Of a stretch of 64,000 bases of DNA, positions 1 through 64,000 are shown in pieces. A program made the position numbers and the translations under genes. How positions within the stretch are numbered: position 1 is the first letter of the stretch; every line of letters begins with the position of its first letter. Source of the DNA: Actinoalloteichus fjordicus (GTDB lineage: Bacteria > Actinomycetota > Actinomycetes > Mycobacteriales > Pseudonocardiaceae); the NCBI RefSeq assembly GCF_001941625.1, contig NZ_CP016076.1:2914001-2978000 (forward strand). The letters run 5' to 3'. The notes beneath the pieces are model-generated. The model did no database searches. It was not told where the DNA came from and saw nothing but the letters and a program-made list of their open reading frames with translations.

Positions 1-1224
1 GTGTTCCTGCGCAACGGCTCGCGGCTCTACCTCGACGTGGGCTCGCACCCCGAGTACGCCACGGCGGAGTGCGACGACATCGCGCAGCTGGTGACCCATG
101 ACAAGGCGGGCGAGCGGGTCCTGGAGGATCTGCTGGTCGACGCCGAGCGGCGGCTCGCCGACGAGGGCATCGGCGGGGACATCTTCCTGTTCAAGAACAA
201 CACCGACTCGGCGGGCAACTCCTACGGTTGTCACGAGAACTACCTGGTGGGGCGGGCAGGCGAGTTCGCAAGGATCGCCGACGTCCTTCTGCCGTTCCTC
301 GTCACCCGCCAGCTCATCTGCGGTGCGGGCAAGGTCCTGCAGACCCCTCGGGGCGCGGTCTACTGCCTGTCGCAGCGGGCCGAGCACATCTGGGAGGGCG
401 TCTCCAGCGCGACCACGCGGTCTCGACCGATCATCAACACGCGGGACGAGCCGCACGCCGACGCCGAGCGCTACCGCAGGCTCCATGTGATCGTCGGGGA
501 CTCGAACATGTCCGAGGCGACCACGATGCTCAAAGTCGGCAGCGCGCACCTCGTGCTGGAGATGATCGAGGCGGGCGTGCAGTTCCGCGACTTCACGCTG
601 GACAACCCGATCCGGGCCATTCGCGAGATCAGCCACGACCTGACCGGGCGGCGCAACGTTCGGCTTGCGGGCGGCCGGGAGGCCTCCGCGCTGGACATCC
701 AGCGGGACTACTACGCCAAGGCCGTCGAGCACCTGCGCGACCGCGAGCCGGATGCGCTGCTCGACCGCGTGGTGGAGTTGTGGGGTCGCACGCTCGACGC
801 CGTCGAGCAGCAGAACCTCGGCCTCATCGATCGGGAGATCGACTGGGCCGTCAAGCAGCGGCTCATCGATCGCTATCGGAACAAGCACGATCTGGAGCTG
901 TCCAGCCCGCGCATCGCGCAGATCGACCTCGCCTACCACGACATCCGTCGGGGCCGGGGGCTCTTCGACCTGCTGCAACGCAAGGACCTGGTCGCCAGGG
1001 TCACCGACGACGGCGAGATCGAGGCCGCCAAGGACACGCCACCGCAGACCACCAGGGCGAAGCTGCGCGGCGACTTCATCGCGGCGGCCCAGACCGCCAA
1101 CCGGGACTTCACCGTCGACTGGGTGCATCTCAAGCTCAACGACCAGGCACAGCGCACCGTGCTGTGCAAGGACCCGTTCCGTGCCGTGGACGAACGGGTG
1201 GAGCGGCTGATCGCGTCGCTGTGA
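1..1224 (+). CDS. pafA: Pup--protein ligase PafA (5' end outside window)
   Basis: PafA ligates the deamidated C-terminal glutamate of Pup to substrate lysines, marking proteins for the mycobacterial-type proteasome. The 407 visible residues begin inside the family's glutamine-synthetase-like fold: residues 9-25 read [17 protein letters not shown], which lies roughly 40-45 residues into full-length PafA (~452 aa). The true start, with the first catalytic glutamate, is therefore left of the window. Other PafA hallmarks are [20 protein letters not shown] (about 62-81) and the C-terminal [14 protein letters not shown] stretch. The codon at position 1 is an internal GTG, not a start. pafB follows after about 150 bases in the same direction, the standard actinobacterial order. 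Confidence 0.96.
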
Positions 1225-1377
1225 CCGGGCGTCGGGCGGGGTGACTCGTCGCCACGAGCGGCCCCGCCCGGCCCGCACCCCGCCTGCCTGCGGCCTGATC
1301 GCCCAGGCACGGACCTTCGGCCGGAAATCAGGCGGTCGCGTCACGACGGGCCACCCGCAACGACTAGGGTGCCGATC

Positions 1378-2355
1378 GTGTCGACTGCACGCGCTGAGCG
1401 CCTGGTGAACCTGGTGTTGTGCCTGCTCTCCACCCGTCAGTTCCTCGGCGCCGATCGAATTCGGGGGATCGTCCCCGGTTACGCGGACGCGCCCACCGGC
1501 GACGCGTTCTTCCGGATGTTCGAACGGGACAAGGCCGAGCTGCGGGACCTGGGCATTCCGTTGGAGACCGGCCGAAACTCCGGCTTCGACGGCACCGAGG
1601 GGTACCGCATCGCCCGCCGGGACTACGAGCTGGGCGAGATCGACCTGGAGCCCGACGAGGCCGCCGCCGTGGCACTGGCCGCCCGGCTCTGGGACTCGCA
1701 CGACTTCGCCGACGCCGCTCGCCGGGCCGTGGTCAAGCTACGAGCCGCGGGCGTGGACGTCGATCACGGCACCGCTCCCGCCGTGGAGCCCAGGGTGCGG
1801 ATCAGCGAGCCGTCGTTCGCCGTGCTGCACGCGGCGGTGCAGGCAGGGCGGTTGGTCACCTTCGATCACCGGCGCAGCAGCAGTCCTGAGCCGATGCGCC
1901 GAGTCGTCGAACCCTGGGGCGTGGTGTCCTGGCGCGGGCGCTGGTACCTGGTCGGACACGATCTCGACCGCCAGGCCACCCGATGCTTCCGGCTCTCGCG
2001 CATCGTCGGGCCGGTCACGACCTCCGGTCCCGACGGCGCGGTCCAGCGTCCGGAGGGCGTCGACCTGCTGTCGATCGTCGCGGCCACCGCCGAGCCGCCG
2101 CCGCCCGCGCCGCCCGCACTGCTCTGGATCGCCAAGGACCGGGCCAACGGGCTGCGCAGGCACGGCAGGACGACCGGCGAGCGCGTCGTCGGCGGGATCG
2201 ACGGCGACCTGCTGGAGATCGAGTTCAACCACTCCGGCTCCGCCTCCGACTGGATCGCGGGCTACGGTCCGGACGTCCTGGTCGTCGAGCCGGAGTCGCT
2301 GCGGGAGTCCGTGCGCGAGGTGCTGCTCGGCGCGATGGGAGAGGGAGAACGATGA
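1378..2355 (+). CDS. pafB: WYL-domain transcriptional regulator PafB
   Basis: PafB pairs with PafC to form a WYL-domain activator of the LexA/RecA-independent DNA-damage response in mycobacteria. The N-terminus (STARAERLVNLVLCLLSTRQ) is a winged-helix segment nearly identical in pattern to mycobacterial PafB, followed by MFERDKAELRDLGIPLE. The C-terminal half carries the WYL domain (RRVVEPWGVVSWRGRWYLVG around residues 175-195). I prefer GTG 1378 over GTG 1369 because it fits the family's N-terminus; both are in frame. The stop overlaps the pafC start (ATGA), indicating translational coupling. Confidence 0.94.
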   Translation: MSTARAERLVNLVLCLLSTRQFLGADRIRGIVPGYADAPTGDAFFRMFERDKAELRDLGIPLETGRNSGFDGTEGYRIARRDYELGEIDLEPDEAAAVALAARLWDSHDFADAARRAVVKLRAAGVDVDHGTAPAVEPRVRISEPSFAVLHAAVQAGRLVTFDHRRSSSPEPMRRVVEPWGVVSWRGRWYLVGHDLDRQATRCFRLSRIVGPVTTSGPDGAVQRPEGVDLLSIVAATAEPPPPAPPALLWIAKDRANGLRRHGRTTGERVVGGIDGDLLEIEFNHSGSASDWIAGYGPDVLVVEPESLRESVREVLLGAMGEGER

Positions 2356-3341
2356 GCGCCTCGTCCGAACGGCTGTCCCGCCTGCTGGCTCTGGTGCCGT
2401 ACCTGCTGGCCAGACCGGGCATCCCGCTGGCCGAGGCGGCGGCGGACTTCGACGTCACGCCTCGACAGCTGCGCAAGGACCTCGAGCTGCTGTGGATGTG
2501 CGGGCTGCCCGGCTACGGCCCCGGCGACCTGATCGACCTGTCATTCGACGACGAGTCGGTGATGGTCTCCTACGACGCCGGGATGAGCAGGCCGCTGCGG
2601 CTCACCACGACCGAGGCGACCTCGCTGCTGGTGGCGTTGCGGGCGCTGACCGACGACCCCGGACTCGCCGACGTCGACGCGGTCGTCCGTGCCGTCGCCA
2701 AGATCGAGGCCGCGGTCGGCCGGGCCCAGCCAGCGGGCGTCGTGGTCGGCCTCGGCAGGCGAGGCGCGGTCCGAGCTGGCGTGCAGGAGGCAGCGCAGCG
2801 GGCACTGGAGCTTCGGCGGGCCCTGCGGATCAGGTACTACACGGCCTCGCGCGACGAGATCAGCGAACGGACGGTCGACCCGACACGACTGGTCCTGCTG
2901 GACGGCCGCGAGTACCTGGAGGGCTGGTGCCGTTCGGCCGAGGGGATGCGCCTGTTCCGGATGGATCGCGTCGACCAGGCCGAGGTGACCGACGAGCCCG
3001 CCGCCCCGCCGCAGCATGCCGAGCCCGTCGATCTGACCACCGGACCGTTCCGCGCCGCGCCCGACCAGCTCGCGGCCGTGCTCGTCCTCGGTCGTGACGC
3101 GCGCTGGGTCGCCGAGTATCACCCGGTGGAGGAGCCCGTCGAACTCGAGGACGGCAGCCTGCGGGTCACCATGCGCTATTCCGACAGCTCGTGGATGCTG
3201 CGCCTGGTGCTCGGACTGGGCAGCGGCGTGCGGGTGCTGGAGCCCCGCAGCCTCGCCGAGGCGGTCCGCAGCCAGGCGTCGGAGGCGCTGCTGCTCGGTG
3301 AGAAGCTCGCCGCCGATCTCATCGCCGACGGACTACGGTAA
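2352..3341 (+). CDS. pafC: WYL-domain transcriptional regulator PafC
   Basis: This is the second half of the PafBC regulator. The 329-residue protein starts at ATG 2352, overlapping the pafB stop by four bases. An N-terminal winged-helix region (LSRLLALVPYLLARPGIPLA, then FDVTPRQLRKDLELLWMCGL) precedes a WYL-type domain (RIRYYTASRDEISERTVDP, REYLEGWCRSAEGMRLFRMD) and a C-terminal WCX-like extension. Synteny with pafA/pafB upstream and tatA downstream supports the name. Confidence 0.94.
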   Translation: MSASSERLSRLLALVPYLLARPGIPLAEAAADFDVTPRQLRKDLELLWMCGLPGYGPGDLIDLSFDDESVMVSYDAGMSRPLRLTTTEATSLLVALRALTDDPGLADVDAVVRAVAKIEAAVGRAQPAGVVVGLGRRGAVRAGVQEAAQRALELRRALRIRYYTASRDEISERTVDPTRLVLLDGREYLEGWCRSAEGMRLFRMDRVDQAEVTDEPAAPPQHAEPVDLTTGPFRAAPDQLAAVLVLGRDARWVAEYHPVEEPVELEDGSLRVTMRYSDSSWMLRLVLGLGSGVRVLEPRSLAEAVRSQASEALLLGEKLAADLIADGLR

Positions 3342-3345
3342 GGCC

Positions 3346-3615
3346 GTGTCGTATCTGCTCAGCGGGCTGATGATCGCCCTCGGTCTCCTCCTCCTGGTCG
3401 TCGTCGTGCTCCGACTACTAAGGTCCGTGCGGACGGTGCGTCGTGCGCAGTCGCGACTGCGGCGTACCGTCGAGGACCGGGGCGGCCTGCTCCGAGCACG
3501 GCTCGCTGCCGTGGAGGTGGCGGTGAAGGAGCGGCGTCGGCCCATGTCAAGGCCTCGGCACGGGCACACGGACGAGAACGGGAGCATCATCAATGTTCAA
3601 CCTGGGAACCGCTGA
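3346..3615 (+). CDS. Small single-pass membrane protein
   Basis: An 89-residue protein between pafC and tatA, starting at GTG 3346 four bases after the pafC stop and running 23 bases into tatA. It has one hydrophobic segment (LLSGLMIALGLLLLVVVVL, residues 4-22) followed by a very Arg-rich cytoplasmic region (RLLRSVRTVRRAQSRLRRTV), an N-out/C-in arrangement by the positive-inside rule. Tight spacing argues that it is expressed with pafBC and tatA. I know of no assigned function. The C-terminal 20 residues overlap tatA in another frame and may be non-essential tail. Confidence 0.6.
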   Translation: MSYLLSGLMIALGLLLLVVVVLRLLRSVRTVRRAQSRLRRTVEDRGGLLRARLAAVEVAVKERRRPMSRPRHGHTDENGSIINVQPGNR

Positions 3616-4000
3616 GATCCTGATCATCGCGGGCGTGCTCGTGCTGCTGTTCGGCGCCACGAAGCTGCCGCAGATGGCTCGTTCGCTCGGCCAGTCGGCC
3701 CGCATCCTCAAGGCGGAGACCAAGGGCATGCGCAACGACGGCAAGGACGAGGCGGCCGCCGAGGCCGCGCCGCAGGCAGATCCGGCCCAGGCGGCCGCGC
3801 CGCAGCCGTTGGCCGCTCCCCAGCCGCCGGTCGCGCAGCCGGTCGTGCAGCAGCCCGTCGCGCAGCCGCAGGCGCAGCCCGTCGCCGAGCCGGTCGCCGC
3901 TCCGCAGCCCGTCGCGCAGCCGGTCGCCCAGCCCGCCGCCGAACCGCAGCAGGCTGCCCAGCCGCAGCCCTCGACGACGCAGACGCCGCCCGCGCAGTAG
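3593..4000 (+). CDS. tatA: Twin-arginine translocase subunit TatA
   Basis: TatA oligomerises in the membrane to form the pore of the twin-arginine export pathway. The 135-residue protein has the canonical N-terminus: short transmembrane helix AEILIIAGVLVLLFGATKLP, hinge (FG..KLP) and amphipathic helix ARSLGQSARILKAETKGM. From about residue 60 the tail is low-complexity Pro/Ala/Gln/Val (many PVAQP-type repeats) and longer than usual. ATG 3593 lies inside the preceding small ORF. In most actinobacteria tatC follows directly; here the next 880 bases contain no TatC, so the partner must be elsewhere. Confidence 0.93.
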   Translation: MFNLGTAEILIIAGVLVLLFGATKLPQMARSLGQSARILKAETKGMRNDGKDEAAAEAAPQADPAQAAAPQPLAAPQPPVAQPVVQQPVAQPQAQPVAEPVAAPQPVAQPVAQPAAEPQQAAQPQPSTTQTPPAQ

Positions 4001-4149
4001 GTCCCGTCCGCCCGGGTCTGGGCGCTGCCTGTCTCCTGCCCGTCGTTTCCGCCGTCAGTCCCGGCCGGTCGGCTGCTCGCCGTCCGGCCGGAGCAGGCAC
4101 CGGGATGATGCTCCGGGCCTCGTCTCACAATGCCGCTTCACGGCCCTCC

Positions 4150-4362
4150 TCAGCGCGGTCTGGTCGCCGACATGTCGACCTGCTTGGCTGCCTCCCAGCA
4201 CTTCTCGCAGCTCGCCCAGAATCGCGCCATGGTCGCCGTGTCGGCCACTTCGACCAACTCCTCGCACAGGGCGGTCGCCTTGTCTCCGGTTTTGTACGTG
4301 CCGCGTGGTCCGGGCAGCACATGGCGCTGCCTGCTCGCAGGCTGCCAGTGGTAGACGCTCAC
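4150..4362 (-). CDS. Small cysteine-containing protein (zinc-finger-like)
   Basis: A 70-residue ORF with GTG start at 4362. The N-terminus (VYHWQPASRQRHVLPG) and the C..CxxC arrangement (ALCEELVEV ... ASCEKCWEAAK) resemble short actinobacterial proteins, often near DUF397/XRE genes, that carry an HW..P...RH start and one Cys plus a CxxC pair, plausibly binding zinc. It is transcribed against tatA and helY and occupies the position where tatC would normally lie. The function is unknown. Confidence rests on family-like pattern and amino-acid composition unlike a shadow ORF. Confidence 0.6.
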   Translation of the reverse strand: MSVYHWQPASRQRHVLPGPRGTYKTGDKATALCEELVEVADTATMARFWASCEKCWEAAKQVDMSATRPR

Positions 4363-4884
4363 CAGTGCACACCCCTCTGCTGTCCGTGAGAGCGAGGATC
4401 ACCACGGCCGGTGATGATCTCGCCTCACCACGTTAACGACGCTGAACGACTGATGGCGAGAGGTTCCGCCTTCCTAGTGACGCCTGCGGTCTCCGTCCGG
4501 GGGCGGCCTGCTCCGCTCCGGCCGATTCCGGCCGAAGTCCCTCCCTGCCGCGGTCCGCCTGCCGAGCTCGCCTGCGCGAGGGCCTCGCCGCCCGCCCGGC
4601 TCCCGCCGGACCGTCGGGGCATCGACGGGCATCGCAGCACCTCGCGTGGCGCCGCAGCGCCGGTCGGCACGGGCGGCCGGGCCGTTCGCCCGTCCTCCTT
4701 TCGGTCCCACTTGGCTGACGTCGGTACGTCGGGCTGGTGTATCGGCTGGTCCGCGCCGAACGACGCCGCGCCGCCGCCCGAGGACCGCCCCGCTCCGCTC
4801 TCGTCCCGGCGCCGTCGTCCGACAGGTGTGAACAGACCGCCGAAGACTCGGGTGCACGTCGGCCCGATGTGAAAGCCTGATGCC
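4363..4884. other. Intergenic region, no convincing gene
   Basis: About 520 bases between the divergent small gene and helY. Open frames exist on both strands but are Pro/Arg-rich, show no family motif and are typical high-GC shadows. It presumably holds the helY promoter. A TatC-coding sequence (about 250-300 codons, six membrane segments) is not present in any frame. Confidence 0.6.
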
Positions 4885-7800
4885 GTGGCCGCACGCTCTT
4901 CGAACAATTCGGCGACGTCTCCTGCGGAGCGTTACGCCGCTGCCCGCTCACGTCAGGCCCATCCGAGGCTGACGGAGTTCCTCAGCGAGATCGCCTTCGA
5001 GCTCGATCCGTTTCAACTCGCCTCCTGCCGGGCGCTGGAGGTGGGACACGCCGTCCTGGTCTGCGCGCCGACCGGCGCGGGCAAGACCGTCGTCGGCGAG
5101 TTCGCCGTCCATCTCGCACTCGCCGAGGGAAGGAAGTGCTTCTACACGACGCCCATCAAGGCGCTCTCCAATCAGAAGTACGCGGACTTGTGTGCCCGAC
5201 ACGGCGCCGAGAACGTCGGGCTGCTCACGGGCGACGCGGCAGTCAACGGCCACGCCCCCGTGGTCGTGATGACCACCGAGGTCCTGCGGAACATGCTCTA
5301 CGCGGGCTCGTCCAGCCTCGACGGGCTCGGCTACGTCGTGATGGACGAGGTCCACTACCTCGCGGATCGATTCCGGGGCGCGGTGTGGGAGGAGGTCATC
5401 CTCCATCTGCCGGAGAGTGTCCGCCTGGTGTCGCTGTCGGCGACGGTCAGCAACGCCGAGGAGTTCGGCGAATGGCTGGTGGCCGTCCGAGGCGACACCT
5501 CCGTGGTGGTCGACGAGCATCGACCGGTGCCGCTCTGGCAGCACATGATGGTCGGCAGCCGCACGATGGACCTGTTCGGCGGGGAGTCCGCAGGCGAGCT
5601 GAAGCTCAACCCGAACCTGTTGCGTCAGGTGCAGAACACCGAGCGCAGCGAGCCTGCCTGGCGGGGGCCGCGTCGGGACCGGGGGCCGCGTGACCGACGG
5701 AACGGCGCTTCGCATCCCGCCCGGTTCCGGCCGCCCGCGCGCACCGACGTCATCGAGCGACTCGGCGCCGCCGGGCTGCTGCCCGCGATCGTCTTCATCT
5801 TCAGTCGAGCGGGCTGCGACGCCGCCGTCACCCAGTGCGTTCGCGGCGGGCTGCGGCTGACCACCGAGGCCGAGGCCGAGGAGATTCGTCGCGTCATCGA
5901 CCTCAAGACCGTCGACCTGCCGGACGGCGACCTCGGTGTCCTGGGTTACTGGGAATGGCGAGAGGCGTTGGAGCGCGGGGTCGCCGCCCACCACGCGGGA
6001 ATGCTGCCCGCCTTCAAGGAGACGGTGGAGGAGCTGTTCGTGCGCGGGCTGGTCCGGGCCGTCTTCGCCACGGAGACGCTGGCACTGGGCATCAACATGC
6101 CCGCGCGGACCGTGGTGCTGGAGAAGCTGGTCAAGTACAACGGCGAGGCACACGTCGACCTGACGCCGGGGGAGTACACCCAGCTCACCGGCAGGGCGGG
6201 CAGGCGCGGCATCGACGTCGAGGGTCACGCGGTGGTCATGTGGCAGCCCGGCGTCGATCCGCGGCAGGTCGCCGGGCTGGCCTCGACCAGGACCTATCCG
6301 CTGCGCTCCTCCTTCCGGCCCGGCTACAACATGGCCGTGAACCTGGTGCACCGGGTCGGCGTCCCGGCGGCGCGCGACCTGTTGGAGCAGTCCTTCGCCC
6401 AGTTCCAGGCCGACCGCTCGGTGGTCGGCCTGTCTCGCCGGATCGAACGCAACGAGGAGGCCTTGGCGGGCTATCGGGAGTCCGCGAGCTGTCACCTCGG
6501 CGACTTCGAGGAGTACATGGAGCTGCGACGTCGCGTCTCCGCCAGGGAGAAGGTCCTGGCCAAGCAGAACACCGCAGGCAGGCGCGCCGATGCTGCGGCC
6601 TCGCTGGAGCGGTTGCGCAAGGGCGACGTCATCGCCGTGCCCGCTGGCAGGCGGTCCGGGCTGGCCGTGGTCGTCGATCCCGGCCTGGACCCGCTCAACG
6701 AGCCGCGCCCGCTGGTGGTCACCGAGGATCGATGGGCGGGCAGGCTGTCGGTGGTCGACTTCCCGACGCCGGTGGAGGCGCTGGGCCGGATGCGGCTGCC
6801 CAAGGACGTCGAGGTGCGCTCGCCCCGGTCGAGGCGGGACCTGGCCTCGGCGCTGCGCGACACCGGGATCGCGGTGCCAGCCCGGGGCAGGAGCCGGCCG
6901 GGTGCCCCGCACGAGGACGGTGAGCTGAACACCCTGCGTCGTGCACTGCGCGCCCACCCCTGCCATGGCTGTGACTCGCGAGAGGACCACGCGAGATGGG
7001 CCGAGCGACACCATCGTCTCGCGGGTGAGAACGACCAGCTCCGCCGGAAGGTGGCGGGCACCACCCACTCGCTGGTGCGCACCTTCGACCGGATCAGGGC
7101 GCTGCTGCGGGCGAGGGGTTATCTGGCTCCTGCACCCGCCGTCCCCGGCGGTCCGGACGCCGAGGGCGCCACCGCTGCCGTGAACGCGGACGACGCCGCG
7201 AGCGCGGGAGCGACGGGAACCGACGGCGATACTGCGGAGACCGGTGTGGCCGAGGAGACCGCCGGTTCCGCTGCGGAGGCGGAGCAGGCCGAGGCCGAGC
7301 CTGCCGAGGTTTCGAGGGACGCCGTGTCCGCCGTCGGCCCCGTGTCCGCCGTCGGCGCGGCACCCGGCGGCAAGGGCACGGTCGTGGTCGTCGATCAGGA
7401 GACGATCAGCGAACACGGCAGGCGGCTGGCCCGCATCTACAGCGAGTCCGACCTGCTGGCGGCCGAATGTCTGCGCCACGGCGTATGGCGAGGCCTCGGA
7501 CCGGCCGAGCTGGCCTCGGTGGTCTCCGCGCTGGTCTTCGAGTCGCGTCGCGACACCGGCCCGGTCGCGGCCCTGCCGGAGGGACCGGTCACCGACGCAC
7601 TGGCGGAGACCATCCGCATCTGGGCCGATCTGGAGGACGACGAGCGGCGGCACCGGCTGGACCGCACCCGCGAACCGGACGCGGGCTTCGCCTGGCCCGT
7701 GTACCGGTGGGCGCGCGGCGAGTCGCTGGAGAAGGTGCTGACGGCGGCGGAGAGCACGGGCCATGATCTGTCGGCTGGCGACTTCGTGCGCTGGTGTCGT

Positions 7801-7923
7801 CAGGTCGTGGACCTGCTCGACCAGCTTCGTGACGTGGTCGGCACCCGGGATCCGGTGGGTGCCGCCGCAGCCAAGGCGGTCGTCGCCCTGCGTCGGGGAG
7901 TCGTCGCGATGAGCACGTCGTGA
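4885..7923 (+). CDS. helY: Ski2/Mtr4-like DExH-box RNA helicase HelY
   Basis: A 1012-residue superfamily 2 helicase of the Ski2/Mtr4 type, the conserved neighbour of the pafBC-tatAC block in actinobacteria, presumed to act in RNA processing or decay. Motif I is APTGAGKT (61-68), motif Ia TTPIKALSNQKY, motif II DEVH (154-157), motif III SAT and motif VI QLTGRAGRRGID. A helicase C domain is followed by an arch-like domain and a C-terminal DSHCT-like region ending near residue 1000. Residues about 752-830 are an Ala/Glu/Gly low-complexity linker between the arch and DSHCT parts. GTG 4885 gives the family-like N-terminus; no strong ribosome binding site is seen. Confidence 0.93.
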   Translation: MAARSSNNSATSPAERYAAARSRQAHPRLTEFLSEIAFELDPFQLASCRALEVGHAVLVCAPTGAGKTVVGEFAVHLALAEGRKCFYTTPIKALSNQKYADLCARHGAENVGLLTGDAAVNGHAPVVVMTTEVLRNMLYAGSSSLDGLGYVVMDEVHYLADRFRGAVWEEVILHLPESVRLVSLSATVSNAEEFGEWLVAVRGDTSVVVDEHRPVPLWQHMMVGSRTMDLFGGESAGELKLNPNLLRQVQNTERSEPAWRGPRRDRGPRDRRNGASHPARFRPPARTDVIERLGAAGLLPAIVFIFSRAGCDAAVTQCVRGGLRLTTEAEAEEIRRVIDLKTVDLPDGDLGVLGYWEWREALERGVAAHHAGMLPAFKETVEELFVRGLVRAVFATETLALGINMPARTVVLEKLVKYNGEAHVDLTPGEYTQLTGRAGRRGIDVEGHAVVMWQPGVDPRQVAGLASTRTYPLRSSFRPGYNMAVNLVHRVGVPAARDLLEQSFAQFQADRSVVGLSRRIERNEEALAGYRESASCHLGDFEEYMELRRRVSAREKVLAKQNTAGRRADAAASLERLRKGDVIAVPAGRRSGLAVVVDPGLDPLNEPRPLVVTEDRWAGRLSVVDFPTPVEALGRMRLPKDVEVRSPRSRRDLASALRDTGIAVPARGRSRPGAPHEDGELNTLRRALRAHPCHGCDSREDHARWAERHHRLAGENDQLRRKVAGTTHSLVRTFDRIRALLRARGYLAPAPAVPGGPDAEGATAAVNADDAASAGATGTDGDTAETGVAEETAGSAAEAEQAEAEPAEVSRDAVSAVGPVSAVGAAPGGKGTVVVVDQETISEHGRRLARIYSESDLLAAECLRHGVWRGLGPAELASVVSALVFESRRDTGPVAALPEGPVTDALAETIRIWADLEDDERRHRLDRTREPDAGFAWPVYRWARGESLEKVLTAAESTGHDLSAGDFVRWCRQVVDLLDQLRDVVGTRDPVGAAAAKAVVALRRGVVAMSTS

Positions 7924-8092
7924 GAACGACTCCCGGTCACAGCACTACTACGGCATCGACTGTTCGGTGTGGTCAGCGACAGAGACTATGGTTTGATCGC
8001 GCGGATCGGTGACGAAGACTTCGCTCTACGAGACTCCGCACCAGATCCCTCGAACAGCCACGCGCATTCCAGCGTCGACCCGGAGGCGAACC

Positions 8093-8731
8093 ATGACCAG
8101 CCCGTACGGACCGTCCGGGGGGAACGACCCGCAGCAGCAGTGGGGACAGCAGCCTTACGGGGGCTACAACCCCGGCACTCCCACGGGCGGGACGCCGGAG
8201 CAGGGCGCCTACGGCGGCTACCCGCAGCAGGGCTACGGGCAGCCGCCTGCGGGCCAGGGGTACGGCCAGCCGCCTGCTGGTCAGGAGTACGGCGGCTATC
8301 CTCAGACCGGCGGTTACCCGCAGCAGGGCTACCCGCAGCAGGGCGGCTACCCGCAGCAGGGTTACGGCCAGCCCGGCGGGTACGGCTACCCGCAGGGTCC
8401 GCCGCCGCAGCCGCAGAAGACCGCACTGCCCTGGGTGATCACCGGCATCGTCGTGGTGCTCCTCGGTGCACTGGCCGTCCTCGGCTTCGTCTGGCCGGGC
8501 TTCTTCAACACCAGGGTGTTCGACGAGAACGCGGTCGCCGAGGCGGTCACCCGGATCGTCGAGGACGACTACGGCGCAGGTGAGGTCACCGGGGTGAGCT
8601 GCCCGGCGGGCCAGCCGCTGGAGGCGGGCACCTCCTTCGAGTGCACCGCGACGGTCGACGGCGAGGCGTCCCGCATCACCATCTCCGTCCAGACCGACGA
8701 CGGCGAGTACCAGGTGGGCCAGCCCTCCTGA
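8093..8731 (+). CDS. DUF4333 domain membrane protein with Gln/Gly/Tyr/Pro-rich N-terminus
   Basis: A 212-residue protein starting at ATG 8093. Residues 1-105 are disordered and built of repeated [13 protein letters not shown] units. A single transmembrane helix ([20 protein letters not shown]) follows, then an extracytoplasmic domain with two cysteines ([20 protein letters not shown]) typical of DUF4333, where they probably form a disulphide. Family members are actinobacterial cell-envelope proteins of unknown role. A longer frame to 8009 exists, but its N-terminus has no family match. Confidence 0.82.
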
Positions 8732-8795
8732 CCTGGTCGGGCGCGCAGTGAAAGGCATTCGCATTTCCGCGCGCCCACCAGGCATCATCGTCGAC

Positions 8796-10010
8796 GTGCC
8801 CGACTACCAGATCAGAACACTCGACGACGCCGACATCGCCGCAGCGGACGCCCTCTTCCTGGGGACGCTCCACCTTCCCCCCACCGCCGCCGAACAACTC
8901 GACAACCTGCGGCCCAGCTATGTGCCGGGACGAGCGCTGGGCGCCTTCGACGGCGACGAACTGGTCGGCACCGCGATGTCCTATCCCTCCGCCCTGGCCG
9001 TGCCCGGCGGCGCGGTGCCGAGGATGGGCGCCGTCAGCAGGATCGGCGTGCGTGCCGATCACACCAGACGCGGCATCCTCACGGCCCTGCAACGTCGCCA
9101 GTTGAGCAGCCTCGTGGAGCAGGGCGATGTCATCGCCACCCTGCGTGCCAGCGAGGCGACCATCTACGGGCGGTTCGGCTACGGCGTCGCCGAGCGGGTG
9201 CGATCGATCACGGTGAACCCGTCGACGGCCGAGATCCGGCCCGATCTTCCGCGAGTCGGCCGGACCCGGCTGATCGACGCCGCCGAGGCCGAGACCCTGC
9301 TGCCCGCGCTCTACGAGCAGATCGGTCTGCGCCGACCGGGCATGATGACTCGCCCGGCCGGGCTGTGGGGCATCTGGCGGGTGCGGGAGACCAAGCTCGA
9401 CGGTCTCGCCCGCACGGCGGTGCACACCAACGCCGACGGCGTCGCCGACGGCTTCGTCACCTACCGGGCCGTGAAGTCGGGCGGCTTTCGCGCCGAACTG
9501 CGCGTCGAGGACCTGCACGGCGCGACGCCGACGGCGATCCGGGAACTCTGGCGCTTCCTGATCGGCCTCGACCTGACCGCCGTGATCAAGGCAGGCTCGC
9601 AGCCGCTGGACGACCCGCTGGAGTGGTCACTCGTCGATCGCCGGGCCGTGGGCGTCGACGGCGTGACCGACTCGACCTGGCTGCGCCTGCTCGACGTGTC
9701 CGCCGCCTTGGCGGCCCGGTCGTACGGCGACGCGGAGCCCGTGGTGATCGAGCTGGTCGACGACCTGCTGCCCGCGAACACCGGCCGATACCGGGTCGGC
9801 GCCGACGGCGCCCGCCGTACCGAGGCCACCGCAGATCTCGTGATGGGCGTGGCCGCGCTCGGCGCCCTCTATCTGGGCGACGTCGCGCCGTCGACGCTCG
9901 CCGAGAACGGCTTGATCACCTGGTCCGGCGAACCCGGCCAGGCGGCACTGGGCCGGGCCGACCGACTGTTCCGCACCCCGACGCCCCCGTACTGCGGCAC
10001 CTTCTTCTGA
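8796..10010 (+). CDS. Eis-like GNAT N-acetyltransferase
   Basis: A protein of about 404 residues with the three-part Eis architecture: an N-terminal GNAT domain (acetyl-CoA loop region RIGVRADHTRRGILTALQRR), a second GNAT-like domain, and a C-terminal sterol-carrier-like domain ending in two aromatic residues (CGTFF), the free carboxylate used in Eis catalysis. ASEATIYGRFGYG is a strong family signature. Eis enzymes acetylate amines including aminoglycosides and protein lysines; the substrate here is unknown. GTG 8796 is preferred to GTG 8748 because the upstream 16 residues have no counterpart in the family. Confidence 0.88.
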   Translation: MPDYQIRTLDDADIAAADALFLGTLHLPPTAAEQLDNLRPSYVPGRALGAFDGDELVGTAMSYPSALAVPGGAVPRMGAVSRIGVRADHTRRGILTALQRRQLSSLVEQGDVIATLRASEATIYGRFGYGVAERVRSITVNPSTAEIRPDLPRVGRTRLIDAAEAETLLPALYEQIGLRRPGMMTRPAGLWGIWRVRETKLDGLARTAVHTNADGVADGFVTYRAVKSGGFRAELRVEDLHGATPTAIRELWRFLIGLDLTAVIKAGSQPLDDPLEWSLVDRRAVGVDGVTDSTWLRLLDVSAALAARSYGDAEPVVIELVDDLLPANTGRYRVGADGARRTEATADLVMGVAALGALYLGDVAPSTLAENGLITWSGEPGQAALGRADRLFRTPTPPYCGTFF

Positions 10011-10106
10011 CGGCCGGGCGAGGCCCTTCTGCGACGGTGTCTTCACCCGGCCGGACCCGGCGGCTCGCTCATCCCCTGGCGCAGGTGAACCGGCGCGTTG
10101 CGGCCG

Positions 10107-10133
10107 CCGGAGCCGCCGTCCGCAGGGCTCCGG
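10107..10133. terminator. Hairpin between convergent genes
   Basis: Perfect 8-bp inverted repeat (CCGGAGCC / GGCTCCGG) with an 11-base loop, lying between the convergent stops of the Eis-like gene (10010) and the exonuclease gene (10228). There is no T-run, so it would be a GC-hairpin-only terminator of the kind common in actinobacteria. Confidence 0.4.
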
Positions 10134-10227
10134 TGCCTGCGGGGGCCCGATGCCGCTCGTCGAGTGGCTCGGCCCCTGCGGCCGGCGCCATGGGGCCTCC
10201 TCGATCGATCCGTCGGTGCCTTCGCCC

Positions 10228-11190
10228 CTATCGGTCTGCTGCCCCCAGAGCGTGAGTCAGTCGACCGAGTGAACCGCCGAGTCCCCAGCGTTCGCCCAGC
10301 TCGGCGAGCCGGGCCGGGTCGGCGGGCCGGGTCGGGACGAGGTCGGAGTCGCTCCCGCTGATCGGCGCGTCGAGCGCCACTCGCACCACGGTCGGGGCGA
10401 CGTCCAGGTAGTCGGCCGAGCCGAGCAGCGCTGCCCGTGCTCGAGCGGGAATCCCCGCCGAGCCCTCCTCGGCCGCCTTCCGCAGCGCGGCAAGCGAGCC
10501 GAAGCCGGTGATCAGTCTCGCCGCGGTCTTCTCGCCGATGCCGGGCACGCCGGGCAGCCCGTCGGACGGATCGCCGCGCAGCATCGCCATCTCCGCGTAG
10601 GCGGAACCGGCGCCCTCTTCGGGAATCCCGTACTTCGCCGCCAGTTCCGCCGGGCCGATCCGGTCCCGCTTCAGCCAGCCTCGCCCGACGTAGAGGACGA
10701 CCACCGACGTCGGTTCGGTGCGCACGGTCTGGAACAGGTCGCGATCGCCGGTCACGATCTCCACCGGATCGCGGTCCTCGCGGGCGGCGAGGGTGCCGAT
10801 CACGTCGTCCGCCTCGAAGCCCGCTGCCTCGGCGGTCGCCAGCCCCGCCGCTGCCAGCACGTCCAGGATGATCGGCACCTGCGGCGTCAGCGTGTCCGGC
10901 ACCGACTCGGCCGCGCCGGGCTCGGTGCCCTCGTGCGGCGCCTCCTCGGCGACCCGGTGGGCCTTGTACGAGGGCAGCGCTCGCACTCGGAACTCCGGCC
11001 GCCAGTCGGCGTCCAGACAGCAGACGAGTCTGCCGGGTCGTCGATCCGACACGATGCGCGACACGGTGTCGACGAAGCCGCGCACGGCGTTGACCGGCGT
11101 GCCGTCCGGGGCGGTCAACGACTCGGGCAGGGCATGGAAGGAGCGGAACCACAGGCTCGCGGAGTCGAGCAGCACCAGGGGAGCGTTCAC
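10228..11190 (-). CDS. 5'-3' exonuclease (flap-endonuclease-like, stand-alone)
   Basis: A 320-residue protein homologous to the 5'-nuclease domain of DNA polymerase I, without a polymerase domain. It has the PIN-like N-terminus (LLDSASLWFRSFHALPESL), the metal-site stretches GFEADDVIGTLA and VTGDRDLFQ, and the helix-3-turn-helix motif GVPGIGEKTAARLI. It acts on 5' flaps and RNA primers during replication and repair. GTG 11190 begins the conserved N-terminus; the open frame continues upstream to 11619 only as an antisense shadow. It is divergent from the M24 peptidase gene with about 145 bases between. Confidence 0.92.
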   Translation of the reverse strand: MNAPLVLLDSASLWFRSFHALPESLTAPDGTPVNAVRGFVDTVSRIVSDRRPGRLVCCLDADWRPEFRVRALPSYKAHRVAEEAPHEGTEPGAAESVPDTLTPQVPIILDVLAAAGLATAEAAGFEADDVIGTLAAREDRDPVEIVTGDRDLFQTVRTEPTSVVVLYVGRGWLKRDRIGPAELAAKYGIPEEGAGSAYAEMAMLRGDPSDGLPGVPGIGEKTAARLITGFGSLAALRKAAEEGSAGIPARARAALLGSADYLDVAPTVVRVALDAPISGSDSDLVPTRPADPARLAELGERWGLGGSLGRLTHALGAADR

Positions 11191-11335
11191 CGCCCCAGCC
11201 TGCCGGCCATGGCTGACGATCGCGCCTCGATCCCCGGCTGCCGAGGTCCCTCGGGCGCTCGCCCGACCGGCGGGGCGGCGTATCGGGGCAGGCACGCGCC
11301 TTGCCCGACGCGGGCGGCTCGCTACGCTGTCGCCC

Positions 11336-12493
11336 ATGGCGTCGACTTCCTCCTCCCTGCCCCCCGCCCAGGTGCTGCGTTCCCGACTCGATCGGGCCCG
11401 CGAGGCGTGCACGGAAGCGGGTGTCGACGCGCTGGTCGTCGCTCCGGGCTCCGACCTCCGGTACCTGCTCGGCGTCGAGGGCGGCTCCCGAGAACGGCTC
11501 ACCACGCTCGTGGTGCCTGCCGCGTCCATCGGCGGCGCCCCGGTGCTGGTGCTGCCCAAGCTGGAGGCCCCCGGATTCACCGAGGTGCCCGCCGCCGAGA
11601 TCGGGCTGGAGATCGCCACCTGGGTGGACGGCGAGGACCCCTACCGGCTGGTCGTCGACCTGCTGTCCCGAGGAGGATCGACGCCCCGTCGGGTCGCCGT
11701 CGGCGACATGCTGGAGGCGCTGCACGTGCTCGGTCTGCGCGCTGCGGACCCGAGCATCGAACAGAGCCTCACCGGCCCGGTGCTGCGCGAGCTGCGGATG
11801 CGCAAGACCGCCGAGGAGATCGAGGGGCTGGCGGCAGCGGGCGCCGCCATCGACCGGGTGCACGCCAGGATGGGCGAGTGGCTGCGGGTGGGTCGCACCG
11901 AGGCCGAGATCGGTGCCGACATCGCCGCCGCGATCGTCGCCGAGGGACACACCCGACCGGACTTCGTGATCGTCGGGTCCGGCCCGAACGGGGCGAGCCC
12001 GCATCACCGTGTCTCCGACCGCGTCGTCGAGGCGGGCGACGTGGTGGTGATCGACATCGGCGGACCCGTCGAGTCGGGCTACAACTCCGACTGCACCCGG
12101 ACCTACGTCCTCGGCGAACCCGCGCACTCCGACGTCCACGACGCCTACGAGGTGCTGCGGCGGGCCCAGCAGGCCGCCGTGGACGCGGTCCGGCCGGGCG
12201 TGACGGCCGCCGAGATCGACGCGGCGGCGCGCGGGACCATCGAGGAGGCCGGACTCGGCGAGTTCTTCATCCACCGCACCGGACACGGCATCGGTCTGGA
12301 CGTGCACGAGGAGCCCTACATCGTCGGCGGCAACGATCTGCCGCTTCAGGAGGGCATGGCCTTCAGCGTGGAACCGGGCCTGTACCTGCCCGGCCGCTGG
12401 GGAGCGCGGATCGAGGACATCGTCGTGGTCACCGCCGACGGCGTCCGGGCGGTGAACACCAGGCCGCACGAGCTCGCGGTGCTACCGGCATGA
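11336..12493 (+). CDS. M24 family metallopeptidase (Xaa-Pro dipeptidase/aminopeptidase type)
   Basis: A 385-residue creatinase/prolidase-fold enzyme cleaving Xaa-Pro bonds. The N-terminal domain (VDALVVAPGSDLRYLLG) is followed by the pita-bread catalytic domain with the five metal ligands in their usual settings: D in VVVIDIGG, D in YNSDCTRTYVLG, H in HRTGHGIGLDVHEEPY, E in FSVEPGLYLPG, and E in RIEDIVVV. ATG 11336 is the start. The stop overlaps the start of the Lrp-type regulator (ATGA), so the two are translationally coupled. Confidence 0.93.
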   Translation: MASTSSSLPPAQVLRSRLDRAREACTEAGVDALVVAPGSDLRYLLGVEGGSRERLTTLVVPAASIGGAPVLVLPKLEAPGFTEVPAAEIGLEIATWVDGEDPYRLVVDLLSRGGSTPRRVAVGDMLEALHVLGLRAADPSIEQSLTGPVLRELRMRKTAEEIEGLAAAGAAIDRVHARMGEWLRVGRTEAEIGADIAAAIVAEGHTRPDFVIVGSGPNGASPHHRVSDRVVEAGDVVVIDIGGPVESGYNSDCTRTYVLGEPAHSDVHDAYEVLRRAQQAAVDAVRPGVTAAEIDAAARGTIEEAGLGEFFIHRTGHGIGLDVHEEPYIVGGNDLPLQEGMAFSVEPGLYLPGRWGARIEDIVVVTADGVRAVNTRPHELAVLPA

Positions 12494-12942
12494 CCGCAGG
12501 CCTGGAACCCACTGACCGTGCGATCCTGCGTGAGCTGGCCGCCGACGGCCGTTGCAGCTTCACCGACCTCGCCGAGCGGGTGGGACTGAGCGTGTCGGCC
12601 GTGCACCAGCGCGTCAAGCGGCTGGAACAGCGCGGCGTCGTGCAGGGTTACGCGGCGCGGCTGGACGGCGACCAGATCGGCCTCGGCCTGACGGCCTTCA
12701 TCTCGCTCACGCCGACCGATCCGGCCGCTCCCGACGACTACCCGCAACGGCTGCGGCACCTCCCGCAGATCGAGTCCTGCTACTCGGTGGCGGGGGAGGA
12801 GTCCTACATCCTGCGGGTGCGGGTCGCCTCGCCCGCAGGCCTGGAGGACCTGCTGCGGCAGATTCGCGAGGCCGCCAAGGTCGCCACCCGCACCACGGTC
12901 GTCCTCTCCACCCCGTTCGAGAACCGCTCGCCCGCCGTCTGA
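12490..12942 (+). CDS. Lrp/AsnC family transcriptional regulator
   Basis: A 150-residue regulator with an N-terminal winged helix-turn-helix (LEPTDRAILRELAADGR ... VGLSVSAVHQRVKRLEQRG) and a C-terminal RAM ligand-binding domain (IESCYSVAGEESYILRVRV). Lrp/AsnC proteins sense amino acids and control amino-acid metabolism. Coupling to a proline-specific peptidase suggests peptide or proline-derived amino-acid control, which is inference only. The stop codon abuts a repeat element that begins at 12942. Confidence 0.93.
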   Translation: MTAGLEPTDRAILRELAADGRCSFTDLAERVGLSVSAVHQRVKRLEQRGVVQGYAARLDGDQIGLGLTAFISLTPTDPAAPDDYPQRLRHLPQIESCYSVAGEESYILRVRVASPAGLEDLLRQIREAAKVATRTTVVLSTPFENRSPAV

Positions 12943-13106
12943 GAGCCTGTCTTTGATCCCCTTGGAGTCGTGAGCGGGGATCGGCGTGGACGAGCTGCCC
13001 GGGGGCCTGCGGAAGCCGTCACGGATGCCATGGTGACCGACGACGGCGCCGCAGATCGCCGCGCAGGCCCCCGCGCAACAGAAGGGCAGGGGCACAGACC
13101 GGCGCT
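12942..13106 (+). repeat. Intergenic repeat, copy A (MITE-like)
   Basis: A ~165-base element immediately after the lrp stop. It starts AGAGCCTGTCTT and is homologous over its whole length, in opposite orientation, to 15363-15525. Shared blocks include GTCGTGAGCGGGGATC, GAGCTGCC, CATGGTG and GATCGCCGCGCAGGCCC. The left terminal repeat is intact; the right end (about 13095-13106) has decayed. It carries no coding sequence. Confidence 0.75.
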
Positions 13107-13139
13107 GCGGGCCCGGCCTGTTCGTGGCGGAGGCCGGCG

Positions 13140-14219
13140 CTAGCCGGTGGCCTGACTGGTCTGTCCCGTCTCCGGGACGGCCCGCAGACCGCCCTGCTGA
13201 TCGGGCAGGCAGCGGGCCGACGAGGCGTCCGTGGTGAGGAACTCCGACAGACACTGGGCGAAGGCGCGATGCCCGGCGGCATTGGGATGGAACGACTCCT
13301 GCACGGCGTGCGGGGCGCGGTCCTCGTCCTCCAGCGCGGACCAGTCGACCACGAGCCGGGTGAACCACTCCTCGGTCTGCTTCTCGGCGGAACACGCCTC
13401 GCGGCCGACACCCGCCTCCGCATAGTCGAGGAATCGGGCGTCCACGCTGTCGGCCGCGCGACGCAGCCCGTCGGAGAGGGTCTGCACGCCGACCTCCCGC
13501 ATCCACTGGGCGTCCTCGACGCGGAACGGGCAGCCCGCCAGGCTGCCGAGATCGCGTTGGATGTCCGGACCCACCGGCGAGGCGTAGGACTGCACGACGA
13601 GTTCGTAGGCGTTGTCCGGGTAGCCGTTGGCCCGCATCACGGTGCGGACGTCCTCCAGCACGTTGCTCACCTTCGGGACCATCCGGTCGACTCGGTCCAG
13701 CCACTCGTCTTCGAATTCGCCGTGGGTGCAGCCCGGTCCGTTACGGAGGAACCAGGCCTGGAAACAGGCGCTGAGCACGTCGGAGAACCGGGGATCGTCG
13801 TTGGCGCCCAGCCCGATGACCACGGCCCGGACGCGGTTCTCCGCCGCCAGCTCGGCCAGCAGCGCCGTCTGCGACTCGGCGCCGTGCTGTCCGTCGCCGT
13901 CGATCCGCAGGTGCTCGGAGCGAGCGCTCGAGCAGCTCAGGTTGATCCGCTCGTCGATGGCGTCGTCGTCGACGAGGTTGATCAGAGCGGCGGGGGAGCG
14001 GTGGCACCAGTTCCCGTCCTCGCCGTGGGTGCCCACCTCGTAGTCGCCCGCGCCCTCTCCCGACATCGTGCTGTCGCCCATGGCCACCACCACGTCGGGG
14101 GCGCCGGGCGGCGGGCCGGGTCTCGGCGGCACGGGGCTGTCGCCGACCAGCACCACGAGGCCGAGCACGGGTGCGAGGATCAGCAGGAGGATCGGGAGTC
14201 GGTGGCGAGGAGGGTGCAT
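13140..14219 (-). CDS. Secreted or membrane-anchored SGNH/GDSL hydrolase
   Basis: A 359-residue protein with an N-terminal signal sequence or anchor (MHPPRHRLPILLLILAPVLG, then LVVLVGD and a Pro-rich linker). Block I is VVVAMGDSTMSGEGAG (catalytic Ser), block III VIGLGANDDPRF, and block V ESFHPNAAGH (catalytic His). Several cysteines suggest disulphides outside the cell. SGNH enzymes hydrolyse esters; the substrate is unknown. ATG 14219 places the hydrophobic stretch at the N-terminus; an in-frame ATG at 14258 would add 13 residues. Confidence 0.88.
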   Translation of the reverse strand: MHPPRHRLPILLLILAPVLGLVVLVGDSPVPPRPGPPPGAPDVVVAMGDSTMSGEGAGDYEVGTHGEDGNWCHRSPAALINLVDDDAIDERINLSCSSARSEHLRIDGDGQHGAESQTALLAELAAENRVRAVVIGLGANDDPRFSDVLSACFQAWFLRNGPGCTHGEFEDEWLDRVDRMVPKVSNVLEDVRTVMRANGYPDNAYELVVQSYASPVGPDIQRDLGSLAGCPFRVEDAQWMREVGVQTLSDGLRRAADSVDARFLDYAEAGVGREACSAEKQTEEWFTRLVVDWSALEDEDRAPHAVQESFHPNAAGHRAFAQCLSEFLTTDASSARCLPDQQGGLRAVPETGQTSQATG

Positions 14220-14600
14220 CGTCGTCCAGTCTAAGAGTCCGTCGTGACTGCTCGCCATCCATCGGGCCGGACCGAGGACGGTGATCGACCGGACCGCCCT
14301 CGACCTCGGCTCGCCGGTCTCGACCTGAGACCGGTCTCCGGTCGCGACGCCCTCGCCTTCGGTCGTGCCGATCTCGTCGGCGCGCCCCGGACCGGGCCGA
14401 CCCGCCTCGTCGACGGCCGGACTGGCGGACCGCCCTCCGGGCCACGGCAGGGCCCGCGGCGATCGATAGCATTCGACGATGTTGGTGTCGTCCTACCCGG
14501 AGACGGCGCGACGGCGGCTGCGTCCCGTCACCGATGCCGATCGGGGATTCCGGCGGGTGAACACCGGTGAGCGATCCGTCCGGTAGGAGGCGCGAGTCAC
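14220..14600. other. Divergent intergenic region
   Basis: About 380 bases between the divergent SGNH hydrolase and methyltransferase genes, presumably holding both promoters. No gene-like frame is seen. An AGGAGG Shine-Dalgarno at 14586-14591 precedes the GTG at 14601. Confidence 0.6.
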
Positions 14601-15251
14601 GTGACTGACGGCGTGGGACGGCCCGGCTTCAACCACAACGACTTCTATCACGGGTCGTTGCTGCGCCGGGTTCCGCCGGACTGTGCTCGGGCGCTGGACG
14701 TGGGCTGCGGAACCGGGGTCTTCGCCCGGCGACTGGCGCTGCGGGCGAGTGCCGTCGACGCCCTGGACCGCTCCGCCGAGGTGATCGAGACCGCCCGATC
14801 GCGGTCTGCCGACCTGCCGCACGTCCGGTACGTGCACGCCGACCTCGCCGAGCACGACCTGGGCGAGGGCCGCTATGACTACATCGCCGCGCTCGCCAGC
14901 ATCCACCACATGCCCTTCGCCGAGACGATCACTCGGCTGTCTCGGGCCCTGACGCCCGGCGGAGTCCTGGCGGTGCTCGGCTGTTACCGACAGGTCACGC
15001 TGCCCGACCTTCTCCCGGACCTGATCGCCGCTCCGACGAACCTCGCGGCGAACGTCGCGGTCCGCCTCTCCTCTCGGCTACGCGGCCGTGCGACGTCCGT
15101 CGTGGACACGGCGCCGGTCAGCGAGCCTCGGATGACCCTCGCGGAGATCCGCCGGGAGGCCGAACTGCTGCTGCCCGACGTCGTCATCCGCAGGCGGCTC
15201 TACTGGCGGTACTCGTTGTTCTCTCGACGTCCGGCGACGTCCCTGCGCTGA
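14601..15251 (+). CDS. Class I SAM-dependent methyltransferase
   Basis: A 216-residue methyltransferase with the SAM-binding glycine motif ALDVGCGTGVFARRL (31-45) and the acidic strand-2 end AVDALDRS. The post-motif segment DYIAALASIHHMPF and ALTPGGVLAVLGCYR complete the Rossmann-like core of the Methyltransf_11/25 group. The substrate is unknown. The GTG start has a strong AGGAGG ten bases upstream. It stands alone, followed by repeat copy B. Confidence 0.85.
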   Translation: MTDGVGRPGFNHNDFYHGSLLRRVPPDCARALDVGCGTGVFARRLALRASAVDALDRSAEVIETARSRSADLPHVRYVHADLAEHDLGEGRYDYIAALASIHHMPFAETITRLSRALTPGGVLAVLGCYRQVTLPDLLPDLIAAPTNLAANVAVRLSSRLRGRATSVVDTAPVSEPRMTLAEIRREAELLLPDVVIRRRLYWRYSLFSRRPATSLR

Positions 15252-15362
15252 CGAGCGACGCCCGAGCGGCCACGCCGCGGGTGTCCCTGCGCGGTGGGTT
15301 CGTAGCTCGGATGCGTACTGCTCGACGTCCAGCCGTATTGACTCCACCCGGACCGCCGCCGG

Positions 15363-15525
15363 AGAGCCTGTTCTTGCTCCCCGCTGTCCTGTTGCCCGGG
15401 GCCTGCGCGGCGATCGGCGGCAGTGGTCGTCGCCCCACCATGACTCCGTCGTGGCTCTCCTGTCGCCTGGCAGCTCAGCCACGCTGATCCCCGCTCACGA
15501 CGGAGGAGGAGGGAAGACAGGCTCT
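15363..15525 (-). repeat. Intergenic repeat, copy B (MITE-like, intact ends)
   Basis: A 163-base element bounded by perfect 9-base terminal inverted repeats (AGAGCCTGT at 15363-15371; ACAGGCTCT at 15517-15525), extendable with a one-base gap. The reverse complement aligns end to end with copy A at 12942-13106. It lies in the 298-base gap between two methyltransferase genes, with its right end 24 bases before the rlmA-like start. There is no transposase; by size and termini it looks like a non-autonomous miniature element. Confidence 0.78.
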
Positions 15526-15549
15526 AAGGTATCGGCTCGTGACGACGAC

Positions 15550-16446
15550 ATGCCGGACCGGCCATCACTCGACGGCGGGGGCGGCGACGAGGTGACGACC
15601 GCGCCGACACCCCTCGACCAGGCGGTTCCCTTCCTGCGCTGCCCGCACTGCGCCCAGGACCTGCATCGCGCCGACGCCTCGCTGCGATGTCCGGCGGGCC
15701 ATGTCTTCGACGTCGCCCGCCAGGGCTACGTCTCCCTGCTCTCCGGCGCGAGCAACCCGCACGTGGCGGACACGGCGGCGATGGTGGCCGCACGGGAGGA
15801 GTTCCTGTCGGGCGGCCACCTCGATCCGATCTCCGAGGCCCTGGCTCCGCTGGTCGCCGCCGCTGCCGACGCGTCCAGCTGCGTGCTCGACGTCGGCGCG
15901 GGCACCGGTCGCCATCTCGGCCGGGTGCTGGCCGAGATGCCCGACCGCGTCGGCGTCGCCGTGGACCTGTCCAAGCACGCGCTGCGCCGGGCGGCCAAGG
16001 CGCATCGGCGGATGGCCGCCGTGTGCTGCGACGTGTGGCGCGGACTGCCGATCCGCACCGGCTCGGTGGCGGCGGCGATCAACGTCTTCGCGCCGCGCAA
16101 CGGCGCCGAACTGCGGCGCGTGCTCGCGCCGCAGGGCACGCTGCTCATCGTCACCCCCACCGACCGGCACCTGGCACAGCTGGTCGCCGAGCTGGACCTG
16201 CTCACCGTCGCGCCGGACAAGCGCGGCCGCCTCGCCGACACGCTGGGGCCCGGCCTGGTGCTACGGGACCGAGACACCGTCACCTGGCGCCGCGAGCTGG
16301 ATCACGCCCAGGTACGGGCGGTCGTCGGCATGGGACCCAACGCGTGGCACCAGGACTCGGCGGCGCTCGCCGAGAAGGTCGCCGGGCTGCCGGAGAGGAT
16401 CGAGGTCGACTTCTCCGTCGACGTCTCCCGGTACGGCCCGGCGTAG
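15550..16446 (+). CDS. rlmA: RlmA-type putative rRNA guanine-N1 methyltransferase
   Basis: A 298-residue protein of the RlmA/TlrB family, which methylates N1 of a guanine (G745 or G748) in 23S rRNA helix 35; the TlrB-like members confer tylosin-type resistance. The N-terminal zinc site (LRCPHCAQDL ... LRCPAGHVFD) is followed by GYVSLL and the SAM domain (VLDVGAGTGRHLG), then INVFAPRN, which takes the place of the NPPY-like motif. ATG 15550 is chosen; GTG 15592 is possible. It converges on the ABC operon with only nine bases between stops. Confidence 0.88.
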   Translation: MPDRPSLDGGGGDEVTTAPTPLDQAVPFLRCPHCAQDLHRADASLRCPAGHVFDVARQGYVSLLSGASNPHVADTAAMVAAREEFLSGGHLDPISEALAPLVAAAADASSCVLDVGAGTGRHLGRVLAEMPDRVGVAVDLSKHALRRAAKAHRRMAAVCCDVWRGLPIRTGSVAAAINVFAPRNGAELRRVLAPQGTLLIVTPTDRHLAQLVAELDLLTVAPDKRGRLADTLGPGLVLRDRDTVTWRRELDHAQVRAVVGMGPNAWHQDSAALAEKVAGLPERIEVDFSVDVSRYGPA

Positions 16447-16455
16447 CCCCGTCCC

Positions 16456-17145
16456 TCAGCCCTCCGTCACCTGACCATCGACGATCTGGAGTCTGCGGTC
16501 GGCGGCGGCGCGGACCTCGTCGTCGTGGGTGGACAGCAGCACACAGGTGCCGTCCTCGGCCGCCTCGTGGAGCAGACCGAGCACCGCGCCCACCATCTCG
16601 TGATCCAGATGCGCGGTCGGCTCGTCGGCGAGCAGCAGTCGGGGACGGATCGCCAGTGCTCGGGCCAGCGCCACCCGCTGCTGCTGGCCGAAGGACACCT
16701 CGGACGGGTAGCGCTCGGCGAGCTGATCGACTTTCAGAATCGTCAGCAGTTCCGTCACCCGCCGGTCGACGTCGCCGAGCCTGCCCGCGATCTCCTCGGG
16801 CGCCAGCCGCATCGGCAGCGCCACGTTCTCGGCGAGCGTCAGCTCGTCGGCCAGCCCCATGGCCTGGGGCAGCACGGCCACGACGTGCCAGGCGACCATC
16901 GGGCTCATCGGCTCGCCCAGGATGAGCACCTCGCCCTCGTCGGGCTGGTCGAAGCCACAGAGCACGGAGAACAACGCGCTCTTTCCCGAGCCCGACGGCC
17001 CGGACAGCGTCACGACCTCGCCTGCCGACACGGCCAGGTCCACTCCGCGCAGCACCTCGACCCGGCTCGTGCCCTGCGGGAAGGAACGACGTACGCCGTT
17101 CGCCCGCAGGACCACCGTGTCGATCAGTACACCTGCCTCACTCAT
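16456..17145 (-). CDS. ABC transporter ATP-binding protein (MacB/LolD type), second subunit
   Basis: A 229-residue ATPase with Walker A GPSGSGKSA, signature VSFGQQQRVALARALA (Phe instead of the usual Gly in LSGGQ), Walker B LLLADEPTAHLD and switch His STHDDE. Walker A ends in Ala rather than Ser/Thr after the lysine. These two deviations, against a canonical partner at 17142-17858, suggest an asymmetric ATPase pair. ATG 17145 overlaps the preceding gene's stop by four bases. It is last in the three-gene operon. Confidence 0.9.
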   Translation of the reverse strand: MSEAGVLIDTVVLRANGVRRSFPQGTSRVEVLRGVDLAVSAGEVVTLSGPSGSGKSALFSVLCGFDQPDEGEVLILGEPMSPMVAWHVVAVLPQAMGLADELTLAENVALPMRLAPEEIAGRLGDVDRRVTELLTILKVDQLAERYPSEVSFGQQQRVALARALAIRPRLLLADEPTAHLDHEMVGAVLGLLHEAAEDGTCVLLSTHDDEVRAAADRRLQIVDGQVTEG

Positions 17146-17858
17146 CGTCGTCCCCCTTCGACCTTGATCAGTTCGCCGTCCCGGAGCCACACCAGGGTGT
17201 CGGCCCCGGCCCGCAGCCGCTCGTCGTGCGAGGCGACCACCACCGGGACGTTCAGCGCGGTGACGCGGCGCAGCGAGTCGAGCACCAGGTCCGCCGACCG
17301 CGCGTCGAGCTGGGAGGTGGGCTCGTCGGCCAGCACGACCTCGCACCCCATGGCCAGGGTGCAGGCCAACGCGAGTCGCTGCTGCTGTCCCCCCGAGAGC
17401 GCCCGGATGCGCCAGCCCCCGGTTCCCGGCAGGCCGAGCTCCTCGAGCAGCTCCTCGCCGGGATCGGGCCGGTTCGCCAGCTGCGCGGCGGCGCGCAGGT
17501 TCTCCGCCACCGTCAGGTAGTCGAACAGGTTCTCGCCCGGATTCTGGTAGACCAGCGCGATCCGGCTGCGACGCAGTCGGCGCAGCGCGCCCGCGTCCAG
17601 CCTGCCCAGTTCACGGTCCCGCAGGAGCACCTGGCCCGAGGTCGGTCGGTCGAGCAGCGCGAGGACCCGCAGCAGGGTGGACTTCCCCGAGCCGGACGGG
17701 CCTGCCAGCACGGTCAGGCCACGGGCGGGAACGTCCAGGGTCACGTCGCGCACGGCGCTCACCGGCCCCGACGGCGTCGGGTAGGTCACCGACACCGAAC
17801 GCAGTCCCAGTACCTGCTCGACAGCCGAGGTCGGCTCGGCGGTCATCGTCTCAGCCAC
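17142..17858 (-). CDS. ABC transporter ATP-binding protein (MacB/LolD type), first subunit
   Basis: A 238-residue ATPase with all canonical motifs: Walker A GPSGSGKST, Q-loop YQNPGENLFDYLT, signature LSGGQQQR, Walker B VVLADEPTSQLD and switch ASHDE. It overlaps the permease stop by 8 bases upstream and the second ATPase start by 4 bases downstream, so the three genes are one unit. With the FtsX-like permease it should form a type VII (MacB-like) mechanotransmission ABC system. Confidence 0.92.
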   Translation of the reverse strand: MAETMTAEPTSAVEQVLGLRSVSVTYPTPSGPVSAVRDVTLDVPARGLTVLAGPSGSGKSTLLRVLALLDRPTSGQVLLRDRELGRLDAGALRRLRRSRIALVYQNPGENLFDYLTVAENLRAAAQLANRPDPGEELLEELGLPGTGGWRIRALSGGQQQRLALACTLAMGCEVVLADEPTSQLDARSADLVLDSLRRVTALNVPVVVASHDERLRAGADTLVWLRDGELIKVEGGRR

Positions 17859-20460
17859 GGATCAGCTCTCCCACTCGTGCGGTCCGCACCAGACGGACCG
17901 CGATCCAGCTCGCGATCGCCACCACCGCGGCGCCGATCAGCACCGTCCAGATCAAGAAGCCCAGCGGCATTCCGGGGGACGGCAGCGGGAAGACCTCCGG
18001 CGCCGGGTCCAGCCGCACCGCCGACAACTCCGCCCCGATGATGCCCGCCAGCGCCCCGAAGCCGATGGCGAGCACGGCGACGACGCTCAACTCCACGAGA
18101 TAACTCGACACCAGGGTCCGCAGCCGCAGACCCATCCGGGTCGCCAAAGCGCCCGAGAGCACGTTCTGTCTACGCCGGGCCTCGACCGCCAGCAGCAGCG
18201 ACACGACCGCGAGCACCGCCAGCACGACGCCGAGCACCACGATGAAGGAGAAGGTCCACTGGATGGTGAGGAAGGCGAGCGCGTCCATGGCCGACGACCG
18301 CTCAGCGGTGTTGAGCGCCATGACGTCCACGGCGGCCAGCGCATCGACCACCTCGGTCAGGTCCAGGGTCGACCACACGTACCAGGCGCCGAGGGTCGAA
18401 GGCTGGTCCACGGCCTCGGCGGAGATCACGTAGCCGATCCCTCGGGTGAGGCCGGGGAAGCCCTCCAACGACCCGGTGGTGCGGACCTGAAGTCCGCGAC
18501 CGGTGTCGACCGTGCCTTCGGCGGCGCCGCCGACCGCCAGCGCGGGAACCACGCCGTCGGCGTCGGGCGCCCCCAGCGAGCCGAGCTGCTCGCTGATCTG
18601 CTGATGCAGGGGCGTGTCATCGGCGTAGGCGCCGTCGGCGAAGGTGGCCGGGTCGACCGCCATGATGCGCCCGTCCCGCCCCTGATCGAGGATGTCGCGG
18701 GTCGTGACGCCCACCATGGTGGACTGCCCCGCCAGCGAGTCCGGCAGGACGAGACCGTCGCGAACCTCCGCGTTCCCGATCTGCACCGCGCTCTCGGCCC
18801 CCACGCTCAACCCGGACTTCGCGTCGAAGGCCTGCCGTTGCGCGGTGACGACGCCGTCGCCGACGGCGATCGTGCCCACCGCCAGCAGCGCCACGACGAG
18901 CACGCCCGTCACGGTGCCCCGGGAGGCGGCGAGCCTGCGGATGCCCAGCTGAGCCGCAGGCCGCGACCACATGCGCAGGCGATGAGACTTGATCAGCGAG
19001 CCGTTGAGCAGGCGGGCGACCAGACCGGCGACGGTGAGCACGACCAACAGCGGGAAGGCCAGGGCGACCGGGTCGATGCGGGGGATGACCTCACCCGTCT
19101 CGACGGTCAGCGCGCCGTCCCAGAGGCGGCTGCCCGCCCAGACGGCCAGCCCGGCGCTCACCAGCTCCCACGGCAGAAGGGCGAGCACTCGTCGCCCGCG
19201 TCCGCCGCGCTGGACCCGTTCGCGCTCGAAGGCGGCCCTGGTCCGCAGTGCCACCGTGCCCGCCAGCACGCCGACGGCGATGACCGCCACGCAGAGCATG
19301 ATCACCGTCAGGGTGGTGACGGTGCCCGGCTGGATGACCGAGGAGGGGGCGAACAGGCTCAGCGTGGCCGCTGCCGTGCCGACGCCCAGTCCGATGCCCA
19401 CGGTCAGCGGCAGTCCCAGTTCCAGGACGGCCTTGCCGCCGATCGAGGCGGGGGAGATCCCGCGTGACCAGAGCAGCCGGATCTCGGTATGTCTGCGCTG
19501 ACACCACTGCATCGCGACCGCTGCGACTCCGACCAGGCCGACCAACAGGCTGACCAGTGTCAACGGCAGTACGGCCAGGGTCACCGTCCGGCTGGACTCA
19601 TGGGACAGCTCCACCGGTCGGTCCAGATAGGCCCTGGCGTTCACCGGCTCGAACACCGGGAAGTGCGCGACGGCCTCGTGCACTTCCGAGGTGAGCAGCC
19701 GGGCCCGTTCCGACAGCGCCGCCGCCTGCTCCGGGGTGTCGGGTGTCTCGACGGGGTAGCGGACCGTGGTGATGAGTGGTGTCCCCGACTGGTGCGCGAA
19801 GTCGTCGAACTCGTCGCCGTCGGCGAAGAACGCCACCTGGGCGTCCTCGAAGTCACCGCTGAGCGGCCGCACGGTGACGGTCCCCTCCTCGGTGCACCAG
19901 TAGTCCTCCTGGGGCGCCGCCAGGTCTGCGTAGACGGTGGTCACGGGTGGCAGGTCGGTGACGCCCGCGAGACTCGGACGGTCGCCGATCTCGACCTCGC
20001 CCGCCTCCGCCACCGACTGGGCGATCCACAGTCCGCTGCGGTCGCCGCCCTCGACGACCCGGAGGTGATCCAGGGCCCCGTCACGGTGACCGAGCCTGCT
20101 GGTCGGGGTGTTCTCGCCGAAGGCGATCCCGGTCGGGTAGGTGTAGCGGCCGGTGATGCTCTCGGTGAAGCCGTGCTCGGTGCCTGCCTCCCGCGCCGCT
20201 TCCACCAGCGTCGCGGAATTCTCGGCAGCGAGGTCCTCGCCGACGACGTTCGGGCCGACGGCCTGGGGGCACAGCCGATCCAGGTTGTACTGGACGGCGG
20301 CGCTGCCCACCGTGGAGACGTGCAACACGGCACCGGCGATCACGAATGACAGGACCAGCCCGGTCAACACCGCGACCAGCATGGTGGAGGGACTGGACAA
20401 TGCAGCGCGTGGTGCCCTGGTCCACGGCAGCTTGAGGGTCGGCCTTCGCTCGGACTTCAC
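17851..20460 (-). CDS. FtsX-like ABC transporter permease
   Basis: An ~869-residue permease of the MacB/LolCE fold. An N-terminal membrane helix (MLVAVLTGLVLSFVIAGAVL) is followed by a large extracytoplasmic domain (to about residue 340), a four-helix FtsX block (VTLAVLPLTLVSLLVGLVG onward), a second extracellular part, and a terminal FtsX block (FSFIVVLGVVLAVLAVVSLL, then SWIAVRLVRTARVGELIRG). GTG 20460 (VKSERRPTLKLPW) is the probable start; GTG 20466 is equally possible, and the frame upstream of these lacks family character. First gene of the operon. The substrate is unknown. Confidence 0.88.
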   Translation of the reverse strand: MKSERRPTLKLPWTRAPRAALSSPSTMLVAVLTGLVLSFVIAGAVLHVSTVGSAAVQYNLDRLCPQAVGPNVVGEDLAAENSATLVEAAREAGTEHGFTESITGRYTYPTGIAFGENTPTSRLGHRDGALDHLRVVEGGDRSGLWIAQSVAEAGEVEIGDRPSLAGVTDLPPVTTVYADLAAPQEDYWCTEEGTVTVRPLSGDFEDAQVAFFADGDEFDDFAHQSGTPLITTVRYPVETPDTPEQAAALSERARLLTSEVHEAVAHFPVFEPVNARAYLDRPVELSHESSRTVTLAVLPLTLVSLLVGLVGVAAVAMQWCQRRHTEIRLLWSRGISPASIGGKAVLELGLPLTVGIGLGVGTAAATLSLFAPSSVIQPGTVTTLTVIMLCVAVIAVGVLAGTVALRTRAAFERERVQRGGRGRRVLALLPWELVSAGLAVWAGSRLWDGALTVETGEVIPRIDPVALAFPLLVVLTVAGLVARLLNGSLIKSHRLRMWSRPAAQLGIRRLAASRGTVTGVLVVALLAVGTIAVGDGVVTAQRQAFDAKSGLSVGAESAVQIGNAEVRDGLVLPDSLAGQSTMVGVTTRDILDQGRDGRIMAVDPATFADGAYADDTPLHQQISEQLGSLGAPDADGVVPALAVGGAAEGTVDTGRGLQVRTTGSLEGFPGLTRGIGYVISAEAVDQPSTLGAWYVWSTLDLTEVVDALAAVDVMALNTAERSSAMDALAFLTIQWTFSFIVVLGVVLAVLAVVSLLLAVEARRRQNVLSGALATRMGLRLRTLVSSYLVELSVVAVLAIGFGALAGIIGAELSAVRLDPAPEVFPLPSPGMPLGFLIWTVLIGAAVVAIASWIAVRLVRTARVGELIRG

Positions 20461-20865
20461 GCGCACGAGCGTGACACGACGGTGAAATGCGCCACCACCG
20501 ATTCGGGCGAACCGACATGCTTTGGTAACACCTGACTCCGACTGCCGGACGATCTCGTGTTCGACGAGCCGCGGGCCGACGGTCGACCGTCCGACACTCG
20601 GCGAGCATGCACCGGGCCTGCACTGCGGGGACGGCCGCGCAGCGGAACGGTTTCGTCGCGCACGGTGACCTCGGCCGGTCCCGTCGGTGACGTCGCGCAC
20701 GGGCCTGCCTGCCTGCCCCTGGCGGCGGGGGCGACGGCCCGGACCGGACCGTCACTACCATCGGACTCGGCGGCGGGAGCAAAACGGACGTCTCGTTCGT
20801 TGAGTACAAGACGAGCCGCCAGCTGCCCGGACCACGGGCCGCCGACCTCTCAAGGAGCCGCCCAC
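20461..20865. other. Divergent promoter region
   Basis: About 400 bases between the ABC permease and fxsA. No credible gene. An 11-base direct repeat (GTCGCGCACGG) occurs at about 20655 and 20692. AAGGAG at 20852-20857 is the fxsA ribosome binding site. Confidence 0.5.
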
Positions 20866-21441
20866 GTGCCTCTGTTGTTGCTCATGCTCCTGGAGATCAC
20901 TGCCCTGATCGTGGTGGGCAACCTCATCGGAGTGCTGTTCACACTCCTGTTGGTCGTCGGCAGCAGTGTTCTGGGCGGCTTCCTGCTCCGCAGGGAGGGC
21001 AGCCGGGCGATGGCCGCCATGCAGGAGGCGATGCGCCACCGCAGGCTGCCGTCCGACTCCGCCGACCCGACCACCATCGTCGTGGCGATCCTGTTCCTCA
21101 TCCCGGGCCTGATCACGACGGCCTCGGGGCTGCTCCTACTGATCCCCGGCAGTCGCACCCTCGTCGCGCGTCGGATGCGGCGCAGCCCTCGTTTCGTCGC
21201 CCAGCCCGGCGGACCCTTCGCGGCCCAGGCAGGCGGCGGTGCGTCGCCGTTCGGGCCCCGTCCCGGCGGGCCAGGTGGGCCGATCCCACGCTCGGGCACC
21301 ACCGCTCGCGGGGATGTCGTCGAGGGCGAGGTCATCGACGGCGAGGTGCTCTCCGAGACCATCGAGTCCGAGCCCCGTAATGCCGACGGACCGGCAGGCA
21401 GGCCTACCGGCGATCCGAAGCCCGGCGACGATCGCGATTGA
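20866..21441 (+). CDS. fxsA: FxsA family membrane protein
   Basis: A 191-residue protein starting at GTG 20866 with AAGGAG eight bases upstream. The FxsA domain occupies residues 1-105: PLLLLMLLEITALIVVGNLI, a second helix (TLLLVVGSSVLGGFLLRREG) and FLIPGLITTASGLLLLIPGS. FxsA was named for suppressing phage T7 exclusion by F when overexpressed in E. coli; its role in actinobacteria is unknown. The C-terminal 80 residues are a disordered Gly/Pro then acidic tail (GDVVEGEVIDGEVLSETIE). Confidence 0.9.
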   Translation: MPLLLLMLLEITALIVVGNLIGVLFTLLLVVGSSVLGGFLLRREGSRAMAAMQEAMRHRRLPSDSADPTTIVVAILFLIPGLITTASGLLLLIPGSRTLVARRMRRSPRFVAQPGGPFAAQAGGGASPFGPRPGGPGGPIPRSGTTARGDVVEGEVIDGEVLSETIESEPRNADGPAGRPTGDPKPGDDRD

Positions 21442-21491
21442 CCTCACACCCCGTCCGCCCGTCCGGGGAGGCCGGGGCAGACTGCACCACT

Positions 21492-23126
21492 GTGACGACC
21501 ACTGCGCACCCCACCACGCTCCTGTTGAGGGGCGGTCGGATCCACTCGCCCGCCAGCCAGGACGCCACCGCGATGGCGATCATCGACGGCGTCGTCGTCT
21601 GGATCGGCCAGGACGCGGCGGGCGACGCCCTCTTCGGCGGGCAGGCCACGACGGTCGATCTGGACGATGCGTTCGTCGCGCCTGCCTTCGTCGATGCCCA
21701 CGTCCACGCGACCTCGGCGGGCCTGCTGCTGGAAGGGCTCGACCTCACCGGCTGTCCGACGCTCGCCGACTGTCTTCGGCGCCTGGCCGAGCACGCCGCC
21801 GCCCACCCCGCCGGAGTCCTGTGGGGCCACGGCTGGGATGAGAGTCGCTGGCCGGAGCACCGTCCGCCGACCAGAGCCGAGATCGACGCGGCAGTCGGCG
21901 CGAAGCCGGTGTACCTGTCCCGGATCGACGTCCACTCCGCGCTGGTCTCCAGCGCGCTGCTCGCCATGGTGCCCGAGGCGCGGTCGGCGGCGGGATTCCA
22001 CGAGGACGGGCCGTTGGCCAGGGACGCTCATCATCTGGTTCGTGGGGTGGCCCGCGACGGCATCGACGGCGCGCAGCGTCGGGCCGCGCAGCTCGGCTTC
22101 CTGCGTCACGCCGCCGCGCAGGGCATCGCCGCCGTGCACGAGTGCGCGGGACCGGACATCTCCGACCCTCAGGACCTCCACGACCTGTTCGTCCTGGCGG
22201 GCACCGAAGACCTTCCCGAGGTCACCGGGTACTGGGGCGAACTCGGCGCGGTGGGCGTCGCCCGCCGCCTGCGGGTGGCGGGGCTGGCGGGCGACCTGTT
22301 CGCCGACGGCGCCCTCGGCTCCCGCACCGCCGCGCTGCGCGCGCCCTACACCGACGCTCCCGACACCAGCGGCGCCCGCTACCTGGAGCCGCCCCAGATC
22401 GCCGAACACCTGGTGGAGTGCACCCGCCACGGTCTCCAGGCGGGCTTCCACGTGATCGGCGACGACGCCACCGCGGCGATCATCGAGGGCTTCCGCCTTG
22501 CCGAGGCCGCCGTGGGGCTGCGGGCCCTCACCGTACGACGGCACCGCCTGGAGCACCTGGAGATGGTCGACGCCGAACAGGCCGCCGAGCTGGCCCGCTG
22601 GGGGATCACCGCCTCCGTGCAGCCGATGTTCGACGCGTTGTGGGGCGGCGAGAGCGGCATGTACGCCGAGCGGCTGGGCGTCTCGCGGGCGGCCGGGCTC
22701 AATCCCTTCTCGACGCTGGCCTCGGCAGGCGTCTCGTTGGCGTTCGGCTCGGACGCGCCGGTCACCTCGGTCGGGCCCTGGGCCGCCGTGCGGGCCGCCG
22801 TCCACCACCGCACCCCCGGCGCAGGCATCTCACCGCGAGCCGCGTTCACCGCGCATACCAGGGGCGGCTGGCGGGCGGCCGGTGCCGCCGAGGAGCTGAC
22901 CGGGACGCTGGTGCCCGGCGCCTCGGCCACCTATGCGATCTGGACGGCGGGGGAGCTGGTCACGCCCGTCTCCGACAGCCGGATCGCCCGTTGGTCGACC
23001 GATCCCCGCTCCAGGGTCCCGCGACTGCCCTCGGTGGAGCCGGGCGCCGACCTGCCCGTCTGCCGCGCCACGGTGCTGCGGGGCCGAGTGATCCACGACG
23101 CGGAGGGCCTGCTGCCCGTCAGCTGA
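21492..23126 (+). CDS. Amidohydrolase, YtcJ-like
   Basis: A 544-residue metal-dependent hydrolase. A short N-terminal beta domain (LLLRGGRIHSP ... IDGVVVWIG) leads to the HxH metal ligands in FVDAHVHA (H70, H72). Later features are WGHGWDESRWPE, YLSRIDVHSALVSSALL, the GDLFADGALGSRTAAL lysine-equivalent region, HRLEHLEMVD and LAFGSDAPVTS with the catalytic Asp. YtcJ-type enzymes hydrolyse amides or imides of uncertain identity. GTG 21492 is preferred; a TTG at 21438 overlapping the fxsA stop would add 18 residues. Confidence 0.9.
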   Translation: MTTTAHPTTLLLRGGRIHSPASQDATAMAIIDGVVVWIGQDAAGDALFGGQATTVDLDDAFVAPAFVDAHVHATSAGLLLEGLDLTGCPTLADCLRRLAEHAAAHPAGVLWGHGWDESRWPEHRPPTRAEIDAAVGAKPVYLSRIDVHSALVSSALLAMVPEARSAAGFHEDGPLARDAHHLVRGVARDGIDGAQRRAAQLGFLRHAAAQGIAAVHECAGPDISDPQDLHDLFVLAGTEDLPEVTGYWGELGAVGVARRLRVAGLAGDLFADGALGSRTAALRAPYTDAPDTSGARYLEPPQIAEHLVECTRHGLQAGFHVIGDDATAAIIEGFRLAEAAVGLRALTVRRHRLEHLEMVDAEQAAELARWGITASVQPMFDALWGGESGMYAERLGVSRAAGLNPFSTLASAGVSLAFGSDAPVTSVGPWAAVRAAVHHRTPGAGISPRAAFTAHTRGGWRAAGAAEELTGTLVPGASATYAIWTAGELVTPVSDSRIARWSTDPRSRVPRLPSVEPGADLPVCRATVLRGRVIHDAEGLLPVS

Positions 23127-23171
23127 TTCCACCGTGCCCGCACGAGGACGCCTGCTCACCACGTAGGGTGC

Positions 23172-23816
23172 ATGACCGTGACGGAACAACCGGACCGCAA
23201 CCCGGAGGTCCGCGCCTCCGATGCCGAGCGCAACGAGATCGCGTCCCTGCTGAACCAGGCCGTCGGTGAGGGGCGGTTGAGTCTCGACGAGTTCACTCAT
23301 CGCGTCGGGCTCGCCTACGAGGCGACGACTCGCAGCGAGCTGGACATGCTGGTGACCGACCTGCCGGTGTCTCGCACCGCACCGGAGGCACCGCCCCTGG
23401 CGGTGCGCTCCGACGGTGACGACGAGGCGGGCGGCAAGCGCAAGTGGAACCTCGCCGTGCTCGGCGGCAGCGATCTCAAGGGGCGCTGGCGGGTCCGGCG
23501 TCGGATGGGCTTCTTCGGCCTCCTCGGCGGCAGCGACATCAACCTCTGTGACGCCGAGCTGGACGCACCCGAGGTCGAACTCACGCTGGTCAGCATCCTC
23601 GGCGGGCACACCGTGATCGTTCCGCGCGGTGTCCGGGTGGAGAAGTCCGGCGGATTCGATCTCATGGGCGGCGACGAGGTCAAGATCGATGAGACCGCGG
23701 TCCTGCCCAATTCGCCGGTGATCCGCATCCGCTCGTACTCGGTGCTCGGCGGCTCGGACATCAAGAATCCCAAGAAGAAGCGCAAGCGCAAGCGGGATCG
23801 CGAGCTGGAGGACTGA
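23172..23816 (+). CDS. DUF1707 domain protein with LiaF-like C-terminal repeats
   Basis: A 214-residue soluble protein. Residues 10-60 are the DUF1707 domain (VRASDAERNEIASLLNQAV, EGRLSLDEFTHRVGLAYEA), common in actinobacterial regulators and membrane proteins. Residues 95-200 contain three LGGS(D) segments (AVLGGSDLKG, GLLGGSDINL, SVLGGSDIKN) like the C-terminal beta-helix of LiaF/YvqF proteins that sense cell-wall stress. The tail is strongly basic (KKKRKRKRDRE), perhaps membrane- or nucleic-acid-binding. No membrane helices are present. Confidence 0.88.
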   Translation: MTVTEQPDRNPEVRASDAERNEIASLLNQAVGEGRLSLDEFTHRVGLAYEATTRSELDMLVTDLPVSRTAPEAPPLAVRSDGDDEAGGKRKWNLAVLGGSDLKGRWRVRRRMGFFGLLGGSDINLCDAELDAPEVELTLVSILGGHTVIVPRGVRVEKSGGFDLMGGDEVKIDETAVLPNSPVIRIRSYSVLGGSDIKNPKKKRKRKRDRELED

Positions 23817-24345
23817 ACTCGGCGGTCGCCGAGGCGGTGCGTCCGACGGACTCGGTCCCGCCCGAGGTCGCGCCGTCGGTGCCACGCCGCGACGCCCGCG
23901 CAGGCCGGTTCGTGACACCTTCGTGGCGGGTCGGGCGGTCCTGCCGGGCGGGCCCTGTCTCGCTGATCGGAGCGGGTCCGCTCCGCGTCGCTCCGGGCGG
24001 CGGCGGGTTCGTCGACGGCCCACTCCATCATCCCCCCGGTGGGAGCGTGCTGGGCAGCCCGTCCGGCTCAGCTCGCCGGTGGTCCACGCCGTCGCCTCCC
24101 GGCACCGAGTCCGCGCTCTGTCGTCGGGTGTCGGCCGCCGCGACGCACGTCGTGACCACTGCGCCGAAGCGTCCAGTCACTGGGAGTCGTTGACACCCGG
24201 CCGTGGGCTTGATGCGATCATGCTGTGGTTCCCACCGTGCTCACGCGACGTCGTCACGTGGACTACGCCCGCGTGTCCACTCAGGCCTGTTCGAGGGGTC
24301 CGCTCGGCGAGACCAGTCCTGCTCAGGCCCTCGGTGAGGAACTCC
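23817..24345. other. Intergenic region upstream of winged-helix gene
   Basis: About 530 bases without a credible gene. It contains a perfect TTGACA hexamer (24190-24195; listed separately) and, just before the next start, a GTGAGGA-type ribosome binding site. Confidence 0.5.
24190..24218 (+). promoter_or_regulatory. Candidate sigma-A-like promoter
   Basis: A perfect -35 TTGACA (24190-24195), then a 17-base spacer and TGCGAT as a weak -10. It lies 128 bases before the winged-helix regulator gene. An exact TTGACA is unusual in this GC-rich sequence, but the -10 is poor. Confidence 0.35.
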
Positions 24346-24939
24346 ATGGCGCAGCCGACCCAGACATCACCGCTCACCACGACACCCGCGGCCGAACCCG
24401 CTGACGAGCCGATCAGCGAGACGGCCGTCATCGTCACCATGAACGCCGAGACGGACGACCCGACCGGTCTGGCAGGCAGGCTGATCGAGATCATCGGCAC
24501 CGTCCTCCAACCGCACTCGGTGACCGTGACGGTGCGGGGAACCACGTTGCGAGCCGCCGCGCCCCGGCTGCTCCCCTCGGTCGAGACGCCGCCGCGCAGG
24601 CGGATCGTCTCGTTGACGCGGCCCGTGCCGACCGTGCTGATCGACGTGCCCTCCCGCAGCGTCTCCTGCCGAGGCACGGTGGTGGAGCTGACGCGGCTGG
24701 AGTTCGACCTCCTGCTCTTCCTCTGCGAGCACCGCGACCGAGTACATCGACGGAACTCGCTCATCACCCGGCTCTGGGGCGCGGCGCAGGAGCCGCCCGG
24801 CGCCCGGACGGTGGACGTGCACGTCCGGCGCATCCGGGCCAAGCTCGGCGACGACGTCGAGGTGATCAGCACCGTCCGGGGTGTCGGCTACCGGATCGAC
24901 GACGCCGCAGGCGTGGTCGTGCGGCGTGGACAGCTCTGA
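24346..24939 (+). CDS. Winged-helix (OmpR/PhoB C-terminal type) regulator without receiver domain
   Basis: A 197-residue protein whose last 100 residues are a complete OmpR/PhoB-type winged helix (VELTRLEFDLLLFLCEH, TVDVHVRRIRAKLGDD, VEVISTVRGVGYRID). The N-terminal 95 residues show no phospho-acceptor receiver; they include ETAVIVTMNAETDDPTGLAG and a short alpha/beta stretch. It therefore cannot be a conventional two-component response regulator, and no histidine kinase gene is adjacent. ATG 24346 has a GAGGA-type ribosome binding site. Similar receiver-less forms occur in Pseudonocardiaceae; targets are unknown. Confidence 0.87.
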   Translation: MAQPTQTSPLTTTPAAEPADEPISETAVIVTMNAETDDPTGLAGRLIEIIGTVLQPHSVTVTVRGTTLRAAAPRLLPSVETPPRRRIVSLTRPVPTVLIDVPSRSVSCRGTVVELTRLEFDLLLFLCEHRDRVHRRNSLITRLWGAAQEPPGARTVDVHVRRIRAKLGDDVEVISTVRGVGYRIDDAAGVVVRRGQL

Positions 24940-25167
24940 TCAGTCGGTGCCTGCGGCCTTCGACCGGCGCGGTCGGCCGTCGGTGTGACGGCGCCGGTGC
25001 GAAGACCCCGGCGCCCAGTGCTCGGGACGCCGCCGTCGACGATGGACCGTCCTCGAGGGACCGTCCGCACCGCCGCCTGCTCAGCCGTCCGTCGAACACC
25101 TGCCCGCCATGACACGCGGCCTGCACGTCCGGGCCCGCCGCCTCGGCAGGCCCGGACGAGCCGGGCG

Positions 25168-26784
25168 TCAGGCGACGGTGCAGCCCCCGTTGTTGAGGGT
25201 GAACGCGGCGGGGACGCTGTTGGTGCCGGTCCAACTGCCGAGGAAGCCGAAGGATACCGACCCGCCGACCGGGATGGCGGCCGTGTAGTCGACATTGCGC
25301 ACGGTGACCGTGTTCCCGGTCTGGGTCGCGGTCCCGCCCCAGACGTTGGACACGGTCTGCCCGTCGGGATAACTCCAGCCGAGGGTCCAGCCGTTGATCG
25401 GACTCGTCCCGGTGTTGCGGATCACCACGTCGGCCTGGAAGCCGCCGCCCCACTGACCGGAGACGCGGTAGGACACCGCGCAGGAGCCTGCCGCCTGCCC
25501 CGGCTCGGTGGTGACGGTCGTGGTGGCGGACCGGGCCGATCGGTTGCCCGCCGCGTCACGCGCGTACACCGCGAAGCTGTAGGCGGTGTCGGGATGCAGT
25601 CCGGCCACGGTCGCCGAGTTCGTGGGACTCGTGACGGCGGCGGTCTCCTGACCGCCTGCCACGCGCACCACCTGATAGCCGGTGACGCCGACGTCGTCGG
25701 TGGACGCCGTCCAGTTCAGCGTGACGCTGGTCGCGGACACCGCCGAGGCGCTCGGCGTTCCCGGCGTCGTCGGCGCCGTCGTGTCCGATCCGCCGTTGCC
25801 GAACACCGAGGCCTCGCGGGAGGTCTGCGCGATGCCGTCGGCGCCGTGGAAGATCCGCTCGCCCCAGGACGTCAGACTGTCGCCGTCGAAGTTCTGGACC
25901 ATGTCCAGGTACTCGACGGGGCTGCCGTTGCCGCTCCACGACCAGCCGATGTAGCCGAGGTCGAGCTCCTCGGTGGTCGCCATGATGGTGTCCTCGTCGG
26001 GATCACCGTCGGAGTGATTGTGGCCGAACTCGCCGACCATGATCGGCAGTCCCTGATCGACGAAGTGCCGGAGGTAGTCCTGGATCTCGGCGGCGGTGTC
26101 GTAGACGCCGTACATGTGGATGGAGAACACCGTGTTGGCGTGCGGGTCGGAGGCGAACACGCCGGGCGCCTGACTGCGCATGGTGCCCGACCAGTCCTGG
26201 CCCCAGTTGGGACCGTCCACGATGAAGGTGTGGTCGAAGCCTGCGTCGCGCAGTCGGTTGATCGCGGCGGAGGTGTCGGCTCCCCAACCGGCGTAGTCGG
26301 TGTTGCCGTACGGCTCGTTGCCGATGTTGACCAGCACGTAGTCCTCTTCGCCGATCACGGCGTCCTGGATGCGCAGCCAGTAGTCCACGGCCCGGTCCAG
26401 GCTGACGGCGGCGGCCTGCTCGCCGTAGCCGGTGGTGTCGTGCACCTCCAGCATGCAGATCAGCCGATTCGCCTTGCACTGGTCGACCACGTTCGCGACG
26501 TCTGCGGCGCTGTTCTCGGTCCACTGGTCGCCGCTGCTGAGCACGATGCGCACGGTGTTGGCGCCCAGGGACTTGATGTCGGCGAGGGACTGGGTCGTCT
26601 GCGAGGTGAACCAGGTGTGCGGATGGCTGACGCCGCGGATGACGAACTCCTGGCCGTTGGCGTCGTAGAGCCTGCCGCCGTCCACCTGGAAGCCCGCCTC
26701 GGCATGGGCGGTGGGGATCGCGACGAACATCGACAACAGGAGGGCGAACACGGCGGCGCCGATGGATGCGACTCGTCTTCTCAT
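25168..26784 (-). CDS. Secreted GH5 endo-beta-mannanase with Fn3 and CBM2 domains
   Basis: A 538-residue secreted polysaccharide hydrolase. The signal peptide (residues 1-28, RRRVASIGAAVFALLLSMFV ... AHA) precedes a GH5 domain of the subfamily-8 mannanase style (GGRLYDANGQEFVIRGVSHP, HTWF). The acid/base Glu is in NIGNEPYGN and the nucleophile Glu in PIMVGEFGHNH. A fibronectin type III module (about 345-430, TTPGTPSASAVSATSVTLNW) and a C-terminal CBM2 (CAVSYRVSGQWGGGFQADV to the end) follow. CBM2 binds cellulose or xylan and would target the enzyme to plant cell walls. Mannan specificity is inferred from the N-terminal motif; other GH5 activities are possible. Confidence 0.9.
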   Translation of the reverse strand: MRRRVASIGAAVFALLLSMFVAIPTAHAEAGFQVDGGRLYDANGQEFVIRGVSHPHTWFTSQTTQSLADIKSLGANTVRIVLSSGDQWTENSAADVANVVDQCKANRLICMLEVHDTTGYGEQAAAVSLDRAVDYWLRIQDAVIGEEDYVLVNIGNEPYGNTDYAGWGADTSAAINRLRDAGFDHTFIVDGPNWGQDWSGTMRSQAPGVFASDPHANTVFSIHMYGVYDTAAEIQDYLRHFVDQGLPIMVGEFGHNHSDGDPDEDTIMATTEELDLGYIGWSWSGNGSPVEYLDMVQNFDGDSLTSWGERIFHGADGIAQTSREASVFGNGGSDTTAPTTPGTPSASAVSATSVTLNWTASTDDVGVTGYQVVRVAGGQETAAVTSPTNSATVAGLHPDTAYSFAVYARDAAGNRSARSATTTVTTEPGQAAGSCAVSYRVSGQWGGGFQADVVIRNTGTSPINGWTLGWSYPDGQTVSNVWGGTATQTGNTVTVRNVDYTAAIPVGGSVSFGFLGSWTGTNSVPAAFTLNNGGCTVA

Positions 26785-27179
26785 GACCTACCTCAGGGAA
26801 CAAGCCCGCAACGGGGCATGGGCGAGCGGGCCCGCAGCGCGGCCCGACGACAGGTTCCCGGCTTCCTGTGGCAGCACCCTCGAGCGTAGTCGACGGTGAT
26901 CGGCGACACAATGGACCGTATCCCGGCCGGTGGCCGACTCCTGCGACGCGATGCCGCCCGGACCGAGTCGGCTCGGTGCTCGCGGAGCCCCGGGTGGTGC
27001 GTGACCGCCCTGGTCGCCCGCCGACGACGCTGTCGCGGAGACGGGGCGCCCAGCTGATCGCCGCCCCCCGGATCAGCCCGGCGAGACGTCGGGGCAGTCG
27101 GCCGGGAACGCGAGTCGGCGTCGGGGAGTCCGCCCACGGAGTCGAACGCGGTCCAAGGCGGTGCGAAGCCGCCGGTCCG
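26785..27179. other. Intergenic region upstream of mannanase
   Basis: About 395 bases between the mannanase start and the sigma-factor stop, both on the minus strand. I looked for a CebR-type TGGGAGCGCTCCCA operator and found none. No gene. Confidence 0.5.
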
Positions 27180-27758
27180 TCAGGCCGTCCCGGTGTCGTG
27201 CGACTCGTCCATGGCCCGGATCAGCTCGTCACGAGCACGGGCCACTCGGGAGCGCACGGTGCCGATCGCGCAGCCGCAGACCAGCGCGGCCTCCTCATAG
27301 GAGAGACCGAGCAGCTGGGTCAGCACCAGCACCTCCCGTCGCTCCGGCGCGAGGCTCGCCAGCAGCAGATCGAGGTCGACGGCCTCCTCGAAGCCGCTGG
27401 GAGCGGAGCGCCCGCGAAGCTGTCGGTCGTCGGAGAGCTGGGTGAGATCGATGCCGAGCACCTGTCGGGGCCTGCGCCCGGCCTTGCGGAACTGGTCGAC
27501 CACGACACGGCGGGCGATGGACAGCAGCCAGACCCGCGCCGAGGAGCGACCCTCGAAGTCGGGCAGGCTGCGCAGCACCCGCAGGTAGGTCTCCTGCGTC
27601 AGGTCGTCGGCCGCCGCCGTGCCTGCGAGGTGGGCGGTGAACCGCCAGACGTCGTGCTGAGTGGCCCGGATGAATCGTTCCAGCGCGTGACGATCGCCGG
27701 CACTCGCCGCGAGTGCCGACTCGGTGGTCTCGACGTCGACGTCGGCCGGCCAGGTCAC
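27180..27758 (-). CDS. sigC: ECF RNA polymerase sigma factor, SigC-like
   Basis: A 192-residue extracytoplasmic-function sigma factor. Region 2 (HALERFIRATQHDVWRFTAH, DDLTQETYLRVLRSLPDFEG, RVWLLSIARRVVVDQFRK) and region 4 (REVLVLTQLLGLSYEEAALV, CGCAIGTVRSRVARARDELI) match mycobacterial SigC closely, including the CGC motif. GTG 27758 gives an N-terminus the same length as mycobacterial SigC; ATG 27785 is an in-frame alternative that would leave only 37 bases to the divergent gene. There is no adjacent co-directional anti-sigma gene, but a zinc-finger membrane protein is encoded divergently. Confidence 0.9.
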   Translation of the reverse strand: MTWPADVDVETTESALAASAGDRHALERFIRATQHDVWRFTAHLAGTAAADDLTQETYLRVLRSLPDFEGRSSARVWLLSIARRVVVDQFRKAGRRPRQVLGIDLTQLSDDRQLRGRSAPSGFEEAVDLDLLLASLAPERREVLVLTQLLGLSYEEAALVCGCAIGTVRSRVARARDELIRAMDESHDTGTA

Positions 27759-27822
27759 AGATCGGAAGATTAGCGCAGTCGTCATACTGACCCGGTCCGC
27801 CGAATGGAGGACAATTGCACTC

Positions 27823-28548
27823 GTGGAGTGCGACACCTGCCGTGAAGCCTTGTCCGCCCGACTCGATTCCGAGGCCGAACCCGTGCGGGCGGACGAGACC
27901 GACGAGCACCTGCGAACCTGTGTGGAGTGTCGGTCCTGGCAGCAGCGGGCGACGCTTCTCACCAGGTCCATGCGGGTCAGAGCCGCGGTGGCGCCTCCCG
28001 ATCTCACCGACGCGATCCTCGCCGCGCGCGGGCGTGGTCGTGGTGAGAAGGCGGTGCGGGCCGCGCTGGCGTCGGTGGGCGTCGCCCAGCTCGCGCTCGG
28101 TGCGGCGCAGCTGCTGGGAGTCGACCACGGGATGACCCACGACGGTGCGGCGGCGACGCATCTGTTTAACGAGAGCACCGCGTGGAGCCTCGCGATGGGA
28201 CTGGGACTGCTCTGGGCGGCGCTGCGCAGCGGCCACTCCCGGGGAATGCTGCCGCTGGTGGGCGGGTTCGTCCTGGTGCTCTCGGTGTTCAGCGTGCAGG
28301 ACCTGATCGCGGGGGAGGTGACCGTGTCCAGGGTGCTCTCCCACGGCCTGCTGGTCATCGGGCTCGGGCTCCTGACCGTGGTGCACCGGCAGGAGTCCCG
28401 GCACAGCCCGGAGCCGGGCAGACCCGGCATCCGCGAACCACGGCAGGCCGCCGCGCCGCTGCCTGCCGAGATCCGACTCCAGGCACCGGATCTGCCCCGG
28501 TCGGGACGTCGTCGCCTGCGCTCGATCACCGGCCGTCGCGCGGCGTGA
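27823..28548 (+). CDS. zf-HC2 zinc-finger membrane protein (candidate anti-sigma factor)
   Basis: A 241-residue protein. The N-terminal zinc-binding anti-sigma-like module (VECDTCREALSARLDSE ... HLRTCVECRSW; C..C...H..C..C pattern) is followed by four or five hydrophobic segments (AALASVGVAQLALGAAQLLG, MGLGLLWAALR, LPLVGGFVLVLSVFSV, LLVIGLGLLTVV) and a basic cytoplasmic tail. GGAGG is 12 bases before GTG 27823. Divergence from sigC within 64 bases makes it a candidate regulator of that sigma factor. That is inference; the topology, with several helices after the zinc module, is unlike a minimal anti-sigma factor. Confidence 0.82.
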   Translation: MECDTCREALSARLDSEAEPVRADETDEHLRTCVECRSWQQRATLLTRSMRVRAAVAPPDLTDAILAARGRGRGEKAVRAALASVGVAQLALGAAQLLGVDHGMTHDGAAATHLFNESTAWSLAMGLGLLWAALRSGHSRGMLPLVGGFVLVLSVFSVQDLIAGEVTVSRVLSHGLLVIGLGLLTVVHRQESRHSPEPGRPGIREPRQAAAPLPAEIRLQAPDLPRSGRRRLRSITGRRAA

Positions 28549-28953
28549 CCAGGCCGCGCCCGCCTCGTCGAGGACGGTTCGCGGCCGACGGCGGCTCGCA
28601 TCGGACCCGCCGGAGCGTCTGCTCGCGCCGTGGTCCGGCCGGCCCGAGCAATGCACCCATCGCCTCGATTCGCACCTGCGGCGGTGGTGCGGCGTGCGCG
28701 GCAGCACGGCGTCCCACTGATCGGTCGGGTGTCCTCGAACCGGGACGACCACCGCCAACGGGGGGAAGCCCGGCCCGATCTCTGTCACCGAGCGTCGACG
28801 GCGCCGGTCCTCATTGCATCGACCGGGTCCACTTCTGCCTGAGCTGATCTGGCGAGCCTTCTCCGCCGGTTGCCGTCGCGGCAGACTTGGCGAGGCTCGG
28901 CGCACGGCGGCGGCGGAGCCGTCCAGACGGCGAGGGAAAGAAGGCCGGAACGA
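28549..28953. other. Intergenic region
   Basis: About 405 bases between the zinc-finger protein and the aldo/keto reductase. No frame resembles a protein family. GAGGGAAAGAAGG just before 28954 contains the ribosome binding site. Confidence 0.5.
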
Positions 28954-29940
28954 ATGCAGTATCGATCGTTGGGGCGACGTGGACTCGAGGTGTCGGCCGT
29001 CGGGTTCGGTGCGATGACGCTCTCGCCGGGCATCTACGCGGGGGTGACCGAGGCCGATGCGGCCGCAGCCCTCGTCGCGGCGCTGGACGCGGGCGTCACC
29101 TTCATCGACACCGCCGACATCTACGGGGCAGGCCATAGCGAGACGTTGATCGGCCGGGTCCTCGGCGGTCGACGTGATCACGTCGTGCTCGCCTCGAAGT
29201 TCGGCGGCGACACCGACGCCGAGGGCAGGCTCCTGCCGGGCATGGGTCGGGCCTCCTACCTGCGCAAGGCACTCGACGCGAGCCTCACCAGGCTCAACAC
29301 CGATCACCTTGATCTGTACTACCTGCATCGCCTCGACGTCACCACACCCGTCGAGGAGACGGTGGGCGCTCTCGGCGAACTCGTCGAGGAGGGCAAGATC
29401 AACCACATCGGACTCTCGGAGGTGTCGGCGAGCACGATTCGGCGCGCGGACGCCGTTCATCCGATCACCGCGATCCAGACCGAGTACTCGCTCTTCAGCC
29501 GGGGGCCGGAGGACGGCGTGCTGCCCGCCTGTCGGGAGCTCGGCATCGGCTTCGTCGCCTACAGCCCGCTGGGCAGGGGACTTCTCGGCGGCGGCGTCCG
29601 TGCGGCAGGAGATCTCGCCGAGAACGACTGGCGACGGACCAATCCCCGTTTTCAGGGGCCGAACCTCGAACACAACGTGTCGGTGGCCGACGCGGTGGAG
29701 ACTGTGGCGGCGGAGCTGGAGGTCACCGGGGCTCAGCTCGCGCTTGCGTGGCTGATCCAACGCGGCGTCGTGCCGATCCCCGGGACTCGGCGAGCCTCGA
29801 ACGTCCTGGCCAATGCCGCCGCAGCCGACCTTGCGCTTGATCCGGCCGTGTTCGATCGGTTGGAGAGCCTGGTTCCGCGCGACGCCGTGGCGGGCGGCCA
29901 GGCCGACGACTCCTACCTGGCGGCGATCGATGTGACGTGA
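28954..29940 (+). CDS. Aldo/keto reductase
   Basis: A 328-residue (alpha/beta)8 NADPH-dependent oxidoreductase. The N-terminal strand MQYRSLGRRGLEVSAVGFG leads to the catalytic Asp/Tyr segment FIDTADIYGAG, the Lys in VLASKFGG and the His in LYYLHRLD. The NADPH site is near IPGTRRASNVLANAAA. Family members reduce carbonyls on sugars, ketones or xenobiotics; the substrate cannot be told. ATG 28954 is preferred because the upstream extension to 28870 lacks family sequence. Confidence 0.92.
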   Translation: MQYRSLGRRGLEVSAVGFGAMTLSPGIYAGVTEADAAAALVAALDAGVTFIDTADIYGAGHSETLIGRVLGGRRDHVVLASKFGGDTDAEGRLLPGMGRASYLRKALDASLTRLNTDHLDLYYLHRLDVTTPVEETVGALGELVEEGKINHIGLSEVSASTIRRADAVHPITAIQTEYSLFSRGPEDGVLPACRELGIGFVAYSPLGRGLLGGGVRAAGDLAENDWRRTNPRFQGPNLEHNVSVADAVETVAAELEVTGAQLALAWLIQRGVVPIPGTRRASNVLANAAAADLALDPAVFDRLESLVPRDAVAGGQADDSYLAAIDVT

Positions 29941-30041
29941 GCAGCGGCCTCGACGACGCCGCCGGCTCCGCCGCCGTTCGCTCGGGACAGCCGACGGGAG
30001 GTGCGGCGGGCCCCGACCGGGCCCCGCCGCGCCCTGCGGGG

Positions 30042-30429
30042 TCAGAACGGCGGCGGGTCCGATACCGGACCGGGCTGGAATCGCGGCGCCGGTCGGTCGG
30101 CGCCGCTGTCGTCGGGCCTGCGGGGCGGGGTGGGCGCTCCGCCGTCGTCGACAGGCCCGGTGGACATCGCCTCGCTCGCGTACGGGGTCGCCGCCGAATC
30201 GAGGCGGCGATCCGGTTCACCGAGGAGATCGCCCGCCGCTCGCAAGGAGACCAGCACCTGTCTGCCGTGGACGTCCGTACCGGACACCCCGCCCCCGGGT
30301 GAGGACGAGTACGTGGCCGCCGCGCTCGCCCTGCCGCAGCAGGAACGAGCGCGGTGCATAGGTGCGTGGTGGCGCGTGATCCAGCATCGCGTGCAGTCCG
30401 CGCCGGGGCGAGCCGGGGTCCGTGATCAT
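30042..30429 (-). pseudogene. Frameshifted cyclic-nucleotide-binding (Crp/Fnr-like) fragment
   Basis: Two minus-strand frames together encode the start of a cNMP-binding domain. From ATG 30429 one frame reads YAPRSFLLRQGERGGHVLVL then TRGRG. A second frame then supplies HGRQVLVSLRAAGDLLGEPD, the usual continuation (a GxLLGE turn). The frames switch inside a G-rich run near 30284-30298; removing one G restores a continuous TRGRVSGTDVHGRQ. No helix-turn-helix follows; the second frame ends at 30042 in a Pro/Asp-rich tail. This looks like a decayed, truncated Crp/Fnr-type regulator. A sequencing indel cannot be excluded, but the missing C-terminal half argues for real decay. Confidence 0.65.
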
Positions 30430-30788
30430 CAGGGACCTGAGTACCGGCCCGGCAGAGTCGGCAGGCGGGTTTCCACGATTTTTCCCCCGATCAGCGGAAT
30501 CCGAGGATTCCGACGCGGGCAGGGTGTTCGGCGGCTCGTTCTCAGCGGCGTCCTGAGGAGCCTTGCGGACGGGGGGCAGGGCGTCGGGTCGACGCGGTGC
30601 GGCCCCGGTCCGGTCCGATCGCCGCATGCAGACGGACTGCCGGGCCCCGGCTCCGACCGATACAGGCCGGACGCCGCGATGCCTGCTGTGCCGTCGCTTG
30701 TGATGATGACCGCCATGCGAGCCCGAACGGCAGGACGCGGACAGGACCACTCTCGGGCAGGGTGCCGAGGCTGCTTCGGGATCGGTCG
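30430..30788. other. Intergenic region
   Basis: About 360 bases upstream of the FAD oxidoreductase. Low-complexity frames only. It may contain the former upstream region of the cNMP-binding pseudogene. Confidence 0.45.
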
Positions 30789-32267
30789 ATGACCGGGACC
30801 GGCCGCCGCCCCGCACTGGACGCCGTGATCGTCGGAGCCGGGCCGAACGGGCTGGCCGCCGCCGTGATCCTGGCGCGGGCCGGTCTTCGGGTGGAGGTGC
30901 ACGAGGCCGCCGCGACGCCGGGCGGCGGGGCTCGGACCGAGGAGTTGACACTGCCGGGGCACCGCCATGACGTGTGCTCGGCGGTGCACCCGATGGGACT
31001 GGCGTCCCCGTTCTTCCGGGCCTTCGACCTCGCCGCGCACGGCGTCCGGATGTTGCAGCCCGAGGTCGCCTACGCGCATCCGCTGGACGGCGGGCGGGCC
31101 GGACTGGCCTGGCGGGACCTCGACCGGACGGCCGACGGGCTGGGCGTCGACGGCCGGGCCTGGCGACGTCTGCTGGCACCGCTCGTCCGGGCGTGGCCGG
31201 GTGTCGTCGGGGTCGCGATGTCGGACCTGCGCTCGCCGCCGCCCGACCCGATCACGGCGTTCGCGTTGGCCCGCCGGATGGTGGAGCAGGGCTCGCCGTT
31301 GTGGAATCTGCGCTTTCGGGGCGAGACGGCGCCTGCGATGTTGACCGGGGTCGGCGCGCACGCGATCGCCCCGCCGCGAGGACTCGCCCCGGCGGGAGCG
31401 GGGCTGTTGTTGGCGACGCTGGCGCACGCCGTGGGCTGGCCGATCCCCGAGGGCGGCAGCGGATCGGTGATCGCCGCGCTCGTCCGCGACCTGATCGCCC
31501 ACGGCGGCCGGGTGATCACCGGCAGCCGGATCGACCGCCTCGATCAGCTTCCGCCCGCGAACGCCGTCCTGCTGGACCTCGCCCCGGCGGGCCTGCTCCG
31601 GCTTGCCGAGGCCGAACTGCCGTCCTCCTATGTCCGGAGCCTCCGGCGCTTCCGGTACGGCGGGGCGGCCTGCAAGGTCGACTTCGTGCTGACCGGACCG
31701 GTGCCCTGGTCGGCACCGGGCTGCGCGCTGGCCGGCACCCTGCATCTGATCGGGACGCGCGCCGAGGCCGTCGCCGCCGAGCGGGCCGTGGCGCGGGGCG
31801 TGCACCCGGACCGGCCCTATGTGCTGGCCGCCCAGCCGGGCGTGGTCGACTCCTCGCGGGCCCCTGCGGGCCGCCACACCCTGTGGACCTACGCCCACGT
31901 CCCCAACGGGTCCGGTGTGGACGTGAGCGCGGCGGTGATCGCCCAGATCGAACGGTTCGCGCCGGGATTCCGCGATCTCGTGGCGGCCACCAGCGTGCGC
32001 ACGGCACTCGACCTCGAACGCTACGACGCCAACGACGTCGGCGGCGACATCGCCGCAGGCGCCCTCACGCTGTGGCAGACCGTGGCGCGGCCGGTGCCGC
32101 GACGCGACCCGTACGCCACGCCGCTGGACGGGGTCTACCTGTGTTCGGCCTCGACTCCGCCCGGTCCCGGCGTGCACGGCATGGCAGGCCTGCACGCCGC
32201 CCGTCGCGTGCTGCGCGCCCGATTCGGTATTCGCACCGATCCGCTGCGGCTCCTGCGGCTGCCGTGA
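30789..32267 (+). CDS. FAD-dependent oxidoreductase, phytoene-dehydrogenase-like
   Basis: A 492-residue flavoprotein of the CrtI/NAD(P)-binding Rossmann family. The dinucleotide-binding motif VIVGAGPNGLAAAVILARAG (residues 12-31) and the following VEVHEAAATPGGGARTEEL are characteristic. The conserved C-terminus contains DGVYLCSASTPPGPGVHGMA. Such proteins act on carotenoid-like or other hydrophobic substrates. There is no carotenoid cluster nearby, so the role is unassigned. ATG 30789 is chosen by homology. Confidence 0.88.
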   Translation: MTGTGRRPALDAVIVGAGPNGLAAAVILARAGLRVEVHEAAATPGGGARTEELTLPGHRHDVCSAVHPMGLASPFFRAFDLAAHGVRMLQPEVAYAHPLDGGRAGLAWRDLDRTADGLGVDGRAWRRLLAPLVRAWPGVVGVAMSDLRSPPPDPITAFALARRMVEQGSPLWNLRFRGETAPAMLTGVGAHAIAPPRGLAPAGAGLLLATLAHAVGWPIPEGGSGSVIAALVRDLIAHGGRVITGSRIDRLDQLPPANAVLLDLAPAGLLRLAEAELPSSYVRSLRRFRYGGAACKVDFVLTGPVPWSAPGCALAGTLHLIGTRAEAVAAERAVARGVHPDRPYVLAAQPGVVDSSRAPAGRHTLWTYAHVPNGSGVDVSAAVIAQIERFAPGFRDLVAATSVRTALDLERYDANDVGGDIAAGALTLWQTVARPVPRRDPYATPLDGVYLCSASTPPGPGVHGMAGLHAARRVLRARFGIRTDPLRLLRLP

Positions 32268-32982
32268 CTGCGGGTCGCCGCGCGCTGCTCCTTGCCGAGC
32301 TGACGCGCCGGGCTCGCCTGCCGCCGAAAAGCGGTCCGGGCAAGGGCGTGTGGTGGGGGGTCCGGCGGCGGCGCGCGGTACGGCGTCGGCGGGCGGGGCT
32401 CCTGCTGCGTCGGAGGATTCTCGACTCCGGCGAGAGTCTGGCCAGACCGGAGAATCGTGCCGGAGTGATCTGGATCACGTGGTAATCCAGTGCTCTGGAC
32501 GGTGATGAATCCCCAGATCAGGAAGTATCGGCCCCGCGCATGCGGGGATGGCTCGCCGAGTCGGAGCTGCGACCAGTCACCCCCGATATCGGCCTCGCGC
32601 CTGCGGGGACGGCTCGATGTCCCGGATCGCGCCCGCCTCACCATCCATCGACCCCGCTCACGCCGGGACGGCTCCGGTTGGGCCGACGCCACCGCCGAGT
32701 GCCTATCCGCTCCCGCCCCGGACGCCGAACCTGCAGCACGCCGTCATCGGCTCGCCGACCGGTCTTGCGCCGTTCGGTGGGCGAACGCCCCCCGACGGGC
32801 CGCTATCGGTGCGGTCCCCGCCGCCGTACGGTCGAGACGGCGGCAGGAGCATCTCGCCCGGGTGCTTCCCTCGGCAGGCGATCGAGCCGCGACTCGGTCG
32901 TCCGGCGGCGTCCGGCGATCCCGCCCCGCACGCCGAGACGCGCCGCCCGTGGGTCGCCGTCGACGACATCGGGAGACGAGCG
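32268..32982. other. Long intergenic region holding the CRISPR relic
   Basis: 715 bases. The first 250 contain an inverted repeat CTGGAT-N9-ATCCAG (32470-32490) with a central CACGTG, about 37 bases before the first CRISPR repeat, in the leader position. The CRISPR relic occupies 32527-32675. The remaining 300 bases up to the esterase start have no gene. Confidence 0.55.
32527..32675 (+). CRISPR. Degenerate type I-E-like CRISPR array (three repeats, two spacers)
   Basis: Three 29-base repeats at 32527-32555, 32588-32616 and 32647-32675, separated by unrelated spacers of 32 and 30 bases. The first repeat has the palindromic core CCCCGCGCATGCGGGG followed by ATGGCTCG, a pattern close to actinobacterial and E. 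coli type I-E repeats. The second (CCTCGCGCCTGCGGGG) and third (CCCCGCTCACGCCGGG) carry accumulating mismatches. Decay increases rightward, as expected for the trailer end, so the leader would be on the left. The window contains no cas genes. Confidence 0.78.
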
Positions 32983-33708
32983 ATGCGCGGAAAGGCTGTG
33001 CACAGTGTCGTGTTCGGCATGGTGATGACGATCTTGACGGCCATGCTGGTCGCGGTGACCGGAGGGCAGGCGGCCGCCGCCCAGGACCCGGTGCGGATCA
33101 TGCCGCTGGGCGACTCGATCACCGGCTCGCCGGGGTGTTGGCGGGCGATGTTGTGGAACGACCTCCAGGATTCCGGCCACACCGACATCGACTTCGTGGG
33201 CACCCGAGGCCCGCAGGGCTGCGGCGTGGACCACGACGGCGACAACGAGGGACACGGCGGCTTCCTCGCCACCGGCATCGCCGACCAGAACCTGCTGCCC
33301 GGCTGGCTGTCCGCGACCAGCCCGGACGTCGTGCTGATGCACCTGGGGACCAACGACGCCTGGAACGGGCGGCCGACCGAGACGATCCTGTCGGCGTTCA
33401 CCACGCTGGTGACGCAGATGCGGGCCGACAACCCCGACATGCACGTCCTCGTCGCGCAGATCATCCCGATGACGCCGAGCAACTGCGGCGAGTGCGCCCA
33501 GCGGGTCGTCGAGTTGAACGCGGCGATCCCGGCGTGGGCGGCGGAGCTGACCACGGCGCAGTCTGCGGTGCTCGTCGTCGATCAGTGGACCGGATTCGAC
33601 ACGGCGGTGGACACTTACGACGGGGTGCACCCCGTCGAGTCCGGTGACCGCAAGATCGCGCAACGCTGGCATCCGGTGCTCTCGGGCGTGCTCGACTCGC
33701 TGTCCTGA
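32983..33708 (+). CDS. Secreted SGNH esterase, CE3-like
   Basis: A 241-residue protein with a signal peptide (SVVFGMVMTILTAMLVAVTG, cleavage near AAAAQ). The catalytic blocks are IMPLGDSITGSPGCWRA (Ser), LMHLGTNDAWNG, and DGVHPVESGDRK (Asp and His). The conserved DHDGDNEGHGGFLATGIADQ stretch fits carbohydrate esterase family 3 acetylxylan-esterase-like enzymes. With the mannanase at 25-27 kb it suggests plant polysaccharide breakdown. ATG 32983 starts the signal peptide. Confidence 0.88.
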   Translation: MRGKAVHSVVFGMVMTILTAMLVAVTGGQAAAAQDPVRIMPLGDSITGSPGCWRAMLWNDLQDSGHTDIDFVGTRGPQGCGVDHDGDNEGHGGFLATGIADQNLLPGWLSATSPDVVLMHLGTNDAWNGRPTETILSAFTTLVTQMRADNPDMHVLVAQIIPMTPSNCGECAQRVVELNAAIPAWAAELTTAQSAVLVVDQWTGFDTAVDTYDGVHPVESGDRKIAQRWHPVLSGVLDSLS

Positions 33709-33918
33709 CCAGGGCCGCCCGGCTCGGAGACCCGGCCGACGTCGGGGTGTCTCGACGTCGGGCCGGCGCCTCCCGCCTGCCCCGCCGCGTCCCCGCCCTG
33801 CCGTTGCGATGGGTGCGCCGGGCCGATTCGTCCTCTCGGGACGGATCGGCCGCCCGTGTGGCGGCCTTCGACCACGGTGCCTCGGCGATCGGCGCCTCGG
33901 AGAGCAATGCCACCGGAG

Positions 33919-33944
33919 CCGGCTCTCGATGACACGAGAGCCGG
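33919..33944. terminator. Perfect 10-bp hairpin between convergent genes
   Basis: CCGGCTCTCG / CGAGAGCCGG with a 6-base loop. It lies 210 bases past the esterase stop in a convergent gap and could terminate transcription from either side. No U-tract. Confidence 0.55.
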
Positions 33945-33983
33945 AACTCGCGATCTCTCCCCGGACCTCGCCGTCGTGGACGG

Positions 33984-34157
33984 TCACCCGGCGTCGTCGG
34001 GCACGGCCGTCGCGGCAGGCCGGGTGGGGAAAGGACCCACGACGAAGGTCATGGAGACGACGTTGACCAGTCCGACGACGACGTGCTCGCTCGTGAGCGA
34101 AGAGGAATCATGGTCGGGTATGCGCCTTCCTGACCGGGAACCAACGGGGGCGCTCAC
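33984..34157 (-). CDS. Possible small hydrophobic peptide ORF
   Basis: A 57-residue frame from GTG 34157. The middle is hydrophobic (EHVVVGLVNVVSMTFVVGPF, about residues 26-45), followed by PTRPAATAVPDDAG. The codons from about residue 25 onward have the strong third-position GC bias of real genes here, while the first 20 codons do not, so the true start or identity is uncertain. No family is recognised. It could be a genuine small peptide or the remnant of a larger gene. Confidence 0.22.
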   Translation of the reverse strand: MSAPVGSRSGRRIPDHDSSSLTSEHVVVGLVNVVSMTFVVGPFPTRPAATAVPDDAG

Positions 34158-34285
34158 CGTAGGAGCCTGCCGTTGAGCGTCAAGGTCAAGAAGGCGATCG
34201 GTCGACCAGCCGGATCGCTCGATGCTCGCGTCGTTCCGGGCCTCGACGGGCTGTCTCGAACAGCGGCTCACCCGGCCCGCGTCGG

Positions 34286-35347
34286 TCAGCGCCGCCGGGT
34301 GGCCGTGACCCGCAGCCTGCCGAGCGTCCTGCCCAGTCCGCCCGCCGCCAGCGGCGGGGTGGCCATGCCCGCACCCTCTCGCAGGCCGTGCAGACCCTCG
34401 GTGAGGGTGTCGCGGGCGCTGTGCACGGGCGACCAGCCCAGCTCGACCCGGGCCCGCGTGGTGTCCAGCAGGGGCATCCGCAGCAGCGCGTCGAACAGAT
34501 CGGGCGAGGCCCCCACGAGCCGCAGGCGCCAGGCCGCCGCCAGTGCGGCGCGCAGCGGGCCCGACGGCAGGCGCGAGACCCGGGTCTGGAGGCAGTCGGC
34601 GAGCAGGGCGGCATCCACCGGGGGTTCCGCCGCCAGGTTGTAGGAGCCTGCCGCGCTGCTCAGTGCCGCCAGCCGGAACGCCTCCGCCACGTCTTGGGCG
34701 TGCAGCACCTGGAAGCGCAGCCCCGGCAGGTCGGGCACGAACGGCACTCCGCCGGGCCGCAGCAGCGCGGCGGGCAGCAGCGGCCCGGCGAACAGCCGGT
34801 GCTGGGCGCGCGCCGCCTGCCGTTGCAGGATGATGCCGGGCCGCAGCCGCACCACCCGCAGGTCGGGACGACTGTCCTCGACGGCGTCCAGGACCCGCTC
34901 CAGATAGGCCTTCTCCCGCGAGTACGCGGCGCCCGGCCAGCCGTGCGTCGGCCAGCTCTCGTCGATGCCCCGATCCTTCGGGCCGGGGGAGTAGGCGCCG
35001 ACGGACGAGGCGTACACCAGCGCGGGCACCCCGGCGTAGGTGACGGCGTCGAACACCCGGATGCCGCCGAGGACGTTGGTCCGCCAGGTGACGGCGGGAG
35101 CGTGGGTCGGCTGGAACCGCCAGGCGAGGTGGATGACGACGTCGGCGCCATGGAAGACCTCGGTCAGGTCGTCCTCGGTGATGTCGGCCGTCCGCCAGGT
35201 CGTCTTCGGCGGCTGCCAGGTCGGCCTGCGCCGGGCGACGCCGATGACGGCGCCCACCCGTGGGTCGGCGACCAGGCTGCGCACGACGCTCGTCCCCACA
35301 TTGCCGGTGGCCCCCACGACGACCACTCGACTGCCCGCCGTGGTCAC
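34286..35347 (-). CDS. NAD-dependent epimerase/dehydratase (extended SDR)
   Basis: A 353-residue extended short-chain dehydrogenase. The Rossmann motif is VVVVGATGNVGTSVVRSL (residues 7-24), DVVIHLAWRFQPTHAP is the conserved strand-4 region, the catalytic Ser lies in VYASSVGAYSPGP, and AYSREKAYLERVL carries the YxxxK pair. Members modify NDP-sugars or act as general oxidoreductases; no sugar cluster is nearby. GTG 35347 overlaps the stop of the upstream DUF2231 gene by four bases. Confidence 0.9.
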   Translation of the reverse strand: MTTAGSRVVVVGATGNVGTSVVRSLVADPRVGAVIGVARRRPTWQPPKTTWRTADITEDDLTEVFHGADVVIHLAWRFQPTHAPAVTWRTNVLGGIRVFDAVTYAGVPALVYASSVGAYSPGPKDRGIDESWPTHGWPGAAYSREKAYLERVLDAVEDSRPDLRVVRLRPGIILQRQAARAQHRLFAGPLLPAALLRPGGVPFVPDLPGLRFQVLHAQDVAEAFRLAALSSAAGSYNLAAEPPVDAALLADCLQTRVSRLPSGPLRAALAAAWRLRLVGASPDLFDALLRMPLLDTTRARVELGWSPVHSARDTLTEGLHGLREGAGMATPPLAAGGLGRTLGRLRVTATRRR

Positions 35348-35991
35348 GACCCGCCGGGCCGGGTTGCCCGCTCGTGACGCCCGCCCGCCGTCGCGTCGTC
35401 GTCGGCCGCGTCGTCGGACGGGGTGCGCGGTCGAGGGCCGGGCCGTTCGCCGACCGCCTCCGCCGGCCGATCGGACCAGCGGAACACGCCTGCGCCCTGT
35501 GCATAGGTCAGATGACCGCCGATCGCGCCCGCCGCGCCGACCGCCGCCAGGCCGAGCACGGCCCAGCCGCGCCCCGCCGTGTCGCCGCTGCGGTGTCGGG
35601 ACAGCCACGACAGCAGGTAGCAGACCGAGGAGGTCGCGTTGGCCATCGCGTGGACGAGGCCGACCCGGCGTTGCCGCAGGTCCAGATCGCTCCATTCGGC
35701 GAGCCCGGTGATCACCGCACCGGGCGTCGAGAGCAGCCCGAGGGAGATCAGGTGCCGGGCGGTCTCGCGCCGTCCGAGCAGGTCGCACACGGCGGCCGCG
35801 CTGTAGCAGCCGATGGGCAGCGTGACCAGCGCCGGGTGGATCGCGTGCCCCGCCCACTCACCACGCAGCGCCTTGTCCAGGGCGGGGCGGTCCCGCAGGA
35901 ACGGACGGACCCGTGCGCGCAGGCGTTCGGCCGCCCCGTCGACGGACTGTCGCGACTCGAGGGACTTCAACCATCGCTGTACTGCGTTCAT
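35344..35991 (-). CDS. DUF2231 membrane protein
   Basis: A 215-residue protein with four predicted membrane segments, starting at GHAIHPALVTLPIGCYSAAA, the DUF2231 signature with its conserved HPALV. The others are HLISLGLLSTPGAVITGLAE, VHAMANATSSVCYLLSWL and GWAVLGLAAVGAAGAIGGHL. The C-terminal 40 residues are charged and disordered. ATG 35991 is chosen. It is coupled to the epimerase gene by a GTGA overlap. The function of DUF2231 is unknown, though haem-binding has been suggested for some members. Confidence 0.86.
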   Translation of the reverse strand: MNAVQRWLKSLESRQSVDGAAERLRARVRPFLRDRPALDKALRGEWAGHAIHPALVTLPIGCYSAAAVCDLLGRRETARHLISLGLLSTPGAVITGLAEWSDLDLRQRRVGLVHAMANATSSVCYLLSWLSRHRSGDTAGRGWAVLGLAAVGAAGAIGGHLTYAQGAGVFRWSDRPAEAVGERPGPRPRTPSDDAADDDATAGGRHERATRPGGS

Positions 35992-36207
35992 GTGCGGCGG
36001 GTACCCCCGGCCTTCGCCGGGAAACAGCCGTCGCCCCTCGACGGGACGGCGTCGACTCCGACCGGACGCCCGTTCGGGTCCTGTCGAGGCGCGTCGCCGG
36101 GAGAACCCGCCGGGACGATCGCCGATCACCGCCCAGGACGTCGCGAGAGTCACGCTGCGTGATCGTTCCCTCGGTGGCTAGCCGCCGTCGTCAGGCGACC
36201 GCGCTGC

Positions 36208-36960
36208 TCACAGCCTGCGCAGGCCGGTGAGTACCCGTTGCAGGAAGTCGCCGTTCATGACGAGGCGCCGCGGGTCGATCGGCTGGTGCACCTGCACCCC
36301 GCCCGACTCGGCGAGATCGGCGATCAGCACCCTGGTCACCCCGATCGGGAGCGCGAGCAGCGCGGAGACCTCCGCCAGCGAGCGCGGCTCGACGCAGATC
36401 TCGGTGATCCGTCGAAGCTCGGGGCGGGCCGCCGTCGTGATCGACACCGGTCCCGTCGACGAGGAGATCAGCGTCTCCATCGCGAGGTCGACGGCGACCG
36501 AGGTGCGGCCCCCCGTCCTGGCGTACGGGCGGACCAGCGAGCCGGTGAAAGAGGCCTCCAGCCAGGTCCCCGGCTCGCCCACGCTCGGCGGCCAGATCGG
36601 GTCCTCCTCGAACTCCTCGCCGACCTCGTCCAGCGGGTCGTTCCATGGCACCGGTCGGGACGACCTGGTCTGATCGAAGTCGATGTGCACGGCGTTCTCC
36701 GCCTGCACCGTCTCCGCAGGGGAGGTGTCGTCATCCCGATCGCGTCGCCGCCGCGCGGCCCCGCCGAATCGGGCGCCGGTACTGCCGACCGAAGCGCGAC
36801 TCGTGCCGGTCACCGAGTCCGAGGTCGACGCCGTGGCTCCCTCGTTCGGTTTCGGTGTGTCGTGGCGAGCGCGTCGCCGGGTGGACGGGCCGAATCGCGC
36901 TCCGGTGAGTCCGACCACCGAGTCGTCCGCCTCGTCTGAGTGGTGCTGATCCGATGTCAT
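36208..36960 (-). CDS. DUF742 protein with duplicated TGARFG segments
   Basis: A 250-residue protein. The C-terminal 115 residues (LVRPYARTGGRTSVAVDLAM to the end) are DUF742, with the winged-helix-like segment EPRSLAEVSALLALPIGVTR. The N-terminus contains two copies of a TGARFG box (VGLTGARFGPSTRRRARHD and VGSTGARFGGAARRRRDRD) separated by a disordered linker. DUF742 genes normally lie in a conservon (histidine kinase, roadblock, DUF742, GTPase); here none of the partners is adjacent. Confidence 0.87.
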   Translation of the reverse strand: MTSDQHHSDEADDSVVGLTGARFGPSTRRRARHDTPKPNEGATASTSDSVTGTSRASVGSTGARFGGAARRRRDRDDDTSPAETVQAENAVHIDFDQTRSSRPVPWNDPLDEVGEEFEEDPIWPPSVGEPGTWLEASFTGSLVRPYARTGGRTSVAVDLAMETLISSSTGPVSITTAARPELRRITEICVEPRSLAEVSALLALPIGVTRVLIADLAESGGVQVHQPIDPRRLVMNGDFLQRVLTGLRRL

Positions 36961-37279
36961 CGACAAGCCCGCTTCTCGCCGTCTCCCCGACCGGTTCTCC
37001 CCGTGCGGCACCGGCCCCCGTGTTCGAGACGGTCTGCTGATCGACGGTGATCACTCGATCGTCCCGGTGCGAAACACTGTAGGGCGGATGTCGAGAGAGT
37101 CGTTTCCGATGTATTTCCACTGGATTCTATCGGAATGAACACCGGGCGGCGCTGGTGCTTTCGGGGAGCGAATTCAGTAGTTCGCGCTTCGCATTGTCAA
37201 GAATGGTCCGGTTGATTGCACATATTGGTCCGAGAGGAGTATCAAGCCGGGCGGGCTCGGCGCTCGTCACATTGGGTAC
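36961..37279. other. AT-richer intergenic region upstream of DUF742 gene
   Basis: 319 bases with clearly lower GC from about 37070 to 37240. It includes TCCGAT ... ATCGGA inverted arms around 37106-37135. It probably contains the promoter of the DUF742 gene (minus strand). No gene. Confidence 0.45.
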
Positions 37280-38143
37280 TCAGCTCCGCCGGGCCGACGA
37301 CGGCAGCGGCGTGTCCCAGGCGGCTCGCCGGGCGGCTCGGCGCAGCACCGCCAGAACCGCAGGACCCACCAGCAGGATCGCCACCAGGTTGGTGATCGCC
37401 CGTCCGGTGTCCCAGCCCAGTGTGGAGGTGGTCAGAGTGAAGAGCACGAAGCGGTGCAGGTTCTCGGTGATCGGATCGCCCGGCACGAAGGAGAGCTGGG
37501 TGTCGGTTCCCGCGAGCAGCGGCCAGGACCACATGTTCATCAGGAAGCCGAAGACATAGGCGGCGAGGACTCCGTAGCAGGCGAGCATCGCGATCTCGGC
37601 CCGGCCCCGAGGCCGGGCGGGCAGGAGCCCGGCGCCCAGTCCCAGCAAGGAGGAGGAGAGCATCTGAAACGGCAGCCACGGGCCGACGCCCGCGGTGAGC
37701 AGGGCCGAGGCGAACAGCGACGTCGATCCGAGCAGGAAGCCGAAACCGGGGCCGAAGACGCGGCCCGCCAGCACCAGCAGGAAGAACACCGTCTCGATGC
37801 CCGCCGTGCCCGCGCCGAGTGGGCGCAGCCCCGCGTTGACCGCCGACAGCACGCCGAGCAGCGCCAGCGACTTGGCGTCCATGCCGGAGTCCGACATCTC
37901 GGCGAGCACGATCGCCAGCAGCAACGGCAGCAGCACCACGAAGACCAGCGGAGCATTGGCCGCGCGAGCCGTCGGATCGGGGGACTCCGAGGCGAACAGC
38001 GGCCAGAGGAACATCGCCAGCCCCGCCGCCGAGGCCAGCGTGAGCACCACCGCGCGGCGCGGCGTCACGTGCACGACCCGCACCCGGCTTCGGGGCGTCT
38101 CGGTCGTGCCCTCCGCCGCCGGGATGCCTGCGCCCTCGGTCAT
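37280..38143 (-). CDS. ECF transporter substrate-binding (S) component, probable cobalamin
   Basis: A 287-residue integral membrane protein with about six hydrophobic segments (AVVLTLASAAGLAMFLWPLF, PLVFVVLLPLLLAIVLAEMS, LLGVLSAVNAGLRPLGAGTA, ETVFFLLVLAGRVFGPGFGF, QMLSSSLLGLGAGLLPARP and ITNLVAILLVGPAVLAVL). The NAGLRPLGAG and GRVFGPGFGFLLGS motifs are typical of actinobacterial S components. It is last in the T-A-S operon with ATGA overlap to the ATPase. The upstream cobalamin riboswitch makes vitamin B12 (CbrT-like) the likely substrate. Confidence 0.87.
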   Translation of the reverse strand: MTEGAGIPAAEGTTETPRSRVRVVHVTPRRAVVLTLASAAGLAMFLWPLFASESPDPTARAANAPLVFVVLLPLLLAIVLAEMSDSGMDAKSLALLGVLSAVNAGLRPLGAGTAGIETVFFLLVLAGRVFGPGFGFLLGSTSLFASALLTAGVGPWLPFQMLSSSLLGLGAGLLPARPRGRAEIAMLACYGVLAAYVFGFLMNMWSWPLLAGTDTQLSFVPGDPITENLHRFVLFTLTTSTLGWDTGRAITNLVAILLVGPAVLAVLRRAARRAAWDTPLPSSARRS

Positions 38144-39756
38144 CGCGGCACCGCCGCATCGGCCAGCGCCTGCCGTACCTGATCCACCGTCAGCCAGGAC
38201 TGCGGGGCCAGCACCTTCGCCACCTGCGGCGCGAACGACGGCGAGGAGACCACGACGTCCGTGGTGGTGCCGTCGGCGACGACCTCGCCGATCGCGAGCA
38301 CCACCACCCGGTCGGCGACGGTCGCGACGAACTCCACGTCGTGCGTGGCGATCACCACCGAACGGCCCTGCGCGGCCAGATCCGCGACGAGGGCGCCGAA
38401 TGCCCGCTTCGCACGGTAGTCCAGGCCCCGGGTCGGCTCATCGAGGAGCACGACCGGCGGCGCGGCGACGAGCTGAATCGCCAGAACCAGCGCCAGTCGC
38501 TGCCCCTCGGACAGATCACGCGGATGACCGTGCGGGTCGACCTCGTCGATCAACCGCCCCAGCAGCGTCACGCAGGTTCCCGGCGGCGCCGCCGACTCCC
38601 GATCGGCCTGCGCGCACTCCTGGGCGACCGTCTCCAGATACAGCAGGTCGGCCGCCGTCTGCGGCACCAGGCCGACGAGAGCCCTGGCCCGATGCGCGGG
38701 CTCGGCCGCCGGATCGAGTCCGCCGGTGAGCACAGTGCCGCCCGCGCGGCGGCCCGAACCCTGCAGAGCCCACAGCAGTGAGGACTTGCCGGAGCCGTTT
38801 CGGCCCATCAGCGCGGTGACCTGACCGCCGTGCAGGTCGAGGTTCACCGCCCGGACCGCCACGACGTCGCCGTGCCGCACCACCACGTCGTGTGCCGACA
38901 GCAGCGGCGACTCCGTCGCCGCCCTCTCCGGCGCGGGCGGGGCGTGGTCGGTCAGCCGGGCGCGCAGCTCAGGCGCCCGTCTGCGGGCGTCGCGCACCGA
39001 CAACGGCAGCGGCGTCCAGCCCGCCAGCCTGCCCAGCTCCACCACCGGCGGCGCCAGCGTCGCGTCCGCCAGCACCTCGGCGGGCCGCCCGTCGACCACG
39101 CCGCCGTCGCCGGGCAGGTAGACCATGCGGTCGGCGTACTGCACGACCCGTTCCAGCCGGTGCTCGGCGATCACCACCGTGACCCCGAGATCGTGCACGA
39201 GCCGGGTGACCGAGGCCAGCACCTCTTCGGCGGCCGTCGGGTCCAGCGCCGAGGTCGGCTCGTCGAGCACCAGCACCCGAGGATGCACGGTGAGCACCGA
39301 GCCGATCGCCACCCGCTGCTGCTGCCCACCAGACAGGGAACGCAGCGACCGGTCCCGCAGCTCCGCGATTCCGAGCAGGTCCAGCGTCTCCTCGACGCGC
39401 TTGCGCATCACCTCGGCGGGAATCGCGAGCTGCTCCATGCCGTAGGCCAGCTCCTCCTCCACCGTGTCGGTGACGAAACCTGCCAGCGGGTCCTGGCCGA
39501 CGACTCCGACCAGGTCGGCGAGTTCACGGGGTGGATTCGTCCTCGTGTCCCGTCCCGCCACCGTGACTCGGCCGCGCAGCGTCCCGCCGGTGAAGTGCGG
39601 CACCCGGCCGTTGATCGCACCGAGCAGCGTCGACTTGCCCGAGCCGGTGTGACCGACCACGAGGCACAGCTCGCCCTCCTCGATCTCCAGGTCGACACCG
39701 GACAGGACGGGGGCGGACTCGCCATAGTGGACCGCCACCTCCTCGAAGCGGATCAT
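38140..39756 (-). CDS. ECF transporter energizing ATPase, two fused ABC domains
   Basis: A 538-residue fusion of EcfA and EcfA'. Domain 1 (1-250): Walker A VGHTGSGKST, signature LSGGQQQR, Walker B VLVLDEPTSALD. Domain 2 (285-538): Walker A MGRNGSGKSS, signature LSEGQRLAL, Walker B VVLLDEPTRGLD. A ~35-residue linker joins them. ATG 39756 overlaps the T-component stop by four bases, and the stop overlaps the S-component start. The fusion enforces one of each ATPase per transporter. Confidence 0.92.
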   Translation of the reverse strand: MIRFEEVAVHYGESAPVLSGVDLEIEEGELCLVVGHTGSGKSTLLGAINGRVPHFTGGTLRGRVTVAGRDTRTNPPRELADLVGVVGQDPLAGFVTDTVEEELAYGMEQLAIPAEVMRKRVEETLDLLGIAELRDRSLRSLSGGQQQRVAIGSVLTVHPRVLVLDEPTSALDPTAAEEVLASVTRLVHDLGVTVVIAEHRLERVVQYADRMVYLPGDGGVVDGRPAEVLADATLAPPVVELGRLAGWTPLPLSVRDARRRAPELRARLTDHAPPAPERAATESPLLSAHDVVVRHGDVVAVRAVNLDLHGGQVTALMGRNGSGKSSLLWALQGSGRRAGGTVLTGGLDPAAEPAHRARALVGLVPQTAADLLYLETVAQECAQADRESAAPPGTCVTLLGRLIDEVDPHGHPRDLSEGQRLALVLAIQLVAAPPVVLLDEPTRGLDYRAKRAFGALVADLAAQGRSVVIATHDVEFVATVADRVVVLAIGEVVADGTTTDVVVSSPSFAPQVAKVLAPQSWLTVDQVRQALADAAVPR

Positions 39757-40859
39757 GAGCGGACCTCCGGCGGCGGGGCGAACCACGCGGGGGCGACTCC
39801 CGCGAGGATGCCGAGCACCGGCGGCAGCGTCACCGTCGGCCAGCTCAGCGGGCTGAGTGAGGGATAGAGGTTCGCCGGGTCGACCCCGGCGGTCACGGTG
39901 AGCACGAGGGCGGCGGTCAGGCCCGACAGCACCACGAGCGTCTCCGGCAGGCGCCACCGGTCGGGCCGGTAGACGCTGCGGCGGATTCGCCTGCCTGCGA
40001 CGAGGAAGCCCGCACCGGCGACGAGCAGGCCCGCGACCGCCATCGGCAGCCCGAAGGCGTGCCGGGTGCCGTCCAACAGCCCGTACACGCCGACACACAC
40101 GCCGAGCAGGCCCGCGATCACCAGCACCCCGGTCAGCAGACGAGTCCGCCTCGGCGTGTCGCCGAACCGGCCGTACCCTCGGGAGTCCATCGCCGAGGCC
40201 AGGGCGAGCGACCGGTCCATGGCATCGGCCAGTACCGGGACCACGATGCCGCGCAACGCCCGGAGCCCGCGTTGTCTGCCGCCGCGCAGCCGCCGGGCCC
40301 GGCGGACCCGCAGGACGCTCTCCATGAGCTGCGGCGCCACGGAGAGGGCCACCACCACGGCCGTGCTGATCTGGTAGAGCGCCGCAGGCACCGCCTTGAG
40401 CATCCGGCGCGGATCGGCCAGCGAGTTCGCCGCGCCGAGACAGATCAGCATCGTCGCCAGGCGCAGCCCGTCGTAGAGCCCGCCGAGCAGCTCCTCGGCG
40501 CTCACCGGGCCGAGCAGCCGGATGCCCGCCGCCGCCTCCGGGAGCGTGATCTCCGGCAGCACGAACAGGATGTGCTCGCCCGCACCGCCCCCGAAGATCA
40601 TCCGCCACAACACGCGCATGACGACGATGAACACCCCGAGGTACACGTACATCCGGAACGTGGCGGCCCACGGCGCCCGGCCGCGACGCCGGACCACGAC
40701 GTACCCCGCCACCACCAGGATCAGCGACAACAGCAGCGGATTGGTCGTGCGGCCCGCTGCGGCCGCCAGGGCCAGTGCCCATAACCACCAGGCACCGGGA
40801 TGCAGGGCTCTCGGGAGCCGCGTCGAGGCCCGGAGCACCGATGCGGTCACGCCGCCCAC
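39753..40859 (-). CDS. ECF transporter transmembrane (T) component, CbiQ family
   Basis: A 368-residue membrane protein. It has the two coupling signatures that contact the ATPases: RRARRLRGG near residue 190 and SRGYGRFG near residue 232. Hydrophobic segments include WWLWALALAAAAGRT, LLLSLILVVAGYVVV, MYVYLGVFIVVMRVLWRMIF and three C-terminal helices, the last ending in APAWFAPPPEV. First gene of the operon. GTG 40859 is the longest start; GTG 40850 (VTASVLRAS) is also possible. The leader upstream contains the cobalamin riboswitch. Confidence 0.9.
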   Translation of the reverse strand: MGGVTASVLRASTRLPRALHPGAWWLWALALAAAAGRTTNPLLLSLILVVAGYVVVRRRGRAPWAATFRMYVYLGVFIVVMRVLWRMIFGGGAGEHILFVLPEITLPEAAAGIRLLGPVSAEELLGGLYDGLRLATMLICLGAANSLADPRRMLKAVPAALYQISTAVVVALSVAPQLMESVLRVRRARRLRGGRQRGLRALRGIVVPVLADAMDRSLALASAMDSRGYGRFGDTPRRTRLLTGVLVIAGLLGVCVGVYGLLDGTRHAFGLPMAVAGLLVAGAGFLVAGRRIRRSVYRPDRWRLPETLVVLSGLTAALVLTVTAGVDPANLYPSLSPLSWPTVTLPPVLGILAGVAPAWFAPPPEVRS

Positions 40860-41743
40860 GTCCCGGAGGCACGGGGCTCGCAGGGCCGCTCGGCAGGAGG
40901 GCTGTCATGCCGGTCTCGGGGCCGCCGACGGGCCTGCGCGGCGCGGAGCGAGGGCGTCTCGACCACGATCCGGTGTCCGGCGGCGGTCTGCGGCCTGCGC
41001 AGCGTGGTACCCGACATGCCTCGATGCCTTCCCCGAGCGGGTCGAGAGAGGCATCCGACCAAGAGCAGGCGCCGCCGACGTCGGCGTGCGTGCTCGAATC
41101 GGACTCCACCTGCGGACCACGACAGTGTGAACGAGCCCTCGTCCCCGGACGGGCATTCCGGCTCGTCGTGCCTCGGCACGAACCACGGCTGCGGGTCAGC
41201 GCCGGACTTCGACCGGCTTCCCCCGCCGGGGACGTCTGAAGTTGTCACGACCGGTCAGCGGTCGTCGAGAGACTACCGAGGAGATTAACTCACTCGAGTG
41301 GTCCTGGGTCGGCGCACGCGGCAGACCGTTCAGCCGTGCCGGCTCGAGCCACCAAGTCGTTCCTCCGCCCTGCGCCGGGCCCGAGACACCCGGCTCGATG
41401 TGCTCGACTCGGCGCGGTCGGCGGATCGGCGCAGGCGGCGGTACGCAGTCGAACCCGGTGACGCACGGCGAAGGGCGCCGCATCGAGCGCTCGTCGCCGA
41501 TGGGCAGGACGCGGTCGACCCTCGGCCCGCCGGATGCATCGTCGGAGACGGGACTGCTGTGCCGAGTGGTCCGCCACCCACGGAGATCATTACGATGAGT
41601 AGTCGACGTCCGTCACTAAGGGTGGTAGATCCGCGAAGTTCAGGTGACAGGGCTCGTGATGTCGCGACGGCAGCCACGAGATCGACCGGCGGTGTGCCAG
41701 CTACCGCAGGCCCGTGTCCAGGACGAAAGACGAGGCAGCCGCA
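40860..41743. other. Divergent intergenic region with riboswitch
   Basis: 884 bases between the ECF operon and the ATP-grasp gene. The riboswitch core occupies 41140-41234 on the minus strand; about 280 bases separate it from the T-component start, long enough for an expression platform. Upstream of the core is a separate 7-bp hairpin (ACGACCG / CGGTCGT, about 41245-41265). The right half presumably holds the ATP-grasp promoter. Confidence 0.6.
41140..41234 (-). promoter_or_regulatory. Cobalamin riboswitch (compact form)
   Basis: Read on the minus strand, the region contains the B12-box-like series GGGGAAGCCGGTCGAAGTCC, GGCGCTGACCCGCAGCCG and, further on, GAGCCGGAATGCCCG, matching the order and spacing of conserved cobalamin-riboswitch segments. 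A 9-bp helix (CGTCCCCGG, + strand 41140-41148, with its complement at 41226-41234) closes the core. Inside it, TCGTGCC-GA-GGCACGA and CGGC/GCCG hairpins sit where P6 and P5 are expected. At ~95 bases it is shorter than the classical AdoCbl form, closer to the compact class II type. It precedes the ECF T-A-S operon in the correct orientation. Confidence 0.78.
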
Positions 41744-42964
41744 ATGAGGATCGCCGTCATCGGAGAATTCCGTGCTGACCGAGTGGTCGACGCCATCACC
41801 CGTTCCGGCCACCACGACCTGGTGTTGTTAGGGCCGACGGACGTCGCCGACTACGTCGGCAGGCGGGCTCGTCACCGGCACCTGGCGGCGAGTGCGGAAC
41901 CGGAGGACCTGCTGGCGGTCTGGACCGAGGAAGACGTCGAGCTGGTCATCCCGAGCCTCTATCCGGTCGACCAGGAACAGCTGCTGCCCAGCCTGGCCGC
42001 CGCCGCCGACGCGTGGCGCGGCCCCGGCAGGCACGCCGTCGTCCACTCGACCCGCTTCGCCGACCTGGTCACCGACAAGGCGATGTTCCATCGCGTCGCG
42101 CTCGCGGCGGGCTGGCCGGTGCCCGAGGCCGTCATCTGCGACCGGGTGGAGGAACTGGAGTCGGCGGTGCGTCGGATCGGCGGCCTGCCCGTCATGGTGA
42201 AGGAGGCCAGGTCACTCCCACGCGCGGGCCGCTGGCATGTCGACACCGAGCAGCGCCTCACGACGCTGCCGCTGACCGCCTTCCCCGTCGTCGTTCAGCG
42301 TGTCTGCCGGGGTGAGGAGTTCGGCCTCGAACTCTTGAGCGGCGCGAACGTCACCGACTGCTGGCCGATCGCCTCCTTCGGTCCGCTGGACCAGCGCTGC
42401 ATTCCGGGGCATCGGGCGCGGCTCGCTCCGATCGCGCTCTCGCCTGCCGTGATCACCGAGCTGGCCGGGTTCATCCGCGGCATGACCGACCAGTTCGACG
42501 TGTGCGGTCCATGGCAGATCGACTTCGCCGTCTGCGACGGCAGGCTCCAGGTGCTGGAGGTCAACGGCAGGCTCAGCGGCATGGCCGATCTCAGCGCGGC
42601 CACCACCGGCCTCGATCCCTACGACGCCTTCGTCGACGCCTGCCTCGGCCAGCCCCGTGTCGTGCCGCCTGCCCGCCGGCTCGCCCTGGAGCTGCCGATC
42701 CGTCTCGACGCGCAGCTGCCGGGACTGCCGTGGGGTGTGCGCATGAGGCGACAGTTTCCGCTGCCCACGAACCGGTCGCTGCCGGTGGACTTCCAACGGC
42801 TGCTCGTCACGGCGGACGATCCGGTGCTCCTGGCGAAGTGGCTGCGCGACTTTCCCCCGGACGCCCTGCTCACCGGATCGCCGGGTCAGCTCGCGGCCAT
42901 CGCGCTGGAGATGAGCCCGCTGTTCACCTCGGCGGGGTGGCCTCGGGGCTGTCCGCCGGTCTGA
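41744..42964 (+). CDS. ATP-grasp domain protein
   Basis: A 406-residue protein of the carbamoyl-phosphate-synthase-like ATP-grasp group. The N-terminal pre-ATP domain (MRIAVIGEFRADRVVDAI) is followed by TDKAMFHRVALAAGWPVPEA, the ATP-binding lysine in PVMVKEARSL, and the metal-binding Glu/Asn in QVLEVNGRLSG. ATP-grasp enzymes join a carboxylate to an amine or thiol through an acyl phosphate. Neighbouring glycosyltransferases are convergent, so a shared pathway is possible but unproven. ATG 41744 starts the conserved domain; GTG 41714 is an in-frame alternative. Confidence 0.85.
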   Translation: MRIAVIGEFRADRVVDAITRSGHHDLVLLGPTDVADYVGRRARHRHLAASAEPEDLLAVWTEEDVELVIPSLYPVDQEQLLPSLAAAADAWRGPGRHAVVHSTRFADLVTDKAMFHRVALAAGWPVPEAVICDRVEELESAVRRIGGLPVMVKEARSLPRAGRWHVDTEQRLTTLPLTAFPVVVQRVCRGEEFGLELLSGANVTDCWPIASFGPLDQRCIPGHRARLAPIALSPAVITELAGFIRGMTDQFDVCGPWQIDFAVCDGRLQVLEVNGRLSGMADLSAATTGLDPYDAFVDACLGQPRVVPPARRLALELPIRLDAQLPGLPWGVRMRRQFPLPTNRSLPVDFQRLLVTADDPVLLAKWLRDFPPDALLTGSPGQLAAIALEMSPLFTSAGWPRGCPPV

Positions 42965-43161
42965 ACCGGCGACTCCGGGTTCGTATCAGCCGTGATCCGG
43001 CCTGCGAATGCTCCGGGGCCGCTCAGCAGCGCAGGCGCCTGCCGTGTCGGTGCTGTTCGCACCCTTGGCGCGGCAGCGCTGCGGCTCGGGTGCGGCTGGG
43101 TGCCTCGCGACGTCTCCCGACTGACGCCGGAGCCAGGCGGGCCGAAGGCAGGCGCCGCGAC

Positions 43162-44445
43162 TCAGCAGGACCGCCCGGCCTGCTCGACGGCGGCGGCGAT
43201 CGCGGAGCAGGGGTCGTGCGCCTCGTATTCGGCCTGGAGCCGTCGGGCCCGGTCGCGGAGGAGCGGATCGTCCAGGATGCTCTCGACGGCCTTGCGGATG
43301 TCCGCCTCGTCCGGGTCCCCGGTGCCGAGGTTGACGGCCGCCCCTGCCCAGGCGGCCTTGGCACCGACCTCGATCTTGTCCTCGGTGTCGCCCGCCAGCA
43401 CCATCGGGACCCCGTGACGCAGTGCCTGCTGGACGCCGCCGTAGCCGCCGTTGCTGACCAGCACGTCGACGTGGGGGAGCATGGCGTCGAAGGGGATGAA
43501 CTCGGCGACTCGTGCATTGGCGGGCAGTCCGGCGGGCACGACGTCGCGGCCGGTGGTGACGACGACCAACGCATCGAGATCGGCCAGGGCGCGCAGCGTG
43601 GGCTCGATCAGCCTGCTGAGGTCGTCGTTGGCGATGGTGCCCTGTGAGACGACGATCAGTCGACCCGCGGACGTCACCTCGTCCCACCAGTCCGGGAGTT
43701 CGACGGCGTCGCCGGTGTCCGGGGGCAGTGCTCCCACGTAGCGCAGGCGCGGCGGCGCATCGCTGCGGGGGTAGTCCATGCTCTCGATGCTGAGCTGAAG
43801 GAAGCGGTCCGGCACGCCGACGAGGCCCCGCGACAGCAGCGGTGGCGGCTCGGTGCTCCCCAGCCGGGTCAACGCGGCGGCCAGCAGGCGATGCGAGCCC
43901 GCCCGCTCGGCCGCCTCGGCGTGCTCGGTGAGCCTGCGACCTCGGGTCCGGCCCTCCTCGGAGCCGTCCGGGGCCAGCCCGGTGCCGAAAGGCGGATGAT
44001 CGGCACTGTTCAGCGGCAGCGGCATCACGCCGACGCCGATGACGGCTGCCGGGCGGACGCCCGCCGCGCCGTGCAGGACCGGCCAGGCTCCCAGGAACAT
44101 CGTGTCGTGCAGGAGCACCGTCGGTGCCGCGTCGTCCTCGGCGAGGAGCTCCTGGAGCGCCGTGTGCTGCGCGGCCATCGGCGCGATGAACAGCTGCTGG
44201 TTGTCGTACTCCAGCCGGGCCGGTCCGGCCGGTATCGAGTTCCGGTCGGGGAACTGATCGGGACGCAGATCCGCCTCGGCGGGCAGCGCCGCGAACCGGG
44301 CGCCGGTCCGCTCCACGGCGGCACGGAAGGCACTGCCGGTCAGGAACGTGACCTCGTGTCCGCGTTCGACGAGATCCGCCGCGATCACCCGCAACGGCCG
44401 CACGTGTCCGAAGAACGGGACTGCGGCGATCAACACCCTGGTCAT
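43162..44445 (-). CDS. GT1-family glycosyltransferase (macrolide-type), copy 1
   Basis: A 427-residue UDP/NDP-sugar glycosyltransferase of the MGT/UGT type (GT-B fold). The N-terminus VLIAAVPFFGHVRPLRVIAA carries the catalytic His of the GHV/GHxxP motif. The donor-binding half has VVVTTGRDV, AEFIPFDAMLPHVDVLVSNG and GYGGVQQALRHGVPMVLAGD. It is about 60-65% identical by eye to the next gene, including the block SMDYPRSDAPP. The acceptor is unknown. ATG 44445 is chosen. It converges on the ATP-grasp gene. Confidence 0.9.
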   Translation of the reverse strand: MTRVLIAAVPFFGHVRPLRVIAADLVERGHEVTFLTGSAFRAAVERTGARFAALPAEADLRPDQFPDRNSIPAGPARLEYDNQQLFIAPMAAQHTALQELLAEDDAAPTVLLHDTMFLGAWPVLHGAAGVRPAAVIGVGVMPLPLNSADHPPFGTGLAPDGSEEGRTRGRRLTEHAEAAERAGSHRLLAAALTRLGSTEPPPLLSRGLVGVPDRFLQLSIESMDYPRSDAPPRLRYVGALPPDTGDAVELPDWWDEVTSAGRLIVVSQGTIANDDLSRLIEPTLRALADLDALVVVTTGRDVVPAGLPANARVAEFIPFDAMLPHVDVLVSNGGYGGVQQALRHGVPMVLAGDTEDKIEVGAKAAWAGAAVNLGTGDPDEADIRKAVESILDDPLLRDRARRLQAEYEAHDPCSAIAAAVEQAGRSC

Positions 44446-44678
44446 CGTGCGGCCTGCTCCTTGAGGTGGTCGATCTGTCCTCGGCGAGCAACAGGCTATT
44501 CCGTCTGTCGTCGGGGGAGCACCGCCGACGACCCGCACTGCCCCTCGGGCGCAGGCGGCACGCAAGCGCCTACGCCAGAGCCGTGGGCGGCGCCGTGGGG
44601 GAGCGGGGCAGGCGCCCGTGGCGAGGGCCGCTGCCGTGCCGGACCGCGTGCAGACCTGCTGCGGGAGTCCTGCGTGAT

Positions 44679-45971
44679 TCACGCCTCGCGGCGAGCCAAC
44701 TCCTCGACGGCGGCGGCGATCGCCTCGTAGGGGTCGTGACTCCGGCACTCGGCCGCAAGCTCCTCCGTCCGCTTCGTCCGGCTCGGATCGGTCAGGATCG
44801 TCTCGACGGCCTTGCGGACGTCGGCCTCGTGCGGATCTCCGGTGCCGAGGTTGATCGCGGCTCCCGCCCACTCCGCCAGGGCGCCGACCTCTGCCTTGTC
44901 GTCGGTGTCGCCCGCCAGCACCATCGGGACGCCGTGCCAGAGCGCCCGGTGGACGCCGCCGTAGCCGCCGTTGCTGACCAGGACGTCGACGTGGGGCAGC
45001 AGGAGGTCGAAGGGGACGTACTCGGCAACCCGCGCGTTGGCGGGCAGTGCGGCGGGCACCGCGTCGCTGCCGGTGGTCACGATGACCAGCGCGTCGAGAT
45101 CGGCAAGTGCGCGCAGCGTCGGTTCGATCAGACGGCCGAGGTCCGAGTTGGCCAGGGTTCCCTGCGTCACGAGGACCACCCGAGACGCACTCGTCAGCTC
45201 ACTCCACCAGCCGGGCAGTTCGACGTCATCGGGTTCACCAGGCGGCAGCGTGCCCACGTGCCGTAGGTGCGGCGGCGCGTCGCTGCGGGGGTAGTCCATG
45301 CTCTCGATGGTGAGTTGAAGGAACAGGTCGGGGATCTCGACCAGCCCCTGGTAGATCAGCGGCGGCTCCTCCGTCGTCCCCAGCTCCGCCAGCGTCGTGA
45401 CGAGGTCGCGATGCGATCCCGCCCGCAGCGCCGAGGCCGCCACCTCGTTGAGGAAGGTGTTGCGGGCTCGGCCGTCCGCCGAGCTGTCCGGGGGCAGGCG
45501 CACTCCCCAGGGAGCGTGATCGATGCTGTTGATCGGGACCGGGATGACGCCGATGCCGATGACCCCGGCGGGCCGGCGGCCGGGCGCCCCGAGCCGGACC
45601 GGCCAGACACCCACGAACGTGGTCTCGTGCACCACGACCACCGGCTCCGGCGGGTCCTCGGCGAGCAGTTCTTGAACGGCCGCGTGTTGCGCCGGCAGGC
45701 CCTGGATGGTCAGATCGATGTCGAATTCGATCTGTTCCTGCCCGGCGCGCAGGGCCTCCCGTTCCGGGAACAGCGCGTTCAACGAACCGGCCAGGTCCGC
45801 CTGGCCGGGAAGCGGTGCGAATCGGGCGCCCGTGCGCTCGACTGATTCGCGGAAGATGCTGCCGGTGAGGAACGTGACGTCGTGTCCGCGTTTGACGAGA
45901 TTCCGCGCGATCTCTCGCATGGGCGTCACATGCCCGTGCACCGGTACTGCCGCTATCAACACCTTCGTCAC
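44679..45971 (-). CDS. GT1-family glycosyltransferase (macrolide-type), copy 2
   Basis: A 430-residue paralogue of the preceding protein. N-terminus VLIAAVPVHGHVTPMREIAR; donor site region VIVTTGSDAV, AEYVPFDLLLPHVDVLVSNG, and GYGGVHRALWHGVPMVLAGD. Both copies end in a DPxxAIAAAVEE/Q segment. GTG 45971 aligns with copy 1's start. The 233-base gap between the copies and same orientation point to a tandem duplication. A 16-bp palindrome lies 171 bases upstream of this gene. No other natural-product genes are seen here. Confidence 0.9.
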   Translation of the reverse strand: MTKVLIAAVPVHGHVTPMREIARNLVKRGHDVTFLTGSIFRESVERTGARFAPLPGQADLAGSLNALFPEREALRAGQEQIEFDIDLTIQGLPAQHAAVQELLAEDPPEPVVVVHETTFVGVWPVRLGAPGRRPAGVIGIGVIPVPINSIDHAPWGVRLPPDSSADGRARNTFLNEVAASALRAGSHRDLVTTLAELGTTEEPPLIYQGLVEIPDLFLQLTIESMDYPRSDAPPHLRHVGTLPPGEPDDVELPGWWSELTSASRVVLVTQGTLANSDLGRLIEPTLRALADLDALVIVTTGSDAVPAALPANARVAEYVPFDLLLPHVDVLVSNGGYGGVHRALWHGVPMVLAGDTDDKAEVGALAEWAGAAINLGTGDPHEADVRKAVETILTDPSRTKRTEELAAECRSHDPYEAIAAAVEELARREA

Positions 45972-46141
45972 TGTGCGGTCTGCTCCTCGCTCACGGGTGC
46001 GGCGCGTTCTGCCTGCGACGAACTGAAACGGCCTGGTCGCGCCGATGCGCTGATCGTTTATACCGTATCGCCGCGCGGCGTCGGCGAGTGCCATAGCCCG
46101 ATCCCGGCCTGCCCGGAATGGCACCACCGCTGCCCGAGCGG

Positions 46142-46157
46142 AAATTCAATTGAATTT
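46142..46157. promoter_or_regulatory. 16-bp perfect AT-rich palindrome, candidate operator
   Basis: AAATTCAATTGAATTT is its own reverse complement over all 16 bases, in a window that is mostly above 70% GC. It lies between the DUF397 stop and the glycosyltransferase copy 2 start, on the promoter side of the latter. A regulator-binding site is the simplest reading. Confidence 0.5.
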
Positions 46158-46248
46158 GCAACGAAGTGGTCGATCGTCCTCGGCGACGACTGACCGGCCC
46201 GTTTCTCGATTCGCGGAATGCCTGCGAATGCGTGGCGCGCCCGGCGAG

Positions 46249-46446
46249 TCAGTCGCGGCGCAGCCGGTCTTCCTTGACGGCCTGGACGAACGCCAGGAAG
46301 GCCTGTCTGCTGACCTGCAGGGTGCCGCCCTGGCGGTGCTTGGCATCGCGGATGCAGGTCAGGCCGGGGGCCTGGGCGATCTCGACCTGGGGCGAGCCCA
46401 ACGGGCTGTGCGCCGAGCGGCGGACGCCGGGGGCGTGGTGTGCCAT
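46249..46446 (-). CDS. DUF397 domain protein
   Basis: A 65-residue protein of the actinobacterial DUF397 family. VEIAQAPGLTCIRDAKHRQG followed by GTLQVSRQAFLAFVQAVKED is the family core (VEVA...VAVRDSKDP...L.F....W.AFL). ATG 46446 has a strong GGAGGG upstream and is preferred to GTG 46488. DUF397 genes usually accompany an XRE-type helix-turn-helix gene, some acting as anti-regulator or toxin-antitoxin-like pairs; no XRE gene is adjacent here. Confidence 0.82.
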   Translation of the reverse strand: MAHHAPGVRRSAHSPLGSPQVEIAQAPGLTCIRDAKHRQGGTLQVSRQAFLAFVQAVKEDRLRRD

Positions 46447-46635
46447 CGGTTGCTCCCTCCGCGGTTCGTGAAGAGGGTTCACCTCCACCTTAACCGCACT
46501 CCCGCGTCGGAGGGGCCGCCGCCCACGCCCTCGGCGCGTCCCCTGCCGTGGTCACTCCGCCGATCGGGGCGATGATCGACCCTGATCGGCGCGAGACGAT
46601 GGAGTTTCGGCTCGAACAGGGTTAGAAAGAGAGAA

Positions 46636-47154
46636 GTGATCATTCCGGGGCTAGGGTCGGCTGCTCCGCCACCTCGTCAGGTGGCGGCCTGGTGGGTACT
46701 CGACCTGCTGGCGGCGGAACGAGTGCCGTGGTGGGCGGCCGAGTGGCTCGCGCAGGGACACGACGGACCCTGCCTGCGAGAACTCGCCGGACTCGGCGCC
46801 CAGGACACGAGGCAGACCCGGGATCTGCTTCCCGCGGTCTTCGCCGAGCTCTCCATCCGGCCTCCGCAGACGGTGATCACGGCGGCCGAGGTGTGTTTCG
46901 GGTATCTGGCCCGGTTATGTCTGGAGGGCAGAGCCGACGAGCGCTGGGTGGCGGGCATCGTCGATCAGGTGCTGTGTTCCGCCGACTTCGCCGACGAGGT
47001 CTACGAGCAGCCGTTGGCGGGTGCCTTCGGCGTGGACGAGGCCTGGGACGACGGATGGGCGGGGCCGACGTCGGAGCTGCGCGTGCTGGTGCGGGACGCC
47101 TGTGCCGCCCAGCTCGGCGTCGTCGACACCGAGGCCGCAGCCGACGAGCCGTGA
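46636..47154 (+). CDS. Hypothetical protein, Trp- and Cys-containing helical
   Basis: A 172-residue protein I do not recognise. It is mostly alpha-helical by composition, with WWVLDLLAAERVPWWAAEWL at residues 17-36, four cysteines spread through the chain and an acidic C-terminus. GTG 46636 follows a purine-rich AGAAAGAGAGAAG that may serve as ribosome binding site. It is divergent from the DUF397 gene, which may be a functional link. Codon bias and lack of frame interruptions support a real gene. Confidence 0.65.
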   Translation: MIIPGLGSAAPPPRQVAAWWVLDLLAAERVPWWAAEWLAQGHDGPCLRELAGLGAQDTRQTRDLLPAVFAELSIRPPQTVITAAEVCFGYLARLCLEGRADERWVAGIVDQVLCSADFADEVYEQPLAGAFGVDEAWDDGWAGPTSELRVLVRDACAAQLGVVDTEAAADEP

Positions 47155-47627
47155 GTGAATCACCCGATTGCGGCGGCTCGATCGCCGGTGATCATCCGGT
47201 CGGCCTAGCCGGCAGCCCGTCTCGCGTGCCGATAACCGCGAATAGACGGCCCCGACGGTCGACTTCCCCGTACGTCGGGGCCGTTCCATGCCGTATCCCG
47301 GCTGGTCGTCTCCGCAGGCCCCGTCGCGTGATCCGATCTCCCGCAGCGGTCGGCGGCGGCGCTGTCGAGCCTGTTCGGTCGGGCCCGTTGCCGACCCGTC
47401 CGGCTGCGTGTCGTCGCCTGCTCGCCGCCGGCGGCGACACCGCCGCGGAGCCCTGCGGCCGTGACGGCCCGTCAGCTCGCACCCGACCGCACTGCCGGGG
47501 GTGCAAAACCAGGGCTCGGCGGCTGCGGCCGCCGTGCCGGAACCAAGATCGTTGCAGGTAGACGTGCTGACGAACGTGACATCCATCTTGTTGCGATCAC
47601 AACTATTGCCCGCGCAGCATCGAACAT
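47155..47627. other. Intergenic region with hairpin
   Basis: About 470 bases. It holds the hairpin at 47246-47284, and its last 120 bases are less GC-rich (e.g. TTGTTGCGATCACAACTATTG), likely the promoter for the small zinc-binding gene at 47628. Confidence 0.5.
47246..47284. terminator. 11-bp perfect hairpin downstream of hypothetical gene
   Basis: ACGGCCCCGAC / GTCGGGGCCGT with a 17-base loop, about 90 bases after the stop at 47154. A GC-rich stem without a T-tract; probable terminator. Confidence 0.5.
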
Positions 47628-47831
47628 ATGAGCGAACCGCGATGGCCTCCCCGGTGTCCCAGCGGGCGGCATCGGCTCCTGCCCGGAGAGCTGCTCGTCG
47701 GCTGGCATCCCTGCGACTGCACCCCCGATCTCCTGGGCCACCGAACCTGGACCTGCGTTCGCTGCATGGCCGCGGGCCGGGTCGACACCTGGTTTCACCC
47801 GCCGTGCCTCGCCTCGGCCGCCACGTCGTGA
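47628..47831 (+). CDS. Small cysteine/histidine-rich zinc-ribbon-like protein
   Basis: A 67-residue protein with six cysteines in ordered positions: PPRCPSGRHRL, WHPCDCTPD and TWTCVRCMAAG, then FHPPCLA. The pattern resembles small actinobacterial proteins with a G(H)xL..G..LVGW..C.C...GHRTW.C..C core. Zinc binding is likely; the function is unknown. ATG 47628 has no strong ribosome binding site, but the preceding 50 bases are AT-richer, as at promoters. Confidence 0.68.
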   Translation: MSEPRWPPRCPSGRHRLLPGELLVGWHPCDCTPDLLGHRTWTCVRCMAAGRVDTWFHPPCLASAATS

Positions 47832-48226
47832 GTGCCGTGCCGCCGATGGAGGGCACCGCGCGTCGGGCGCCTGCACGTCCGATTCCCCGGAGCCGACCGG
47901 TGCGGGCCTCGCCGAGGATGCTCACCGCTCGGCGGGGCCTGATGGTCGAGGACGTCGCGTACTCGGGACGTCGCGGCTCGGACCGTCGCGCACTCGGGAC
48001 AGGGAACGGCCCCGACGCCAGGGGGAGGAGCGCCGGGGCCGCAGGGGGTACTTCTGATTCATCGGGTCCGATCACGCCCGGCCGGCTCCGCCGATCAGGT
48101 GGACATCAGCGGGGATCAGGTCCGGACGAACGGCCCGTCGGAGTCTGCCCGGCGCTCGGCTCCCCGAGGCGGCGCGGCTCCCGGCCGTCGTGATCGGGGC
48201 TCGACCGTCTCGCCTGCCCGACGGTG
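47832..48226. other. Convergent intergenic region
   Basis: About 395 bases between the small zinc-binding gene and the TetR stop. No gene or clear hairpin found by eye. Confidence 0.4.
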
Positions 48227-48934
48227 TCACCGCAGCTCGGGCAGACCGGGCTTGCGGCCGGTCCTCGGCGCCTGGAACGCCGACATCAGGCGCTCCGACA
48301 CCTGCGGACACGGCAGCGGCGGGCCGTCCCCGACGGGAAGCGCGGCCAGCATGAGCGCCAGGGTGCGTCGCCAGGCATCCGGCGCCGTGCCGCCCGTGGC
48401 CTGCACCACGCCCGCATTGGCCAGCAGCAGCAGCACGACATCGGCGGCCACCAGATCGGCGCGCAGCGAGCCCTCCCGCTGCGCGCGTTCCAGCAGCGCC
48501 TGCTGCGCCTCGTGCAGCTGCCTGCGTACTCGGGCCATCGTGGGGCAGTCCGGCAGTGTCACGGTGAGGACGTCGGTCAGGCTGCGATCGGCGGCCTGCA
48601 ACTCGCACATCCGAGTCAGATAGCCCACGAAGCCGCTCCAGCCGTCCGGAGCCGTCAGGCCCTCTTCCGCCGCTGCCAGATACTCGTGTGTCTTGGCGAG
48701 GAACACCGCCTCCACCAGATCGACACGGGTCTCGAAGCGCCGGTACAACGTCCCGACGCCGACCTCGGCCCGCCGGGCGATCTCCTCCATCGGCACGTCC
48801 ATGCCCTGATCGGCGAACGCCTCCCGGGCGGCGGCGATGATGCGTCTGCGATTGCGCTCCGCATCCCGCCTCGGCCGTCGCCCGGCAGGCGGCAGGCCGG
48901 GGCAGGCCTGGTCGTCCGCCGTCCCGAAGGTCAT
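48227..48934 (-). CDS. TetR family transcriptional regulator
   Basis: A 235-residue repressor. The N-terminal helix-turn-helix (RRRIIAAAREAFADQGMDVP, MEEIARRAEVGVGTLYRRFE) is at residues 30-75. The C-terminal half is a helical ligand-binding domain of the SCO-type TetR_C group (FVGYLTRMCELQAADRSLTD). ATG 48934 is chosen. It is divergent from yceI with 141 bases between; it probably regulates itself and that gene. Confidence 0.92.
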   Translation of the reverse strand: MTFGTADDQACPGLPPAGRRPRRDAERNRRRIIAAAREAFADQGMDVPMEEIARRAEVGVGTLYRRFETRVDLVEAVFLAKTHEYLAAAEEGLTAPDGWSGFVGYLTRMCELQAADRSLTDVLTVTLPDCPTMARVRRQLHEAQQALLERAQREGSLRADLVAADVVLLLLANAGVVQATGGTAPDAWRRTLALMLAALPVGDGPPLPCPQVSERLMSAFQAPRTGRKPGLPELR

Positions 48935-49013
48935 GGTCGCCCAGCCTACGTAATCGGACGGGATTCCTCCTCTTTCCTTGCCACCGAAACGCCGACCGCC
49001 TAGGTTGGCGGCG

Positions 49014-49034
49014 AACGGAAGAATCTCGTCCGTT
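49014..49034. promoter_or_regulatory. Candidate TetR operator
   Basis: Inverted repeat AACGGA-N9-TCCGTT in the TetR/yceI divergent gap, 42 bases before the yceI start. Position and symmetry suit a TetR-type operator; there is no second copy to confirm it. Confidence 0.4.
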
Positions 49035-49075
49035 TGCCTCGTTCCGGTCGTTCGCTCTCTTCTCGAGGAGTCCGC

Positions 49076-49633
49076 ATGTCCAGCCTCACCTCGTCCATCC
49101 CCGGCTACGTCGTCGGCACCTGGACGATCGACCAGGCGCATTCCGAGATCGGCTTCTCGGTTCGCCACATGATGATCAGCAAGGTGCGCGGTAGGTTCAC
49201 CGAGTTCTCCGGCGAGTTCGTGACGGCGGAGAATCCCGTCGACTCCTCGGTCACCGCCGAGATCGTGTTGAACTCCATCCACACCGGCAACGAAGGGCGG
49301 GACAACCACATCCGCTCCGCCGACTTCTTCGAGGTCGAGAAGCATCCGACCATGACCTACCGCTCGACGTCGATCCGGCTCGACGGCGAGGACCCGGTGA
49401 TCGAGGGCGAGCTGACGCTCAAGGACGTGACCAGGTCGGTCCCGCTGACCGTCGAGCTCGGCGGCTTCGGCCCGGACAACTACGGCGGCACCAGGGTCGG
49501 GCTCACCGCGAAGGCCGAGATCAACCGGGGCGACTTCGGCATCACCTTCAACCAGCCGTTGGAGACCGGCGGCGTGGTGATCGGCGAGAAGATCACCATT
49601 CAGCTGGAGATCGAGGCCGTCCTGAACGCCTGA
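49076..49633 (+). CDS. YceI family lipid-binding protein
   Basis: A 185-residue lipocalin-like protein that binds isoprenoid or other lipids in related structures. The N-terminal core GTWTIDQAHSEIGFSVRHMM is highly diagnostic, followed by GRFTEFSGEFVT, DFFEVEKHPTMTYRST and EGELTLKDVTRSVPLTVELG. There is no signal peptide, so it is cytoplasmic, unlike E. coli YceI. GAGGAG (49065-49070) precedes ATG 49076. Confidence 0.94.
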   Translation: MSSLTSSIPGYVVGTWTIDQAHSEIGFSVRHMMISKVRGRFTEFSGEFVTAENPVDSSVTAEIVLNSIHTGNEGRDNHIRSADFFEVEKHPTMTYRSTSIRLDGEDPVIEGELTLKDVTRSVPLTVELGGFGPDNYGGTRVGLTAKAEINRGDFGITFNQPLETGGVVIGEKITIQLEIEAVLNA

Positions 49634-49712
49634 TCTCTGCGCACCGAGGGCACATCGGCCGGTTCTCGCCGCGGGATCGGTGTCTGGGGGTCGTCCGCCG
49701 GCCGTGTGCTCG

Positions 49713-49736
49713 CGCCATCGCCATCGCCATCGCCAC
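49713..49736. repeat. Tandem hexanucleotide repeat (CGCCAT)4
   Basis: Three perfect CGCCAT units and a fourth, CGCCAC, in non-coding sequence 80 bases after yceI. Confidence 0.7.
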
Positions 49737-50150
49737 CGGTCGCCCGCTTCGTCGACGTCGGCGGACTCGATCCCGACGGAGTCCCCGCCGCCGAGCGACG
49801 CCGCGTCCTGCCTGCCCTCGAGCGGCAGACTGCGCATCGTCGGACGTCGGTCGACCGGCTGCCCTGGGTACGCAGCGCTCGGCCCGTCTGGACGAGCACA
49901 CGACTTCGTTCGCCTTCGCCCTGTCCAGTCCGTGGCTTCGCCTCGATTCGGGCTGCCGCCGGACGGCGCAGGCAGCCGGGCTCCGCGCGCCCTGCATCGA
50001 TTCGGGCCCGCCACGTCCGGGGAGCCTCGCAAGATCGTCATGCGAAACCCGACCGACGACGCGATGATGCGGACCATGTCGACTCCGCAGGCTTCGCGAG
50101 GCGCCCCGAGACCCCGTCGCGGGACCGTCCACAGGCGTCCGAACGCTCCG

Positions 50151-50174
50151 TCGGCGTCGGCGTCGGCGTCGGCG
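50151..50174. repeat. Tandem hexanucleotide repeat (TCGGCG)4
   Basis: Four perfect TCGGCG units followed by the partial unit TCGCGA, about 430 bases from the other hexamer tract in the same intergenic region. Confidence 0.7.
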
Positions 50175-50562
50175 TCGCGAGTCCATTGGAGCCCGCGCCG
50201 TCGCATCGGCGCGGGCTCGTCGGGGCCGACGAGTACTCCATCCGGCTCAACATCGGGTAGCACGTCCGGGTGCAACCCGACCACGCGGCCGGAATGCGTA
50301 CCAAGCTGAGGGTCGGCCCTCGGCCGCTTCTCCTGGAGGTGATCATATGGACGTCGGTGGACCGTCGTCGCAGCATGGCTCGGCTGATCTCGACTTAGTC
50401 CGGCGCGGTAGTCGTCGCCGAATCGACGCCGTTGTGAGTGCGGTGGACAGATCACCGCCGGTTTCCGACCGGCCCGTGTCGTCCTCCGCCGTGGGGGTTC
50501 CCTCGGTCGTACCCGCGAATCCGTCGGTCGCACCGAGGTTCGCCCGTCATTCCGGAGTCCTC

Positions 50563-50787
50563 ATGTACGCCTGGTTCGTGCGTTCCGTCCGCGCTGGAGA
50601 CACCCATCTCGCCGAGGAGGACTGGGACGGCTACAACCCCGTCGTGCCGGTCTGTGAGTCCACAGTCGCCTTCTCACCGCTCAATCGGGAGCCCATCGAG
50701 GTCTGCTACTTCGACGAGCAGCGTTGTCCCCGCTGCCTCGAGCTGACCCGCCCCCGTCCCAAGACACGACTGGCCTCGGTGCGATGA
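50563..50787 (+). CDS. Small cysteine-containing protein (CxxC)
   Basis: A 74-residue protein from ATG 50563 (YAWFVRSVRAGDTHLAEEDW). The second half holds VCESTVAFSPLNREPIEVCY and EQRCPRCLELTRP, a C..C..CxxC arrangement suggestive of a single zinc site. A GGAG lies just upstream. An upstream in-frame ATG at 50347 would add 72 Ser/Pro/Arg residues without structure and is less likely. No function is known. It resembles the other small zinc-finger-like proteins in the window. Confidence 0.65.
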   Translation: MYAWFVRSVRAGDTHLAEEDWDGYNPVVPVCESTVAFSPLNREPIEVCYFDEQRCPRCLELTRPRPKTRLASVR

Positions 50788-51198
50788 GCACCGGGAGACG
50801 CCGGTCCACCGGACCGCCGGGCAGGGGACGACATGCCCGTCGGCGGGCACATCGACCGCAGGCGGGCCCGGCGGCCGCCCGAGGATCAGGGCGCCCGATC
50901 TTCTGCGGAACAGCCCCTTCGTGACGTCGACGGAACCGGTTCGCCACGCCGGCCGAGGACGTCCGTCCGGACCGCGTCGTCGCCTCCCGACGGAGTACGC
51001 CCGAGGCGACGAGCACAGTGCGACCGGTTCGGTCCGGCGCCTGGCACGGCATGCGGGCCGCCGCATCCCGGAGCGCCCGCACGCCCGACCGGTTCGCCAC
51101 CGGTCCGGCTGACCAGTCCCGCCACGAGAACCTCGGCGCCCGTGCCCCGACCGTCGCGCGGCGGCGTACGGGGCACTCGTCGCCGGAGTCCGGTCCGT
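50788..51198. other. Convergent intergenic region
   Basis: About 410 bases between the small CxxC gene and the O-methyltransferase stop. No gene; no clear hairpin found by eye. Confidence 0.4.
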
Positions 51199-52242
51199 TC
51201 AGCGCGGCAGGGCCGTCACCACGTGTGAGTCGAGTTCGGTCGACAGGGTGACGGTCCCGCCGAGCCGAAGGCCTGCCTGGTCGAACAGTCGCTCGTACTC
51301 GCCGACAGTGCGCTCTCGACCGGTGGTCATCACCAGCATCTCCATGTCACCGAAGGCGGTCATGAGGTTCGCATCCTCGGTCGGCTGATCCCAGTCCGGC
51401 ACCAGCGCCGTGATCACCAGCACCCGGCCGTTCGGCTGCATCGCCGTCCGGCAGTTGCGCAGGATGCGGACACAGGACTCGTCATCCCAGTCGTGCAGGA
51501 TGTTCTTCAGCAGATAGACGTCCCGCCCGGCGGGAACGGTCGCGAAGAAGTCACCGGCCTCGGTGTCGGCCCGGTCGGCCACGCCTGCCTTGCGCAGCAT
51601 CTCGGTTGCACGTTCCAGTGCGGCCTCGGTGTCGAACACCGTGCCGTGCAGGCTCGGTCCGGCAGCCAGGATCGCCGCAAGCAGGGTGCCGTCCCCGCCG
51701 CCGACGTCGACCAGTCGCTCCCCCTGCGTGAACGAGATTCCTCGGACGGTGTCCGGGAGCTGGATCTCCGAGATCGTGCTCATCGCGCGGTGGAACCGGG
51801 CCGCCAACGCGGGGTCGGTGCCGAGGTGATCGAAGAACCCGGTGCCGAACACGGCATCGAATCCCGGCCTGCCGGTGCGGATCGACGCCTCCAGCGAGCC
51901 CCAGGCCTGCCACCAGGCGGGGTCGCCGTACAACTCGGCCATCGGATGGAGCGAGTGCGGGGCCTGGCTGCGGAACAGCCTGCCGAGGGGGCTCAACTCC
52001 ACCGAGTCGTCGCCGGTCGTGACCACGACGCCGAGTTGTCCGAGTGCCCGCAACAGGCGGCGCAGCGCATCGTGGTCGGTGCCCGTCTCGGCTGCGAGGT
52101 CCGCTACCGTCTTCGACGTCTCGCCGATCAGATCGGGGATGCCCAGACGCACGGCGGTCCCGAGCATCTGGGAGAACGCGAAGCCGAAAATCAATGACGT
52201 CGCCTGTCGGGCGGCGTCGAGTTCTGATTCGTGCTCGGGCAT
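51199..52242 (-). CDS. SAM-dependent O-methyltransferase (hydroxyindole/polyketide type)
   Basis: A 347-residue methyltransferase of the family of acetylserotonin and tailoring O-methyltransferases. The N-terminal dimerisation domain has a winged helix (KTVADLAAETGTDHDALRRL), then motif I LVDVGGGDGTLLAAILA, ENFD-like VFDTEAALERA, and the catalytic-base region LLKNILHDWDDE followed by RILRNCRTAM. Such enzymes methylate hydroxyls in secondary metabolites. ATG 52242 is chosen; the longer frame to 52416 has no conserved sequence. Confidence 0.9.
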   Translation of the reverse strand: MPEHESELDAARQATSLIFGFAFSQMLGTAVRLGIPDLIGETSKTVADLAAETGTDHDALRRLLRALGQLGVVVTTGDDSVELSPLGRLFRSQAPHSLHPMAELYGDPAWWQAWGSLEASIRTGRPGFDAVFGTGFFDHLGTDPALAARFHRAMSTISEIQLPDTVRGISFTQGERLVDVGGGDGTLLAAILAAGPSLHGTVFDTEAALERATEMLRKAGVADRADTEAGDFFATVPAGRDVYLLKNILHDWDDESCVRILRNCRTAMQPNGRVLVITALVPDWDQPTEDANLMTAFGDMEMLVMTTGRERTVGEYERLFDQAGLRLGGTVTLSTELDSHVVTALPR

Positions 52243-52430
52243 CTCCGCTCCTGACTGGGGTTCTCGATCGTCCTCGTCGAGCCTAGGCGTGCGGTCGGTG
52301 TGGCGGGCTCCTGCCGAGAAGGGAAACCGGATGAGCCGAGCGTGAGTCTCAGTAGCATGACCCGGCGTCCACCCTATTGGGGAGCACGATGCCGAACGAG
52401 TGAACTGCACTGCCAAGAAGGAGACTGAGG

Positions 52431-53960
52431 GTGACCGATCAGGACGCCTCCATCCGTTCAGAGCGCCGCATCGCGGGTCGTTATGTGCTCGTGGAGGAGA
52501 TCGGACGTGGCGGTATGGGAGTCGTCTGGCGTGCCGAGGACGCCGTGATCGGTCGGAACGTCGCAGTCAAGGAACTGCGGCTGCCGGACGGGGTGCCCCA
52601 GCAGGAACGGGGCGTCCTGGAGGAGCGCGTGCTGCGTGAGGCGCGCTCGGCGGGCAGGCTCAACGATCCGTCCGTGGTGACCGTCTTCGACGTCGTGTCG
52701 GAGGGCACCGCCACCTACATCGTCATGGAACTGGTCGAGGCGCCGACGCTCGCCGACGTGGTACAGGCGCACGGGCCGCTGCCCGCAGGCCAGGTGGTCG
52801 AACTCGGACGCCAACTGCTGCACGCCCTCCAGACCGCCCATGCCGCGGGCATCGTGCATCGGGACGTGAAGCCGAGCAACATCATGGTGCTGCCCAACGG
52901 CAGGGCGAAGCTCACCGACTTCGGCATCGCGCAGGCGGCGGACGATCCGCGCCTGACCACCACCGGGCTGCTGGTCGGCTCGGCGACCTACATGGCGCCG
53001 GAACGGATCAGCGAGAACGCCGCCACCGCCTCCTCCGACCTGTGGGCGTTGGGCGCCACGCTCTTCCACGCGGTCGAGGGTCGGGCTCCGTTCGACCGAC
53101 CCACCACGGCCGCCACCCTGCACGCGATCTTGAACGACGTGCCCTACCTGACCCGGTGTCAGGGGCCGCTGGCCTCGGTGATCATGGGTCTGCTGATCAC
53201 CGCCCCGCACGCCAGACTCACCTCGGCACAGGCGGGCGGGCTGCTGGACGCCACGGCGTCGCGCCCCGAGCTGTCCGGCCCGGCCATGGCGGGCACCCAG
53301 CAGGTCACGAGCCCGATGGGGCCCGCTGCTCCGATGGGATACGGCCCTGGTGCCAGCGGCGGACACCCGATGCCGGGTGCTCCCGTCCGGTCGAAGGGAC
53401 TGCGGTGGCCTGCGGTTCTCGGCACGCTCCTCGTCGTGGCACTCGCGAGCTTCGGCGGGGGCTTCGTCACTCATCTGGTCACCTCGGCGGACCAGGTCCA
53501 GGACGTTCCCGAGCACCTGGGCGGCACCGTCGCCTACGGTCCGGGCGGCGAGCTGACGGGCTTCTCCCTCGGGATCGAGGAGTGCGCCAGCGGTGCCCTG
53601 TCGGGGCGGGGTTTCAGCCGGGAGTCGGCCGTGCCCTGCGAGGAGGACCACGACTTCGAGGTCGTCCGGCGGAACAGGCCGTTCGATCTGGACACCGGGA
53701 CCGCCTATCCGGGGCAGGAGGAGCTGACCAGGTACATGACGGGTCTCTGCCAGCTGCACTTCTCGTCGGACCGGATCGAGCTGCCGGAGGACGAGGCGGA
53801 CGCTCTGACCTTCACGGTCATCGTGCCCACTGCGGCGGAGTGGTCGACGAACACCGAGGACATCACCGGCCTGGACGACACGAATCTCAGCTACTGCGTC
53901 CTGCACCGGGCCGACGGCGCCACGATCAGGGGCTCGATGATCAACACGCCGGAGGACTGA
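52431..53960 (+). CDS. Membrane Ser/Thr protein kinase with septum-formation-like extracellular domain
   Basis: A 509-residue kinase. Gly-rich loop GRGGMG (25-30), ATP Lys in NVAVKEL (K47), catalytic HRDVKPSN (143-150), DFG in KLTDFGIA and GSATYMAPER activation segment. A linker leads to one membrane helix (about 325-348, AVLGTLLVVALASFGGGFVT), then an extracellular domain with cysteines in IEECASGAL, VPCEEDHDFEVV, LCQLHF and SYCVLHR, resembling the septum-formation domain of actinobacteria rather than PASTA repeats. GTG 52431 is chosen. It is divergent from the methyltransferase. Confidence 0.92.
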   Translation: MTDQDASIRSERRIAGRYVLVEEIGRGGMGVVWRAEDAVIGRNVAVKELRLPDGVPQQERGVLEERVLREARSAGRLNDPSVVTVFDVVSEGTATYIVMELVEAPTLADVVQAHGPLPAGQVVELGRQLLHALQTAHAAGIVHRDVKPSNIMVLPNGRAKLTDFGIAQAADDPRLTTTGLLVGSATYMAPERISENAATASSDLWALGATLFHAVEGRAPFDRPTTAATLHAILNDVPYLTRCQGPLASVIMGLLITAPHARLTSAQAGGLLDATASRPELSGPAMAGTQQVTSPMGPAAPMGYGPGASGGHPMPGAPVRSKGLRWPAVLGTLLVVALASFGGGFVTHLVTSADQVQDVPEHLGGTVAYGPGGELTGFSLGIEECASGALSGRGFSRESAVPCEEDHDFEVVRRNRPFDLDTGTAYPGQEELTRYMTGLCQLHFSSDRIELPEDEADALTFTVIVPTAAEWSTNTEDITGLDDTNLSYCVLHRADGATIRGSMINTPED

Positions 53961-54208
53961 GTCCTGCGGGCAGGGCTGCGGCAGGCCCACTCCTGGTGAC
54001 GGAACTCGAAGCGCGGGCCTGCGCCGCAGCGACCGCTTCCTGTACAGGCGCCTCGGGCCTGACGCCCGGCTGACCGCCGGGTTCCGCCGAGGTGCTGCTC
54101 GGGAGGAGCTGTACCTCGGTGTCGCCGTTCGTCGGGCACGGCCGACCCGTGGTCTCGGGGGCATGATGGATCGCATCCGAGGAGACCACGGCGACGAGTG
54201 GAGGAACC

Positions 54209-54427
54209 GTGACCGGCATCGAGCCCAGTCAGCCAGCGGGAACCGAGGCCGATCTCGCCGAGCAGGAGCGCGAGGTCGCCGAACGCGACGTCGGGGGCGG
54301 CGTCGAGGCGGGGGAGGACCTGCCGCCGGACGCGGGTGCGGAACTGCCGCCCGAGGCGACGGAGGCGGATGTCGTCGAGCAGCGTGAAGAGGTGCTCGAC
54401 GACGAGGAGGACACCGAACACGGCTGA
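54209..54427 (+). CDS. Small acidic disordered protein
   Basis: A 72-residue, very acidic protein (Glu/Asp about 35%), with repeats of an A-D-x-x-E-Q-x-x-E-V type (EADLAEQEREVAERD, EADVVEQREEVLDDE). Proteins with this pattern are widespread in actinobacteria and of unknown function. GTG 54209 is preceded by GGAGGA, a good ribosome binding site. It converges on the BCCT transporter. Confidence 0.72.
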   Translation: MTGIEPSQPAGTEADLAEQEREVAERDVGGGVEAGEDLPPDAGAELPPEATEADVVEQREEVLDDEEDTEHG

Positions 54428-54500
54428 GAGCGCTCATCGCGGCCGGTCGGGCTTCACCGGCATCGCGGTGGCCGACCCACCGTAGCCGCCTCGTGCTTCG

Positions 54501-54519
54501 CCCGCCTGGACCAGGCGGG
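54501..54519. repeat. Short perfect inverted repeat
   Basis: CCCGCCTGG-A-CCAGGCGGG in the gap between the acidic-protein gene and the BCCT stop, 24 bases from the larger terminator hairpin. Confidence 0.55.
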
Positions 54520-54542
54520 GATCAGCCCCGCAATCGTGGCGA

Positions 54543-54581
54543 GGCGCGAGTGCGGCCCTGGACTCGGGTCGCACTCGCGCC
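54543..54581. terminator. Strong bidirectional hairpin, 16-bp stem
   Basis: A perfect 12-bp stem (GGCGCGAGTGCG / CGCACTCGCGCC) extends inward by four more pairs (one G-U) to a 7-base loop. It lies between convergent stops at 54427 and 54609. The best terminator candidate in the window. Confidence 0.7.
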
Positions 54582-54608
54582 TGGTGACGCGGTGGGGATC
54601 GACGCAGA

Positions 54609-56369
54609 CTAGTCGTCGCGCGACTTCGTCGTTGTGGTCACCGTCACGGCTTCGACCTTGGCTCCGCCTGCCGTCGTGGCCTTCGCGACGGCCTCCTCTT
54701 CGGGCGTGGTGATCAGCCCGTCCTCGATGAGGGACCGCGAGACGTGCACGGTCAGCTCCTCGGCTCGACGCCTGCGCTGGATGCGCAGCGCCTCCTTGCG
54801 CTCGGCGCTGAACTCCTTCCACAGCGCGACGGCCATCGCGATCATCACCACGCTGAACGGCAGCGCGATGAGGATCGCCACGGTCTGCAAGGCAGCCAAG
54901 GCCTGTTCACCGCCGACGACCAGCAGAGCGATGGCGACGAGACCCTCGGTGATGCTCCAGAAGATCCGGCTCCAGGTCGGCGGCTCCGGGTCGCCGCCGG
55001 AGGACAGCATGTCCACCACCAGTGAGCCGGAGTCCGACGAGGTGACGAAGAACATGATGATCAGCACGATGGTGACGACGCTGGCTATTCCGCCTAGTGG
55101 CAGCCCGTCGAGCAGGGCGAACAGTGATCCCTCTGTGTCCACTGATCCGTCGGCGCCGACGAGGCCGCCGCCCTGGTTGAGCTCCCGGTACAGGGCGGTG
55201 CCGCCGAGCACGGTGAACCAGAGGAAGGTGAAGACGGTGGGCACCAGCAGCACGCCTGCGACGAACTCCCGCACCGTGCGGCCGCGCGAGATCCTGGCGA
55301 TGAACACGCCGACGAACGGCGCCCAGGAGATCCACCAGCCCCAGTAGAAGATCGTCCAGCCCGCCTGCCAGGCCTGCCCCTCCATGCCCTGCATCGCGGT
55401 GACGTCGAAGCTCAGGCTGACGAAGTTCTGCAGGTAGGAACCGGTGGCCTGGACGAACTCACGCAGCAGGAAGAGCGTCGGTCCGAAGGCCAGCACGTAC
55501 AGCAGCAGGGCGCCCGCGATGCCGACGTTGATGTTGGACAGCCACTTGATGCCCTTCTTCACGCCGGAGACCACCGACAGCGTGGCCAGCGCGGTGATCC
55601 CGATGATCAGCAGGATCTGGGTGGTCGTGCCGGGGTCGTCGACCAGGTTGATGTAGTCCAGACCGGCGGCGACCTGCAACACGCCGAAACCGAGGGAGGT
55701 TGCGACGCCGAAGAGGGTGCCGACGATGGCGATGACGTCGACCGCGTCGCCGATCTTGCCCTTGACCCGGTCACCCAGCAGCGGCTCCAACGCCCAGCGG
55801 ATCGACACCGGGCGGCCGCGGCGATGGACGGAGTAGGCGATGGCCAGACCGACGACCACGTAGATCGCCCAGGGCTGGAGACCCCAGTGCAGGAACGTCT
55901 GCACCAGCGCGCCCTCGGCGAGCTGGGTCGGGTCTGCCGCCGTGTCCGTCCCCGGCTTGGGGCTGGCGAAGTGACCCAGCGGCTCGGCGACGCCAAAGAA
56001 GACCAGGCCGATGCCCATGCCTGCGGCGAAGAGCATCCCCAGCCAGGGCAGGAAGCGGAATTCGGCCTTCTCGTCGTCCTTGCCGAGCTTGATGTCGCCG
56101 AAGTGGCTGACGCCGACCCAGATGGAGAACACCACGAACGCCGCGACCAGCACGACGTAGTACCAGCCGAAGACGCCGATCACGTTCTCCTGGATCGCGC
56201 CGAGCACGTCCTGCGCGGTTCCGGGGAAGATCATGGCGAACAGAACGAAGGCCACCATGATCCCGGCGGCTGGCCAGAAGACTCTGGGCGCCATCGAACT
56301 CTTCTTCTTGGGGACCTTGGTCGTGTCGTCGACGGCCGGGGGTGGTGATTTCGGTGCTGACGCGGGCAC
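54609..56369 (-). CDS. BCCT family glycine betaine/choline/carnitine transporter
   Basis: A 586-residue, 12-helix secondary transporter for compatible solutes. The glycine-rich helix MLFAAGMGIGLVFFGVAEPL and the Trp-rich TIFYWGWWISWAPFVGVFIA, then ARISRGRTVREF, are diagnostic of BetP/OpuD-type proteins. The C-terminal ~70 residues are charged and cytoplasmic (EFSAERKEALRIQRRRRAEE), like the osmosensing tail of BetP. GTG 56369 (VPASAPKSPPP) has GGGAGG upstream and gives a short cytoplasmic N-terminus. Confidence 0.93.
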   Translation of the reverse strand: MPASAPKSPPPAVDDTTKVPKKKSSMAPRVFWPAAGIMVAFVLFAMIFPGTAQDVLGAIQENVIGVFGWYYVVLVAAFVVFSIWVGVSHFGDIKLGKDDEKAEFRFLPWLGMLFAAGMGIGLVFFGVAEPLGHFASPKPGTDTAADPTQLAEGALVQTFLHWGLQPWAIYVVVGLAIAYSVHRRGRPVSIRWALEPLLGDRVKGKIGDAVDVIAIVGTLFGVATSLGFGVLQVAAGLDYINLVDDPGTTTQILLIIGITALATLSVVSGVKKGIKWLSNINVGIAGALLLYVLAFGPTLFLLREFVQATGSYLQNFVSLSFDVTAMQGMEGQAWQAGWTIFYWGWWISWAPFVGVFIARISRGRTVREFVAGVLLVPTVFTFLWFTVLGGTALYRELNQGGGLVGADGSVDTEGSLFALLDGLPLGGIASVVTIVLIIMFFVTSSDSGSLVVDMLSSGGDPEPPTWSRIFWSITEGLVAIALLVVGGEQALAALQTVAILIALPFSVVMIAMAVALWKEFSAERKEALRIQRRRRAEELTVHVSRSLIEDGLITTPEEEAVAKATTAGGAKVEAVTVTTTTKSRDD

Positions 56370-57130
56370 GAGTCGTGCGCCTCCCAGATTCAGTAGTTCG
56401 GACGGTTGACGGCAAACTGCCTCACGCAGCGTAGTGGCTGCCCTCAGCCGGTCTGAAGTCGGTGTGAAAGACCGGCGACGATCATCCCTGACATCGACGA
56501 GCGACAGGTGGCGAATCGGAGAAGATCTCTCGGCACGCCGACGACCCCGGCGGGTGGGTCGACCCACTGCCGCCGGTGGGCGGAATTCCGCTTCTAGGTG
56601 GCGTATTCCCAGCTCATCGGCTTGCCGAGTGGTCGGATCGGGTCGATTCGCCGCCCGAGTCCGCGAATCGTTCACGTCCGGAAGTCGGCCACGGATCGTT
56701 TTCTGATCGCAATATGACGGCGATCAGAATTCACCTCCGGCACGCCGGACCGAGCCCAGGATTCCGGCCGCCCTTGCCGACGCGTCCACGGCAGGGAAGC
56801 TTGAACGGTCGAGTGTCCGCGAGCATGGTCACTTTGCGTGTCGGGTGGGGTCTTGCTCCCGCCGTGGTCCGGCGGCGGCGAACGAGGCCCTCGCTGCGGT
56901 CTCCCTGCGAGCCGGGCATGCGGCCCCGGGACCGGGCCTGCGGGCCGGGCGGCGGGTCCCCACGGATCCTCTTGCCTGGGCTCGGGCGGGGGCGTGGACC
57001 GGGGCGGGGCGCAGCAGGGAACCGCGTGTCGAGCCGCGACGATCGAGAGCGCCGGCTCGGATCTGCGGGCGAGGGTCGGCGTCGGGCCGAGTGCCTGCGA
57101 ACCGCCGCCGACGAGTGTGCGGGGCCCGCG
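56370..57130. other. Long intergenic region upstream of BCCT gene
   Basis: 761 bases on the 5' side of the BCCT gene and the 3' side of the ligD-type operon. It holds the inverted repeat at 56701-56729. The left 350 bases are less GC-rich and probably include the transporter promoter. No gene. Confidence 0.5.
56701..56729. promoter_or_regulatory. 10-bp perfect inverted repeat
   Basis: TTCTGATCGC-N9-GCGATCAGAA. The arms are AT-richer than the surroundings and there is no T-run on either strand, so an operator about 330 bases upstream of the BCCT start is as likely as a terminator of the ligD-type genes. Confidence 0.4.
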
Positions 57131-58045
57131 TCAGCTCAGCCGGGCATGGAGCCGTGCCGCGGAGACCGCATGTCGATCCATCTCGGCCCAGGGGTCGCCC
57201 TTGGACGCCAGCCGACGAGCCACGTTGCCGAGGTGATAGGCGTCCGGACGTGCCCTGGCCAGCTCGCGCGGCTGGATCGGCGTCGCCACCGGGGCGCCGG
57301 GCCGGGCCCGCGTCGAGTACGGTGCGATCACCGTCTGTGCGTGGCCGTTGCGGTTGACGTCGAGCAGCACCCGCCCGTTCCGGCGGTCCCGCCGCTGCTC
57401 GACAGTGAATCGCCGGTCCTCCTCGGCCAGCCTGCGAGCCATCTCGCGTGCTGAGGCGAGGACCTCGTCGACGGGGCAGTCCGGCACCAGCGGGGCCACC
57501 ACGTGGAAGCCCTTGCCGCCGGTGGTCTGCACGTACGGGGTCAGCCCGACCTCCTCGAAGCGCTCGCTGACGCGCCGGACCAACGGCCGAAGCTCGCGCG
57601 GGTCATGGCCGGGCGGCGGGTCCAGGTCCACCACGAACCGGTCCGGGTAGCCGGGTCGATCGGCCGGGCACAGCCGGATGTGCAGTTCCAGGCTCGCGAG
57701 GTTGGCCAGGTACACCAGCGTCGACTCGTCCTCGCAGACGACGTGGCGCACCGACCCGGACTGGTGTCGATGGGGGACCGACACGGTGTGCACCCACGAG
57801 GGCAGCCGTCCGCCCGAGTCCTTCTGAAAGAAGCCGGCCGACTCGACGCCCTCGGGATAGCGGCGCAGGGTGAGCAGCCGGTTGCGCAGGTGCGGGAGCA
57901 GGGTGGCGGCGACCGCACGGTAGTAGTCGACGACCTGGGCCTTGGTGATCTCGGCTCGATCGTCCGTCGCCGGGTAGAGGACCTTCGTCGGATTCGACAG
58001 CGTGAGCACCCTGCCGTCGATCTCGACGCGCTCTCGACCGCTCAT
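57131..58045 (-). CDS. LigD-type polymerase/primase (POL) domain protein
   Basis: A 304-residue archaeo-eukaryotic-primase-like polymerase used in bacterial non-homologous end joining, encoded as a stand-alone protein. Key features are LSNPTKVLYP at the N-terminus, the DxD metal site in FVVDLDPPPGHD, VQTTGGKGFHVVAPL, and VLLDVNRNGHAQTVIAPYS. In many bacteria this is one domain of the multi-domain LigD. No ligase domain or Ku gene is in the window. It is downstream of the phosphoesterase-domain gene with about 130 bases between. Confidence 0.93.
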   Translation of the reverse strand: MSGRERVEIDGRVLTLSNPTKVLYPATDDRAEITKAQVVDYYRAVAATLLPHLRNRLLTLRRYPEGVESAGFFQKDSGGRLPSWVHTVSVPHRHQSGSVRHVVCEDESTLVYLANLASLELHIRLCPADRPGYPDRFVVDLDPPPGHDPRELRPLVRRVSERFEEVGLTPYVQTTGGKGFHVVAPLVPDCPVDEVLASAREMARRLAEEDRRFTVEQRRDRRNGRVLLDVNRNGHAQTVIAPYSTRARPGAPVATPIQPRELARARPDAYHLGNVARRLASKGDPWAEMDRHAVSAARLHARLS

Positions 58046-58173
58046 GTCGGTGCTCCTCCATGGTCACGGGACGGGACGGGTGCTGCGGCGGCCCGGCCGG
58101 GCCGGACGGCCGCGGGCTGCGCGGCCGGATGGCGGGGGCGTCGTTCGTGCGATCTGACCGCCTCCTCCGCCGG

Positions 58174-58764
58174 TCAGGAGCCCTCGGCGAGGTCATGGTT
58201 GGTTCGTCCGGTCAACACCGACTCGGGACTGTTCTCGGCGGGATGCGCCTGGCGATCCACGCCCGCCCCGCGTGCCTTCACCAGCAGCCACGACTCCTGG
58301 CGGCCGCCGGTCGGCGTCCTGGTCAGGGCGAACGGGCCGGTGAGCCTGCTGCCGTGCAGCCAGAAGGTCAGATGCCCCCTGTCCAGGGCGTCCTCGACGG
58401 CGACGGGCTCTTTCCTCCGGTCGTGGGAGTGGTTGTCGTAGGTTCCGGTGTCCCAGACCACGACGGTCCCCGCGCCGTACTCGCCGCGAGGGATCACGCC
58501 CTCGAACCGCGCATAGTCCATCGGGTGGTCCTCGGTGCGCACGGCCAGCCGCTTCTCCCCGGGGTCGAGCGACGGACCGCGAGGCACGGCCCAGGAGACC
58601 AGGACGCCGTTGATCTCCAGCCGCAGGTCGAAGTGCAGCCTGCGAGCGTCATGACGTTGGATCACGAAGATCGGACGTTCACCGGGTTCGCCGCCGCTGG
58701 GCTCACCGGAGACGGAGGTGTCGCGTCGGCCCGCGTAGGTCTCGAGTCGCTCGTCGTTCGACAT
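58174..58764 (-). CDS. LigD-type 3'-phosphoesterase (PE) domain protein
   Basis: A 196-residue protein carrying the 3'-phosphoesterase domain of LigD, which heals 3' ends during end joining. FVIQRHDARRLHFDLRLEIN contains the metal-binding His/Asp pair, followed by LVSWAVPRGPSLDP, GVIPRGEYGAGTVVVWDTGT and a conserved C-terminal LTRTPTGGRQESWLLVKARG. ATG 58764 is chosen. It is encoded apart from the POL protein, so end joining here would need separate PE, POL and LIG polypeptides. Confidence 0.92.
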   Translation of the reverse strand: MSNDERLETYAGRRDTSVSGEPSGGEPGERPIFVIQRHDARRLHFDLRLEINGVLVSWAVPRGPSLDPGEKRLAVRTEDHPMDYARFEGVIPRGEYGAGTVVVWDTGTYDNHSHDRRKEPVAVEDALDRGHLTFWLHGSRLTGPFALTRTPTGGRQESWLLVKARGAGVDRQAHPAENSPESVLTGRTNHDLAEGS

Positions 58765-58880
58765 GGCTGCACTCCGTTCCCTGATACCTCGGTCCCTGAC
58801 CTCGTCGTCTCCCTCGCCCTCGTCCCGTCGCACTCGGCTGTCCAGTCGGCCGCGCGAGGCGGGTCACGCCCGGCCTGCAC

Positions 58881-58905
58881 CCTGATCCGCAGGACGCGGA
58901 TCAGG
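58881..58905 (-). terminator. 10-bp perfect hairpin at the 3' end of the CBS gene
   Basis: CCTGATCCGC / GCGGATCAGG with a 5-base loop; the right arm overlaps the stop codon of the CBS-domain gene. In the minus direction it lies immediately downstream of that gene and upstream of the PE-domain gene. Confidence 0.55.
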
Positions 58906-59317
58906 GGATGGACAGCGCCTCGATCAGCAGTTGGACGTCGCCGTCGGGCATCGCCTCGCCTGCGGCGGCCAGCGACACGATGCCGATCAGTCGAGGGCCG
59001 TCCAGCACCGGCAGCCGCCGCAGCCGGTGGTCGATCATGATGTTGATCAATCCCTCGGCCGAGTCGTCCGGCAGGATGCTGATCGGCTCGTCGCCACGCA
59101 CCTCGCCGACGGTCGTCGTCTCGTGGTCGAGTCCGCCGAGGAGCACGCGCAGCATGATGTCCCGCTGGCTGAGCATGGCGAGCAGGCTGCCGTCGGAGTC
59201 GCAGACCGGCATCGACTCGACATCGAGCTCCTGGAGCCTGCCCACGGCGGAGCGGAGTGTCTCGTCGACCTGGAGGAACGCCGGATCGGGGGTCATGATG
59301 TGTCGTGCGGCCGTCAT
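58901..59317 (-). CDS. Tandem CBS domain protein
   Basis: A 138-residue protein made of two CBS domains (ARHIMTPDPAFLQVDETLRS, MPVCDSDGSLLAMLSQRDIM; then VRGDEPISILPDDSAEGLIN, LPVLDGPRLIGIVSLAA). CBS pairs bind adenine nucleotides and act as energy or redox sensors. ATG 59317 has GGAGGA upstream and is preferred to the start at 59332. Similar stand-alone CBS proteins are common in actinobacterial stress or dormancy loci; proximity to catalase fits that. Confidence 0.9.
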   Translation of the reverse strand: MTAARHIMTPDPAFLQVDETLRSAVGRLQELDVESMPVCDSDGSLLAMLSQRDIMLRVLLGGLDHETTTVGEVRGDEPISILPDDSAEGLINIMIDHRLRRLPVLDGPRLIGIVSLAAAGEAMPDGDVQLLIEALSIP

Positions 59318-59418
59318 CGAGGTCTCCTCCATCCTGCGCGAGGGCGGTCGGGCCGGTGCTGGCTTACTACCTCGATTCAGCTACTGCCAAACCACGCACC
59401 CCTCTGACCAGCGATGAC

Positions 59419-61584
59419 TCACGCCGGAATCCCGGTGGTGTCCCGAGTCCACACCCGGTGCGCCGCCACGGAGCCCGCGAAGGCGGTGAGGAAGCGCGCG
59501 GATGCCTGGTCGTGCGCGGTTCCGCTGGTCAGGATGCCCTGGTCAGACACCAGATCCTCGCCGGGCTGGGCGAGTCGGAGGCCGGTCAGCGGCGCCGCGT
59601 GCAGCAGCTCCACGCCCGCGCCCAGGGCGCCCACCGTCTTGGCGTGTCGCACGGCCTCGGCGACGAAGTGCACGGCGCCCCCGTCGGCACGCAGCGTGTC
59701 GACCGACTCCGCACCGTCAGCGACCAGCACGGCGTCGTAGAGCACCGAGGCGGTCGTGGGCAGCGCCCGATCCGCAGTCACCTCGGAGCCCTCGTCCGTT
59801 CCCTCCGTCGAGCGCAGGGCTCCGGCTCGGGGCGCGACGACCTCGACGACCAGACCCATCTCGGTCAGCGCGGAGGTCAGCGAGCGCAGCAGCGGGCCTC
59901 GCACGCCGTCGGCGGCCAGCACGGCGACCGTCCGACCCCGGACGACGTCGTGGACGGTGTTCTCCTGACTCAGCGCGGGGGAGACGTCGGAGTGCGTCCT
60001 GGGCGCGGGCCCCGACGGCGCCGCGACGCCGATGCCCGGTGCGACGCGCTCGGCCAGCTCGCGGGAGATCCGATCCAGCTGCTCGACGACGCGTTCGCGG
60101 ACCTGTTGATCGGTGACCTTGCCCAGCTCGAAGCGGAAGGCCGCCACGATGTGCTCGCGTTCCCAGCCGGACATGCTGTTCCAGAAGAGGGTCGCCTGGC
60201 TGTGGTGATCGGCGAAGCTCCCGCTGCGGGTCCGGATCTTATGCCCCTCGACCTTCTCCTGATAGTGCCGGAATCCGCCCTCGGCCGTGCTGGAGACCAT
60301 CGGATACCCGGAGTCGAGGCTGTTCTTGTGGTATGGGGCCCGGCCGAGGTGGATGTTCTGCTGTCCGTGGCCGTCGCGCAGGTTGTCGTGCACCGGGGCG
60401 ATCGGCCGGTTCACCGGGAGCTGGCTGAAGTTCGGCCCGCCCAGCCGGATGAGCTGGGTGTCCAGGTAGGAGAAGTTGCGTGCCTGGAGCAGCGGATCGT
60501 TGGTGAAGTCGATGCCGGGGACGAGGTTGGCGGTGTGGAAGGCGATCTGCTCGGTCTCGGCGAAGAAGTTGTCGGGATTGCGGTCCAGGACCAGTCTGCC
60601 CGCAGGCAGGACCGGGACGATCTCCTCCGGGATCAGCTTCGTCGCGTCCAGCAGGTCGAAGTCGAAGGCGAACTCGTCGGACTCCGGCACCAGCTGCACG
60701 CCGAGCTCCCACTCCGGGTGGTCTCCGGACTCGACGGCGTTCCAGAGGTCCCGACGATGGAAGTCCGGATCGTTGCCCGCGACTCGCTGATACTCCTCCC
60801 AGATCATCGAGTGCGTGCCCAGCTTCGGCGTCCAGTGGAACTTGACGAAGGTGCCGACACCGGCGGCGTCGACCAGCCGGAAGGTGTGGACGCCGAAGCC
60901 CTGCATCATCCGGTAGCTGCGGGGCAGCGCCCGATCCGACATCAGCCACATCACGACGTGCAGCGACTCGGGCTGCAGGCCCACGAAGTCCCAGAACGTG
61001 TCGTGAGCGGACTGAGCCTGCGGGATCTCATTGTGCGGCTCCGGTTTCACAGCGTGCACGAAGTCGGGGAACTTGATGCCGTCCTGGATGAAGAACACCG
61101 GCATGTTGTTGCCGACCAGGTCGTAGTTGCCCTGCCGGGTGTAGAACCGGGTCGCGAACCCTCGGACGTCGCGCACCGTGTCGGCGGACCCCCGCGAGCC
61201 CGCGACGGTGGAGAAGCGGACGAACACCGGGGTGCGGATCGAGGGATCACGCAGGAACTCGGCCACCGTGTGGTCGGCCAGCGAATCGTCGTACGGCTGG
61301 AAGAACCCGTAGGCGCCCGCGCCCCGGGCGTGCACCACGCGTTCCGGGATGCGCTCGTGGTCGAAGTGGGTGATCTTCTCCCTGGCATGGAAGTCCTCCA
61401 GCAGGGTGGGTCCGCGTTCGCCGACGGTCAGGGAGTCGTCGGTGTGCTCGACTCGGACGCCCTGACTGGTGGTCAGTCTCGCCTCGGCGGGGTCGACCCG
61501 CGCCGAGGCGAGGTCGGCGTCCTTCTCGTCCCCGCCGCGCGCGGGATCGACGGGATGTCCTGCCGAGTCTGGCGAGACCGCCAT
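59419..61584 (-). CDS. katE: Large-subunit (HPII-type) catalase with C-terminal flavodoxin-like domain
   Basis: A 721-residue monofunctional haem catalase of the large clade-2 type. Catalytic His85 is in RVVHARG and Asn159 in [10 protein letters not shown]; the proximal Tyr lies in [16 protein letters not shown]. The region [20 protein letters not shown] is typical. From about residue 560 a class I glutamine-amidotransferase-like/DJ-1-like domain ([19 protein letters not shown]) is present, as in E. coli HPII, and the C-terminus AAHRVWTR...GIPA matches it. It detoxifies hydrogen peroxide in the cytoplasm. Confidence 0.96.
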
Positions 61585-61901
61585 GCCGTCCTCCTGATCT
61601 TCGATGCCTGGTTGTCGGCGTCGAATACCCGGAGGCAGGCCCGCCTAACTCGTGGCGGCCACGCGGTGTGCGGATCTCGAGCGGATCACGAGTGTCGACG
61701 GTGCCGAGGGCTCCCGGGTTTCGAGGCGGACGCCGGTTCCGAGGAGGACGCTGTGGGCTGCCGGATCGCTCGGCTGCCGGGGATTCGGCCAGGGGGCCGG
61801 CCGAGCGTCGCGTGACCCGAGGCTCGACGACTCGTGATCGCTGGGCGCTCCGGCCGTCCGGACCACGGCAGCCCCGTCCTGACGGGCCTGCTCGGCGAGG
61901 A
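61585..61901. other. Intergenic region upstream of katE
   Basis: 317 bases between the katE start and the DUF574 methyltransferase stop, both on the minus strand. No gene; no clear regulator box seen. Confidence 0.45.
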
Positions 61902-62768
61902 TCAGCGTCGGCCCACGGCCGCGTACGCGCCGGACTGCTCGGGCAGCGCTTCCACCGGCTCCTGATCCGGCCGCCAGGCGGCGGTGAACACCACGCCGGG
62001 CGACATGATCTCGAAGCCCGCCAGCATGGCGGTGATCTCGTCGCGGCCACGCATGGTGGCCGGGTTGGCGCTCTCCTTGTACTGCTCGGCCAGCGCGGCG
62101 ACCTCCGGGACCCCGTCGGTCGTGCCGTGGGAGAGCACGAGCATGCTGCCCGGCGCCATGACGTCCCGATAGGCCGCGACGAGCCCGGCCGGGTCGTCGG
62201 AGTCGGGGACGAAGTGCAGCAGGGCCACCATCAGGACGGCCACCGGCTGCTCGAAGTCCAGCAGCTTCCGGACCTCGGGATCGGCGAGCAGGACACGCGG
62301 ATCGCGGACGTCGGCCAGGATCGCGGTGGTGAGCGGGTCGTCCTGGAGGAGCTGACGGCTGTGGGCGATCGCGACCGGCTCGTTGTCCGCGTACACGACC
62401 CGAGTGCCAGGGTCGATCTTCCGCGCCACCTCGTGGACGTTGCCGACGGTTGGGATGCCGGAGCCGATGTCCAGGAACTGGCGAATGCCCTGATCGAGGC
62501 AGAACTGCACGGACCGGCGCAGGAAGGAGCGATTGAGCATGGCCACCATGCGTGCTCCGGGGAACCGGGCCAGCGCGCGGTCGGCGAACTCGCGGTCCAC
62601 CTGGAAGTTGGTGCTGCCGCCGAGGACGTAGTCGTAGATCCGCGCAGCGCTGGGCCGCTTGACGTCGACAGCCTCGGGAAGACTGCTCTGCTTGTCCGTC
62701 ACGATGACCTCCACTGCGCCGAATTCGTCGCTCTCGGTGTCGGAGCGACTCGAACGGGTGAGTGACAT
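61902..62768 (-). CDS. DUF574 (Methyltransf_19) SAM-dependent methyltransferase
   Basis: A 288-residue protein of an actinobacteria-specific methyltransferase family often present in many copies. Conserved features are RPSAARIYDYVLGGSTNFQV, the SAM loop QFLDIGSGIPTVGNVHEVA, VVYADNEPVAIAHSR, and the C-terminal FEIMSPGVVFTAAWRPD. The substrate is unknown. ATG 62768 is chosen from frame and divergence from apt, which starts 92 bases away. Confidence 0.91.
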   Translation of the reverse strand: MSLTRSSRSDTESDEFGAVEVIVTDKQSSLPEAVDVKRPSAARIYDYVLGGSTNFQVDREFADRALARFPGARMVAMLNRSFLRRSVQFCLDQGIRQFLDIGSGIPTVGNVHEVARKIDPGTRVVYADNEPVAIAHSRQLLQDDPLTTAILADVRDPRVLLADPEVRKLLDFEQPVAVLMVALLHFVPDSDDPAGLVAAYRDVMAPGSMLVLSHGTTDGVPEVAALAEQYKESANPATMRGRDEITAMLAGFEIMSPGVVFTAAWRPDQEPVEALPEQSGAYAAVGRR

Positions 62769-62860
62769 TACATTGTTCGGGTGAGTGCTTTGCTGGCCGA
62801 TCCGACATCTCGTGGTCGGGTGTCGACCGAGATCGTCCTCGCCTGAGGTAGGTTCGCCGG

Positions 62861-63394
62861 GTGTTGGCCGACCGCATTGCCGCAAGCCTGGTGTCGATCC
62901 CGGACTTCCCCACACCGGGCGTGCTCTTTCGCGACCTGGCCGGGATCTACGCCGATCCGGAGCTGTTCGGCGCGGCGGTGACGGAACTGTCGCGGCGGTT
63001 CGCCGAGCGGTTCGACGCGGTCCTGGCGATCGAGGCGCGCGGCTTCGTGCTGGGCGCCGCCCTGGCGCGGCAGACCGCGCGACCGCTCATCCTGGCGAGG
63101 AAGCCCGGCAGACTCCCCGGCGAGGTGCTGGAGGAGAGCTACTCGCTGGAGTACGGCACCAACTCCCTGCAGATCGGCCGACAGGCCGTCTTCCCCGGTA
63201 CGCGGGTGCTCATCGTCGACGACCTCCTGGCGACCGGCGGCACCTTCGCGGCCGCCGCCCGACTGGTGACGGCGGCAGGCGGGACCGTGGCCGGGATGGC
63301 GACGCTGGTGAGCCTGGCGGGCCTCGGTGCCGACCGGACGCTGGCGGGCCATGAGGTCGCCTCGTTGTGTGGCGTGCCCGCCGCAGGCTTCTGA
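62861..63394 (+). CDS. apt: Adenine phosphoribosyltransferase
   Basis: A 177-residue purine-salvage enzyme making AMP from adenine and PRPP. The N-terminus SIPDFPTPGVLFRDLAGIYA, the base-specific segment AIEARGFVLGAALA and the PRPP-binding loop VLIVDDLLATGGT (residues about 118-130) are diagnostic. GTG 62861 starts the conserved region. In most actinobacteria apt is between secF and relA; here it is flanked by a DUF574 methyltransferase and an SRPBCC protein, so it may be a second, moved copy. Confidence 0.93.
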   Translation: MLADRIAASLVSIPDFPTPGVLFRDLAGIYADPELFGAAVTELSRRFAERFDAVLAIEARGFVLGAALARQTARPLILARKPGRLPGEVLEESYSLEYGTNSLQIGRQAVFPGTRVLIVDDLLATGGTFAAAARLVTAAGGTVAGMATLVSLAGLGADRTLAGHEVASLCGVPAAGF

Positions 63395-63541
63395 CGCGCC
63401 GTCGCGGGCGGGCGCGGCCTCGGCGAATGGTTGCCTGCGGCGAGCCGCCGCCTGGGCACGATCAGCGATCGGCACGACGGGCGCCCGCCGCCTCGTGGAC
63501 TCGTCTCGACCGTGTCGAGGCGGCGTGGAACCGCCCGTCGA

Positions 63542-63979
63542 TCAGATCAAGACGATCTGCTCCATGCGCCGGAGGGTCGCCTGCATCGCCCGGAGGTTAC
63601 GACGCGGGATGCCCGCCAGTTCGTAGGCCTTCGGCCACTTGACCTGAGACCAGTCGAAGGTCTCCACGACCTCGGTGCGCTCCTCGTCCAGGGCTCGGAA
63701 CTCCCAGCGCCACACGTGCAGGCCCATGTGACACCAGCCGATCACCTTGCCCTCCTCGAACTCCACCACCTTGTTCAGGATCTTGTATGACACGCCGAGG
63801 CGCATCGACATGCCGAACCTCGTGCCGAGCTCGAGTCGCTCAGGCGTGCCGTCCTGTGCTGCCCTGACGGTGCTCGACCCGTCGATCAGCGCGTGCTTCG
63901 ACGGGTCCGCCACGATGTTGAACAGGCGATCGGCGGGCGCGGAGATGGTGCGGGTCGCGCTGATCTGACGGTCTTCCAT
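63542..63979 (-). CDS. SRPBCC superfamily protein (polyketide cyclase/dehydrase-like)
   Basis: A 145-residue helix-grip protein with a hydrophobic cavity. ISATRTISAPADRLFNIVAD is the typical first strand and helix of START/polyketide-cyclase domains; the C-terminal helix (RRNLRAMQATLRRMEQIVL) caps the pocket. Small stand-alone members bind lipids or polyketides or are of unknown role. ATG 63979 is the start, with a GGAGGCACG-like sequence reading into it on the minus strand. It converges on apt. Confidence 0.88.
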   Translation of the reverse strand: MEDRQISATRTISAPADRLFNIVADPSKHALIDGSSTVRAAQDGTPERLELGTRFGMSMRLGVSYKILNKVVEFEEGKVIGWCHMGLHVWRWEFRALDEERTEVVETFDWSQVKWPKAYELAGIPRRNLRAMQATLRRMEQIVLI

Positions 63980-64000
63980 CGTGCCTCCAGAGTTGACGTC

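Follow-up and report, generated by a model that had tools for sequence, protein, structure and literature searches.

The window, the whole 64-kb stretch of DNA analysed here, carries on its minus strand a compact cobalamin aptamer, a long leader and the three genes of an ECF transporter. The T component (CbiQ-like, 39753-40850) matches PF02361 with 36.4 bits against a cut-off of 25 when scanned from position 40859; the A component (38140-39756), which has two ABC domains in one chain, matches PF00005 in two stretches with 167.6 bits; and the S component (37280-38143), predicted to be corrinoid-specific, matches PF12822 with 35.0 bits against a cut-off of 30.7. All of these matches are over their cut-offs, in agreement with the T-A-S operon that an earlier sequence-only reading of this DNA had placed downstream of the aptamer. 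Among NCBIfam models, those for ECF_ATPase rank highest for the A component, under their cut-off.

The aptamer core runs from P3 to P3 at 41140-41234 on the minus strand, as located by the Rfam model RF00174, by a covariance model of our own (R1) and by covariation, with its sub-elements read from the sequence. Reading from 41234 to 41140 gives the conserved B12 segments in the order proposed previously. P3 (41226-41234/41140-41148; CGUCCCCGG/CCGGGGACG) pairs at nine of nine positions, so that the enclosing 9-bp helix is indeed perfect, and the two internal hairpins had also been seen correctly: P5 (GCCGG/CCGGC, 41213-41217/41201-41205) has 5 bp and a 7-nt loop, L5 (41206-41212), and the short P6 arm is 25 nt long, its base closing at 41158-41160. 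P4 lies at 41222-41225/41150-41153, and J6/3 (AAUG) at 41154-41157. RF00174 matches 41131-41274 on the minus strand with 41.6 bits (curated gathering score 31.5, E = 4.4e-7), which is the sole Rfam match at gathering level within the window and upholds the identification as a cobalamin riboswitch. With respect to the two kinds of covariance model suggested at that time, the classical one is over its cut-off on the expected strand and the class II model, RF01689, is not reached. The full RF00174 match extends over outer helices with many non-standard pairs there, and the 95-nt core is the better-supported unit. GC-rich helices arise easily in GC-rich DNA, and P3 taken alone would be unconvincing; a chance similarity with no riboswitch behind it is nevertheless extremely improbable, being contradicted by a score above the curated cut-off, by the sequence cores, by covariation and by the placement of the element.

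R1 was built from nine short relatives, the window among them, aligned with the P3-P6 structure. It scores the window aptamer, itself among its source sequences, at 107.7 bits. Searches with R1 yield 67 matches (E ≤ 1) spread over 52 sources, and 98 matches (E ≤ 0.1) spread over 80 loci of named genomes. Across the latter 98 matches, all from other genomes and in an alignment fitted to R1, 17 of the 21 pairs change on both sides. Paired cells amount to 90.6%, compared with 68.4% after shuffling and at most 44.8% with the partner slid; cells changed on both sides number 423, compared with 159 in shuffled data; and the covariation score is 0.462, against 0.124 for shuffles and at most 0.116 with the partner slid. 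P3 occurs across the matches as GC, CG, UA, AU and both GU orders. An alignment fitted to R1 favours pairing, but this spread of pair types is hard to explain that way. Helices P3, P4, P5 and P6 are kept by covariation in this model-fitted alignment, as expected of a member of RF00174.

Counts on loci from the family of the window's genome (given below) used 64 of the 67 R1 matches, leaving out the window and two matches under 17 bits. For the named loci, 81 of the 98 matches were counted. The remaining 17 score below 48 bits, and none of them sits upstream of a T gene otherwise without a match. The pooled set of 146 entries (the window, the 64 and the 81) contains a small number of matches that are class I-like or partial, among them those in L055, L085, L086, L161 and L170. 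In eight chosen loci, six of 11 R1 matches reach the RF00174 gathering score, so Rfam probably undercounts the compact subtype. R1 matches under that score were seen in L094, L098, L160 and L164. A conserved RCAAY (often ACAACT) is found just upstream of P3 in R1 matches, at about 41241-41248 in the window; it is present in 85 of the 146 entries within -25 to +12 of the match start (shuffle mean 16), and it may represent either a promoter -10 element or a part of the RNA.

The window's genome has four RF00174 matches over the cut-off, two long (L001 and L002; 246 and 253 nt) and two short (144 nt in the window and 157 nt in L003), and the earlier description of the window element as a short form is thus accurate. 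The long, class I-like copies precede reading frames whose translations we recognised by eye as ribonucleotide-reductase-like and metE-like. They share with the window element the P3-P6 core, GGGAA, the P5 hairpin, the CCGC core, the 3' box and a score over the gathering level, but the window element lacks the long P6 arm and carries the 3' motif GGAAUGCCCGUC, common to both short copies, in place of the GAAGACCUGCC of the long ones. Membership of class I (AdoCbl) is ruled out by the missing long P6-arm extension (P7/P8 onwards); absence of a P8-P12 extension is given as a criterion for exclusion from class I in the accessible text of PMC11260477. The median length of the P6 arm is 23 and 24 nt in the two sets of R1 matches. 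RF01482 stays under its cut-off for the window. The AdoCbl-II model RF01689 does not list the window at E ≤ 10 (150 of 168 candidates scored), which sets the aptamer apart from that class, and it gives the sister copy L003 27.4 of 36.5 bits. A compact core is shared with class II riboswitches (env8, Cbl-IIa; M. tuberculosis ppe2, a IIb variant), and the J6/3 letters AAUG of the window are presumably the same as those of env8. Overall, the aptamer is a compact, class II-like member of the cobalamin riboswitch family. In Cbl-IIa, which is selective for MeCbl/HyCbl, adenines A20 and A68 (J3/4 and J6/3) exclude the adenosyl group, according to the accessible part of PMC7689651.

A fifth RF00174 match in the window's genome, under the cut-off, precedes a Peripla_BP_2 protein. 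A cobalamin-riboswitch-like element at L055:8200-9392 (RF01482, 39.4 of 50 bits) lies before a Peripla_BP_2 (BtuF-like) protein, which may be another uptake system for corrinoids within the same genome.

Between the aptamer and T lies a candidate upstream open reading frame (uORF) of 56 codons (40847-41017, minus strand), the TGA of which overlaps the T start as GTGA. Because of this stop-start overlap we place the T start at GTG 40850 and not at 40859, and the gap between aptamer and T is therefore 289 nt. The long gap to the first start had been recognised before, at about 280 bases; its exact value and the start codon are revised here, and it turns out to contain a recurring hairpin in addition to the uORF. 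In all three genus members the uORFs (56, 49 and 35 codons) end in GTGA, for which chance is about 1 in 27 with random frames; the uORF peptide is not conserved. A uORF with a stop-start overlap also belongs to the ppe2 riboswitch of M. tuberculosis, as described in the accessible text of PMC11260477.

The recurring hairpin, CUG-UCGUGGUCCG-CAG (41110-41125, minus strand), is P13-like. Its general form, NNN-UCG-N7-NNN just 3' of P3 and thus in P13-like placement, was found in 107 of 132 distinct aptamers and in 121 of the 146 pooled entries (shuffle mean 35, maximum 52), with stems CTG/CAG (44), CCG/CGG (41) and CTG/CGG (12). This form was read off the sequences before the single-base-shuffle test, and the source sequences of R1 were picked by a pattern near these genes, so the R1 and P13 tests are not independent; the whole-genome R1 search and the Rfam scans lend more independent support than these tests at the loci. 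In env8, P13 docks with L5, as the accessible text of PMC10907184 has it. L5 and L13 do not covary over the 146 pooled entries (mean best run 3.44, compared with 3.41 when permuted), so the kissing loop proposed for the window rests on analogy.

A second hairpin, GAUGCC...GGCAUC (41023-41055, minus strand), forms in the predicted fold, whose z of -1.35 is not significant; with z values of -1.35 and -0.66, the leader fold is no more stable than shuffles. The 3' side of this hairpin holds a purine-rich SD-like stretch ahead of the uORF in the window's genus, and one of its pairs changes from U-A to C-G in one of the three genus members in the alignment; we infer a regulatory role for it. Scans of 40800-41400 found neither a terminator-like site nor a sigma-70 promoter. 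Control is probably translational and of the OFF type, with the P13 hairpin and a uORF coupled to T as its predicted parts.

Orthologues of S are present in 48 of 200 genomes sampled from Pseudonocardiaceae, the window's genome included, and up to 12.9 kb was fetched around each of 47 family loci. Most of these neighbourhoods encode a secreted protein, termed D, often beside a toroid gene. The D gene lies upstream of T in 42 of the 47 loci, D or toroid gene in 44, and a riboswitch on the same strand as T in 43. Relatives have the order D-toroid-D-T-A-S or shorter versions of it behind one riboswitch, and some behind two. L036 and L037, from the window's genus, have the riboswitch and lack D at the locus; in L083 and L084 the toroid is present and D was not found; and in L038 the contig ends, with neither D nor riboswitch. 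R1 has no match upstream of T in four family loci (L038, L047, L048 and L051), and RF00174 finds nothing in the last three.

Scanning named genomes with the S alignment gave at least 579 relatives among at least 593 candidate stretches. The best 80 of these relatives form the named loci, which overlap the family set by at least ten records and span Amycolatopsis, Streptomyces, Micromonospora, Kribbella, Nocardioides, Actinomadura, Propionibacteriaceae, Acidimicrobiia bins and others. T is present in 73 of the best 80, and in 61 of these 73 a riboswitch lies upstream of it on the same strand (60 at 49 bits or more, and L170 with a partial match only, of 25 bits); the D gene occurs in 65 and the toroid gene in 45 of the 73. 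Among the 12 named loci without an R1 match upstream of T, five are on contigs that end within 570 bp of T, three (L145, L153 and L172) are short (1.2-2.3 kb) and four (L108, L120, L136 and L139) have room. L108, L120 and L139, from Amycolatopsis, show neither an R1 nor an RF00174 match in about 6 kb of room; L136 has one long RF00174 match on the other strand, downstream of S. A D, toroid or T domain lies within 1 kb downstream and on the same strand for 80 of the 81 R1 matches, a count in which mainly strand and spacing are informative because the loci were chosen around S. In four loci (L110, L114, L116 and L125) a pair of riboswitch matches lies on opposite strands, with about 240 bp between their starts. 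One of the pair faces the cluster; the other, weaker at 46-48 bits, points towards a separate toroid gene.

D was assigned to no Pfam family at E 0.05 in four proteins scanned, and 28 members gave two single hits at E ~0.2; its sequence found no convincing relative among PDB sequences, only antibody noise. The name DUF4430, which we had presumed for D from its motif, is not supported by Pfam, and it is the structural match that carries the fold claim. The AlphaFold model of the D beta-domain alone (L094, 47 sequences) has a pLDDT of 91. Foldseek against the PDB ranks transcobalamin first to fourth with this model, at E values from 6e-3 to 2e-2; by itself it gives no PDB match at E 0.001, the best being 6.1e-3. 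VIA-align, used as a second look at Foldseek's own candidates, places rows 1-15 at Z 9.6-10.6 and the first unrelated structure, row 16, at 5.7; fourteen of the 15 rows are transcobalamin, haptocorrin or intrinsic factor, and one is a bacterial putative metal-binding protein (3u7z). Judged by this predicted structure, D has the transcobalamin beta-domain fold.

Toroid and D are joined in one open frame in L119 (a Nocardioidaceae bin) and in L134. Counted from ATG 4589, with other starts possible, the L119 frame has 568 residues and covers both toroid and D, as well as a proline-rich linker and a C-terminus that is hydrophobic. The model of this fused protein (pLDDT 80) comes from a flawed alignment, in which MAFFT matched toroid ends to the beta-domain. 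Its best Foldseek match in the PDB is human intrinsic factor at E 2.0e-6, with a TM of only 0.34-0.40 and an rmsd of 18, and VIA-align shows no transcobalamin among the 50 rows listed for it, with other helical-barrel proteins instead. As modelled, toroid plus D looks like the transcobalamin architecture, and we infer that the D and toroid proteins bind B12. The three toroid proteins scanned have a weak, under-cut-off likeness to terpene-cyclase domains.

Secreted transcobalamin-like SLBB proteins, toroids, CbiO/CbiQ-like genes and missing B12 biosynthesis enzymes were linked by Burroughs et al. in 2007, in the accessible text of PMC1796856, and all these traits are shared by the actinomycete system. 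That text places the clade mainly in low-GC Gram-positives, along with planctomycetes and a smaller number of euryarchaea, and does not contain the word "riboswitch", whereas the system of the window is in Actinomycetota and combines a riboswitch and an S component with a cluster that is split.

The sequence of S alone names no substrate, since it scores just under the cut-off of the riboflavin S family PF07155 (25.5 against 26.7) and far under that of its best NCBIfam match, the folate S family TIGR04518 (26.8 against 60). Searched with the S profile, the PDB sequences, a set assumed to contain the CbrT and BtuM chains, give no match at E ≤ 0.1, so that no sequence relation to these two was found. 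ECF-CbrT and BtuM provide precedents for cobalamin uptake by an ECF-type or S-type protein, as proposed for the window (PMC5997447 and PMC6072759), but the window system has its own T and a fused double A, and predicted extracellular binding proteins belong to the cluster. Cobalamin or another corrinoid as the predicted substrate, formerly suggested by the riboswitch alone, is now backed by the association with transcobalamin-fold proteins under the same type of riboswitch. An importer that stands under a cobalamin riboswitch and carries cobalt, alpha-ribazole/DMB or an incomplete corrinoid appears unlikely. According to the accessible parts of the respective papers, cobalt transporters occur in cobalamin regulons (PMC3766115), and a cobalamin riboswitch lies upstream of Symbiobacterium cblT (PMC9600662), described as an alpha-ribazole transporter (PMC8123684); the lack of a match between S and any solved structure points in the same direction. 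However, the two-domain transcobalamin-fold proteins predicted in the same cluster would fit a whole corrinoid, and S is of the PF12822 type.

In each of the three whole genomes of the genus, two R1 matches stand out, at 74.7-107.7 bits against 41.8 for the next best; of the 5,835-8,935 candidates per genome from a loose first look, 150 were scored. One precedes T-A-S and the other D-toroid-D; in the window's genome the latter, the other short riboswitch (L003/L054), is followed by a first D gene, then by a gene for an alpha/alpha-toroid-like protein that includes a collagen-like stretch, and then by another D gene. The simplest history is a split of the operon after which both halves had a riboswitch copy, whether retained or newly gained. 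The riboswitch at T-A-S could also be a relic that no longer regulates these genes, the 289-nt gap and the lost upstream genes being scars of the split. The rearranged cluster and a leader that is not unusually stable agree with such a relic, but we regard it as quite improbable: the RF00174 score is over the cut-off, P3 pairing is kept in the genus member L037 via a change on both sides, and the sequence directly downstream of the aptamer has been conserved across all three genus members. All three genus genomes have a CobS match and one strong CobQ-type GATase match, and none of the three has a match to CobN or CbiC, families matched in 5 and 7 of 14 control genomes. Corrinoid salvage is therefore likely and de novo ring synthesis unlikely, in which case uptake would matter.

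Taken with the gene neighbourhoods, these results make it likely that a compact class II-like cobalamin riboswitch lowers the expression of a predicted corrinoid (cobalamin) ECF importer when cobalamin is sufficient. By analogy with env8, bound cobalamin would make L5 dock with the P13 loop, and the docked fold would block translation of the uORF. Through the overlap of the uORF stop with the T start, output of T-A-S would drop as well. Under cobalamin shortage the cell would produce T-A-S and, alongside it, the surface toroid and beta-domain proteins, whose genes lie elsewhere in the window's genome under the second riboswitch copy; these proteins may bind corrinoid outside the cell and hand it over to the S component.

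Riboswitch, importer and B12-carrier look-alikes recur in many related soil bacteria, which suggests that B12 scavenging under the control of such a switch is common to them. A broader reading, to which we give an even chance, is an Actinomycetota-wide, riboswitch-controlled counterpart of animal B12 transport: two-domain surface proteins resembling transcobalamin and intrinsic factor, mostly as separate subunits and in some lineages as one chain, would pass corrinoid to a dedicated ECF importer. The compact riboswitch subtype, partly missed by the Rfam cut-off, may then sense methyl- or hydroxocobalamin, and in the window's genus the cluster would have been split, each half with a riboswitch, the transporter half gaining a uORF that relays the switch to T. 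Among the papers listed from the open-licence PMC literature, we recognised none that connects all three elements, cobalamin riboswitch, transcobalamin-fold proteins and ECF transporter, for Actinomycetota. Compared with those papers, three things may be new: the riboswitch-bearing system of actinomycetes, the test by structure and the splitting of the cluster, subscription papers lying outside this scope and prior work being possible.

The proposal provides a testable corrinoid specificity for a large family of ECF S components without a named substrate (at least 579 relatives) and for the toroid proteins. It brings together, as one system, a B12 riboswitch, an ECF importer and bacterial proteins of the transcobalamin fold, and the idea from 2007 that animal B12 carriers derive from bacterial scavenging proteins would therefore become open to direct biochemistry. 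The split cluster with its two riboswitches would be a clean example of an RNA holding a regulon together after an operon break.

Two further features of the window were noted. Three degenerate 28-nt repeats with 59-61 nt spacing at 32527-32674 resemble an eroded short CRISPR array. On the minus strand at 43162-46127, two adjoining genes have matches to EryCIII-like_C and UDPGT glycosyltransferase families.
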